A stretch of DNA of 64,000 nt from NCBI RefSeq assembly GCF_964355755.1, contig NC_092672.1:37878501-37942500 (forward strand). The letters are read 5' to 3'. Below, piece after piece: positions 1 to 64,000 of the stretch (its first letter is position 1; each line of letters opens with the position of its first letter). Source of the DNA: Antedon mediterranea. Taxonomy: Eukaryota; Echinodermata; Crinoidea; Comatulida; Antedonidae. The notes beneath the pieces are model-generated. The model did no database searches. It had not been told where the DNA came from and saw nothing but the letters and a program-made list of their open reading frames with translations. Position numbers and translations under genes: made by a program.

Positions 1-20
1 ATGTAAAGTTGATGACTAAG

Positions 21-430
21 TCTTGAATGTACACATAAACATTTATCACTCTCAACTTATGTCTTGAATGTACACATAAACATTTATCACTCTCAACTCA
101 TGTTTTGAATGTACACATAAACATTTATCACTCTCAACTTATGTCTTGAATGTACACATAAACATTTATCACTCTCAACTTATGTCTTGAATGTACACAT
201 AAACATTTATCACTCTCAACTTATGTCTTGAATGTACACATAAACATTTATCACTCTCAACTTATGTCTTGAATGTACACGTAAACATTTATCACTCTCA
301 ACTTATGTCTTGAATGTACACATAAACATTTATCACTCTCAACTTATGTCTTGAATGTACACATAAACATTTATCACTCTCAACTTATGTTTTGAATGTA
401 CACATAAACATTTATCACTCTCTAACAAAT
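21..430. repeat. 41-bp minisatellite in a TCHP intron
   Basis: About ten head-to-tail copies of a 41-bp unit (core CTTGAATGTACACATAAACA) start near 21, 62, 103 and so on, and differ by single bases. There are no unique spacers, so it is not a CRISPR array. It lies in the intron just before the first TCHP exon seen. Confidence 0.95.
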
Positions 431-500
431 CATGTCATTCTGCCATTAAACTAAGTACAGTTTTCTCAAATTTTTTTAATAACAATGTTTTTTTTCAAAG

Positions 501-2758
501 GCTGAAAAATTGAAGGCTGAGGAAGCCTCCTTGATGCAGGAACAATGGGAGTTAGAGAAGTTAGAAGAAGATCGTCAAAAACTTGAGGAACAGCGTAAAC
601 AGACTCAGTTAGGTCAAGTTCTGTCCCGTCAGTACAAAGCACAACTTAGACGACGGTCACAACAAGTTCAAAAAGCACTGGTAAGCAGATTTCAGTATTA
701 ATGAATAGGAAGATTTCAATTGGTGACTTAGAAACTAGTTATGTCATTCATTGTCTGCATGCAAGACATTGGGATGTCCTTCCTTACTCAATTCCTAGGC
801 TCTGTTCAGATGACAACCTTTGACACAAATATTTAGGTCAGAGGTCGTTGTAAATTGCTTCCTAATAAAAGAATAATAAAAGACACAAGCAATATTTTTT
901 TGGTTTTTTGTCTCTGACACAAGTTGCTGCTTTCTTGGTGACACCATCATTTTTTGGAAATAAATGTTATGAAAAAAAAACGGAGTGGTTATGAGATTGG
1001 ATATACGTAAATGAAACAAATTTAATATAAATGGTTAATTGCATCTTATGATACAAATATGATTAGATACAAAACACATTAAATGTATCTTTTTCTGTAA
1101 CTAAAATTTCTATTCTGCTTCATATTCATATTTAGGAAATGGATAAAATGATTTTAGAAGCTTTAGCTGAGAAAGAAGCAGAAGACAAAAGCCTTGAGAG
1201 TGCAAGACGTGAGAAGGCTAGGGCTGATGCAGCCTGGATGAGGCAGGTTGTAGATGAACAGATTCAGTTGGAGAAAGCTAGAGAAGCTGAACTTGACATG
1301 CTGTACAGGTGAACACCAATATACTTATTATGAAAGCATAGAGAAAAGTTCACATGGGATCTGTCATTGTTCTTGTCTCCTTCTGATATGGCTGTCATTG
1401 ATGAATACTTATTATCAGTTGACTTAACTTCTGGTGTACTAGATCTACGTTTATACCATGCTATACACTTTTATAATTATAATAACTTTTGATTTATATA
1501 ACATTGAGAATTAAAATATAGTCTGACACATGTTTAATGCAGATTGCCAATGAATGACCTCAAAATGTTCACAATTGCTCCTAGATTCTTGATAGGAATT
1601 TCTTTTTTGTGAATAGAGTTAGGTGCTGTTCTAAACTTATTGTATATAATATATAACATATATTTATTACATACTTTTAGGGAAGAAGCTCAGAGGCATT
1701 GGAACAAACGAGAAGCGGAATGGGAGCGAGAAAGGCTAGCAAGAGAGCGTCTCATGTCAGAGGTCAGTCTCATCCAATAAAGTTTGGATTTTGTTTTCAA
1801 ATTAAACAATTAATTAAAAGAAAGAAAATAACACATTGAAAACTTAACTAACCTGACTTAAATCCTGAGAAAACAATATTCAAATATTTAATGTCAAGTA
1901 GTTCACTATGAGTATGAGTTTTATTTTTGTATTACAATTGTTTAATTTTCTTGTAAAAAAGGTTTTATTTTAACTGTTTGTATTGTATGGAGTTTAATAG
2001 TGCAGAATCTGTTTGGGCTTTAGCCTATTCTCACTCCTGGTTATTTTCATTGGTGACCGAATAAATATTATTATATTTGTTTAGGTAATGGGGGGGCGAC
2101 AAACACAGATAAAATCCAAAATGGAAGAGAACCAGCGAAAACAAGAAGAATCACTTCAACAAAGAGAAGACTTATTGCGAGAACTTGAGGTTGTTCAACA
2201 GATGACAGCACGAGACAAGATTGCAACGGCAAGACATAAACAGCAATCGCACCGTGAGATTCAAGAACAGGTGGGTACTAGTTGGCAGGAGGGAAAACAA
2301 TTCTGTTGAATGTTTCGGAAAACTACACTTTAAAATGAATTAAAAAATACAAAGATGTCCGGTTTTTAAGTACCCACAATTAATTTTGTAATAAAGATGG
2401 CAAGATATAAGACGTATGTTGTATTTATTTAGATCTCTGAAAAGAATGACAGGTTACAGAAAGCATATCAGCGTGAACAGGATGAAAAACGAAGGGAAGA
2501 AGAAGCAGAACGAGGTTATGAAGAGATGCTGAGACAGGAAGCCTCAAAAATGTCCATACATAACTATGAACCACAGGTAGATATTGTAATAATGTTTATT
2601 TACACTATTTTGGTGTTATTTGCTTCACTACATAAAAGTGAGTTTATGTGGCATACAGTTCCTAGCTTAGAATTTAAAAATTAATCATAATCTAAAACAT
2701 GTGTCTTTTTTTCTCTTTACAGTCTCATCCTAGAACACGACGTTCTGCGTGGGATTGA
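501..2758 (+). CDS. TCHP: Trichoplein keratin filament-binding protein, C-terminal exons
   Basis: Six in-phase exons: 501-680, 1136-1308, 1681-1762, 2085-2270, 2433-2576 and 2723-2758 (stop TGA). Together they give 266 codons of charged alpha-helical coiled coil. The sequence follows vertebrate trichoplein closely as I remember it: a [12 protein letters not shown] segment, then [14 protein letters not shown], then [20 protein letters not shown], then an SHPR...AWD tail like the vertebrate GHPRIAWN end. Trichoplein is a centriole/keratin-associated scaffold that activates Aurora A and restrains ciliogenesis; that role is known from vertebrates and inferred here. The 5' exons lie left of the window, so the start is not visible. 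Every junction is GT-AG and phases match. The only oddity is the 41-bp minisatellite in the preceding intron. Confidence 0.9.
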
Positions 2759-3866
2759 AACAGTTTAAAAGAAAGCAATGAAGATGTGCATTATTAGTAC
2801 TAGAAGACTTTATCAAGATCAGATCCTATATGCATTGTAGCCTCGCACTACATGATCATGAAAAATGTGAGAAGGGGAAGCTTTCCCGTAAAACAACATT
2901 CCTTATTCAGAGGAAACTGTAAAGCTCTGTCTACACTATCAAACAAAAAATGCTACCATATTTGGACACATCACATTTTTTTGTCACATAAAGTTTGATA
3001 GAGATTAAAGATACGGAATTACATTTTCATTGTTTATCTCAATATTTCAGCCAAACATACAGGTGCTATGTGTGTTTTATAGAACTCTTTAAATCAACTA
3101 TAGGCCAGTTATTTACCTTTAAAATCATAGAGCTGTATTGGCCTATTAAAAGACATACATTTTGTTGTTGTAAATAAATCCGGAACATTCCATTTAATTT
3201 ACCCTTTAAACCATAGAGGAAGACTTACTGTATTGGCCTATTAAAAGTTATACATTTTATTGTTTTAAATCAGGGACATTCCATTATTAAATGAAGTTTT
3301 GTAAATAATAACAATAGGTAATAGATTAGTAATAATGGTTTAATAAAACTGTGTTCAATGAGCACTTAACATAGTAAGTATGCTCTAAGTATGCTTCATT
3401 TTAAACATGTGTTGTGATGACATTACAGTAGTTATGGATCTGGTGGAAAAGTGCATGTAATTATTAATTTTTATTATTAGTATTTTACTAGTGAATTATA
3501 ATTATGCTCATAGAACAAAAGTGTGTACTTTTTCTGTGTAAAAGACATTTAATTTAAAATATAAATAAAATATAAAAACTAAATTGACTTTCTGAAAATA
3601 GTTTATTTAATTTGGAATAATAAAAGAACTAGGGTCGGATTACTCTAGACAATCCCCTCCCCCCATCCCCTAAACAATATTGTTCTCGATTTGTTGAATG
3701 AAAATTAAGTAGGCTCTAAAATAAAATATATATATTTAACATTTCTGTGCAAAACCTACTTATTGAAAAGCATAAATTAGTAATTTATCATTAATTAATT
3801 AAGTAATACTGTATCTAATAATAAAATATTTTAAACTAAGTTTTTGTGTTTCTTGGCATTTGGTAT
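2759..3866. other. TCHP 3' region and convergent gene ends
   Basis: No coding signal. TCHP (+) and the cobalamin-binding gene (-) converge here. An 83-bp MITE A copy (2921-3003) probably lies in the TCHP 3' UTR. AATAAA-type motifs occur near 3340 and 3565, but which is used cannot be told. Confidence 0.6.
2921..3003. mobile_element. MITE family A, short copy
   Basis: Begins AAAGCTCTGTCTACACTATC and ends with the family's inner right arm CATAAAGTTTGATAG. It lacks most of the centre. Confidence 0.8.
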
Positions 3867-6800
3867 TCAACCGAGCGCACGATATGTCCATACGTACTGT
3901 TCACCATGCTCAGGGTAAATGTCGTCCATTCCTGGAAAGAAAGACATTTTATTTAGAATATTAATTGATTTATCAGGTTATTGGGTATGATTTTACGCAT
4001 AAAGCTCTGTCTACACTATCAAAATAGTTTGACAACAAAAGTGTTATGTGGCCAAATATGGTAGTAATATGCCCAAATATGGTAGTGATATGACATCATC
4101 ATGTTCATATATGGGCAAATCACATTTTTTTTCCCATAAAGTTTGACAGTGTACTTTACGTTTACATCTCGTTCAAGTGGCAACGAGCTTACGACGTGCG
4201 TACAAGCCACGCAATGACGACGTACGCGCAAGAAATCTAACCAATGACACAAGCGGCAGCTTGATGACTCATCATTCGAGCTGTCGCTTGTGATTGGTTA
4301 GATTACATGCGTTGGTTAATGTAGAATAACCATAGTAACTGAGATGTGTACCTGTAGATGTCAGCTCACCACTACTATTAAGTAACATCCAATAATGATT
4401 CTTGTCTCCATTACTTTTTAATCCATTAATTGACGTCACAAAGTGTCCCCATGAAGACTCACCAAATTCAAACCTGTAAAACAAATTTAAATATGAAAAA
4501 AAGAGCCTTTGCTAAATAACATTTTCATGATATTCTCGCAGCGTGGTTCCCACCAGCGACGCAACGTAACGCAATCTACGCAACGTAAGAAAATGCCCTT
4601 CCAATCATTGTGTTTGCCCCCGCTTGCGTGAAATCAAACCTGCGATGTTTGCAGCATTGTTGTGTCGTCGGTTCCCACTTGTGGTTACGCAATACAGCAC
4701 TTTGCGTCGATACGTCGCTACGTTATGTTGCGTTGCGTTCTAGTGGGAACCGCGCTTTAGCCATCCTCATAAAGCTTCACACTTGGACGCAACGCGCTTA
4801 GGAAGAGAAGGGCGCCTTAAGCGATTGTGTAACGCGTACGTACGTATACGTCCTGGCATTGCGTTCTAGTGGGATTTACTAATCTTAACCTCTGTCTATA
4901 CTATCAAACTTTATGTGACACAAAAATGTGATGTACCCATATGTGGACACGATGATGTCATATCACTATCATATTTGGGCGCATAACATTTTTTGTAACG
5001 TTTGATAGTGTCTCACAGAGCTTTACCTAAATTCATCTTGATCAGACTGGTGGGCCAACTGCATAATCTCAAATAACGAAGCGTTATGTGGAGCAGCGAG
5101 GACCAACGTTGTAGCTTCACTATCAACTTGTACTTCATCTTGGATTGTCAGATATAACATTATACTACTAGAATTTGTAGGAAGTCTAGGAAGCATACGA
5201 ATTGGATCTAAAAATAAAAATAAATTTATTTGTTATATAGTTTTACTGTAAATCATTATATTCTCCACGTTCATGACGTCACTGTAGTAGACAATGTCCG
5301 TAAAGTATACGGCATTATTAAGTTATTAATATAATAATTGTCGTACAGATTTTTTTATATATATATTTCGTACGCATCCAACAGCGAGTATCTCGCCAAT
5401 TAAAGCATGGATAAACTATGTTATAATTTATCTTGCTTATAAACTTGGCATAAAAGATCTAGTTGTATAAATAATTCACCAACTTTTTTTGCAAGATGGA
5501 TTCAGATATTTCAATTCTCCGTAATGGCGACCAGCAAGTGCTGGCAGAATATGGAGTGTTGCTCCAAGATTTCCAAATGAACCAGACTTCTTCTGGACAT
5601 CCAGTATACTTTGAACGGCATCGGTACATCGCCACGTCTCAGGTTTGTGTTCCTTTGACGTCATTAGTGCCTGGAAAGAACAAAATAACATTTGTTACGA
5701 TCACCACACGAAAGTGACATGAATTAGACACCCAAAGGATGGTCCTGTTCTTTTGCGACGATGCGCTTTTTGAACGTAAAGCAACGACGTATTGACGCAA
5801 GGTGTTATATTACGTAACAGTACTGCAAACTTTGCAGGTTTAATTTCACCAAGCGGGGGCAAACACAATTATCGGAAGGGCATTTCCTAGATTGCGTTAC
5901 GTTACGTCGCTAGTGGAAGTCAAGCTTTAGTTCTCCTAGAAATGAATTTGTCTTTGTGACGATTGAATTTTAAGAATCTTAATGTTTCTTGTATTCTATG
6001 TTGTTAATGAAATTGATTTCGACCAAATAAATAAATGAATACCTGGACAACCAATGCTGTACTATGTGGGTTTCCAAAGCTACCGTCGTCAAGCTGCCAT
6101 TCCAACAACGCAAGTTCAGCTTGCTGTATTGCTTGCGATACCATCGTTTTAATATTGTGATTGACAGAACGAAATACACACTGTAGCGCCATCACTGCCA
6201 TGGCTGTTTCATCTAAAATTTAAAAAAATGTGTAATCATTTAATTGTGTTTAGTTGTAAATACAACTTCTTCCATTGTGCGTGCCGCGCCGTAATCTCTC
6301 GTTTCCCATATACAGTATGGTTTCCACTTGGACGCAAAGTAATTTGACCAATCATGACGTTGCTTTGTGATTCGTCAACTCACTTGCGTTGCGTCTATTA
6401 CGTCATTGATGCATGCAAGTGGGAACCAGGCTTAAAGGAGCATATCTTCCTTACTTAAGGAAAGTTTGCCAATATAATTTTTCACTGTACTCGCTGCCAT
6501 TAATCTGGAACAATCTATATATCAATATTTGATTTCACAAATTGTCGGAAGTGACCTACCTGGCAATCGAGAGTGAAAGCTGATTTCACCGTCTTCATCC
6601 TGTCCGCCAATCAATATTCTAACGTTTCTGACTTTTATCATCTGGCCTGAGTTACACACAGCAAGCATTGCCAAGGCATACTGATAGTAGTTGTTGAATC
6701 CTTCTCTTGGAAATAAATGCATTTGAGCTTGAAGCATGGCTGGTAGATCGTGGCCGTAGAAATCGGTGACGTCATGACAGGTCGCGTTTAGCGCATGTGT

Positions 6801-9039
6801 GTAGTACGAAAACTTGCCGAGAGAAAGTTTACGGTTCCGTACGCGTCCAGGCCAAATATGATTCGCCCTTACAAATGAAATATACAATATAATTCATTGA
6901 TATTCAAGATATTGGTTAATGTTTCATCCATTGACATGTAAAAGTTTTAAATGAAACATGAAAAATTATTTCTATTTGTCAATGATTGTTATCTCTATTC
7001 AGAATGTGAAAGGCGCAATTTAATTCAAAATAAAATACAGGCCTACTCTGTCTACACTATCAAATCTTATGTGACAAAAAAAATGTGATGTGCTCATATA
7101 TAGACATATCACTACCATATTTGAGCATATCATTCCCATATTTGGGCACATCACACTTTTGTTGTCAAACTTGTTTGATAGTGTAGACAGAGCTTATACT
7201 CTATTTCAATTATGAACGGCGCAATTTAATTCAAATTTAAACACAGGCTTACTTCTATAAGGAAAACATTATCATAAAATAATACCGATAATCAGGATAA
7301 TTCTGACCCGGATAAAATAAAGGAAATATAGATTTTACTTTTACATTAATTAATACAAAATTACATTATACTTCCTTGTTGGCTTATAGATAGTAAACGA
7401 ACTAATCCATTGCCCTATTGCCCGCCGGGATATACGTTGTCTAACCCGGATGCTTGACATGAAATACAAAATTACATTTGACTTTCCTTAAGTTATATGA
7501 CACATTTGACCAGAACATTAAGATTACATTCTTATGATGATTTGGTTCTTATAATTTATATGGAGTCATAAGCATGTATATTTTTCTTATCATTTATCAC
7601 ACAACAGACAGTTAGAATAATTCACCGCCTGTGATTATTGGTCATCACTACAGCTCGGTTCCCAATAGGACGCAACGCAAGGACGTAACGCAACGTAAAG
7701 TGATTTCACCAATCTCAAGCGGTGGATTATTCGAACAGTCGTGTGTGATTGGTCAACTCGCTTGCGTTGCGTCTACGTCCTTGTGTTACGTACTAGTGGG
7801 AACCAAGCTTAAAATGCGTTACATTCTAATTGCGTTTCGTCTCTAGTGTGGAAATAAAGCTTTAGAAATGTCTAATTACTTGTTGTTGTGAGCTAGCTCA
7901 GCAAGCAGCTCAATCTCTAGTTGTTTGACTCCCAGTTGTCGAGTTGTTGCTTCAAGACTATACCAGTCTTCGTTGGTCGTCTGAAGAGCCCAGATGGCTT
8001 CTTTGGTTGACTGCAGTGGCCAGCTGCCATCTAGCAGTTGCTGATCTTCTAGCCAAGTTGACGCTCTCTCGATAGAGTTTTCAAGTTGTTCAACCAATTC
8101 TGTTGGAGTACTCTCTCCTATAATTGAATAAGCAGAAGCAGACCATGTTTTTCAAAAAAGCGTGCCTTCTCATAATATTTTGGAGCGCGCATGTTCTCTT
8201 TTTTTTAAATTGTGTTGCATTCTAACGAACCAAATGAAATTTTAGGTTTTGTGGACAACCTATAGGCCTATTAAGGTCCCTCGTAAAAAAAATCAAATAC
8301 TGGAAGTGGAAAATTGCCACAAACAGATTAATTGTTTTGAACATTGTATTATTATTGAACCTCATTCACCCACTCAATCCAAAATTTTGACTTTCACAAT
8401 GTCGCAAATATTGACATCATCTGATATCGTGAAGGTCAGATTTCACAACAAAAACAAACATAGCAAGCATCACACCATGGACAGTATTTGACCTATTTGA
8501 CCTTTCTGTAACTGTCAACATAGGCATAATTGCATAGAACTTTATACTAAAGTAGAAGTAATAATAGACTTATGTTAAACGCATTCATATACCACCAGTA
8601 AAGTTTCATTATGACTACGACGGGGCGCCGTCCCACATACCAATTCGGTTTTACAAGCCATGGTTTATTCCACGGTTTATAATTGAAAAACAAAAGTTTT
8701 ACTAGAATAAACCAAATTTTGAACTTTTTATGATAGACAAAGAATTTTAAAAAACAAATGTTGCGAGTAGTATAAGCAGGGAGATGTAAAATAAACATCT
8801 CCCTGGTATAATTAACGTGTCAGGCGGCGCCCCGTAATCGACATATCACACAGCAGGGTTCACTCGACTGGTAAAAACAAATAAAAGACTCGCCGTTTCT
8901 GAAGTTGCAAAAACGAATAGTACTAAGTTTCAGGACTAAATTAAAAAGACACATTCTTACCACAGATCTGAGAAACATCCAAAGCAATGGCTGTTGCAAA
9001 TGTTGCAATCAAGAAGACAACAGCTTGTACCGAGTGCAT
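3867..9039 (-). CDS. Secreted cobalamin-binding protein (intrinsic factor/transcobalamin family)
   Basis: Eight exons in transcript order: 9039-8961, 8117-7880, 6867-6560, 6212-6043, 5670-5484, 5207-5027, 4473-4352 and 3931-3867. They encode 449 aa, against about 420-430 in vertebrate intrinsic factor and transcobalamin. Residues 1-20 form a signal peptide (MHSVQAVVFLIATFATAIAL). Exons 2-5 are the alpha-helical barrel repeats, with LEDQQLLDGSWPLQST, HDLPAMLQAQM, WQLDDGSFGNPHSTALVVQ and GSFGNLGATLHILPAL. Exons 6-8 are the C-terminal beta domain, with FEFGESSWGHFVTSINGL. The family binds vitamin B12 outside the cell. Ligand specificity cannot be read from sequence. Exon 5 must use the donor A/GTTGGT to keep frame; the nearby GGTGAAT donor would create a stop. 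Exon 6's donor runs directly into a MITE. Introns hold many MITE A and B copies. Confidence 0.88.
4001..4155. mobile_element. MITE family A
   Basis: Left arm AAAGCTCTGTCTACACTATC, centre with ATATGGTAGTGATATGACAT, right arm AAAGTTTGACAGTGTA. In the last intron of the cobalamin-binding gene. Confidence 0.85.
4160..4325. mobile_element. MITE family B-like palindrome
   Basis: Shares the B-family core (CTAACCAATGACACAAGCGG opposed by CGCTTGTGATTGGTTAG) but has diverged ends. It abuts the MITE A copy at 4001. Confidence 0.6.
4539..4880. mobile_element. MITE family B, variant copy plus a partial second copy
   Basis: 4539-4758 runs from GCGTGGTTCCCACCAGCGAC to TTCTAGTGGGAACCGCGCTT and carries a variant centre (GTTTGCCCCCGCTTG). 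That centre recurs inverted at 5757-5935. 4759-4880 is a partial copy ending TTCTAGTGGGATTTA. Confidence 0.75.
4887..5026. mobile_element. MITE family A abutting a splice donor
   Basis: Arms CTCTGTCTATACTATCAAAC and GTTTGATAGTGTCTCACAGA. Its right end meets the exon 6 donor of the cobalamin-binding gene, so intron bases from about +4 on are MITE sequence. Confidence 0.85.
5757..5935. mobile_element. MITE family B, variant centre, inverted
   Basis: Contains CCAAGCGGGGGCAAACACAA, the reverse complement of the centre at 4539-4758, and ends near CGCTAGTGGAAGTCAAGCTT. Confidence 0.7.
6321..6436. mobile_element. MITE family B
   Basis: GGTTTCCACTTGGACGCAA opposed by GCAAGTGGGAACCAGGCTT around a short palindromic centre. 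Confidence 0.75.
7045..7194. mobile_element. MITE family A
   Basis: CTCTGTCTACACTATCAAAT on the left and TTGATAGTGTAGACAGAGCT on the right, with the usual TTTGGGCACATCACA centre. Confidence 0.88.
7650..7812. mobile_element. MITE family B
   Basis: CTCGGTTCCCAATAGGACGC opposed by TACTAGTGGGAACCAAGCTT. The centre carries GTGTGATTGGTCAACTCGC. Confidence 0.85.
8573..8842. mobile_element. Candidate MITE with GGCGCC arms
   Basis: ACTACGACGGGGCGCCG near 8613 is opposed by CGGCGCCCCGTAATCG near 8825. An inner hairpin (GGGAGATG...CATCTCCC) lies at about 8780-8804. In intron 1 of the cobalamin-binding gene. Only one copy was seen here. Confidence 0.45.
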
Positions 9040-9371
9040 GATTGTTTACCTAGCTCCGTATAGCACCACTGCGAAGCTAAAAAGAATTTCATGCACTATT
9101 GCAACACAGATTATTTCCTGTTTTCACTATACTGTACTGAAATGAAAGCGCCGCATGCCAAGTTCTTATCGCCGTTTTCTCGGAGCAAAGGGCAATCGTA
9201 TTTAATTGTATTCAGGTCATCTATAGCCTGGGGATGTTGTGAAGATACTGTATTGGTACGACGATGATGATGATCCAATAAATCTTAATTGATTTTGATA
9301 CATTTCCAATATTGTTAATTCTTTATAATATAGAATGGGATTTTGTTCCTGTTGGTTCTTGTTCCAATTGC

Positions 9372-9455
9372 GACGTCGGTTCCCACTTGTGATTACGTAA
9401 TACAGCACTTTGCGTCAATACGTCGTTGCGTTGCGTCGTAGTGGGAACCACGCTT
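9372..9455. mobile_element. MITE family B, half copy
   Basis: GTCGGTTCCCACTTGTGATT to GTAGTGGGAACCACGCTTTA. Matches the right half of the 4539-4758 variant. Confidence 0.75.
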
Positions 9456-9994
9456 TAGCCCCCAGAATTCGTCGTCGACGTACGTATATTGCACACAATT
9501 AATTTCACCATTAAACAAATTATTTTGAAAGAATGAAAATGCGATTATTAAACTTATTTTATTTTATTAAACTTTAACTTATTACACAAGTGTGTTCAAA
9601 GTCAGCTGTCCTAATTTTTCGATTGTCAGAATTAAGTTCGGGTTTAAGAACCGGTAGGCTAATGTATACTAATTGTTGTCAACCACAGAATACTATGAGT
9701 TCTGTCATGTTTTGGTTAGATGTATTAAACTTGCAACCCAAGAATTGAATGATATTTATGCATACTTAAATTTACCTAAACTTTTATTTTTTTGTATGCA
9801 TTGACATACTCCATTATAGAAATTTTACATTTATATAACTTAAATATAAATTCAGTATTTACAACATAGATACAGTATTTCATTTCAAATATTTAAATAA
9901 TGAATTAATAATAATAAATCTCTAACCTTATTTACCAGTTTAAATATTGGAATTGAAATTTTAAACTATATACATATTACACATTATCAATATT

Positions 9995-12900
9995 TTACAA
10001 AACAAACAATACACTAACGAGACTGGAAACAACCAGGAACAATACGTTGGATATAGACACGGCAGCTGAATTATTGTCGTCATTGTCACCAACTATGGTT
10101 TCAGCAGTGCAGCCTAAAAAGTCAACACCAAAAAGACGTGGATAGCCATAGTCCACGCCCCGGAATCTGTCATCGTAGCGATAATACTGCTTTCCCTTTA
10201 CAAAGTACATATTAGTACCAGAACCTAGTATAAAAAATGATATAATAATTCAATATTAACTCATGATTGATGAAATGAAATATAACGTGAAAAAGCATCA
10301 TGGGGAAAATATCTGAAGATTAGTTCATGCACATTAACCAATTGATCACTCTTAAAATAATCTCTTGTGATTGGTCAAATCACTTGCGTTGCGTATGATG
10401 GACGCACAGCGCAACAATAATATACGCAATACAAGTGAGTTGACCAATCTATTGATAAAATAGGGGATAGGGGATGATCAATCGCGTCCTGTTTAGTAAA
10501 CTTGCGGCGCGCTTACGTCATTGCGTTGACTCTTCCACTAGGTGATTTCTTTTCGCTCGAATCGAAAGAGTCAGCTTAAGCCGATTTTCCACTAGGCGAA
10601 TTTGTTCGCGCGAATCGAAAGCGTCATGCTATGCACATGCGTATTCGCGTTTCTGTCTGTCATACTGCCTTCTTCGACGAATTCTAGTTCCTTTGATTTT
10701 TCGCTTTAGCGAAATTTACTAGTTCGAATTGTTTCTACTTTTTGCGAAGCGAAATATTGCGCAACCAATCAGAGCTCAGGAAATGAGCACTCATGCGAAT
10801 CGAAATGCTCAGCAACCACGCGAGGAACATGAACGTCGCAGCTTTTCGCTCATGTAGTGAAAAGAGAGTAGGCGATTTTTTTCTCTTCGAAACGTTGGAT
10901 TCGCGTGAACAAATTCGCCTAGTGGAAAATCAGCTTTATACGCATGAAAAATAGGCTTAAAGCATAGTCTTATGCGCAAACAAGTGTGTTTTGCGTCTAG
11001 TGCGATTTGGCGTCGATAAATAAATGTTAAGTCCGTCTTCTTTCCCGCCTATTACTTACCGTCTCCATAACGGAATGCTGCTGTCACGAAATCTGGAACC
11101 CCTGGAAACACAAGACTTATGCTTATTGGATAACCTGGGTCTATCGCTTTTCTTTCCTCGTTGTACCGCCAAACTAGATCATCCTTGAAAAAGTAGGTTG
11201 TTTGAAATTCGTAGTAAGTAAGAACTGCGTCAATACCGTTAGGGAGTGAAGGTTTACCAGGCTCTGTTAAACTGCTAATGTCCAACGGACCTTCTTCTTG
11301 TACATTTCCATTAAATATGTAGTAACTGTCATCTGTGAGTGGAGAAGTGAATAAAATATTAAGAAAGGAGATTTTGTTGGAAGAGCTGCCTCTTCTCTAG
11401 AATGCTTATGAGTGCGATGGTACAAATAATTTCAAGAGGTGAGAGATGATAGATGATAATCTAGGTACCGGACGGAGTTTTGACTTAATATTAGTAAAAA
11501 GATAAATTATTGTGGCAGATATGGCGTTTCATACGTATACTACTTGAGCTTGTAAATCGAAACGTCGATTGGTGAACTAACATTTAAAAGACAATAAATA
11601 GGCTACAGACTTGAGGCAAGTAGTAGTCTCTTCTCTCTTATTGTATGTGGGAGGTTAAAATCTACATTATAATTTATTATGACGCTCATGATGAACGATG
11701 AAACTACGGCATTTATAATATGCTATTTGTAATCGTGGTGTTATATTAAAAACAAAATTTAAGTTAATTAACACTTTACCTTTGAAGAAAATGATTTTAC
11801 CATCCACTGGTCGTTCGTACACAGCGTCAACGTTGCTAGGTAGATCGTAATACCAGAAGTATTTGTTGTCTTCTCCTTCAGGATTGTTCGCAACATAATT
11901 GAGATATGGTATCCTCCAATATTTGTCATTCTATAATACAAACAAAAGCGCAGGTTAGTATAATAGTAACGATATCCAGGTAAAAGTGATATTTAATTAC
12001 TTTTTTAAACGAAACCTAACGAAATCTACAGCCTGGTCATAATTAGGATTCGAGCAAGGAGGTACGTGCACACAGCGCAAGTGATTTGACCAATCACGGT
12101 CTAATGAATTATATTTCATCGCCTCGTGATTGGTCAAATTATTTACAGCACTGTTACATTCTTCTCCATATTGTGAATATCTTGCATGTGACATTATTGG
12201 ACATTTTGAATTGATGAAGGTTTACTAATATGATCAGTTGGTAGGCATATAATTATAATTTCTAATTCGTGAACTGTTCCATATTTGAAACTGTAGAAAG
12301 CAAATTTAATTTTTACCTGGAATGCAAAGATCTCATATCTAAGGAAACCGATAGCTGAATACGCCTTGTTACATCCTTCAACGTCACCAGACGTGTACGT
12401 AGGTTTTGGTCCTTCTCCTGATTTACCTACAAAGAAACTTACTATAAAAAACATTGTTTCTAACATTGTTTCTAACATTGTTTCTAACATTGTTTCTAAC
12501 ATTGTTTCTAACATTGTTTCTAACATTGTTTCCAACATTGTTTCTAACATTATTTCTAACACTGTTTCTAACATTGTTTCTAACATTGTTTCTAACATTG
12601 TTTCTGACATTGTTTCTAACATTGTTTCTGATTGTTTCTAACATTGTTTCTAACACTGTTTCTAATATTGTTTCTAACATTGTTTCTGATTGTTTCTAAC
12701 ATTGTTTCTAGCATTGTTTCTAACATTGTTTCCAACATTGTTTCTAACACTGTTTCTAACATTGTTTCTAACATTTTTTCTAACATTGTTTCTAACATTG
12801 TTTCTAGCATTGTTTCTAACACTGTTTCTAACATTGTTTCTAACATTGTTTCTAGCATTGTTTCTAACATTGTTTCCAACATTGTTTCTAACACTGTTTC

Positions 12901-15900
12901 TAACATTGTTTCTAACATTGTTTCTAGCATTGTTTCTAACATTGTTTCTAACACTGTTTCTAACATTGTTTCTAACACTGTTTCTAACACTGTTTCTAAC
13001 ATTGTTTCTAACACTGTTTCTAACATTGTTTCTAACACTGTTTCTAACATTGTTTCTAACACTGTTTCTAACATTGTTTCTAACATTGTTTCTAGCATTG
13101 TTTCTAACATTGTTTCTGACATTGTTTCTAACACTGTTTCTAACATTGTTTCTAGCATTGTTTCTAACATTGTTTCTAATATTGTTTCTAACATTGTTTC
13201 TGATTGTTTCTAACATTGTTTCTAACACTGTTTCTAACATTGTTTCTAACATTGTTTCTAACACTGTTTCTAACATTGTTTCTAACATTGTTTCTAGCAT
13301 TGTTTCTAACATTGTTTCTGACACTGTTTCTAACACTGTTTCTAACATTGTTTCTAGCATTGTTTCTAACATTGTTTCTAACACTGTTTCTAACATTGTT
13401 TCTGATTGTTTCTAACATTGTTTCTAACACTGTTTCTAGCATTGTTTCATTGTTTCTAACATTGTTTCTAACATTGTTTCTAACATTGTTTCTGATTGTT
13501 TCTAACATTGTTTCTAACATTTTTTCTAACATTGTTTCTAGCATTGTTTCTAACATTGTTTCTAACATTGTTTCTAACACTGTTTCTAATATTGTTTCTA
13601 ACATTGTTTCTAACACTGTTTCTAACATTGTTTCTAACATTGTTTCTAACATTGTTTCTAACATTGTTTCTAACATTTTATCAATAGGTTATTGATTGAT
13701 TGATTGATTTACTTCCTTTTTCCTAATTTTGTTTTGATATATTGATTCTTACACGTTTGCAGCGACCTAAATATTATGTCCGTGGTCGTCGCCATAGGCC
13801 TAACTGTAGAAAAACAAATATTAGGTCTAAGAATAACATACGTTACTTACCATATAATGCTTGGATACCTCTTGTATCATCCTCTGGTAAGCTGAACGAT
13901 GGTTGATAGCCTTGATATGAAGGATACATGAGTGCTCCCGCTACGCTAGAGTGTCCTAAACCTAGGGAGTGTCCAATCTCATGAGCCGCTACTTGAAGAA
14001 GATTGTAGCCTACAAATAAACAGGACCATTATACTTATTTCAATATATTGTATAATACTTATATCATCTGTCTTGAACAAAATTGTTATTAAAACCATCT
14101 TTAAAGAAGGTAAACCATCCAGTTTAGCCCAGTGGGTTAACTGATATTCAGGGGCCCTCTTTAATAAAATCAAAATACATTGCAACAATAAACAATAACA
14201 GGTAATCATCATAAACATTAAATGTTTTAAGGTATGAATTATCCTTTAACGAATCATCTATACCCCTTTTTTGGTTTATAAGCATTTTTGTATGTAGTAA
14301 AATGAAAACCGTTTTCCGTTCACCAACAGCGGCAAAGCCCTTACTATAAAACTTGGTTCCCACTAGGACGCAGCGCAAGGACGTAAGCGCAACGCAAGCG
14401 AGTTGACCAATCACAAGCGAAAATTCGGATAATCCATCGTTTGTGATTGGTTAACTTGCTTACATCGTTACGTTAGGTCCTAGTGGGAACCAAGCTTTAT
14501 ATAACTATTCGGTCAATAGGCCAAATATTTCTATAATAATGAATACTACTTACCATAATAAGATTTCTGAGTAAAGCGTTCTGAGTCATCGAAATGAACG
14601 TCACCAGCTAGATCTTCAAAAGTGCCCGGTGAATATGCATGAGCCAATACACCGTTTGGCCCATCAAATGGGTAATAATCTCCATGCGAGTAGGAACCAA
14701 AACTCAGATATATGTCCGCGTAACTGCCTAATTGAACTTCTTGGAATACTAAAGGTGTCACATCACTCCATATTTTGAACGCTACTGCAATTATAGCATC
14801 AACATCAGACTTAGTTAACTCGGAAGTACTGCCTGGGTAACTTACAATGCTGAAACAAATAAAGGATTGGTTGCTATTACAGATTACGAACAGTATTTGG
14901 GAGAATTCGATTTAACGACCGATGACGTAGTATCTATACATTAACCTTGGTTCCCACTATGACGCAACGCTAGGACGTAAACGCAACGCAAGCGTGTTGA
15001 CCAATGACAAGCGACAGTCGAATAAATCCATCGCTTGTGATTGGTCAAATCCCTTACGTTGCGTTACGTCCTTGCGTTGCGTCTCTAGTGGGAACCAAGC
15101 ATTACGTTGGAACGACCAAAATTGCGTCAAGGAATAACGTGCACGTCACAAACTCCACCGCATGCGCACAATTAATGAAGGAATCAGCATTTAACTGGTT
15201 CCTAAAGTCGTCGCAAATCTCCACTTTGATAAATTGTTATAACCTGTTTACCGATTCTTTCCTAACAAACTTTGTTCATATTTAAACCAGGGAAAGCAAT
15301 TGCCTTTCAGTAATCTAACTCCTTGGGATGATTCAGTAATTTCTCACTCCTGAGGACGATCAAAGCATATCGAAACGTCGGGAAACTCCGCAAACTTTAT
15401 ATCAACATTTGAAAATCTAAAAATCTGTATAAATGAATAGATATAGATGTAGAAAAGACGATGTAAAAAAAAAACGTGGTTTACCTGTAAGTAAGGGGAT
15501 TTGTTCTCCACGTATCTCCGGTGAACGCATACCGTTTGATTAACTTGCCGCCAAGCGTCTTACCGTCCTCGTTCGGCATCGTCGGGTCTGGCACACCACA
15601 TCGGGGTTTGTCCATTTGTTCAAGTGTTTCCGCGTCAATTTCTCCTGTCACGCGCATACCGTAAAATTTCTGAAAATTCGTAATTGCTTGTTTGACGGTA
15701 TCACTTTCTTTGATCTCATTTGGACCCATCATGTTTTTTTTTGGAGAGTATCCAAAGTTTTGTAGAAAAGTCTGGAAAGAAAATTATTTCATATATAATA
15801 AATCGTATATAATATAAATACTGCTAACATTTCAAACTATGTTTCTTAACCCCCAAAACATAGTTTGGTATAAATACCTGAGTAACCTTTCTTATTATTT

Positions 15901-16301
15901 AACATAGTCTTAAATCGAAATAGCTGTATCATTTCTTCCAAAAAAGTTCCCAGAAAAAATGGGATGTACTCTGGACACGATAATGTCATATCACTACCAT
16001 ATTTAGGCACATCGCACTTGTTTTGTCAAACTATAGTTTAATAGTGTAGACAGAGCTTAAAATGAATTAAATTAAAAATGGGCATAATATACGCACTTAT
16101 TCCACTGTTAAATTATTGTTAGTATAGATAGAAATAAATACACGATTTCAACTGATAAATTTATGCACATTAATTGTAGGTATAAGGTACACTTACCTGA
16201 GCTCTGATAGCTTCATCATCAGTAGGAACAGCATGCGCAGCAGGAAAACAGGCCCATGCCATGCCAAAAGTAAATAACACTAAACACTTCAAAATCGCCA
16301 T
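9995..16301 (-). CDS. GPI-type matrix metalloproteinase, copy a
   Basis: Eight exons: 16301-16197, 15771-15485, 14849-14554, 14009-13851, 12426-12317, 11930-11780, 11332-11060 and 10224-9995 (536 aa). Order of domains: signal peptide ([19 protein letters not shown]); a propeptide with cysteine switch PRCGVPD (Cys about 93); a catalytic domain with zinc site [12 protein letters not shown] (about 239-250) and Met-turn ALMYP; a hinge; a hemopexin propeller bounded by Cys in VEGCNKAY and FLGCTAE; and a hydrophobic C-terminus after [10 protein letters not shown] that ends the protein, as expected of a GPI-anchor signal (MMP17/MMP25 type). The pro/catalytic junction reads [13 protein letters not shown] and lacks a canonical furin R-x-K/R-R. 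The family cleaves extracellular matrix and surface proteins. It is paralogous to the gene at 20758-27872, with the same exon phases. Intron 4 contains a 1.2-kb minisatellite. Confidence 0.92.
10327..10440. mobile_element. MITE family B, partial
   Basis: Core palindrome AACCAATTGATCAC...CTTGTGATTGGTCAAATCAC with GCAACGCAA-type flanks; the terminal arms are lost. Confidence 0.55.
10577..10937. mobile_element. MITE family C
   Basis: About 360 bp with long inverted arms: TAAGCCGATTTTCCACTAGG on the left is opposed by CCTAGTGGAAAATCAGCTTT on the right. The inner arms repeat GAATTTGTTCGCGCGAATCG. A truncated extra left end precedes it at about 10535-10576, and an inner fragment recurs at 16888-16912. 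In the last MMP-a intron. Confidence 0.85.
11465..11635. repeat. Dispersed repeat F
   Basis: Contains GACGGAGTTTTG, TTCATACGTATACTACTTGA and CAGACTTGAGGCAAGT. Same blocks in the same order at 23757-23905 and 27365-27500, and partly inverted at 24390-24490. Confidence 0.7.
12453..13682. repeat. 1.2-kb minisatellite, 12-bp unit TTTCTAACATTG
   Basis: About 100 near-identical 12-bp units with a few variants (TTTCTAACACTG, TTTCTAGCATTG, TTTCTGATTG). The unit length is divisible by three, so all six frames stay open and produce spurious ORFs of up to 241 aa. It fills most of MMP-a intron 4 and stops about 25 bp before the exon 5 acceptor. The MMP-b intron lacks it. Confidence 0.98.
14343..14500. 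mobile_element. MITE family B, near-complete
   Basis: ACTTGGTTCCCACTAGGACG opposed by GGTCCTAGTGGGAACCAAGC. Centre GACCAATCACAAGCGAAAAT. Confidence 0.9.
14945..15104. mobile_element. MITE family B, near-complete
   Basis: CCTTGGTTCCCACTATGACG opposed by CGTCTCTAGTGGGAACCAAG. In an MMP-a intron. Confidence 0.9.
15949..16060. mobile_element. MITE family A, right part
   Basis: Contains CACTACCATATTTAGGCACA and ends AATAGTGTAGACAGAGCTTA. In MMP-a intron 1. Confidence 0.75.
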
Positions 16302-16393
16302 AGTAAATCTAGAAAGTCCTTCTTGTTCTCTCTCTCTCTTCGTTTTCCAGTTCAAGATAGCAAATAATAAATAATTTCGCTTCAGCTCTCTTC

Positions 16394-16400
16394 ATTTATA
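16394..16400 (-). promoter_or_regulatory. TATA box of MMP-a
   Basis: On the minus strand this reads TATAAAT, about 95 bp before the ATG. It is followed by GAGCTGAAG and then ATTATTTATTATTTGCTATC. The same arrangement stands before MMP-b, so the core promoter is conserved between the duplicates. Confidence 0.6.
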
Positions 16401-16700
16401 CAATTTTACAAGGACTCAACTTCTACCACAGGAAGGATGTCATTATTATCCTACGACCCATCATCAGCAATCAAAATAATATCGATTACGTATCCTGGAT
16501 AGGAAACTAGGAGACTCGGTGGTGCGTCAGATATACGTTGTATTTAATAACGGTTTTAATAACCTTTATACGATTATTATAACATTTGTGGGTGTATTTG
16601 AACCGGTACTAAAAAAAATTATGACTTTCTACCTTTCCATGAGGCACTGATATTATTATATTATCAGTTGACCTATTATTGATAGATATCAAATACTTCT

Positions 16701-16821
16701 AAAGCTCTGTCTACACTATCAAACTAGTTTGACAAAAAAATGTGACGTGCTCAAATATGGTATAGTGATATGCCCTAATATGGTAGTGATATGACATAAT
16801 CTTATCCATATACAGAGCTTT
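16701..16821. mobile_element. MITE family A
   Basis: AAAGCTCTGTCTACACTATC, then the GTGATATGACATAAT centre; the right arm is shortened to ACAGAGCTTTA. Confidence 0.8.
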
Positions 16822-19183
16822 ATTTGTTTCCATAAAGAGCATAACTGTACATACACCGTCGGCTGTTCAAGCCTGTTTTCTACATAAGCGAATTTATTCG
16901 CGCGAATCGAAATCCTGAGTTCTGAAGATTTTGTTAAAGCCAAATTGATTATACTAAAAAAAACATGTTTTTATAAAATGCTCTACCTAAAAACATTCTC
17001 AATTATTTGTGCATTTGTCTACGGTTAGTTAGAATTCATCGTAAGCCTTAAACTTTATAGGTCTGCATAGTTGTATATTGTTATATGCATCATATTATGA
17101 TTTAACTTGTAGATATAAAGTTTAAATTCATAGCCTAAAGACCTAATATTCCCAACAATGTTTGCCTGTTAAACAATGCAATATTTGTGTGCACAAAGTA
17201 TATGTTATTGTATAGGTGTGTACTAGTAAAGAGGGAAATAATACTGGCTGTATTGGTCCTTTCTATGGGTGACGTTAATAATAGTCACTTAATTCATCAT
17301 TTCCATATATACGGTAAAGGGCCAACGAAATGAATGATTATTCGTTAATATTCAAAAGCTTATTGCTTCCAGTGACTTTTACACCTTTCGCCTTTTCGCC
17401 CCAAATTGCCTTTCATTTACGAATCTGAATCTAAGATAAGTTTACTTTACTTACTTCGCCCATAGCCGCTTGGGGTCTGTTGGGGCACTGTAGATGATTT
17501 AACAACTCTCCTCCATGTGGCCCTGTCCTACTCCATTCTCAGTGTCGATATGAGTCAGATTGATCCATTCTTTGATGTAGATAAGTTTAATATATGACAT
17601 TTTTAAATGTTCAAATTTGCTAAAGTTTATATGTTGGGGTGTGTCGAACTTAACGTCTTTCCGATATAACTCTTGATCCCAACACATGACTGAACAACTT
17701 TTCATTGTATATGCAATGTTATTTATTAACAAACTATCATTATGTTATTATTTATTTATTATATGTCTGTTATATTATGGAAATAAATTGAATTTGAAAT
17801 AGTGCTGCTTTTTTTAAAATTTCAAGATAAAGACGATGATTAATAAGATTGCTCTTGCAATAAGGATGATGATTAATAGTCGAACCCTCGAATTATTTTA
17901 ACTGTGTATAAAAGAAAAAGGAAATTACCATGAATAATGATGACTTAATTTTTAGTATGTGACTTATTTTAAATAAACTGACTCAGTTTCATTGTTATTA
18001 TCGGACAATGAATCACCTCCTTGTCATTATATCATGACAATGTAATAGTTACGACGACGTATTATGCCCTATATTCATGTCCTTATAACATTAAAGTGGG
18101 TTCGACCTACAAACGCCCCACTTTGATATAATTCCTTATTCTTCGATAATAAACAAGAACTTTTAAATGTTGTTTGATACGACCAGACACCACTGTGGGC
18201 GTAACATTTATTTTGTTTTATTTATTTCTTCTTTATAATGGGGGGGGGGGGGGGGTGTCTTTTTCAGTCAAAGAGTCTTCTCCCAAAGGGGGCACAGTAT
18301 GCAGAAAAACAAACCAGTTACAAAGTTAAACAATCAAAACACACACAACCGACCCCTCCCCCAATTAAAATCATTTATTTGACCAAGGTGTGTTTTTTCC
18401 GTCGTGCCGAGCTTCGTATGTAAACTAACAATGTAATTGCAAAGTTGATAAATTAAAAAAAAAAACACCGCTACAGGTGTCGGACGGTGTTGCAAAAAAC
18501 GTGTAGGTTTTGCATACTGTAATAGTGTATGCGTTCAAAGTGTGCAAAGTATAAAGTTTGAAGCAAACGTGCCATAACCGTCAAACAGGACATACAATGC
18601 GTTAACGTGTAACCACAACATCAAGACGAGACATGTTTCTTATCCGCAATATTTAGTCATACGGAAATTACTATTAATTATTAATAATTTTAATAATAAA
18701 GTGTTGTTTGAGAACAAGTGCGATTTCCGAGGTTAAACAAAATACCAATGTACTATGTATTGTTATTCATACACACATTGTCGTTATACTTTTAAAGCGT
18801 AAGCGTAACGCAAGCGAATTGACCAGACAAGCGGCAGATAATCCATCGCTTGTGATTTGTCAAATTACTTACGCGCACACGAATTTAATTACGAAATCGC
18901 TTTGTACAATAAGGGCGAATAGATCTCAAAACTCGTAAGTAGGCCTAGTCCAACAATATTATTGTTAAACAGATTTTTTTCTTTTTTTAATGTACCGGTA
19001 TGTTTTAATTAAATGTTATTCTAGATGACCTCACACGCGGATGTTAAGCCACGTAAGAAGGAAGAACAGGTAGGCCTAGTTAGCTTCCTGTAACACCCGG
19101 AAACAAGTTAATTCTCTCCAAATAAGGTATAACTGTGCCATTAGGTAGTGGTTACTGTGTGTCATTGGTAGTGGCTGTGGCCT

Positions 19184-19410
19184 ACTGATAGATGCACGCG
19201 AAGGGGCAAGGGTTGATCAAGGTTTGATTAGTACGGTGGTTCGTTGGGCTAACATTCGGGTGAATGTGTGTAGCACAAGTTGAGAGAGTCCCTCATCCCT
19301 TCACATTCTCTTGTGCCATCTTTTGGGTGTACTTAAAATGTAAAATGTAATGATACAAATGTGCAAGTTTGTGTTGATTGATTCAATTGTAAACTATGTT
19401 GTATTATTTA
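19184..19410 (-). pseudogene. Truncated copy of DEPDC5 exon 16 and its upstream intron
   Basis: Aligns with 50895-51165 in the same orientation from CTGATAG onward, through GGTTGATCAAGG, TTCGTTGGGCTAACATTCGG and TGCCATCTTTTGGGTG, and then through intron sequence (ATTCAATTGT, TATTATTTATATATACAA). About 30 bp inside the exon part are deleted and frameshifts are present. It covers the exon's 5' part only and has no donor. It sits exactly between the two MMP duplication units. Confidence 0.85.
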
Positions 19411-19715
19411 TATATACAAATAATGAATGTCTATGAGTGCGATGGTACAAATAATGAATGTATATGAGTGAGATGGTTAAAATAATGAATGTATATAAGT
19501 GCGATGGTACAAATAATGAATGTATATGAGTGCGATGGTACAAATAATGAATGTATATGAGTGCGATGGTACAAATAATGAATGTTTATAAGTGCGATGT
19601 TACAAATAATAAATGTTTATGAGTGCGATGGTACAAATAATGAATGTTTATGAGTGCGATAGTTTAAATAATGAATGTTTATAAGTGCGATGGTACAAAT
19701 TATTTCATGAGGGGA
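19411..19715. repeat. 31-bp minisatellite linked to the DEPDC5 fragment
   Basis: About nine units around ATGAGTGCGATGGTACAAAT. The same unit occurs about four times in the DEPDC5 intron (51165-51275) and once in an MMP-a intron (about 11405-11435). The downstream flank ATTTCATGAGGGGAAAGATG at 19700 resembles ATTTCAAGAGGTGAGAGATG at 11432. Confidence 0.9.
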
Positions 19716-20757
19716 AAGATGAAAGCTTGAACACAATATTATATTCCAAAATTGAAGTAATTCACCAAAAACATATCTGGTGGCCCACAATTCGTCGTCG
19801 ATTATTTCATTCATCATGAGCATCATTAATTTCACCATTAGACAAACAAATTATTTTGAAAGAAAGACAATGAACAGTTATGAAAAATTAACTTACTTTT
19901 GTTTTAATTTACAAATATTGGTAGACATAGTATTGACAACAATGTGTCCTTCTTTAGTCAGAATTAAGAATGGTCGACCGGTGTATTCAGCCGGTTCCCA
20001 GTAACTGTATCTATTTCCGAAGTATCATAGGGATATTTGGTGTTTTACATGTACAGTATCTAGTAGTAATTCCCAACTCTTAATCTAACCTTACATGATA
20101 CAGGCACCACATGCGATATAAATGAGATGTTGTATTCGGAAAAACATCGGAAATAGATAGTATGTAGAGATAATGCAACTAATTTCAAATAGTTTGGTCT
20201 TAAATAAATGGTGTAGTATACTTACAACTTGTTTTAACAATGGTGTGGAAAATAAAAGTTCTATTTTATTTTAATAATTTGGAATTTTTGCAATCTAATC
20301 TATATATTTTATTACAGGAAAAATACAAAATTAATGTAATATTTTATAAACTAACTTAACTTAGCCTAACTATACTACATTTACACAAAATTTATTGCAG
20401 CAACATATTCCGTTATTATATTTATTTTATATTATAATTAGGCCTACATTTATCCCTTTATTACAGCAGCTGTTCGGATCACACGTACTGTAGTTTACGA
20501 GATGGCATAATAAGTTCCATATTATGTTGATAATGCGTGATGGGAAGGAACGCCGGACGCACCAAAGGAACGCCGGACGCACAAAAGCGAAAACTACGGC
20601 GACCAGCACCAGACGACTGGATCCAGGATTTGGTATCGTTTATAGCTTAAATTTTTCTGCATTAAATACTACCTTCTAAACTTAATTACCGATTTAAATA
20701 TTGTAATGGATCACTGAAATTTAACTATTTATACATATTACACATAATATATATTTT

Positions 20758-23700
20758 TTATATAACAAACAATACGCTAACGAGACTGGAAACAGTTAGG
20801 AACAATACGCTGGATATAGACACGGCAGCTGAAGTTCCATCATTGTCTTCACTAACTAAGTCTTGAGCCCTGCAGCCTAAGAAGTCAATACCGTATAGAC
20901 GTGGGAAGCCTTTCTCAACGGTTCGGACTCTTTCATTGTAGCGGTAGTACACCTTTCCTTTTAAAAAGTACACATTACCTGGTTTATAAAAAAAACATCA
21001 ATATTAATCAAACAATAAATGTATAATATTAATTATTATTAATGTAACTTTGTATCATTACTGCTGGCTGGGAAGTCTCGAAAATGTGAAAGGTCGCTGT
21101 TGAGCATGGTGTGCAACATTTATATTTATGTGAGCGAAATCAGCATTAAATTGAATAGAACTGGTAACGGAATGAATATAATGAGTAGGCCTAATGTTGA
21201 TTCCGTCAAAAACCTGAGAAGCTAGAATTGTTCACACACGCAAGCAATATATAATTATTAATTCGACAGACCACTCACATCATGGACAAAATGATGAACA
21301 TGTAGTGAGATTGTCATTGTAGTGTTCACTGTATGATAGAGGCGCTCTATCATTCAGAAACAATGAATGAATCTAACACACAAGAGTCGTGGCTTGGTGG
21401 TTATGATGCGTAACTACCAATCTAAGGGTCATGGGTTCCAGTCCTGTCATATGTCAGCATTTTTTCTATTTTTTACAACTCCACTCCCAAAGACTTGTAA
21501 TAAGACTTCGTTTATGTAGAGCATCTTGTGTACGTATATGTTTGTCTTGTGAACGACATTGTCACCTTTGAGAAGGATAGTGAATGAATTTCGCTTGTGG
21601 TTATCCTTACATTATATCCTAAAAATGAGAAAATCAAATAAATAAATAATAATAGACCACTACACTTACCATCGTTATATCGGTATGCTGCAGTTAAATG
21701 ATTGGGAACACCTTTAAATCTATCACCTATGATTGTTGGAAAGCCTGGAGCTATCGCTTTTCTTTCCTCGTCGTACTGCCAAACTAGATCACCCTTGAAA
21801 AAGTAGGTTGTGCGAAATTCGTAGTAAGTAAGAACTGCGTCGATGTTATTAGGGAGTGAAGGTTCATCAGGCCTAGTTAAGCTTGAAATTGATAATGGAC
21901 CTCCTATATAATTATTTGCATCGTAGATGTAGTAATTTTCACCTGTATTCGGAAATAAATGAATAGATTATTAGTAAAGATAGAGTATAATCTTACTTAC
22001 TTAGGTTTACTTATGTGATATACTGGACGCAGGACTAAAGTCCTCTATATCCAGATCCAAATTGGTCCAATCCTGGTATTGTGAATCCTTAACTTGTGAT
22101 CGTATATTACTGGTTGATTCCGCCAGAATTTGTCCAGACTATTTTTTAAACTGTTTAAGTGAGGTTGCTGTCACAACATGTTCCGGTAATGCATTTCAAT
22201 TATCGGATATACGGTTACTAAAGGAAAATTTCCTTTTATCCAAATGGGAAACTCTCTTAAATCTTGTCTACACTATCAAATTTTATTTGTCAAAAAAGTT
22301 TGAGATTTACCCATATGGTAGTGCTATGCTTAAATATGGTAGTGATATGACATCATCATGTCCATATATGGACACATCACATTTTTTTGACACATAGCTT
22401 AATAGTCTTAGTGATGCTTACCTAGCTATTTCTTTTAGTACAGTGATCCTAGTATGAGTTATTGTAAATTTTGATGAAGCTAAGGTTTATGAGATTAACA
22501 ATTTAAAGATAAAAATAAACAAACATGATGTTCTGATATAAGGATGAGCAATTAATTAACAAGTTCCAACAAGCCGTCCAATTATTGATGAATCAATCAA
22601 TAAAAATAACGGTGCGTTACGTTCTATGTGAACCATGCTTTAAGCTTGGTTCCCACTAGAACGTAACGCAAGGACGTAAACGCAACGCAAGCGTTTTAAC
22701 CAATGACAAGCGAAGTTATAGACAGTTAGCAATCACAAGCGAATAAGCCATCGCTTGTGATTGGTCAATTTACTTGCGTTGCGTTACGCCTTTGTGTTGC
22801 GTCGCTAGTTGGAACCACGCTTTAAGCTTGGTTCCCACTAGAACGTAATGCAAGGACGTAAACGCAACGCAAGCGTTTTAACCAATGACAAGCGAAGTTA
22901 TAGACAGTTAGCAATCACAAGCGAATAAGCTATCGCTTGTGATTGGTCAATTCACTTGCGTTGCGTTACGTCCTTGCGTTGCGTCACTAGTGGGAACCAC
23001 GCTTTACGTTGCATCTACGTCCCTTGCGTTGCGTCCTAGTGGGAACCAAGCTTAAATGAAACTTTAGCGATGGATAGTTTAATTTACCTTTGAAGAAAAT
23101 GAGACTCGCATCTGGTCGCTCATACACAGCGTCTACATCGTCAGGCAATACAGAACCCCACAAGGCTTTATTTTTTACTCCATTAATATTCGTAGGAAAA
23201 CCTTGACTTGGTATTCTCCAATACCTATCATTCTACAGTGAATTCAACAATAAAGAAAGTTATTAAATGTTATCGGGGTAGGCGTGGTATTACTGTTTAA
23301 AGCAGCTGGTTAATGAAAGCTTCAGTCCTACTGTATCACCACAGAAGCCTCTTCAAGAGCAAAATATGGCGTATCAAAACATCAGTTAAAACTAAACGGT
23401 GCGCATTACATTACTCGATGTGTCAATCTCTAATACTTTACGATACATTTACACTGGCAATTTTGGCTGTTATATTTTAGAATTAAGGTTTATTAATTAT
23501 TATTTCGACTCAAGATCTGCAAAGCGCTTCGTGAAAAAGGTGGATACAGTATGTATAAACACAGTTGATATTTTACCTTGAATGCAAATATCTCAGTTCT
23601 GAGGTATCCAACAGCTGTAAACGCCTGATTACATCCTTCAGGTTTACCAGATGTGTACGTAGGTCGTGGTCCTCCTCCTCCAGATGACCCTATACACAAA

Positions 23701-26700
23701 GAAACCTCATGTAAATATGATTTCGCAAAGCATATACATTTTAACAGTTAGTTTGGGTTCCAGACGGAGTTTTGTCTGAATTTTAATAAAAAAGCTAAAT
23801 ATTTTTGCACATATGGCGCTTCATACGTATACTACTTGAGTTTTAATAAAAGAAATTAAATAAAAAAGACATTGAATACAGACTTGGGGCAAAGTCTATG
23901 TAACAGTCTAGACTCGTTTGAAGAAATTGTAGAACGTAGAAATAGCACGTAGAAATTGTAGCACGTAGAAATTGTAGCACGTAGAAATTGTAGCACGTCA
24001 CAAGTTATGGTAAGTAAGTAGGTAATAATATTGATTGCTTTCCAAGAACAGTACAATTTATAAAACAGCATAATATTTAAATGAAAATAAATCACTACAA
24101 AACTAGTTTGCAAACAAAAATATTTAGTAAAGTAATAATATTAAATGTAAATAAAGCTTTATTATAATCAATTACTTGTAGGCCTATATGAACCAATGTG
24201 CTGCAGCCATAAAAGTCTGAAAAACCAACTGATAAAAAGTGTAAGCTCTAAAGTAAGTCTATATACACGACGAAAACTGTGAGACAAATCTGGCAGTAAA
24301 CATGCTTTTTATTTTTCTGATTATGAAACACATATAACACTCTTGAGTTGAGTTGCCCTAAACATCTGTAGTTATTTCGAGACTTTTCGATGTTTGTCTG
24401 AAATAAAAGTTCAAGTAGTACACGTATGAAACGCCATATGTGACTAAATATTTATCTTTTAAATAATATTAAGACTAATAACACTCTCCTGAACTTTTTG
24501 TTTGTTTTATCTTTATACTGGGTGACCTCTTCAGTCAAAGACTGATCTCCCAGAGGGCCCAGTTGGTGATCAGTGGCTGTGATGTACTAATACACCGGGG
24601 TAACCCCCTACTCGTCTCGAAAGATGTACTAGGTTCTTTAAAGTGCACACGAGCAAGTTGTGTACACTGGACCTACGGTTTATAGTCCTTATCCGAGAAG
24701 ACTCGTTCTACCACCAGAACCATGGAGCGAGTGAGTCTCGAACCCCTGCCGATGTTATGGCTACGTGATTACGGTTCCACTGTCTTAACCGCTCGGCCAC
24801 TCACTCACTAACTAAGATAGGCCTACTGTCTGGAACCATGGATGAAGTATACTTATTGACTTTAGATGTCACTAGACGTTGAAAATAAAGAAAACTTATC
24901 ATATGCATACATTAAAACAAATTGTTGAATGAATATTATTTAAAGAATAATTTATGTTCTTACCATATAAATATTGGATACCAATTCTATCATCATCTGG
25001 TAAAGTGAACGATGCCTGATAGCCTTGATATGCAGGATACATGAGTGATTTGTCTACGTTAGAGTGTTTCAAACCGAGGGAGTGTCCAATCTCGTGAGCG
25101 GCAACTTGAAAAAGGTTAAAGTCTACAAAAAAGCATAATTGTAAATGGTCTTACTTATACTAAGATAGGCCTACTGTCTGGAACCATGGATGAAGTATAC
25201 TTATTGACTTGAGGAACTGGCACAGTGCCAGATCTTTTATTGTAGGACGCAACGCGCGAAATGACACAAGCGCTCTGCAAGTAATTTGACCAATCACGGT
25301 CTAATACTGTTGTATAACCTAGATTGAATAATATACTAACCAGTCGTTGATTTCTGAGTAAATACTTCATCATCATCAAAATGAACGTCACCAGCTAGGT
25401 CTCCAAAAGTGCCCGGTAAATATGCATGAGCCAATAAACCCCTTGGGCCATCAAATGGATACAGATCTCCGTGATAACCGGATCCAAAGCTCAATTCAAT
25501 ATCCGCTTTTTTGGATTCAATTCTAACGAATTGTAAAGGCGTAACGTCACTCCACACTCTGAATGCTCTAGCTATTATTTCATCGACATCATCATTAGTT
25601 AACAATCCTTTGCGATTCTTCGGATAAGTTTTAATCCTGAAAAAAAGAAGTAATTATTATGTACCGGTATATACAATTATTATTTGGATTGGTTGTTTGC
25701 TATAGTGGAGCTGTAGTTTGGTGGTTAATGTGTGCTTGCCTCCTAATTCCAAGGTCCAGGGTTCAATCCCAACCTAGTGCCGAAGTTATAACTCACGACT
25801 CTTTCAACTTCACTCACTAAGCCTCAAATAAGACTTAGTGTTTATAAGCACGATTAATTAAAATAGTTTCCATCCTGGAATTGGCGAGTTACTCGCTTTC
25901 GGATGCAAATGAAATAAAGGAAAAACAAAAAATATATTTGTAACTCATACGAAAGATAATTGATTGAGCACGAACATATTAACATATTGGAACATTATAT
26001 GTTACGGAAGCTGTAAATTGTAATTTAGAGCAAAACATAGCCAAATGGTCTGTCACTGGTCAGACAATAATTATATTTTTGGTTAAATGTAATTGTTTAA
26101 TAATTATTTCACTTAGGCCTATAGAAATATAAGTGAAATCATTATTTTTGTTTGTTTTTTCTACGGAAGTGAAAAACTTATTTAAATGCACAATGTCCTA
26201 TTCAAAGTCAAATTTTATTAATTTTCATTTTTCATGTTTTTTGGAGGACAATTATACATCTTTAAATATTTAAAATAAAAGGTACATTCATTTTTACCTG
26301 TAAGTAAGGTTCTGTTTTTCCCATTTTTCACCTGCAATGGCGTATCGTTTGTTTAGCCTGCCGCCAAGACTGTTGCCATCCTCATTTGGTATCGTTGGGT
26401 CTGGCACACCACATCGGGGTTTGTCCATTTGTTCAAGTGTTTCAGCGTCAATTTCTCCTGTCACGCGTATACCGTAAAATGTCTGGAATTGCGTAATTGC
26501 TTTTTTCATTCTGTCACTCTCCCTGATCTCCGATGGACCCATCGTACCATCATTTGGCAGATATCCAAATTTTTTTAGAAAAGTCTATTTAAAAAAAACA
26601 TAACATTTTCATTTTTCTGTCACTCTGTCTTATTAATCTCAGATGGACCCATCGTACCATCATTTGGCAGATATCCAAATTTTTTTTGAAAAGTCTATTT

Positions 26701-27872
26701 AAAAAAACATAACATTTTCATTTTTCTGTCACTCTGTCTTATTAATCTCAGATGGACCCATCGTACCATCATTTGGCAGATATCCAATTTTTTTTAGAAA
26801 AGTCTATTAAAAAAAAAACATAAAATTTTCATTTTTCTGTCACTCTGTCTTATTAATCTCAGATGGACCCATCGTACCATCATTTGGCAGATATCCAAAT
26901 TTTTTTAGAAAAGTCTATTTAAAAAAAACAATAACATTTTCATTTTTCTGTCACTCTGTCTTATTAATCTCAGATGGACCCATCGTACCATCATTTGGCA
27001 GATATCCAAAGTTTTGTAGAAAACTCTATTTAAAAAACATAAAATTATTCATGAAAAATATTGCTACATTTTTATTTTTTAACCAACGAAATAGTTATGG
27101 TATTGTACAGAGACACATTTATTATTTATTTCAGTCACTGTCAAGATTTATCAGCATACGCTGTTTAGGGTCACTCCCTATAAATAAGGTAAAATTAAAA
27201 AAAAAATAAATTTCATTAAAGTCATGTTTAGCTTTTGAAGAACTTTAAAAACTTCGCGTCTTATTGAATCGCAAATAAAAAAAGTAATGTCTGAACAGCG
27301 CATGCGCTTCTTAATCCAGCTGAACGCAACGCAGGAACGTAACGTAAGTACCTTTTACTAGTCTTGTTCCAGACGGAGTTTGTTTTAATATTAGGTACAT
27401 ATTATTATACGTATACTACTTGAGTTTCAGACAAAAATCGAAATAAAAACAAATAAATAAAAAAAGACAATGAATACACAGACTTGGAGCAAGTCTAATC
27501 TTTTATCAACACGGTTGATCATCCGAACTGTCACCCTTTGATTGGTAAACTTTATAACTTACGTTGCGCATACGCCGTTGCGAAACCTAATGATGTAAGC
27601 GCAACGTAAGTGATTTGACCAATCACACGCAATGGATTATTCACTTGTCATTGGTCAATTCGCTTGAGTTGCGCCACGCCCTTACGTTGCGTCTCTAGGT
27701 ACAGTTTTATAGAGTTTATGCAAACTGCCTACGGTCTTATATTACCTACCTGAGTTTGCATAACTTCATCGTCAGTAGCTGACGACTGAGTATGATGATC
27801 AGCATGCGTAACAACAAAACAGGCGCATGTTATGCCAAAGGTGCATAACACTAAATACTTCAAAATCGCCAT
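20758..27872 (-). CDS. GPI-type matrix metalloproteinase, copy b
   Basis: Eight exons: 27872-27750, 26584-26298, 25636-25341, 25122-24964, 23689-23577, 23232-23088, 21942-21670 and 20978-20758 (538 aa). Exons 2, 3, 4 and 7 are the same length as in copy a. Signal peptide [19 protein letters not shown]; cysteine switch PRCGVPD; zinc site [12 protein letters not shown]; Met-turn SLMYP; hemopexin domain between CNQAF and FLGCRAQ; C-terminal hydrophobic tail after [10 protein letters not shown] as in copy a. The pro/catalytic junction [13 protein letters not shown] again lacks a canonical furin site. All catalytic residues are present, so it looks active. Oddity: the acceptor and first codons of exon 2 are repeated in tandem in intron 1 (26585-27040). 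The longer pre-propeptide ([12 protein letters not shown]) differs from copy a. Confidence 0.92.
21390..21650 (+). mobile_element. tRNA-derived SINE, family 1
   Basis: A tRNA-like head with GGCTTGGTGGTTATGATGCG (box A-like) and GGGTTCCAGTCC (box B-like). The tail contains CTTTGAGAAGGATAGTGAAT. Related copies: 25705-25925 (+), 48296-48500 (-), and tails at 5375-5450 (-) and 43245-43340 (+). Confidence 0.65.
22010..22258 (-). pseudogene. LINE reverse-transcriptase C-terminal remnant
   Basis: On the minus strand a decayed frame reads [18 protein letters not shown] after NRISDN. This is the typical end of a non-LTR reverse transcriptase ORF (W-N-x-LP-x-x-VV...FK). A TGA replaces the expected Trp codon, and a TAG follows KQFKK. 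In MMP-b intron 6, next to a MITE A copy. Confidence 0.65.
22263..22398. mobile_element. MITE family A
   Basis: GTCTACACTATCAAATTTTA on the left and ACATTTTTTTGACACATAGC on the right. Outermost left bases lost. Confidence 0.8.
22637..23055. mobile_element. MITE family B, two tandem copies
   Basis: Two nearly identical copies (22637-22823 and 22824 to about 23005), each starting CTTAAGCTTGGTTCCCACTAG-like and holding GACAGTTAGCAATCACAAGC. An extra right end (to 23055) finishes GTCCTAGTGGGAACCAAGCT. They lie about 30 bp from MMP-b exon 6. Confidence 0.9.
23757..23905. repeat. Dispersed repeat F
   Basis: TTCCAGACGGAGTTTTGTCT, then TTCATACGTATACTACTTGA, then CAGACTTGGGGCAAAGTCT. Same order as at 11465 and 27365. 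Confidence 0.7.
23935..24000. repeat. Short tandem repeat, 16-bp unit
   Basis: Four copies of GTAGAAATTGTAGCAC or a close variant. Confidence 0.85.
24519..24808 (-). mobile_element. tRNA-Ser/Leu-like SINE, family 2
   Basis: On the minus strand it starts GAGTGAGTGGCCGAGCGGTT (type II tRNA box A) and has GGGGTTCGAGACTCACTCGC (box B). The tail includes TGTACACAACTTGCTC and AGAGGTCACCCAG. The plus-strand copy is at 49455-49815. Confidence 0.75.
25705..25925 (+). mobile_element. tRNA-derived SINE, family 1
   Basis: GCTGTAGTTTGGTGGTTAAT with GGTCCAGGGTTCAATCCCAA (box B), then a tail with GGCGAGTTACTCGCTTTCGG and AATGAAATAAAGGAAAA. Confidence 0.7.
26585..27040 (-). repeat. Tandem copies of the MMP-b exon 2 acceptor and first codons
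   Basis: About four units of 115-120 bp. Each repeats, in gene orientation, the intron end (T-run then AAATAG), the codons for [20 protein letters not shown], and then a stretch reading into a stop. The real exon 2 is the most downstream copy. Copies keep the AG acceptor but have no donor; the unit closes where exon AGTGACAGAATGAAAA meets intron AATGAAAATG. Confidence 0.9.
27365..27500. repeat. Dispersed repeat F
   Basis: TTCCAGACGGAGTTTG, TATACGTATACTACTTGAG, CAGACTTGGAGCAAGTCT. Confidence 0.65.
27550..27715. mobile_element. MITE family B, degraded
   Basis: Palindromic core TTTGACCAATCACACGCAAT with TTGTCATTGGTCAATTCGCT, ending in TTACGTTGCGTCTCTAGG. Confidence 0.65.
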
Positions 27873-27950
27873 AGTAAATCTTCTTGTTCTCTCTTCGTTG
27901 TGCAGTTAATTCGGGATAGCAAATAATAAATAATATCAGTTCAGCTGTCT

Positions 27951-27960
27951 TATTTATATA
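27951..27960 (-). promoter_or_regulatory. TATA box of MMP-b
   Basis: Minus strand TATATAAATA, followed by AGACAGCTGAAC and ATTATTTATTATTTGCTATC, about 80 bp before the ATG. Conserved with MMP-a. Confidence 0.6.
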
Positions 27961-28131
27961 GTTTTATAAGGTGAATGTATACCACATCAGGAAGGATACA
28001 TATTCATGATTATGGGAATTATTCAACATACAATCGATTATAGTATGTTACTATGAAATTTGTGGGTAGGCCTACGTACTATTAGTCGGTATGACGAAAA
28101 GACAATGAACTTATTATGATATTATTATTAT

Positions 28132-29462
28132 TATTATAAACTTTATGTGACATAACAAATGTGATTTGCACATATAATTATGGACATGATAATTTGAACT
28201 TATTGATAGTTTTAATTCTAAACACTGTGAAAACACTTCCTCTTTTAGTGTTTTTCAATTAAATGCAAGAAGCCTAGTTAAGCATTTTGACGAAATCAAT
28301 GATTTTGTAAACATTATGAATCACAAATTTACGGCATTATGTTTTTCAGAGACTTTTTTTTAATAATAGTAAAACAATTTGTTCTTTTTACAGTATGGCC
28401 GGTTAAAATATTATATATATATTACAGAAATCAAGAACTGATAGGCCTGGTGGTGGTGTCGCTATATATCTTGATCGGAGACATCAATACAAATTGCGTA
28501 ATGATCTTTCTTCTATTATTTCCAACAATTCTGAATCCATCTTCATTGAAATTAAAGCCCAACCAAAAAATATAATCCTTTCTGTAATACTGTATACCGA
28601 AACCCTGAATTACCTGTAAACTCTTTCAATACAAATATTTCAAAAATTCTCGAAATTATACACAATGAAAACAAAACTGCATACCTTACTGGGGATTTCA
28701 ATATTAACTTACTAAATTCCCGACTAAATTGCAATTCACACAAACGTCCGAATTTATCAGTACTTTAATTTTTCAATCTCATACCAAAAGTCTTTTTCAT
28801 AATTTTCGAATTCTTAATATTTATGATTTGAATAAAGTCCAAATAGCTGCCTTTATGTACAGAGTAGGCCTACACAAGCAAACACTGCCTTCATATCTAA
28901 ACAATTTATTCATTTCTACTTCTTCTGTTCACAATTATTCAACTAGATTTTCTGCTAACAATTTTTATTCTATATCACCCTGCAATTCCCAACTTAGACT
29001 ACATTCCATTTTTTATGCTGGCCCCAAATTATGGCAATTTATTTCCAAGTTAAACTTAGATAAAACATCAGTTAATACCTTTTTAAGCGTGCGTTTAAAC
29101 TGTCTCTGATCTCGATATATGTAAATACCACTCTACTTATTTATTATTTATTATAGGCCTATATCATACAATATATATATGAAACATGGAATAATTTCTT
29201 TTTTGTATACTGCCTTACTTATTTACTTATTTATTTATTTACTTATTTATTCAATGCTTTTATATTTATTGTAATTATTATTATTGTCTAAGGTTGCTTA
29301 TAAGCTTAAAGATCTATGCTCTGCACAGATCTTAATATATGCATCCTCCATGTACTAGGTTGTAGTAGTATGTGGAAAATAAATTAAATTGAATTGAATT
29401 GGGCATATATCAATACCACACTTTTTATGTCAAACTAGTTTGATAATGCAGATAGAGCTTTA
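28132..29462. mobile_element. MITE family A split by a LINE insertion
   Basis: Left part (ACTTTATGTGACATAACAAA to GGACATGATAAT, 28132-28187) and right part (GGGCATATATCAATACCACA to GATAATGCAGATAGAGCTTT, 29401-29462) together make one MITE A in family order. The LINE fragment fills the gap. Confidence 0.75.
28190..29400 (+). mobile_element. Internally deleted non-LTR retrotransposon (LINE)
   Basis: A decayed endonuclease-like N-terminal part (QLNARSLVKHFDEIN, then RPGGGVAIYLDRRHQYK, then YLTGDFNIN) runs to about 28740. It jumps directly to the end of a reverse transcriptase ORF (FMYRVGLHKQTLPSYLNNLF, then STRFSANNF, ending near 29109). The RT core is missing. The 3' end has ATTTATT- and GAATTGAATTG-type simple repeats. 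CR1/L2-like placement is a guess. Confidence 0.75.
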
Positions 29463-30054
29463 GTCAAAGATTTCGATAAATTCTCCCAGTGAATCGATCA
29501 AAACAGGCTCAAGATCTGATAATTGTGTTTTTATCCTTAATTATTTGTTCTTTTTTCTTCGATTTATGGTTAAAGTGACCATGAAACGGGATGCAAACAC
29601 AATGATTGAAAGGGCTTTTTTTTATGTTGCGTCGGCGTCGCTTTAAGGCCTATTTCCAACACTATTGCCTGTTAAACAAATACATTAATGTGTGTGCACA
29701 ACATAATTCATGTTACGATTAATACAAACGTTGATTATCTTACAGTAGTAAAACAATGTAATGATTGATGATTATGGGGTAGTGGTTGTACGAGGGAAAC
29801 AATACTGGCGGCGGTATTGGCAATTTCTTGGTAATGTTAATGATGACGTAACAATTATTATCTACACCATTATGATTTTATTTTCCGTTAGTCGAAAGCT
29901 TAATTGCTCAGCATTTTTTTTTCTAAGGCTCTTTACGTTTACGCCTTGTGTCTGATCGCTCCAAATTCATTTTAATTTGCGAATCAATCGAAGGTATAGT
30001 AAGTTTAATACGACATTACACGTCTTCTTCAACAGTGTGCTTTTGTATTTCAAG

Positions 30055-30360
30055 ATTAATAAGATGACTCTCTCAATATGGGTGATAAGTAATAGTCCTA
30101 CCCTCAAATTATGTGACTGTGTATAAAAGAAAACAACGAAATACCATGAATAAGTATGACTTAATTTAGTCCCTCACTTATGGCTCTCTCAATATGGGTG
30201 ATAAGTAATAGTCCTACCCTCGAATTATGTGACTGTGTATAAAAGAAAACCACGAAATACCATGAATAAGTATGACATAATTTAGTCTCTCACTTATGGC
30301 TCTTTCAATATGGGTGATGAGACCCTCGAATTATTTTACTGTGTATAAAAGAAAAAACAA
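30055..30360 (+). repeat. Three tandem copies of a TATAAAAG-bearing block
   Basis: Blocks near 30060, 30180 and 30298 share CTCTCAATATGGGTGAT, CCCTCGAATTATGTGACTGT and GTATAAAAGAAAA. A single copy stands upstream of MMP-a at about 17850-17920. The motif looks like a plus-strand TATA box, but no transcript can be assigned. Confidence 0.7.
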
Positions 30361-30404
30361 AGGAAATAATAATAGATATAAATGTCGAATAACTTAATTT
30401 AAGT

Positions 30405-30475
30405 GTATGACTTAATTTAAGTGTATGACTTATTTTAAGTGTATGACTTATTTTAAGTGTATGACTTATTTTAAT
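30405..30475. repeat. 18-bp tandem repeat
   Basis: Four or more copies of GTATGACTTATTTTAAGT. Confidence 0.85.
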
Positions 30476-31116
30476 TAAACTGGCAATGAATCACCTCCTT
30501 TGCCATATAAATCATGACAATGTGACAATGTCATAACATTATGACGATATTATGCCCTATATTCATGTGTCCATAACATAAGTGGGTTATGGCCTACAAA
30601 CAATCAATTATTCGATATTTGGTCTATTCAACACGTTTAATGTTGCATGTTGAAAGACTTCAGCGCTGGGCGTACAACCAACCAACCAGTTGTTTGGTTG
30701 ACTACGTTGTTTTCGTTTGTTATTGTGTTGCTAAAAGTTTCGTAGTAGTAATTGAATTTAGGGTTTTAATACATTTTTTGAAACAACAAAAGCGTGGTAC
30801 CGGTTTTGGAGGGTACAAACAACGTGTCGTGGTATAATATCTTTATGCGCTCAAACGTGCGAAATGTGTATACAGTTCGACGCAAACGTGCAATAACTCG
30901 TTAGCACTGTGTTACGTGTAACCACACCACCAAGCACGGTTCTTAATCATGTTGAGACGACGTCAATATTTAGTCATATTAATTATGAATCACATAATTG
31001 GGGGATAATAATGGTAGTGTTGTTTTATTTGTGACCAAGTGAGACTAAACAAAATGCCAATGTGCTTTATCGTTATCACCATATTTTAATTGTTTTTTAC
31101 TGTCGTCACATATCTT

Positions 31117-31325
31117 TTAAAGCTTGGTTCTCACTTGGCAACGCAACGCAAGGACGTATGCGCAACGCAAGGACGTATGCGCAACTCAAGGACGTATGCG
31201 CAACGCAAGGACGTATGCGCAACAAAAGCGCGTTGATCAATCCAAGCGACAGTAGTAAGATAATTCATCATTTGGTTTGGTCAATACTTACTCTTGCGGT
31301 GCGTCTCCTAGTGGGAACCAAGCTT
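31117..31325. mobile_element. MITE family B with an internal expansion
   Basis: AAGCTTGGTTCTCACTTGG to CTCCTAGTGGGAACCAAGCT. Four tandem copies of GCAACGCAAGGACGTATGC sit in the left arm only. Confidence 0.85.
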
Positions 31326-32414
31326 ACGAATTCAAGTGAATAGTATCGCTATTTGTACTCTTAAACTATACAAATGAGGTAACTTAACTGAGCTACAACA
31401 TTTGACGAGCGCATCTTTGCAATAAGCCTCTCAAATAGGCCTGGTCCAACAATACATATTGTAAACAAACATTATTTCTTTTTTTTTCTATTAATGTAGG
31501 TCTAATGTGGTATGTTTCAATATGAATACCGCACATGCTAACAGAACAAATGTTATTCTAACCTCACACGCGGATGTAGGCCCTGTAAGCTAGAACAGGT
31601 AGTTGGCTTCCTGTAACCCTGACACTTACAAGTTATATATTCTCTCCAAATAAGGTATAACTGTGTCATTGGGTAGTGGTTGTGGCCTACTGAAGGAAAC
31701 CAACAATAAACGGATTGTATATTAAACATCGAATGATGTGTATCTATGATATAACAGGATAGGGGTTAGGCAACCTGCCAGTAGAAGAAACAGACGCACA
31801 ACCTATAACTCAGATGCTCAAAGGGCTACGGGCTTACACAGCATTTATTATCAAATATATACAAATATTTAAAATGTGTTGTTGGTACACAGACAAAGTT
31901 CTTAAATTTTTTTAAAAAGGTTAAAAAAACATACCGACAAAAGAGAAATTCCAATAACAAAAAAAAAAGCAAACAAAGAGAGTGGCAAAAATGAAGGAGT
32001 GCCTATAAACTTATATATACTTATACTACAATACAAATGGGAAATTGCAGCACGTTTTCCCCCTCCGTGGATATCATGACTCGGCAAGTTTCTAATGTTT
32101 GTTCCTCTCTCACAGGTTTAACACCAATTGCTCTTTCGAAACGATTTAGATATACTACAGTATACAGTACTAAATTTATCTTATCAATATAGGTAGGCGA
32201 CTTCCATTAGAACTTTACGCCGCCATGACTTAACATAGAGGGCGCCGTAAACGAAAGTGATAATGACAAGTTGTCTGTTTCCAAGAAAAAATTCTTGCAT
32301 TTCATTGGTCAAAAGTATAGCGCGTTGAGGTTGACCGCTTATTTAATTATGTTGATATTCATATTCCTATAGACTCACCACCACCAAAGGGTGTGTGAGT
32401 TCTATGGAACGCCG

Positions 32415-32453
32415 CACAGTGGGCCAGAATCAATTCAAAGTGTGCCAAAAGTC
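32415..32453 (+). repeat. Left TIR of the Transib-like element, RSS-like
   Basis: CACAGTG heptamer at 32415-32421, 23-bp spacer, CCAAAAGTC at 32445-32453. The nonamer matches 6 of 9 positions of ACAAAAACC. Confidence 0.8.
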
Positions 32454-33599
32454 CAAAATGGTAAATGTGGCATTCCGAACTTTTTAATATTGGATTAGGA
32501 AGAAGACATCTTAAATTATATAAATCCACTAATAATTTAATTTTTTGTAAATTTTAATAGTGTCTTGTAACCATGGAAACTTGAAGAAACCATGACATTT
32601 CACTTAAAATGAGCAAAAACAACAGTTTTGATAAATTCGCTGTTATTTTTTCTTGAAAAAAGCAATGGATTTGATACTGCATGAAATTGTCTGTTATTAA
32701 TAATATTAGGCAGTAAAATAACATTTTCGATTATTGCTTTATTTTAGGGTTAAAAGTCACAAAATATAGCCCAAAAAATACCCAAAAATCGTATTTTTAA
32801 AGTAAAACGACTAAAATAGTTTGGATTCGCGTCGATTCGCGCGCTAATTTGGACATTAGTATTTCGAGCAAAGCTTGAGCTTTACGTTAATACCAAATTT
32901 GGCTGCGAAAATTTGCGACATTGCATATAGGAAGCTATTTAAATGTCCCGTTTTAAAATAAATGTATAATGCATTTTCATTGACACATTGATGTACCGCA
33001 AGCGCACGAACTTGACGAAGAGAAAACCTTTCCACGACGCGTCTGTATTGGAAAAGAGAATGCTACCAGTGTGAGAATAAGCATTCATAAATGTAGGTAC
33101 AGGTAACATGGCCTCCATATCAAAATACAACCTTTAAAGCTGTCCATTCGGCTGGTTTAATTACCAACATTGAACTAGCCTGCAATGTATGTTTACGTAA
33201 ATTGCGTTTACATTACAATGTAAGGAATGACGAGAACATAATACCAAAATAACTTTTGGAGTATAGGCCTACTACTAAAACTATCAAACCATTTCTTTAT
33301 TATACGAAGAAGATGGTACAAGTATGGCCGTCACAAGGTTCATTTCATCAGCTATTATTAGTCAGAGAACCAGAAGAACTTCTTCATGCTGCTTCACAAG
33401 GCGTCTATTAAGACCAGCTAAAATAATCAAGTTTTATCGCTTTTCTGTACTTTTTGAACTGTTTTGATGTACATTACTTTTTGAAAGTTCATTTTTTTAT
33501 GAGAGCACGCGACTTATGGCTGTTGGCCTTGTATATGTGGAGCTACCCCAAAACAGTTGAATGATTTGGATAAACTCCCATCGTCAAGTGAAGAAGCCT

Positions 33600-34094
33600 A
33601 CAGCTATGGCTCTCGCCACTACACAAATGGAGTAGGTGCTTCAAAATGCTAATTCATATTGGTACAGAATGCCAGAAAAAAAGTGGCGTATTTCGTCTGA
33701 TAGTGAAAAAGCCCCCTGGCGCATATACCCATGTGGTCCTTCGCCAGTATTCATCCAGATCCAGATCAGAAGCCATCGTTGCCGATATGAAGAAAAGAAA
33801 TACACGATCGGTTTAAAGAAGATATAGGAATGAAAGTAGATGAACCTAAACAAGGTTCAGGAAAACAATCGCTGAAATTTGCGGGTTGGATGTAAATCTA
33901 GTACGTGTTTAGACCCTTTACAATTTGGGGACTACTGCCGAAAAACAGCAGAGTTATATATACAACTCTATCCATGGTATAAAATGCCAGTGAGTGTACA
34001 TGTTCTCCTAGTTCATGGTTCATCTATTATTTCGAGTTCTGTATTACTGATAGGTATGATGAGCGAAGAGTCTATCGATGAAAACATACAATGA
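33600..34094 (+). pseudogene. Transib/RAG1-like transposase, C-terminal remnant
   Basis: Conserved blocks occur in family order but in different frames: YRMPEKKWRI (about 33666), HDRFKEDIGMKVDEPKQGSG (about 33800), CGLDVNLVRV (about 33880), then TAELYIQLYPWYKMPVSVHV, LLVHGSSI and LLIGMMSEES (about 33948-34075). In Transib the block resembling YPWYPMP...HKxLIHG...G-x-LSEE...E-A-R-N-K corresponds to the region of RAG1 with the third catalytic acid (FHKTLAH...ASEGNESGNK); this is from memory. Stops and frameshifts separate the blocks and the final E-x-x-N-K is not intact, so it cannot be active. The N-terminal half was not recognised. Confidence 0.78.
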
Positions 34095-34556
34095 AAACAA
34101 ACGACAACATAAGTGATGTATTTCAGTCATTCAGTCAGTCAACCTATTTTCAATATTAATATTATGACATCATACTGTACATTAAAAGGATGGTTTCATT
34201 GAACTCTGTGGATCTTTAAATAATTTAAGTAGGCCTACGTTGCAATCATGGATGCAATTTAATCACACATGATATTGCAATGAGAATTAAAGTCATCTAA
34301 TCATTTTATGGCGTCTAATATATTAAGAAAATGTTCCAGTTGGATTTATTGGGTGTAATAGAAACCCTTACACTTTCAATAACGAATGTAATATCAATCG
34401 ACATAAGAATTACAAGCACATTCGCCTCAACCAATCAGAAAACACCATTTGTATTACGTCATACCTATTTAAAAATACTCCCATTAAATTCTACGAGTCT
34501 GAAAACCCCTTAGATCCTTTAAAAATTAAGGTAATCAGTATTTATTTATGCGTATA

Positions 34557-34595
34557 GACTTTTGGCACACTTTGAACCAATTCTGGCCCACTGTG
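34557..34595 (-). repeat. Right TIR of the Transib-like element, RSS-like
   Basis: The reverse complement has the same heptamer, 23-bp spacer and CCAAAAGTC as the left end; it differs at a few spacer bases (TTGGTT against TCAATT). Confidence 0.8.
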
Positions 34596-34600
34596 CGCCG

Positions 34601-35139
34601 GGTGTGCCACTCACTTTCAAAGACCTAACAGTCCGGCCATAGGAACTGACCATGCTTATCATATTTAAGGTTTTAGTTAATCGCGATTGTGAGTGAGAAA
34701 GCACATACCACGCTTAATGGTTAATGACTGCATGACCAAAATCAAGTGTTTCGGCTGAGAAGTTAGTTCTCCGAAAACAACATTAAATTTATACCTTGTG
34801 GTCACATAATTCGTATACAGGCCGAGTTCAGTAGTACCTATGCATGGACTGTACCATTTTTTCCGAACATAGGCTAAATAAATTCTAGATTTAGGCAGGC
34901 GATTATGCAAGCCTTGAATATAATATTTTATTTCTATTGTTTTAAATATGTGTGTATCCTACTGATACAAAAGTGATTCAAAGATTCAAATAAAGATAAT
35001 TTTAGAATAGCCAATTCTCATTCCTTCCGGTCGAAAGTGTACGCTTCATTAACCACGAACGTATGACGTCACGTAATAACATTTTTTCGCTCAAAGCTTC
35101 CACTACAATTAAAGTTTTTACGGTGGCCACGAGGTAAAC
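34601..35139. other. Upstream region of the RDH-like gene
   Basis: No gene seen. ACGTATGACGTCACGTAATA near 35060 includes a TGACGTCA motif identical to a CRE, about 75 bp before the ATG. A candidate promoter element, untested. Confidence 0.4.
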
Positions 35140-38100
35140 ATGTTTTCGTTGACTGTGTGTTTATTTTTTAGTTTCTTTCTTGGAGTTTATTACTACTTTG
35201 TCAAAGTTGCCGACAGATGTACCTGCCAAACGAATTTGAGCGGGAAAACGGTGATCATTACAGGTAGAAACAGTGTTGTTGTTGTTGTTTTGATATTTTA
35301 AGTTCTTCTTGCTGGCTTATGATTCCCTTACGAGACTGGCAGCAGAAATACAGAAATAGTTAGTTTGATTGGTTGAAATGTTAGTCATTCAAACACCTGT
35401 TGATGTAAAAACTAGATTTACATACTATTGTTTTAAACAATTTATACATTTTCTTGTCTGGCCCATCCATCATGGGTCGTTTTCATTATAGTTAGGTTTA
35501 TTATCAATCTATAATTATAGTAGGCAAAACCAGCTTTCTAAGAACATTGAAGTCACCATGACCTTAGTTTAGCACACCATCAGATATGTATCGTTCTTGG
35601 CGGTTGCCATAGTGATTAGATAGGAATCTAAGTATTAAGTACTACAGTATACCATAACATGGAGGAAAAAATAATTAATTTTTCCTCCATGAGTATAACC
35701 TAAAAACCAACATGCCATCATTGTGTGGTTTTACGTTTTTACTCGCTAGACGCTCCTAATCTGTAAAATGATATAGGCCTACTGATCGGAGTCACATTTC
35801 TCACCATCTTCTTCAGAAAAAAGAAAAGAAAAATGTTAAATTGTTAAGTTTATTTGGTGTTGAATCCTTGAGTGAGGCATGTTCATTCAAGAGTCACGGT
35901 TTGTTTAACATTTTAGCTTAAATTACAAATAAACCGAGCACAATGTGGTTTAAATAAATAAACAATTACACTGAAGGATAGACTGTGTACAGTATTATTA
36001 AATGCATCCGTAGAATCGATGAATTTTCTACACTAATGACATTTAAGCTATTTTTGAAAACAGGAAAAATATTGTTTTTGTAATAAGTTTCCTCTAACGA
36101 TGCCGTTTGTCAATGTTATTCTACTCATCTAACAAAATAGGCCTATTATACAACAAAAAGCCAATAGTCAGAATGTTTTTTATAGTTTGCATATTAAACT
36201 TGTTTTAAACAGAAATGTTTTCGGATATTATTACGGTACGACTTCAAAAAGGTCAACGTTTAAGGAATTGTAACTAGGCAATAAATAACGTGGCCATGTG
36301 TTTGTAGGCGTGCAGGAATGCAATTCCCTCGATGACAACCACGACGTTCAAAATGAGATGGATAAGAAACCTGATTACGGATTTGCCTACAGGCCTGGAA
36401 AAGCTTGCGGCTCCCACGAGACGAAACGCAAGGACACACACATGCAACGCACAGAAACACAAAACGCAAGTGACGCACGGACTCGGTTTTGGTAGTCCTA
36501 ATATGGCGATAATAATATCATATTTAGAGACTTTTACTTATTAATATTAATTAAACTGAACTGGATCGCTTTTGATGGAATAGTGCGTTATCGTGTGCAC
36601 GTCTTATATTACGTTTTAGTTGGAACAAAGTTCGTAGACACCGGCGCCGGATGTACTCAATTGCGTAAACGGTATCTGTTTACTACCCACAGTTCCATGA
36701 AAGATGATAAAATATTCCCTCATAAAACTGTTTTTATGTTAGATGATATATGTAATGACTGGTCTATTCCACGATACTGTATCTTACAACAAACTAACCT
36801 AGTACTAACTGTATTAATAGTTGTGCACTTGAACAGCATTTGACCACCAGGGGCATATATACGGTCCGGCCGGGAGTCAGCATTTGACCACCAGGGGCAT
36901 ATATACGGTCCGGCCGGGAGTCAGCATTTGACCACCAGGGGCATATATACGGTCCGTCCGGGAGTCAGCATTTGACCACCAGGGGAATATATACGGTCCC
37001 GCCGGGAGTCAACGTTTGTAAACGTGCAAGGTGGCTGCAAAATTTGTATTTGTAATAACAATCGGATTTATTTGGATATTCTAAGTACTAAAGTAGGCCT
37101 ACATCACATCGCCTACGCATGTTGTTCAAATAATTAGGTGATACGGACGATAACGAAACCATTTAACGGGAAAGGTGCGTAATTAGGTTTGTGTAATGAA
37201 TTGTGATGAGATTAATAATTATAGGCCTCGCATATTAGTATAAGTTGATAAGCATATGCTGGTACACATTCATTCTTACATACATTTACAGCGAGAAGTT
37301 CTATTTAATGTTTATCGTTAGTATACACGAATGATTGATGATCAGATGAAATTGTATTATATTTATATAATCTGTCGTATTGGGCTATAATAATTGAGAA
37401 ATTAATTATCTTATTTAAGCCTATTATTATATTTTAAGTAGAGCGACTGTAACTAAATACGTAAATCGCATAGGCGGATTAAAGGGGCCCAGTTGCCCCC
37501 GGGCCCATCCTAAATTTTGCTATTGTTGTAATGCAAAATACAGGACACTAATTTCCGTTCGGCACTTAAAATTTGCAATTTTTGGCCCTGAACCCCACCC
37601 CAACCTATTTTAAAATCTTGGATCCGCCACTGAATATAATCGAAACAAACTCCAGTTGTTAAATACCAAATTTACGTTTAATTATAATATCCGTCGTTCA
37701 AATATATAAGACATACTGGTATTGGAGAATAATAACTCTTGACTTACAGCTTAAGGATATTATTGTATGGTAATAAAACCTGTTTATTTCTTTTTAGGTG
37801 CTAATACCGGAATAGGCAAAGAAACTGCTTTTGAATTAGCAAAACGTGGAGCAAAGGTCATATTAGCATGTCGCAATAAAGAAAAGGCAGAAAGCGCTGC
37901 TAATGACATTCGTGTTGCCACGGACAACCCAAATGTCACGTGTTGTGTTATGGATCTAGCGAGCTTTAAATCGGTGCGCATGTTTGCTGAACGAATGCTG
38001 AAACAAGAAGATAGGATTGACATACTTGTAAATAACGCCGGTAAGATATTTTATCATGAGCATATAGTACTTTTGTTTTCACGAATAGGTAGCTATCGAG

Positions 38101-39229
38101 TGGAAAAGTCATTCTGCAAACGCAGAAGATTCTCCTCTTTATGACACGTCTTTCACTAATGCTCTGTCTACACTATCAAACTAGTTTGACAACAAAAGTG
38201 TCATGTGCCCAATTATGGTAGTTATGTTGTAACGTCATCGTGGACACTTCACTTTTTTCACATAAAGTTTGATAGTGTAGACAATGCATAAGGATCTGGG
38301 TCACTAAAAATGTGCTTTAATTCTCCAGGTGTGGTGGATGACGGTTCTAAACAGACTGAAGACGGCCATGACTTAGTGTTTGGCGTAAACCATCTCGGCC
38401 ATTTCCTTCTCACAAATCTACTTGTACCAAAACTGAAAGAAAGTTCCCCCAGTCGGATAATAAACGTATCGTCTGATGCCTATCAGATGGCACAGCTTAA
38501 TTTCGACAACTTGAATGAAAACAAGGGACGTATAGCATCGTATTCGCAAAGTAAACTTGCAAATGTTGTGTTCACAAAGGAACTTAGTCGACGTTTGAAA
38601 AACACAGAATTAGCTGTGTTCTCTCTTCACCCAGGTTTGTATAGTTTTTATTGGGAAATGAACAAACTTAGGTAGGCCTATTAGGTTGGTTCAACTCTGT
38701 AAAATGACCACACTGTAAATCCCGGCTCTGATAGCTGAAAAGTTATGTTGGTATCTTTGATAAGTACGGTACTTAACAATAGTTTGGGCTCAGCTATAAA
38801 CATTTTATTTGGGGAAAGGTAAATCAAAGGCACAAGACGGTCAAATGGAGAAGATCCCGCTAACTTGAAATGTATGTTATAAATCCAAAGTATACATAAA
38901 TGAGGGTGCAAAGACACAACATTACGTAACATAACAGTGGATATTTTTTTTTAGGAAGCATTGATACAGAGATAAAAAGAAACTGGTCTCCATTTCTCAA
39001 AGTTTTGGCACCAATCATCAAATTCTGGATGCTAAAAAGCGCAAATGATGGAGCGCAGACGTCTGTTCATTGCGCTATTGCAGACGACATATCGCATTTA
39101 TCAGGCGCGTATTTTAAGGGTTGCAAGGTACAGAAGATGGCAACACACGCAGCAGACGAAACCAATGGCAGGCGACTATGGGAGATCAGTGAAGAAATGA
39201 CAGGTTTAAAAGAAACTGAGAAAAATTGA
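35140..39229 (+). CDS. Retinol-dehydrogenase-like SDR (RDH11-14 type)
   Basis: Four exons: 35140-35263, 37798-38040, 38329-38634 and 38955-39229 (315 aa, typical for the family). All introns interrupt codons after the first base. An N-terminal hydrophobic anchor (residues 2-20, LTVCLFFSFFLGVYYYF) suggests ER or mitochondrial membrane attachment. Cofactor motif TGANTGIG (about 41-48), NNAG (about 120-123), structural/catalytic Asn in FGVNHLGH, Ser in INVSSDA, and YSQSK giving the catalytic Tyr about 194 and Lys about 198. Basic residues follow the beta2 strand (ACRNKEKAE), as in NADP(H)-using members. Relatives oxidise or reduce retinoids, steroids and lipid aldehydes; the substrate here is unknown. 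Intron 1 (2.5 kb) holds a 44-bp minisatellite, and intron 2 holds a MITE A. Confidence 0.9.
36835..37010. repeat. 44-bp minisatellite in RDH-like intron 1
   Basis: Four copies of a 44-bp unit with AGCATTTGACCACCAGGGGC and GGTCCGGCCGGGAGTC. Unusually GC-rich for this window. Confidence 0.95.
37468..37632. repeat. Degraded interspersed repeat with GGCGGAT/ATCCGCC ends
   Basis: TAGGCGGATTAAAGGGGCCC at the left and CTTGGATCCGCCACTG at the right. Resembles a widespread invertebrate repeat end seen in many genomes; class not assigned. Confidence 0.4.
38160..38289. mobile_element. MITE family A in RDH-like intron 2
   Basis: GCTCTGTCTACACTATCAAA opposed by TTTGATAGTGTAGACAATGC. It occupies almost half of the 288-bp intron and ends 39 bp before the acceptor. 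Confidence 0.88.
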
Positions 39230-39327
39230 AGAATACGGATTACAGGATTGAACTTTAACCTCAAATGTTAAAAATGCCAAACCCCTTGAAAGTCTTTCTA
39301 CCTTACAGCTGATGTTAGGCGCTTCTA

Positions 39328-39520
39328 AGGCCAACTTGGATAGCGTCGTACGACGAGGCCCGAATGGCAGGAAATTAAACAACAAGTTCTCCCGACGACC
39401 TAAAAACTACGCTAGACGCTATCTCAAGAGGACTCGTCTCGTCGGGATTCAACTCGGACAGCACCGACGAGCCAAGACGCTTCGTCCGGCCTCGTCGTAC
39501 GATGCTGTCTGAGTTAGCCT
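39328..39520. mobile_element. MITE family G
   Basis: About 190 bp. TAAGGCCAACTTGGATAGCG plus TCGTACGACGAGGCC is opposed by GGCCTCGTCGTACGATGCTG plus TGAGTTAGCCTTA. The centre is GC-rich. The ORF across it (39312-39512) is an artefact. Confidence 0.75.
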
Positions 39521-40034
39521 TACGTTGTTATACAATGTTCTTATTTATAAGTCAAACGATTGATTACCCTGTAACAATGACGATATCATATATTTATACT
39601 CTTCGCGATTGATTGCGCCGCGCGTACCGCGTCGTGAAGCAAAAGGCCGCTAATATCAGGAACCGAACAATGAATGTATTTCGCGAACCATGATTCCAGT
39701 TATTCTGGTATAGTAATATTTTCAAACAGTCAATAACAAGAAAGAGTGCTATATGTAATTATATTTATTCATTTTGTATATAAAATATGTATAGAATTAC
39801 GGTTAATTTCTTTTGTAACGCTGTCAGTAAGTGACAATTCGTGCAGCAAAACTTACTAAATAGAATCTAATACTGACAATAAACGGTAACGTTGAAATGT
39901 TACGAAATAATAAAATACGTGTTTGTATTATATACTGTACATTATTATTGTCATTAATAATTCCATGTGAAAAAAACTGAGTTGTTTAGCTTATATAGAA
40001 CCATTGTTTTTATACACTAACTTTAAATTGGTTT

Positions 40035-40185
40035 TCGCCAAGACACGCGGAAAGGACATACACGCAACGCCCATGATTCCACCAATCACAATCACTGATT
40101 CATCTAACTGTAGCTTGTGATTGGTCAAATTACTTGCGTTGCGCGTACGTCGTTAAGATGCGTCCTACTGAGATACAAACATAAC
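40035..40185. mobile_element. MITE family B, degraded
   Basis: GCCAAGACACGCGGAAAGGA to GATGCGTCCTACTGAGATAC around ACCAATCACAATCA and TAGCTTGTGATTGGTCAAAT. Confidence 0.65.
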
Positions 40186-40737
40186 TGTTTATCTTAAGCT
40201 GCATATAAATTATATTTTGTGTTCATCATTCATTTTGTATTGATTGTCCATATATTCTTTCAATGTCCTGTTATTGCACAGACAGCGATAGCACAGATTG
40301 GTTTCTAATAAACATTCATTTTGCAGCTTGTAGTTGCTCATAAAAAATATATAATAAAGATCTTATTTGAATTCATGCTGTTTTAAAAATAGTTGATACA
40401 AAAGTTACAAATTGCACATGATTTTACAATTTCAGATGTGTACAATAATTGTGGAACTACAAATTACAACGGTTGACCTTCAACGTGTAGGACTCTTATA
40501 AAACAAAAGAATCCTCAAGCAGTAACTTACAAAAGCTAGCGTTTTGATTTTGTTTTCGGAACTAGTATAGTTATGACACGCCACGTGTGCCAGAATTCTG
40601 TTTTCGAAGTTAAATCGCCATCTATACTATCGCCATATATTGCTTGTTAGTAAACTTTGCGCCACGTTTGCTTGGATACAGTCATGCTCTTTCCAAAGAT
40701 AACTGACTCAAGACAAGAAACGGTAGAAACGTTTGTT

Positions 40738-41017
40738 AAGCTTGGTTCCCACTAGGACGCAACGCAAGGATGTAAGCTCAATGAAAGCAAGTTGACCAAT
40801 GACAAACAACAGTTTGAATAATCCACCGATTATGATTGGTCAGATTACTTGTGTTGCTCTGTCTAAACTATCAAAGTTTATGTGACAAAAAAATGTGATA
40901 TGGACATGATGATGACATATCACACTCATATTTGGGCATATCACACTTTTTGTGTCAAACTAGTTTGATAGTGAACATTTTACGTCATTGCGCTGCGTCC
41001 TAGTGGGAACCAAGCTT
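40738..41017. mobile_element. MITE family B containing a MITE A (40856-40978)
   Basis: B arms AAGCTTGGTTCCCACTAGG and CGTCCTAGTGGGAACCAAGC enclose a whole A copy (GCTCTGTCTAAACTATCAAA to CTAGTTTGATAGTG) inserted in the right arm. Confidence 0.88.
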
Positions 41018-41126
41018 TACACTATTGTATCTTTCTACTCATCATTCACACATCTTGGGCATCTTTAAGCTGCTTGCGATTTCATTCCACATTTAGATAA
41101 GATTAGACCGAGATTTAACATCAAAA

Positions 41127-44100
41127 TCAAGTCGCATGTTCCTGCCAAAAAGACTCGAGTCTCCCATCCTCATCTGAACAAAATTTGCTAAAATCATTGA
41201 GTAATCGAGTCGGAAACTTCTCACAACCGGTGCCAAGAGAGCGCCATCGCTTTGTCAAAAGGTGGTTCGTTGCCCAAAAGAAACCCACCTTGCCCTCATC
41301 GCCTCTCTTAAACTGTTCTCGCTTTTGCTCAATATTGATTGCGTCAATGCTATAAACATGATGCGACATGCTTTTGTTCTGCATTTTTTCAATTAAACTT
41401 CGACTGCGACGAAACGGTGAGAAATTTGATTTGTTAGTGGTTGATTTACCTGTGTTTACTGCAGATCTTATTGCAGCGAATGCTCCGCCAGACACGTGAA
41501 CGAACTGATTGTAATCAACACGATATAGAGATGATTCATACTGATTTTGAGACAATTGAGTTACTGGTATAAACCCAAATCTAGACAAATATAAATAAAA
41601 GGTTACTCGATCGCTAAAATCTTTTCCTCATAATTTTTTAGTTATAATTTTATCAATAATATTTATTTTGACACAAATAATAATCAGAAGTGAGAATAGG
41701 CCTACTAAGATTCTCTACTCACTCCATATTACAGAAACAAAAGATTCCTATATCAATCATATTTTTATATTTATATATTTATTTTGTTATCCTCATTATT
41801 GTTTTTTTTTTCCTTTTTAAAATTATTTTTCTTGTTTTAATGTCTGTATCGTTCTCGTTTTGAGGGTCTCATGCATGTCATGTCCTTGGCTGCCTTGGCT
41901 GTTTTGAGTCACCCTCATTAAACAAAGTGTGTAATCAAAATAATAACATGAATACTGTATAACCATTTATTTTTAAATGAAACTACTAATTGTTCTATAT
42001 ACCTTTGTAGTATAGCCTCCTGCACTGTTGTCACTCCTGTCTCTTCACCTTTAAATAATTCTGGAACATGAAGATCAATAAACAAAGGGCTGCTAATGGG
42101 ATCAGAGGCATCCCTACGGAAGTGAAATGGATCGCAAGGAGCAGGAACAAGATGGAATCCACATTGTTGAGCTTTACGTGACCATCCTTGCAGCTAGAAG
42201 AAACACAGTAAAACTAGTGTAAATGTACTGTAGGTATAATGTGAATTGGGGCTATATTAAGCTCTGTCTACACTATCAAACTAGTGTGATGTGCCTAAAT
42301 ATGGTAGTGATATGACATCATGTCTATTAAGCTCTGTCTACACTATCAAACTAGTTTGACAAAAACAAAAGTGTGATGTGCCTAAATATGGTAGTGATAT
42401 GACATCATGTCTATTAAGCTCTGTCTACACTATCAAACTAGTTTGACAAAAACAAAAGTGTGATGTGCCTAAATATGGTAGTGATATGACATCATCTCTA
42501 TTAAGCTCTGTCTACACTATCAAACTAGTTTGACAAAAACAAAAGTGTGGTGTGCCTAAATATGGTAGTGATATGACATCATGTCTATTAAGCTCTGTCT
42601 ACACTATCAAACTAGTTTGACAAAAACAAAAGTGTGATGTGCCTAAATATGGTAGTGATATGACCAAATGTGGTAGTGATATGACATCATATGTCCACAT
42701 CACATATTTTTGTGTCACATAATGTTGATAGTGTAGACAGAGCCTTAGAAAAGAATATGTGTAAAACACCCAAAATCTGATTTTTCCTATTTAATGAATA
42801 TAGTTTGACATTAACAGAGGAAGAAATTCAAAAGTAACATTTATTTCTCTCGTCATAATAAATTTGGTTAATTATGAGGGGCAAAATAAAAAGAAGGAAA
42901 TTCTGAAAAAAGGACAACTAATGTTGATGAACTATAACAACTAACATATTATTCATTTACTCACTATTACTACTACCCTTACCAGTTCACTTAGAAGACT
43001 GGATGAAGAGACTAGCCATTGAACTTTCAACTCAAATGCCTGACTAGGGTCAAATATCTGTTGGTAGGCAACGTGACACCATTCAGGGCTGTCTGTCTTG
43101 GTGTTACTTAGATCAATCACAACATTCTTAAATAAATTGGAAGCAGGATCTGCAAGATAATAACATGCTGTAATATCAATATGATAACATCATTTGAATA
43201 TATAAAGTGGTCACTATGGTAACTACTTTTCAACATCTAGTGTATATGTTTTGTCTTGTGAACAGGATTGCAACCTTTAAGAAGGATAGGAATGAATTCG
43301 CTTATGGTTATCTTTGGAAATTTGCCTAAATATATAAAAACAAAACACATATCTCTCCGTCGTTCGGTCTGAACAGACTCTAAGGTATTACTTCATACCA
43401 ACCAGTCCATTTTACCTTCGTTTACTAGTTGGCCATAGTTTCCCAATCTATCATTTGATGCGTTATAATCGTCCTGTTGACTCCATGGCTCCACATCATC
43501 TTCATTACTATTACAAGATACTTTTACTTCAAACAGATATCGTTGAAGCAATGGATCTATAGATACGTTAGGGATGTTATCTGAAAAACAAATAGATGTA
43601 GTAAAAAGTCTTTACACACAAAGAGTAAACTGCAAGCCAGTTTGTAATGAATGTTGTCTGGTATGTGTGTACTGTACATGTAAAGCTTGGTTCCCACTAG
43701 GACGCAGACGCAACAAGCGATGGATTATTCAAACAGTGGCTTTGTCAACATGCTTGCATTGCGTTTACATCATTTCATTGTGTCCTAGTGAGAACGAAGC
43801 TTAAATGGTATCCAAACTGACAAACACCCACTTCTTATGGTACTATTAGTAATAAACATTGTAATTGTGAATAAATAAAAGTAATCATGAAGGGCAATTA
43901 TTAATCAAGTTATCAAATTGTAAAATAAAAACTTACTTTCTGTTTGTTCACTCGTTGGAAAATAGAAAAAATAGTATCCATTGCAGTGTGAAGGTGAGAA
44001 CTTTCCACATACAGGACGAATTAAATTCATTTTCTCCATTGTCTATGATAAACATAATATTTATAACACTTTAATAGCTTCAACCATTTTTACAATATTG

Positions 44101-47100
44101 TGAATTATTCCTAAGAAGTTTATTCGACAAATATCTTTATAAATGGCTTTATTATTAAAATCAAGGTCAAACAAAAATCAAAGTTAAATATTTTTAGCAA
44201 AATTTAGCATATTTGTTTAGGCAGATTAGTTATTTTTGTCTGTAAGCGGTAAATCTGAAGTTGGGTCAGGGCATATTCAGGATTTTTTTTAAAAGGACAG
44301 CGCTAACATGAATGTAAATAGTCTGCCAAATATAGATATTACACGGTATTTTATAATGTCATTTTAGCTGTCAAAACTCTTCACGATCAAGAATCTGAAA
44401 GAATTTATGATTAAATGATGTCGGACACATTTATGGTAAACAAACTCAACAGTTCTTTTCAGAACTAATATCCGTGGTGTACCGCAAACTTTATACCAAC
44501 ATTTGATTTCGCCATGCAAACCTTCAAACAATCTACCTGTAAGAGTTCCAAGGCTTCATATTCTTTTGTGTCATCTTCTAGATTGTTCCTTATCCACTGT
44601 ACAGCATCAAAACCAAGGAAGGAATGATTAGGTAAACCTTTACTGTCTGGAAGCAGGAAGTTTAAACCACTTCTACAAAAACAAGAGAGTCAAGAAAAAT
44701 ATATTTTATTTAGTGACCAGTTTCAATACTTGTATGTATGTTTCATTTTTCTGTCTGTGTAATGAATTATATTGTTTATCTTAAGTAGTTTTTTTATAGT
44801 TTTTTATTCAGATTTCAACCAGCCTGTTTGTGGTGATGATTTGCTGTTGGTTTGGAGTGAAAAAATTTATAAATAAAATGTACAATTAGGATTTATATTC
44901 ATAGACTTTCTGTTTCATCTGTGAAAACAAAAGCATAATATGCTACTGATCATGACTGGGCACTCTGGGATTTATATTCATAGACTTTCTGTTTCATCTG
45001 TGAAAACAAAAGCATAATATGCTACTGATCATGACTGGGCACTCTGGGAGACCAGTCTTTGACTGAAGAGGTATAAATAAATAACAAATAACAAACAAAC
45101 ATATGAATTTAAAACAAAGTGGTAGTTAAAAACTTATTGACATTTATTTCTCTATGTGTTTTAATGTATTTAGAGTCTTTATTCATTCGTTCACAACTAC
45201 AATGTTCAATAGCACTAAAAAGAGGCAAGTAGTTATTTTTGAAACATTTTTTACTGTTTTTTTTTATGTTAAAGGGTTCCATTTAACAGTGATTTTATTC
45301 ATATTTTTTCTGATATTGTTACACTTATGTAGTTTTTGTTCATTTAAATAAAATAAATAACTAAAATAAAAAATTAAACAAACATGTTTCTTACTCGGAT
45401 TTCTTCATTGCATTTACAATATACTGCAAAGGTGACTTGAGACTTAGTTGAGGTAGCTCAGTTATGTTATTGTTGGTGGGTGTGGCACTGGGTGATGTCG
45501 CATTGATCTGCTTAAAATCAATTGTCTATAAATAATGTGATTTTAAATACAAACTTATTAGGTTAAAGTAATTACATTTATGTATGTGTATTGTGATATT
45601 TTAACTTTAAGTGGGTAGAAAATCATTTTAAAATTACAAATTGAGATGCATAATAGAGGAGAGTTGCTCAGTAGCCAGTCTAAAGCTCTGTCTACACTAT
45701 CAAACTTAAGCTTGGTTTCCACTAGGATGTAAACGCAAATGTGTTGACCAATGACAACCAACCGTTTGAATAATTCATCGCTTGTGATTGGTCAACTAAC
45801 TTACGTTGCGTTACGAACCAAGCATTATTGACAAAAAAAGTATGATGTGCCCAAATATGGTAGTGATATGACATCATCATGTCCATATATGGGCACTTCA
45901 CATTTTTTTGTCACATAAACTTTGATAGTGTAGACAGAGCTTTAATTGGTGTAATACTAATCAGTCTTTATCATTAGTAGCTTTTAAATAATAAAGTGTT
46001 TATTAAGGCATTGAAAACACAAAAAGCAATTTTAAGAATTCTTTGTATAACTCGATTTAGCAGCAGTAACAAATTGCAGCAATAAAGTATTAGTAAGCGC
46101 AGAATATTGTAATAATCTTTATTTTATCAAGAAACTTTTCAAACACATTTACTTTTCAACTCTGTTTATGAAGCCCACTATAACAACCTGTATGTACAGT
46201 GGTATCTAAATCCCTCTTACATAATCTATGGACCCTGTACGCTGACAATCAAGTTTGTCCACAACCCTACCGACAGGACTGCAGGGCCGTTTATGAAGAT
46301 GAGGAATTCTCGGTTTGATGTCCAACAAAGTGGTAGTACTGGCGCGTCTTAAAGGTTTTGTATTTCCGCTTAATGTCTACAAGCACAAGAAAAGACAAGG
46401 TCGAACATGCACAAAACACAAACAACATTGTAACGCTTACAAAATCTCAATAGCATATCAAATACAATTGTGTAATTATTTTTAATACATCAAATATTTT
46501 TCAATTAAAATACTGTTTGTTCAAATTTATATAGAAAATTTCAGTAAATGAATGATTAAAATCTCTCAAGTACTAGGCTCTGACTATAGCATTTTAATGG
46601 TACTAAAAAAATAGTAATATTTTATAAAATGCCAGAGAATTGTGTAAGCTTTTGTGGATATCATAACAGATTGATGACAACTAAATGATTTTTTCAGAAT
46701 CATTGGTAAAAAAAAACCAACAAATATAATGATGGGTGGTTTAGCATTTCAGATTACAACAAGCATGTCAGAAGTACAAGCATGAAGAATGGAGAGCATT
46801 TTAGGATGATAGGGTTAGGAACATGTGATGATGGGATTAGGAGCATGTGATGATGGGATTAGGAACATGTGATAATGGGGATTAGGAACATGTAATGATG
46901 GGGATTACGAACATGTGATGATGGGATTAGGAACATGTCATGATGGGATTAGGAACATGTGATGATGGGATTAGGCGCATTTCAAAATAGGATCATTTTA
47001 AAGTTATTAACACTGTTAGTATTCTAATCTAAATAACGCTTGTCACTTTCAAAACAAAATAACATTAAAATTATGTTTCATTTGGTATTAAAAAATTAAA

Positions 47101-50100
47101 AACACAACTTCAAAAACATCATCAACAACAATATTACCTTTTTGCTAGATTGGTCCTTTTTATTTGAGTTGCTATGACGACGTGTCTTGTTTAAGATGTT
47201 CATAAATTTGATAAAGCCTTCGATTAGTTGCTGGTTTTCGCTCTGACAATATTGAGTGAATACGTCACATGGTTTGCCTGGTGATTCGCAAAGTTTGCGA
47301 ACAGTCTGCGATGAAGAGGGCAGCAAGAGAAAACGGGTACGCCAAAATTTCAGTGACTGAAAAACAAAAAAGTTTATTTCAAATTGCCAGCTTTTGATCA
47401 ATTACACTTTGCAATGTGTCAGTTGTCATTCATCGAGGTGGATACGCATCACCAATTACATAAGTCTTATTACATAAGATTTATCTTAAATTCTATATCA
47501 ATGACATTGTTACCTCCATAAGGTCATAATCCATTGCACCTTTACAACAGATGTGATTGTCCATGTAGTTCCAATTGAAATGCTCTACTTGTTCATGTCG
47601 GAATAATACTGCTGCTTCCTCGTACATGCTGTTTTTGGCGGGCCAAAGTTTGTAGCTGTACAAAAACTCTTGAGGAACAAATGGGTGTCTGAAGATAAGA
47701 TACAACCAATACAACTCAGTGAATACACTACTAACTATGTCATTATTCAAACATTTTCTTTCCTTCTTTTCCAAAAAATTCTGTGTTTTAATGGTAAGAT
47801 ATAATTTGGGAACTTTTGGTTTTGTGAGAGTTTCCAGTTTTCAAAGAGTCCGGGGTAGAGTTGTACAACTCTACCGGTTTCTGCACTATGTTGTGCATGA
47901 TTATCAAGAGAGATACCTAGGATTTGGCAATTACATTACATTTCATTACAGAACTCAAAATGATCACCTATAATTTATTTTGATAGTGCGCAACCTTATC
48001 TGTATTAAGTTAACTCCGCTGTTTTTTTTTCAAAAACGTTATTTATCAATAAAGTCTGACCTAGGTTTGTACATAGTAACTGTGATGACCCTGTCCATCT
48101 CATGAAGTGATATCCGATGGAAGATCCTTCCAATGCTCAGCACATACTCATTACGATGGACATTTGTTACTAGTTGATGGCTTGTACGGTACGTTTTCTG
48201 CTGAAGGTCTGGTTGAAAACTTTGAGGTGAGATCACCATTTGAAAACCCTGATAATGGATAAGTTAATATTTATTAAATAATTAGACAACATTTTTTATT
48301 TCATACGCATCCGACAGCGAGCAACTGGCCAATTAAAGGAAGGATAAACTATTTAATAATTTATCATGCTTATAAACTAACTCTAATTTGAGGGAGTGGA
48401 GTTGAAAAAGTTGTGAGTTACAACCCTGGCACTTGCTCAGGATTGAACCCTTTACCTTGGCATTGGAAGGCAAGCATGAGTGTACTTACTTAATGACTGC
48501 CATACTTACATGCATAAGTCTCTGTGAAACCAACTCCATAAAGGCGTTTTCTATTGAGTAGACATTAGCCCCTACCAGCTCGTCTGGCGAGACATCATAC
48601 TGGTTCTCCATATAATCTCTCTGTAGAATGAAGTTGTCTGGAAAGTAGTCTGTTGTTACTGGTAGACAAGCAGTTGCTGTTATTGACTTCCAATCAACCC
48701 CTTAAAGAAACAATACTAAGTACTGTACCATGCTTGTTTATATAGACTAAACTCTCCCAATACCGGACTTTCTAAACCGGAAACTCTCCCAAAAACTTTT
48801 CTTGAGGTCCCAAAAGTCCAGTCTACAAAAGGTCCCAAATTCACTTTTACCATTAAAAACACATTCTCAATACCCAGACTTTGCAGAAAACCAGACATAT
48901 TAGGCCAGTCCAAAGGTGTCTGGTATTGAGAGAAAAAATCAAGTTAAATAATAATAATGAAACTTTTGTTGAATAAGCTAGCAACATCAAGAATTGTTGA
49001 ATAAGCTAGCAACATCAAGTATTGTTGAATAAGCTAGCAACATCAAGTATTGTTGAATAAGCTAGCAACATCAAGTATTGTTGAATAAGCTAGCAACATC
49101 AAGTATTGTTGAATAAGCTAGCAACATCAAGTATTGTTGAATAAGCTAGCAACATCAAGTATTGTTGAATAAGCTAGCAACATCAAGTATTGTTGTAACA
49201 ATTGACGTTTAAAATATAAATAGTTTACATTTATTGAACTGGGAAAACGGTTTGATTATAGACTTTTTGGAAAAAATTGTTATAAAATAAATATAAGTAC
49301 CTGTTTGAATAAAAGGGGTCCATTCTTGCTCCCCCGTTACACTCCAATTCCATGCCATTCTACTTGAGAAGGGGATTTTAGGCGCACTAGGAGACAACTG
49401 AGATAGTAAGGAAGCTCTATGACCTGAAATGAACAAAATCATTTAAGCATGTTGGCTGAGTCATATGGCCGAGCGGTTAAGGCAGGGGCGCCGTTTATCG
49501 TACCTAAAGAGCCAACAACAACATCGGCAAGGGTTCGAGGCCGACTCGCTCCTAGTTCTGGTGGTGGAACAAGTCTTCTCGGATAAGGACTATAAACCGT
49601 AGGTCCAGTGTACACAGTTATAACATGTGTGTACTTTAAAGAACCCAGTTCATTATTCGAAAAAGAGTAGGGGGTTACCCCGGTGAACTGGTTCACACAA
49701 TAGCCCCTGTATCAGGGGGATTACCACCTATCTGATAGGACAGTGATTAATTCACTATTGGTAATCCTTGGCCACAGTGCCTAAAGACATAAAATAAATA
49801 AATAAATAAATAAAACATAATTTGGGAAATAGAGATTTAAAAATCTCTATTTACCAAATTACGTTATCTCAGCCACCTTGTACGTTTGTTTTTTCAATGC
49901 ATCCATCTTCTATTTGTTTAGAATCAAACACGGAATTTGTGTACATTTGTACTCATTATAATGTTTGTTCTTACAGTATTTGAACTGAATTTTAGATATT
50001 TATAGATTTTACATTTGAATGTAAATTGTCGCAATTGTGTTAGTTTCACAATGCCATTTTATTCTAAATAAACGAGAACTGAACACTAAGCTTACCAGGA

Positions 50101-53100
50101 CCAGTTGGTGGCCCTCTGTACTGTACAGTTTCCACACTTGCATTACTTGATACAGATAGTTGACTAGAGAGGCTTATACCACTTGCGGAGTGCGGTATCC
50201 TATCTTGAGATGGCCCAGAGTCATTCATATCTAATACAAAATTGTGATCTTCGTCTGAACAATCTGTCTGGATGCGTTTCTGATGGTGAAGCTGGATAGC
50301 CTCACCAGAGGGGCCTAAAATATTTATAAACGCAGAAAAAAAATTATTTTGTTTGTGTAGATATTAGCTCCTTACTTTGCTTTGTTGTGTTTATTTATTT
50401 GGATTATTAATACAATAATTATAATAATAATAATAATAATACTGTATAAACAAAATTTAAAATGCTGGAAATAAGAAGATTAAGCAAAGTACATAGATTT
50501 TTTTTTTTGCATATGGCACAGGGTGTTGGACGTTGGACTACTGATCGTGAGACCGAGGTTTGAATCCAAGTCTCGCCGCATTGCTTGTATCCTTAGGCAA
50601 GATACTTTACTTACGTTTGCCTTTCTCCACCCAGGTGTATAAATGGGTACCCGGTTAGATCAAGACACAACTTTGCGCTGATTACTAGCTGCATTATGGG
50701 AGTATGTTTCCATACGTGTTTGATCCAACAAATGACTGGGGTAATATTGTTCAGCGCTTATATAAGAATGAACTATTATTATTATTAATGAGCCACCTAA
50801 TAATATAAAATAGATGACATAAAAATGTAAAATAACATTGTGTAACATACCTTGTGGAAATGTATGTACCCATCTTCTCCTATTAGACGTCAGTCTGATA
50901 GTTGCACACGAAGGGGCAAACGGGTTGATCAAGGTTCGTTTAATGCGGTTGTTCGTTGGGCTAACATTCGGGTGGGTGTGTATAGCACTAGCGCTACCAA
51001 CGATCACACGTTGAGGGAGTCCTTCATGATATTCATTCTCCTCTTCTTCACTATGTGCCATCTTTTGGGTGAACTTAAAAAGATCTGTAAATGATGATGA
51101 GTTTGTGTTGATAGATTCAATTGTTAACCATGTTGTATTATTTATATATACAATATACAAATAATGAATGTCTATGAGTGCGATGGTACAAATAATGAAT
51201 GTCTATGAGTGCGATGGTAAAAATAATGAATGTTTATGAGTGCGATGGTACAAATATTGAATGTTTATGAGCGTTCTTATATTTATGAAATAGAGCTACA
51301 TAAATGCAGCATTATATGCAATGTGCAACTGTAATGTATATAATTCTTTATTCACCAAAGGCAAAACGGTATAAACAAATAGCTTTCGCTAGTCAATAGT
51401 TTACACCTGATTAACAAATATAACAGATGTCAACAGATACTGAAAAGATAGATAGCCAAAACAGCACACAAACATACTTACCATCATCATTTCGATGGAT
51501 TTGAAGATTTTTCCTCTGTCCAGGGATTGGAATAGCACCCGACGAAGACTGGTCAACATTTGAAGTTACGACATCAGGCATTGATACCTGTTTTTGTAAA
51601 TCATTGCTGCGTTGAAGTCTCAGCTTCAATAAAAACACAACCATTCATTAATAATGAGAAACAATCAAACAATAAACTTACAAAATTATTAAATTTTAAG
51701 CATTGTTTATAAACATACCTTCAATTTATCTTTGAATGAGGTGTCTCGCAAACCAAATTGACTACGTACACTTTTTATGCTATGTGAGTAATAAATTAAT
51801 AAATGTTAATGTTTTATACCTAATAAAACCAGAGAAACAACCATACAAAAAAATGTTAATGGTGATAAACCAATATGCATTAATCAACATTTAAATAAAA
51901 CAGACTGTAATTGTGATTCTCGGTACTGTACCTATTTGAACAGTATCATAGGCTATTATGTAATACAGTATCACATATGCATCACATGTATCATATGCAG
52001 TAAAACTAACATAATACAGGCATAACATGTGATACATGTGTGACACTTTATCACAGAATTGTCCCATAATACTGGATAGATAGTGTCATATGTGGAGATA
52101 CAGTACAGAAGAATAGGTTAATTAATCAGTTAAGAATGAGTTAACATGCCAACTATTTCCACATTGTACTTTATATAATACTTACTCTGATTTTGAAGTG
52201 CGCCTACTTGGCATCTTGAACACGTTCTCATCATGTTCATCATAGTAATGGTCAGCCATGTATGTGCTACCTAACGTTAACTGTGATTTGCCCGTAGACG
52301 GCTGAAGCGCTGGTAACTCATCTACACTGCATGGCTATAATAAATTATTAACAGGTGATAATAAGAGGATACCATATTCAAAACTCTTAGGCAGGTTCAA
52401 GGGGCGGGGAGGGGGTTCAGACTTTTAACATCACAGTGGTAGCATCCATATTTTCCAAGTCTTAATGGCCTAAATAACCCAGTTGCTGTACCAAGCGAAT
52501 AAAAATATAGCTTTAAGCATTAACATACCAGTCTTTCTGCTAATTTGATTCTTGGTGTGAACTTTGATATGTTTGTAAAGTTATTGCTTGCTGGTTGGTT
52601 CTTAGATCGATAGAAGCTGTGGTTCATCCAGTGAGGTATGTTGTAATCATCTATTATAAGGTTATCTCCACATTTATTATGAAACTACAATTATAAAAGA
52701 ATTATTTAATACTTTTATTTCAGATTCTTTCAGATAATGAGAAATGTATTCCAATTTCTGTAATCGATAATAATTCTACAATTTCTAGATTGTGATTCAA
52801 TGTATTCTTTCAACTAATTGCTAATGTACACAAGAGTACAGATTGTTTACTTACTCTGAACAAAGGTGTTACATGGAGAGGCTGTTCTGCCATACAAATA
52901 AGGTCTGTATTAATACCTATATGAAATAAAATATGAATAATATAATAATATGTATGGCTGGCTTCTGATATTCTGGTAACAGGAAGCTTTTGACGACCTA
53001 GGTCATGTTAATTATTGAGAAGCTTTCAGCTTTTTGACCTAGGAAGCCTAGGTCATGTTAATTCATGAGCATGCTGGGAAGTTGGGACATGCTTCCTCAT

Positions 53101-56100
53101 TCATTCAAACACAGTTTTGTGGTTTCTAGGTCCAGGTGACAGATGGCTGTCTCTAAAGTTCTCTCTACGCTATCAAACTAGTTTGACAAAAAGTGTTATG
53201 TGCCTAAATATAATAGTGATATATACCCAAATATGGTAGTGATATGACATCATCATGTCCATATATGGGCACATCACATTTTTTGATAGTGTAGACAGAA
53301 CTTTACTTGTTGAAAATCAAAAGATCCTAACAAAGTGACGACAAGAATGGATTACCATAATCTATCATACGCTGCTTGGTGAGATTACAAAGCTCTCTAT
53401 CAACTTCAAACACACCAGCTCCAGATGTTATCATGATCACTAGTTGACCAGTTCGATCAAAGTTACGGTCTATATAATGCTTGTCAAATACTGTAACGAC
53501 AAACAAACAAAAGACCATTGCATGATTAAAGGGTCTTTCACATCTGTTCCGGCACGGTTCCGGTCCGGCGAATCGAACATCAATGTTTCGTTTTCACACG
53601 GCTATGCGCCAATCGATATGCGCGTAGCCGCGTGAAAACGAAACATTGACGTTCGATTGGATTTTCCGGCGTCGGACTGGAACCGTGCCGGAACAGGTGT
53701 GAAAGACCGTTAATATATGGCTATTAGATTTTTTGAAAAGTTGTATATAAAAATTGAATGTTGTCATATTTATATTGTGCTTTAAAACATTGATTAAAGA
53801 TTGTTATAAATGAATATGATTTAATTAAAAATAAACTTACAGTTGAGCGAAATGTTAAGAACTTCTAGGAAATTGCCTTCAGCTGCAGATGAAATGTAAC
53901 TTGACGGAATGACAACACCTGCAATGAGAGAACATAATAACAGCAATACTTTATTGACGCTTGATTCACACTGAGCTTTTCATAAAGGCCAAGCAACAGT
54001 TGTGCATTCAGGATTTTGAAATGGGGGGGGGGGGGGGGGATGGGTGGGGTTTTGTGGGGAGTTGGAGGACCTAAAAATGGTCATTGAAGTGCTGAATCTT
54101 AATCTGATCCTATATTTTGCAATATAATTAATAATAATATGAAAAACAGAAAATAGAATATTAAAATAGATAGAGTAATACAATACAGATAATTTAGTTA
54201 ATAACCTCATCTGATCTGAAGCATATATAATAACATAAGTAAAACTATTAATTGAAATGTAAGCTATAAAAAGAAATTCTAGCTAAAAACCTGAATAAAT
54301 ATGAAATAAATATACAAAATACCTTCTGAATTTGGTACTATTAAATTCAAGTACTGGATAAAGTGTTGTTTGAGTGTAATCAGCATTGGTAGCCAATCAT
54401 CTCGACGCTCATGTAGTACAATTACTCTAAAATGTAACAATTTTAAATTAGCTTAATATTCATTTCATTCATTCAATCTTTTATTTTGGAATGTCTGGTA
54501 AAATTACATATAAATTAATCAAAAATAAACAAGACTGTACTAATTACTACTACTCATCTCGGGATGGCATTCCACCTGGAGAGCATCTTTGACTTATATA
54601 AGATGTTGCCTATAATTGTTGAGACTAAACAAACTAAACAAATTAGTCAACTGCTACTTTAGCAAAAACTTACTTATAAAAATCTTCATATAGTCTGCCT
54701 TTATAATCTGTATGTAAGCAAGATCTCATAGATCCAGGAAAATCATCTAAGACAACAACAAAATTAAATTGTCTAATTTAATCAAAACAAAAATCTTTTT
54801 TAATTTTAAATTTAATTACTGTAATGTTATAGGGAGCCACCAAACTTCAATAAGTTTTTCAATATTCAACCAATCAGATCACAGATATTTGGTCAAACTT
54901 GAGTTGTTGCATTGCAGACAATCAATTCAAAATTATAAAAAATGATCAAGACATGGAGTTTGACATAGTTTGGATTCACTAAATATTATTAACATCACTT
55001 AATTGTTTATTTTAGGAAAAGCATAGTTTATGGAATGTACAATGACCAGAATAAAGCCTACCACAAAGCCAGACAGGAGGTTAAAGGTATGTTTATGGAG
55101 CTAGGCCTATATCACATTGATTTGTACTGGGGGCCTAGCTACATTGATGAAGGGGACTTGGAGGCCATGCACCTACCTGAATGTATGACAGTGTATAGTG
55201 ATATATTAAATGGTACTGTAATCCTGTCTAATTATACCCCCACCTCTTAAAATATTTAATAAAATAGATAACAAGCATTTACCCAGTGATTGAGCATTGT
55301 AAATCCGTCTGGAAAAAAACACAATTGTAAGTTCGTTGTTGACGTTTTGTTGTTTCCATTGTGTAAACAGATCCTTTAAAAATCCATTCACTGCTTTTTC
55401 CCAGTATAAGTCACCTGCAATACAAATATCAAGTCATTCCCTCTCATCATGATTATTGACAATTTTAATGCATAAAGCTCTGTCTACACAAAAAGTGTAA
55501 TGTGCCCAAATATGGTAGTGATATGCCCAAATATGTTTAGTGATATGACATCATAATGTCCATATATGGGCACATCACATGTTTATTGACACATACATTT
55601 TGATAGTGTAGACAGAGCTTAATGCCATTTGAATTAAGACATTGGCATAAATCGATTGGGAATTTTCTAATGAGTTTTCTTTTTACAGATTTTCTGTTCA
55701 GTACAAACTGAATACTAGTATATAATTATTATTAATGGCTAATGGTTTTAAATTTGTATTGTGCAAAATACAAATAGTCTCACAAGTGTATAAAGAAAGT
55801 GTTATTGTTAAATAAACCAGGAAAAAACCTTACAAGTATATTCTTCTATTATTTATTTTATTATTCATTCTCATATTCAGTCTAACACACATTACAAAAA
55901 TTGTAGGTGTTTGCGAAAATACCGATAAAATACAAAATTCACCAATTACCATTAGAATCAAATTCCCACATCTCACTGCTCATCTGCACAAACAAATAGC
56001 ACATTGATTTGGAAGACCTGAATGCAATCTTTGTGTTCTCACTGATTGCTCCACACGTGACCTTATCACCTTTGGCCCAGAGTTCATTGACCTGTGCTCG

Positions 56101-58284
56101 AATTCCACAGATCTCAACTTTCTGACTGATGTAAGCACATGTTGACATCTTGAAACAAACAGAAAATATCTTAAGTATACTTCTAACCTCACTCACTGTT
56201 TTTTTCTTTGAGATTTATTGTTGGGAGTGGCACACCTAATCGGCGACAGAAGCTGTTGGCCTCTTTTGCCACTCCTTGTTTTTTGTCTTCTTTGCCGAAT
56301 TTAAAAAAATAAAAATTAAAAAAAATATAAACTTTCCTTTACAGAATAAGACTGATGTCCTCATCTCTTTTATTCTCGTCTTCCACTTTGGGTATCTTAG
56401 ACCCCATTTACACTTACGTTTGGGTCCAGGGCCGGTTGCAAATATTTACCTTTTAGGCCGGCCCCACAGCGTTTACACTAGCGACGCAGATTACTGGTCG
56501 TAAATAATTTTATCGGAAGTACCATTGCATGCTGGGATACGAAGTACAGTTTGTTTAAATTTTTCTCTCTCGATCGTCAATTCAACTCTCCGCGCGAACC
56601 GACCGTTTTATATTATACTGTATTGTTGTTTTTTGTCCCATTAAAAACAAAATGAACCCCACTGTTTTATATATAATATGGCTGTATTTTATGTATATGC
56701 AAAACAAGCGGAGGAATACTTTATTGAAAGAAGATGTCTGAAAATAAATTTAACTATATAAATGATGAAGAAAACAAATTGTCGCCCGAAAAGGAGGAAG
56801 GCATGTACTGAGAATGTCGGATCGTCATAACAACAACCTCATAAAAAGGTCAAACGTTGTTCACGGTTCACTGTGTAAGCCGGCCCAAACGTAAAAGCCG
56901 CTCCTGAACCTACCTGGAGAGGTGGCCTAGATCTGCGTCCGGCCCAGGGCCGGCCTAACTTTTTGGAGTATTTACACTTATCAATTGCCGACCCAGGGCC
57001 GACCCAGGGCCGGCCTAAATCGTAAGTGTAAATGGGGTCTTAGAATACTCGGCTGTTTTCACTAATTCCCTACTATCTCAATCTCTCTGTTACTTACCAT
57101 ACGTTTCTTTAACCTCCACATATCACGTCTACTGACATACTGGTCTTTAAATAAGAGCTCCACAAGGTCAAGTTCAACATCAGCCTCCTTCACTTTGTTA
57201 ACTATGACCTCTTTGTACTGACGTAGCTTGAAGATACTTGCTACACTTTGATCAATTGATACGATTTCTGTTGATACAGTAAAATCATATAGTAATACAT
57301 TTATACAATTATACAACACCAGACTCTCTGAAAACCAGAAACTTTACCAAACCATACTTCTTTTAGGTCCCAAATTTTTTTTTACCATTAGAAATACATT
57401 CAAAACATCAGACTTTCCAGAAAAACAGACATATTAGCCCAGCTCAAGGGTGTTTGGTATTGGGAGAGTTTGTTGTATACAATGTTAATGTACAATCCTA
57501 GAAAGAAGTTTTATCTGTGATGTGTAAGTTGTCTTGGAACAAATAAAGAAGTATTTTATTGACTGTGAAAGAGAAAAACTTAAAACAGGTCAGCGATAAT
57601 TTAGATAATGAATCTGAATGAACTAGTAATTGTTTTACCTTTCTGTTGTGATTCTGTTTTTAGAGACTTCACTTGAAGTAACAACCTGTATGCAAAAAAA
57701 AAAAAACGTTTGTCAAGTTTTAAAAATAATATTATATAGGCCTATTATATTAACAAATCAATATTATTATTAAAATTAAAAAAACCCGACCTATTTGTTT
57801 CTTCAGCATGATATATTTCCAGTATATCTCCAATGGACACGTCAGGGAAATCATTAGGGTGGATTATCAACTCGTCTTCTGCAAATACAAATATCATAAT
57901 TTATAATAATTAATATGAAATATAAAATAATAAATTAATGTGATTTATATTTATTTAATTTTAATATTAATTAGAAAAAAAAGACAATTAAATTACAGTG
58001 AGTATAATCACGCGTAGTAGGAGAATAAATAATGTCACTTCCTACTTAGTACTAGGCCTAGCCTACTACACCTTTTAAAGTGACAGTCATATTATTATAG
58101 AGATCAGGCCTCGGAGAGCAGGCCTAAATTTACTAACATTCTAGGCTAGCCTGGGCCTAGGCTTTATATTATAATAGCCTTCTAGCTTACAACAAAGATT
58201 ACAATTATAGCAATGATTAATAAATGACATGTTGAAATTACCGTTTGCACCTCGTTGGTGCACCCATAGTTTGATATTTTTCAT
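41127..58284 (-). CDS. DEPDC5: DEPDC5/Iml1, GATOR1 complex subunit
   Basis: Thirty coding exons (1494 aa; human about 1600). First coding exon 58284-58242, then 57878-57791, 57685-57639, 57267-57098, 56148-55950, 55414-55283, 54746-54674, 54426-54323, 53918-53841, 53490-53356, 52916-52855, 52684-52529, 52334-52186, 51770-51719, 51623-51482, 51084-50851, 50314-50096, 49423-49301, 48700-48510, 48248-48061, 47688-47514, 47356-47138, 46376-46221, 45525-45395, 44672-44537, 44042-43937, 43580-43416, 43149-42983, 42193-42003 and 41580-41127. Phases close throughout. Landmarks by memory of the family: [23 protein letters not shown] and [19 protein letters not shown] (SABA core); [24 protein letters not shown]...[21 protein letters not shown]; a DEP domain at exons 24-26; and [12 protein letters not shown] near the C-terminus. 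GATOR1 is the GTPase-activating complex for RagA/B that restrains mTORC1 when amino acids are low. Exon 23 is poorly conserved and its donor was chosen to keep phase. No 5' UTR exon is assigned. Confidence 0.95.
42260..42745. repeat. Tandemly amplified MITE A (about 81-bp unit)
   Basis: Five left halves in a row, each running from AAGCTCTGTCTACACTATCA to GTAGTGATATGACATCATGT. The array ends in one right arm (GTTGATAGTGTAGACAGAGC). In the DEPDC5 intron between 42193 and 42983. Confidence 0.92.
43683..43803. mobile_element. MITE family B, short
   Basis: AGCTTGGTTCCCACTAGGAC opposed by GTCCTAGTGAGAACGAAGCT, centre reduced. Confidence 0.85.
44887..45085. repeat. Direct duplication of about 83 bp with a SINE-tail fragment
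   Basis: Two copies of GGATTTATATTCATAGACTT...CTGGGCACTCTGGG. The second continues into GACCAGTCTTTGACTGAAGA, the tail of SINE family 2. Confidence 0.8.
45682..45943. mobile_element. MITE family A containing a MITE B (about 45709-45826)
   Basis: A begins AAAGCTCTGTCTACACTATC, is interrupted by AAGCTTGGTTTCCACTAGG...GTTACGAACCAAGC, then resumes TTGACAAAAAAAGTATGATG and ends TTTGATAGTGTAGACAGAGC. Confidence 0.9.
46795..46980. repeat. 22-bp minisatellite in a DEPDC5 intron
   Basis: About eight copies of GATGATGGGATTAGGAACATGT with small variants. Confidence 0.92.
48296..48500 (-). mobile_element. tRNA-derived SINE, family 1
   Basis: Minus-strand head with CTTGCCTTCCAATGCCAAGG and GGGTTCAATCCTGAGCAAG (box B-like). 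The tail ends CAGTTGCTCGCTGTCGGATG. Confidence 0.7.
48745..48933. mobile_element. Candidate MITE family H
   Basis: AAACTCTCCCAATACCGGAC opposed by TGTCTGGTATTGAGAGA. Internal blocks AGGTCCCAAA and CAGACATATTAG recur in the copy at 57318-57475. Confidence 0.65.
48955..49197. repeat. 28-bp minisatellite in a DEPDC5 intron
   Basis: Eight or more copies of GTTGAATAAGCTAGCAACAT plus CAAGTATT, nearly identical, so recently amplified. Confidence 0.95.
49455..49815 (+). mobile_element. tRNA-Ser/Leu-like SINE, family 2
   Basis: Head ATGGCCGAGCGGTTAAGGCA, box B GGGTTCGAGGCCGACTCGCT, tail with GTAGGTCCAGTGTACACAGT and GTAGGGGGTTACCCCGGTGA, ending in an (AAAT)n run. Confidence 0.8.
50512..50800 (+). 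mobile_element. tRNA-derived SINE, family 3
   Basis: Box B GAGGTTTGAATCCAAGTCTC; body with CCACCCAGGTGTATAAATGG; 3' end CAGCGCTTATATAAGAATGA followed by an (ATT)n run. Confidence 0.75.
51165..51275. repeat. 31-bp minisatellite beside DEPDC5 exon 16
   Basis: About four units of ATGAGTGCGATGGTACAAAT type. This is the apparent source of the larger array at 19411-19715. Confidence 0.88.
53156..53305. mobile_element. MITE family A
   Basis: AAAGTTCTCTCTACGCTATC opposed by TTTGATAGTGTAGACAGAAC. Confidence 0.88.
53527..53712. mobile_element. MITE family D, near-perfect foldback
   Basis: About 185 bp. TTAAAGGGTCTTTCACATCT and CCGGCACGGTTCCGGTCCGG are opposed by GTCGGACTGGAACCGTGCCG and AGGTGTGAAAGACCGTTAAT. 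TTAA stands at both edges. Inner arms GTTTCGTTTTCACACGGCTA pair across a short loop. Confidence 0.88.
55474..55620. mobile_element. MITE family A
   Basis: AAAGCTCTGTCTACAC opposed by TTTTGATAGTGTAGACAGAG; flanked by TAA on both sides. Confidence 0.88.
56397..57043. mobile_element. MITE family E, GC-rich arms
   Basis: About 645 bp in DEPDC5 intron 4. GACCCCATTTACACTTACG and GGTCCAGGGCCGG are opposed by GACCCAGGGCCGGCCTAAAT and CGTAAGTGTAAATGGGGTC. TTA flanks both ends, which fits a 3-bp target duplication. Confidence 0.85.
57318..57475. mobile_element. Candidate MITE family H
   Basis: ACCAGACTCTCTGAAAACCA to GTTTGGTATTGGGAGAGTTT. Shares TTTAGGTCCCAAA and CAGACATATTAG with 48745-48933. Confidence 0.6.
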
Positions 58285-58381
58285 TTCAGCTAGTTTTTGC
58301 TTCAAAATAAAGACATTTTCGTTCTTTCAAATCACCCGATCCTTCGGCGGGGGTATCCTTTGGAGGCCGGAGGAGGTATAT

Positions 58382-59275
58382 TGGTATATTCAGTCAAAGA
58401 TATCACAAGAATGAGTATTCCGCGATTTTTGCATGAGAAATTTGTAACAGAGAGCTCCAGTGAGTGATGCCCGCCCTCATAAGGGCGGATGTTCACATAC
58501 TAAATAAAACTTGATTTAATAGATATTATACATGTCACATTAAATAGAATTATGATAATATAGTTTTTGCAATTGTAAACTATTTTATAATACATATTTA
58601 TTAACAAACTAGTGTACATTCACTTTTACAGGCAATTATTTACTAACATGCTAAGTTAGTTCACAAAAAAGGCCTAACACAGCAACACCAAAATCAACGA
58701 ATCGTTACTCAGCACGGCCTATTCTTTTACCATTGCCGTGTACTACTCTACGCCCGGTAAATTAAGTATTGTTTTTATGATATAAATTAGTATAAAATAC
58801 ATGTTATTAATAGGACAAAATGTTAAATATCATTAACATTTATTTGTTTTACCAGAAACAAGTTAAATATAGGAATATTATTAAACTATCGTTCGTGAAA
58901 ACGCGTAAACACCAACACGCCCGGTCACGCTATCGTAGCGCCCGGTTGATAAAGCAAACTGTTTATACGGCAGTTTTTACTAAATAAATTGCATAAAACG
59001 AACACTGAAATATCCAAATAGTATTTAACATGATGTTAGCATGTAGTTTATAACATTTTCTATCATGAAAATACTACCGGTGGTCCAGTCTTTGATTAGT
59101 GAAACCGTCACAAAAAGTTGTATATGTTTATGCGCGATTTGAACGATTTGCGCATAACATATACATCCCAGATACATCCACACTTATGGCGGCGCCCTAC
59201 CACATGGACAATATTACTGTTACAGGGAAAATCGCGGATTACTCATTCTTGTGATATATAATATTCTTTGATTCA
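58382..59275. repeat. Region bounded by an inverted repeat, upstream of DEPDC5
   Basis: CACAAGAATGAGTATTCCGC (about 58401) is opposed by CGCGGATTACTCATTCTTGT (about 59231). The arms are about 50 bp and imperfect. No ORF inside. A CCGCCCT/AGGGCGG hairpin lies near 58470-58490. Confidence 0.55.
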
Positions 59276-59887
59276 GTTCAGCGTCACATTCTCTACTTCT
59301 CTACGGAGCGCCATTTATGCCTTTATTTACTTCAGAAATAGTACTACGGTAACCAGTGGATCACATTTTGGGATACGTACGGGTTGGGTAGGTTTGGCAA
59401 GTATGCGTACCTTTTTATGGCCAGCGGGCGTCCCGGATATTGCGCAATATGGCCAGCGGGCGTCCAATTATTGCGCAATATTTTTTCAATGGCAGCTCCA
59501 CTCCGTGCGTGTGAAATACGTACAATGCGACACTAATACACTGTGCTCAAGTGGACCAAATTTGGTACCAGGGAAGCACATTGATATAAAATAGAAATAA
59601 GTCATTGAATGTTAATATCTTTTCGTATTTTAATACACTGTACTTAAGTGGACCCAATTTGGCACCAGGCGAGCACAGTGATATAAAATAGAAATAATTC
59701 ACGGAATTTTAATATCTTTTCGTATGTTAATACACTATGCTCAAGTGGACCCAACTTGGAGTCACTGAATTTTAATATCTTTTCGTATTAAGCATATTTG
59801 AATACCTACCGGTATGGTACCATACATGTTCGACAAAACAGTGTCACATATCTCTATTAAAAAAGAAAAACAATATTAAAAAATATT

Positions 59888-59955
59888 TGTCGAGGTTCGA
59901 ACCCCAGCTGATAGCACTCAAAACTGATCATTACCCGTTGCACCAGAAACTGAAA
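59888..59955 (-). tRNA. tRNA-like unit on the minus strand
   Basis: Minus strand has TGCAACGGGTAATGATCAGT (D-arm-like) and GGGGTTCGAACCTCG (box B). The anticodon arm is not canonical. Duplicate at 61801-61860. Confidence 0.35.
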
Positions 59956-60050
59956 CATGACTGAACAGCTGGTAATAGTCTATTTATACGTGTATTACGT
60001 AATTGATCATTACGTCATAAATATCCTATTAACATTGCTAAAACCAAAAT

Positions 60051-60099
60051 GATCAGTTAGCTCAGTCGTCTGTCGTGGGTTCGATTCCCACGCTGGTCG
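60051..60099 (+). tRNA. tRNA-like unit lacking the anticodon arm
   Basis: Acceptor GATCAGT pairs with GCTGGTC allowing G-U. D-arm start TAGCTCAGTCG. Perfect T arm GTGGG/CCCAC around TTCGATT. The middle is deleted, so non-functional as a tRNA. Duplicate of 61963-62038. Confidence 0.45.
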
Positions 60100-60770
60100 G
60101 TGGAATAGAGTTAAGGCTATGCGAGCCACTGTGTTTAGGGTTCACAGATCATACGTCTCCCTTTCCACTACACATCATGAGGCGACAACATCAATGCATC
60201 TGGTGATGTGGTGGAAACGACCCCAAAAGGCTGTGGCAGGGCCTTAGTGCTGAGGCAGGGACAGCACATTTACCATCTTTTTTTTTTTGGCTCTCGCCAA
60301 CTGCTTTGATGGTTTAAATTTTATGTTTAGCGCCCTCAATTTATTTTAATGTAAAAAAAGGGAATTAATTCTCTTCGTTACGTGTTTAGAAGAGAATTAA
60401 TTTTATCTCATCATAGTTTGGTATGCCGTGCGTTTTTTATGCAAATGAGTGTGCACATGTGCTGTAAGTCATTCGCGATCAACACACAACACTGTTCAAT
60501 TTTTACTCGGGGTACCCGAGTCTAGGACTTACTCATTTTCTCCTCTTCCTCCATCTGGACACTATTGAGTAAAAAGTGCGATTTTTAAAGTACTACTCCT
60601 CCCTTATTCGTTGTAGTATTGAGCTGGGATTTGGCATGAACATACTACAGGGACATGTCCTCAAAGCTATAGAGCCGGGTTTTTAATTTTTTGTTAATTA
60701 ATTTGTTTAATTAAGAAGCCACAATGTGTGACACACACCACAGCGTTATGTAGTTATATGGTTATATGCG

Positions 60771-60841
60771 GATTCTTGGCGTAGTGGTTATCACGTTTGC
60801 TTAACACGCAGAAGGTACCTGGTTCGAGCCCGGACGAAACC
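60771..60841 (+). tRNA. tRNA-Val(AAC)-like unit 1
   Basis: Box A GCGTAGTGGTTATCAC, anticodon loop TTAACAC (AAC), box B GGTTCGAGCCC, end GAAACC followed by a T7 run (Pol III stop). The acceptor 5' strand (GATTCTT) pairs poorly, so possibly a pseudogene. Confidence 0.55.
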
Positions 60842-61057
60842 TTTTTTTAAACTTTATGGTGAAAAGTACTGTATACGCAATAATATGATAATTATACACA
60901 GTATATCTTATTTTTATTATTTTTTTAAATACTTATTTTGTGTAATCGGTAATTATCACTTTTACACATGTTTATTTTTCTTTGTGCTTATTACCATATT
61001 TATTTGTAATTTAAATGGATTAAAAAACTTTCTGTAACCCACATTTTTAGTGTAAGT

Positions 61058-61129
61058 GGTTTTCGTAGTGTAGTGGTTGTCAAGTCTGCTTAACACGCAG
61101 AAGGTCCCGGTTCGAGCCCTGGCGAAACC
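61058..61129 (+). tRNA. tRNA-Val(AAC)-like unit 2
   Basis: Acceptor GGTTTTCG against CGAAACC (one extra T). Anticodon stem TCTGC/GCAGA with loop TTAACAC. Box B GGTTCGAGCCC; one mismatch in the T stem. Confidence 0.6.
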
Positions 61130-61290
61130 TATTTTTCTTTAACTTTATTGTGAAATAACTGTATACGTCTGTATACAGCTTCTTTCGCTGTACTCCGAGT
61201 ATTGCACATTCGTGCTTTTTGGTTAATTAATTTGTTTAATTAAGAAGCCACAATGTGTGACACACACCACAGAGTTATGTAGTTATATGC

Positions 61291-61361
61291 GGCTTCTTGG
61301 CGTAGTGGTTATCACGTTTGCTCAACACGCAGAAGGTACCTGGTTCGAGCCCGGGCGAACC
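61291..61361 (+). tRNA. tRNA-Val(AAC)-like unit 3
   Basis: Duplicate of unit 1. T stem CCTGG/CCGGG intact, loop TCAACAC (AAC), a T-run after CGAACC; weak acceptor stem. Confidence 0.5.
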
Positions 61362-61573
61362 TTTTTTTTTAACTTTATGGTGAAAAGTACTGTATACGCA
61401 ATATGATAATTATACAGAGTATATCTTATTTTTATTATTTTTTAAAATACTTATTTTGTGTAATCGGTAATTATCACTTTTACACATGTTTATTTTGCTT
61501 TGTGCTTATTACCATTTATTTGTAATTTAAATGGATTAAAAAACTTTCTGTAACCCACATTTTTAATGTAAGA

Positions 61574-61644
61574 GGTTTCGTAGTGTAGTGGTTGTCAAGT
61601 CTGCTTAACACGCAGAAGGTCCCGGTTCGAGCCCTGGCGAAACC
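61574..61644 (+). tRNA. tRNA-Val(AAC)-like unit 4
   Basis: Best of the four: 7-bp acceptor GGTTTCG/CGAAACC fully paired, anticodon stem TCTGC/GCAGA around TTAACAC, box A TAGTGTAGTGGTTGTCA, box B GGTTCGAGCCC. One T-stem mismatch. Confidence 0.65.
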
Positions 61645-61800
61645 TATTTTTCTTTAACTTGCTAACTGTATACGTCTGTATACAGCTTCTTTCGCTGTAC
61701 CCCGAGTATTGCACATTCGTGCTTGTTATTTGTTAATCTTTTACATTATAATTATAATTCTACCGTTACACATTATAGTTATTCATAAAAAAAAATATCC

Positions 61801-61860
61801 GTAGAGGTTCGAACCCCAGCTGATACTACTCAAAACTGAGCATTACCCGTTGCACCACAA
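61801..61860 (-). tRNA. tRNA-like unit on the minus strand, duplicate
   Basis: Minus strand TGCAACGGGTAATGCTCAGT, then GGGGTTCGAACCTCTAC. Same architecture as 59888-59955. Confidence 0.35.
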
Positions 61861-61962
61861 ACTGAAACATGACTGAACAGCTGATAATTGTCTATTTATA
61901 CGTGTATTACGTAATTCATCATTACAACATAAATATCCTATTAACCTTGATAAAACCAAAAT

Positions 61963-62038
61963 GATCAGTTAGCTCAGTCGTGTGAGCGTCGTGTTTTTGA
62001 CAACACGTATGTCGTGCGTTCAATTCCCACGCTGGTCG
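61963..62038 (+). tRNA. tRNA-like unit, isotype unclear
   Basis: 76 nt. Acceptor GATCAGT/GCTGGTC, D stem GCTC/GAGC, anticodon stem CGTGT/ACACG with an 8-nt loop (TTTTGACA), T loop TTCAATT. The extra loop base makes the anticodon ambiguous. The 3' neighbour sequence matches that of the 60051 unit, so it may be the head of a SINE. Confidence 0.45.
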
Positions 62039-63800
62039 GTGGAATAGAGTTAAAGGTATGCGACCACTGTGTTTGAGGTTCATAGAATAATTGTACGTCC
62101 CCTTTTCCACCACACATCTTGAGAAGGCACTAGCAATGCATCTGGTAATGATGTGGTGGAAACGAACCCAAGGCTGCTGCAGGGCCTTAGTGCTGAGGCA
62201 AGGAGAGCACAATTGTTACTCTTTTTGTTGGCTTTCACTACATGTATTTGATCTCATAAATTTTATGTTAGCGGCCTAAATTTTAATGTAAAAAAGGGAT
62301 TAATTATCTTCGTTACGCGTTACGTGTTGAGAATAGAATTTATCTCTCATCATAGTTTGGTATGCCTTTCGTTGTTATACAAATGAGTTTGTGCAGGTGT
62401 AGTGGGAAAGATGGTATTGTTAGTCATTCGCGGTCAACGCGCCCCACTGTTAAATTTTGATTTTATTAATCAATGTTGCAACATTGGTAGCGAAATGTCC
62501 GATTCTTCATAGTAGTTGGTGTGTATGGCGGCACCGTCCCAGAATAAACATGTTTTAAACAGATAGTCTCCGATGGTTTTTGTATGAGGTTAATGGAGAG
62601 TGAAATAAGATCAAATATAGAAAATTTGCAAAGATGCCGATTTCCAGACCAATTTCGAAGCTTAGACTAATTCCGCCGCCGGGCTAGGCCATAGGCATAT
62701 ACGAAGTCGAGTTTTTAAAGTAGAAAACCCCACCTAGTCGCATTTGGATAGTTGAAATTTTAACATTATCATAATTATCATAGGTGACTATGTATAGTAA
62801 TAAGTATAAGTAAGTGCATTTCTGGGCTCTATTTTCATTGCTCTGCCTCAACAACCATGGATGGGCTAGTACTGGAGACTTAATATTTAATTTTATATTT
62901 CAATTAATAGGTGCACTTTTCGGGGACTAGCTCATATTATTGTCCTGGTGAGTCTTATATAGTTTGTTTCATTCAAATCACGTAACGCCATTTTTTTCGG
63001 GCGGGAACATACTGTTATAGCCTACAGCTCTTTTTTTTTTGCTCAGCCCCAAGCATGGTGGGGTACTGAAGATTCTTATATGCATGTTGTTTGAAAACAT
63101 AATAGATGTCATTTTCGGGTACCTTTGTGGCTCTATTTTAAACAGTTTGGTATGTGCATGCGTTGTTATTCAAATGAGTCTGTGCAGGTGTATTATGGTA
63201 AAGATGGTATGTTCGTCATTTGCTGTCAACACGCCACGCTGTTAAATTTTGATGCTGTTAATTATTTACATTAGAAGATTTTTCAAATCATGTAAATAAA
63301 ATATTTTCCGGGCGGGAAGCTAGCAGTTCCCCTCGTTTAGTTTACAAAAGTAATCTCGAAAAAAACTCCATGTGAAAAAAAGCCCACCCAAGAATACTAA
63401 AAATAAAGGAGCACATGGGCTACTTTTCGAGGTTTTATGGCAGTCTATTTAATGGAAAATAATGCCATACAACTTTGTTTCTGATTTATAAAAAGTTCCA
63501 CTTGACATTTACAATCCTCAAAATATCTCTTTCAAAATAAATAGAAAAACAATATTCATTATTTTCCATTAAAAAAAAATCCACTGGCGCTAAATTGGGT
63601 CCACTTGAGCACAGTGTATTAAAATACGAAAAGATTGAAACTTGAGTGACTTTATTTCTATTTTATATCAGCTCCCCTGGTGCTAAATTGGGTCTACTTG
63701 AGCAGTTACCGTAGTACTATTTCTATTATTGAAGTTAATAAAGGCATAAATGGCGCTCCTTAGAGAAATAGAATGCTCCAGTCCGTCAGAATGACGCTCT

Positions 63801-64000
63801 GAATACTCATGTAGCGTGTTATAATAATAATAATTTTGTTCCAATTTTCCGTTATAATGTTACGAACTCTACAAAACATTAGTATTTCTTTAGTTAAAAA
63901 TCCACGACTGTTGTACTTTAGTTTTGGTAAGGCAATATGATAAACATAATTAATTGAAATATCTAGGCCTAGTAGGCTGGGTCCTTGTTTTTGACTAGCC
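63801..64000. other. Window end, nothing recognised
   Basis: AT-rich DNA with an AGGCCTA motif at 63965. No gene or repeat assigned. Confidence 0.5.

Follow-up and report, generated by a model that had tools for sequence, protein, structure and literature searches.

The window analysed here (64,000 nucleotides of the Antedon mediterranea genome) contains a 2,181-bp element flanked on both sides by the pentamer CGCCG (Table 1). Each end of the element begins with the heptamer CACAGTG, followed by a 23-bp spacer and an A-rich block. The two arms agree at 36 of 39 bases, with equal spacing at both ends, and the mismatches form a single three-base block in the spacer (CAA on the left, TGG on the right). 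This left/right difference is fixed in the family and, alongside the CGNCG target described below, is a family-specific trait. The heptamers with their 23-bp spacers and the flanking direct repeat had been proposed in an initial annotation of this DNA, and direct reading of the sequence found all of them exact. The A-rich block that it placed after the spacer was likewise present at both ends, but its likeness to the RSS nonamer was weak (6/9 positions). Specifically, 23 was the best nonamer offset among those tried, with a P of 0.015 for one offset that is not significant over many.

Table 1. Features of the element in the window (window positions; L047 is an older copy elsewhere in the host genome).
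Feature	Position	Strand	Evidence
Left 5-bp target-site duplication, CGCCG	32410..32414	.	CGNCG-type duplication also at other copies
Element of 2,181 bp, almost certainly a non-autonomous Transib	32415..34595	+	Ends, duplication, identity to other copies
Left terminal inverted repeat: CACAGTG heptamer + 23 bp + CCAAAAGTC	32415..32453	+	Genome pattern search, arm comparison
Junction stretch of about 120 bp, mostly unmatched in other copies	33407..33528	+	L047 mapping
Transposase remnant (ICGATPKQLNDLDKLPSSSEEAYSYG ... HDRFKEDIGMKVDEPKQGSGK), with stops	33533..33871	+	tblastn E 1.7e-20 to L047 transposase
61-bp segment absent from other copies' majority sequence; interrupts transposase remnant	33709..33769	+	Gap map
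C-terminal transposase remnant (FGDYCRKTAELYIQLYPWYKMPVSVHVLLVHGSSIISSSVLLIGMMSEESIDENIQ), includes SEE region	33924..34091	+	23 genomic matches; HzTransib 6pqn residues 367-418, E 1e-10
Right terminal inverted repeat: CACAGTG + 23 bp + CCAAAAGTC; spacer TGG replaces CAA	34557..34595	-	Genome pattern search, arm comparison
Right 5-bp target-site duplication, CGCCG	34596..34600	.	Direct reading of flank

Other features were also observed in the window. Four tandem tRNA-Val (AAC) genes lie on the + strand at 60770-62039, where a fifth tRNA call is doubtful, and positions 12450-13677 are taken up by about 100 copies of a 12-bp minisatellite unit (AACATTGTTTCT). A hemopexin repeat (Pfam PF00045, E 4.5e-9) is encoded by an exon on the - strand at 21515-21967, which is probably part of a matrix-metalloproteinase-like gene.

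Related copies were sought across the 354 Mb (18 contigs) of the host genome. With up to three mismatches allowed, the end pattern gave 75 genomic matches, compared to 0 for a reversed control pattern, and this search with the ends, which the initial annotation had suggested, recovered 20 or more additional copies that have both ends. The initial annotation had also expected 5-bp GC-rich duplications at other copies, and among the 18 copies with scorable flanks these were exact in 13 and had one mismatch in 4. The target motif across copies was CGNCG. When left and right flanks were swapped between copies, 36/306 pairs (12%) were still identical, because nearly every site is close to CGNCG; against this background, 13 exact duplications out of 18 gave a binomial P of about 4e-9. 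An empty-site search with the joined flanks of the window element matched its own locus only. Compared with the window copy, 13 others were 94-95% identical and one more was 89% identical, whereas copies of the main group were 96-98% identical to one another, which indicates that the family spread fairly recently. The element had been called a relic; given the identity among the main copies of the non-autonomous family to which it belongs, it is not simply dead.

Broken transposase frames were found at about 33533-34091, where blocks of a C-terminal Transib-type transposase had been recognised earlier. In support of that assignment, the 56-residue C-terminal piece of the window copy had one convincing match among solved proteins, the HzTransib transposase (6pqn), and a 90-residue query that extended this piece with the adjacent sequence from another copy matched the same structure at E 8e-17. 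The catalytic Glu is expected within the SEE region of this piece. An older copy, L047 (C5:20843600-20846610), retains a 309-residue frame with GFDG and VDQ motifs, which align with GFDG and IDG of HzTransib. This frame matched residues 102-379 of 6pqn at E 7.5e-62, the sole match up to E 10, and a C-terminal piece of copy L023 matched residues 380-439 (E 3e-12). The N-terminal fragment alone gave a weak HzTransib match (E 0.09) that was collinear with the rest. Together, the remnants across copies run collinearly through most of a Transib transposase. Searches of the transposase fragments against Pfam and the RAG1 family model gave no match. Genome-wide searches with PF12940 and PF03089 matched none of the prokaryotic control genomes and are thus uninformative on absence.

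Using L047 as the reference copy, we placed the catalytic Asp codons from its alignment with HzTransib, with the first (D1) at 1774 and the second (D2) at 2116 in L047 coordinates. Four older copies (L010, L013, L024, and L048) have a common deletion from 1736 to 1910 (about 173 bp), and the younger main group has a common deletion from 1724 to 2023 (about 298 bp). The window copy maps to 1288-1348 of L047 and then from 2166 onward, and therefore lacks both Asp codons; its junction stretch occupies the place of about 800 bp of L047 coding sequence that bears them. The deletions form a nested series, which shows the way in which the non-autonomous copies came about. In searches that can miss matches, the stretch bearing D1 (query 1-60) had one genomic match, L047, which is itself frameshifted and without its right end. 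As D1 was found in a single, frameshifted copy, the family is considered non-autonomous. No complete D-D-E in an open frame was present in the window copy (no D1 or D2) or in L047 (frameshifted), and the window copy is unable to produce an active enzyme. The longer copies L010 (8.8 kb), L017 (5.4 kb), and L023 (4.5 kb) were considered as autonomous elements and rejected, with no intact transposase in any of them. The length of L017 is due, at least partly, to a nested retrotransposon.

The homologous transposase, with HzTransib as the sole structure match, the 5-bp duplications, and the inverted repeats starting with the CAC-type heptamer CACAGTG are features of the Transib superfamily, to which the element had been assigned at the outset. 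We consider it almost certain that the window element is a non-autonomous cut-and-paste DNA transposon of this superfamily. Cutting at the heptamer and insertion with a 5-bp stagger are established in Transib and RAG biochemistry. By this precedent, the 39-bp ends would be bound by a transposase acting in trans, which would cut at the CACAGTG heptamers; insertion at CGNCG targets, staggered by 5 bp, would then produce the duplication. The family almost certainly goes back to a Transib in which the codons around the first catalytic Asp had been deleted; the window copy has undergone a further loss that included the second Asp, in addition to carrying its own 61-bp segment. As the source of the enzyme, the simplest account would be a Transib whose intact transposase gene has since been lost from this assembly or escaped detection; searches of the host genome, which can miss matches, found no intact source.

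A RAG-like origin was also weighed, in which the element would be a ProtoRAG/RAGL remnant (RAG1L-RAG2L minus RAG2L) or a RAG-proximal Subgroup I Transib. Such an origin would account for the exact RSS heptamer and the AAAA core at 23 bp, and RAGL elements have 5-bp duplications and the heptamer in common with this family (PMC7204232). We nevertheless regard it as very improbable. A RAG1 C-terminal fragment, used as a positive control in the structure library, recovered 15 vertebrate RAG1 chains, amphioxus RAG1L 6b40 (7e-13), and HzTransib (0.014). In contrast, the L047 core that matched HzTransib so strongly found no RAG1 or RAG1L/ProtoRAG chain at E≤10, although such chains are in the library, and the Pfam RAG1 model was unmatched. 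The same RAG1 fragment searched in the host genome gave only a noise-level match (E 0.2, with a stop). Inspection by eye of the copies read, including those of 4.5-8.8 kb, revealed no kelch-like or RAG2-like frame, which, together with the symmetric 23/23 ends, agrees with the earlier preference for Transib over ProtoRAG.

The structure of the ends and of the transposase core also bears on the Subgroup I alternative. Subgroup I Transibs, which are nearer to RAG1L, all have asymmetric ends and have kept the alpha11-alpha12 region, whereas HzTransib-type Transibs lost it (PMC9435367). The ends of the window element are not asymmetric in this way, and in the alpha11-alpha12 part the alignment with HzTransib is almost gapless, with no extra segment visible. 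The alignment of the 309-residue fragment as a whole is near-gapless, yet includes about 15 extra residues ahead of the second Asp. Because the ends are symmetric and the alignment is near-gapless, these sequence comparisons lend no support to the ancestry proposed in the initial annotation ("a lineage close to the ancestor of RAG"). On its protein matches, the window element is a Transib rather than a RAG-like transposon. The likeness of its ends to antibody-gene signals arises only because heptamer-like ends are common to Transibs in general; such ends, like the 5-bp duplications, occur throughout the superfamily. The RSS likeness of Transib ends, including symmetric and 12/23 types, has already been published (PMC8355894, PMC4411706). 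As the heptamer at both ends is exactly the RSS consensus and is followed at 23 bp by an AAAA core, it is conceivable, if unlikely, that vertebrate RAG1/RAG2 would recognise and cut them at a low level, which would make the family a natural 23/23 substrate.

An assignment to an unrelated superfamily (e.g., hAT or CACTA-like), with CAC-starting ends and a passenger Transib fragment, is scarcely credible. CAC/CAG ends do occur in other transposon superfamilies, but here the ordered remnants cover most of a Transib transposase across copies, the ends and 5-bp duplications fit Transib, and the main copies showed no transposase of another kind. A chance inverted repeat combined with chance coding similarity in AT-rich DNA can be dismissed, given 75 ends against 0 control matches and E-values of 1e-10 to 1e-62.

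Compared with known systems, the Transib family described here is closest in its coding remnants to HzTransib of Helicoverpa zea (6pqn, 6pqr, 6pqu, 6pqx, 6pqy, 6pr5), with which it is collinear over most of the transposase core. The likeness takes in the SEE region and, in L047, the motifs of the two catalytic Asp residues, whereas only broken and partial coding remnants were found in the host family, and the window copy is without both Asp residues. The Drosophila Transibs hopper and transib2 also produce a 5-bp duplication at a palindromic target, with the motif CCANTGG rather than CGNCG (PMC3276498). The RAGL/ProtoRAG elements of amphioxus, sea stars, and molluscs, as well as vertebrate RAG with its RSS, are alike in the CAC heptamer-like start and the 5-bp duplication, and their enzymes have distant common ancestry with the Transib transposase. 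The host family differs from these in having no RAG1L/RAG1 match, symmetric ends, a nonamer matching at only 6/9 positions, and no RAG2-like gene noticed. These results add one more Transib family in animals, whose CGNCG target is clear; the family is new, and its kind is well known. They do not speak directly to how V(D)J recombination originated, because the RSS-like ends of Transibs and their RAG1-related transposase are long established.

Several side observations were made at other copies and solitary ends. About a dozen solitary left ends in a single orientation lie within 1.7 Mb (C5:12437868-14158596; L039, L040). L039 and L040 are about 99% alike across long stretches, so the solitary left end appears to have been copied along in local segmental duplications. 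At positions 549-1436 of L043, beside a solitary Transib left end, a 296-residue open frame reads like an integrase-core protein (HIDSYDKLKPYG ... IRTDFGTEN). Copy L017 (C4:6080496-6086293) has an exact TTGCG duplication, and its nested insertion includes a reverse-transcriptase frame (Pfam RVT_1). Finally, L021 (C6:7034909-7035863) contains, at its positions 306-655, a 350-bp fold-back derivative between two left-type ends, with the near-duplications CGGCG/CGCCG.
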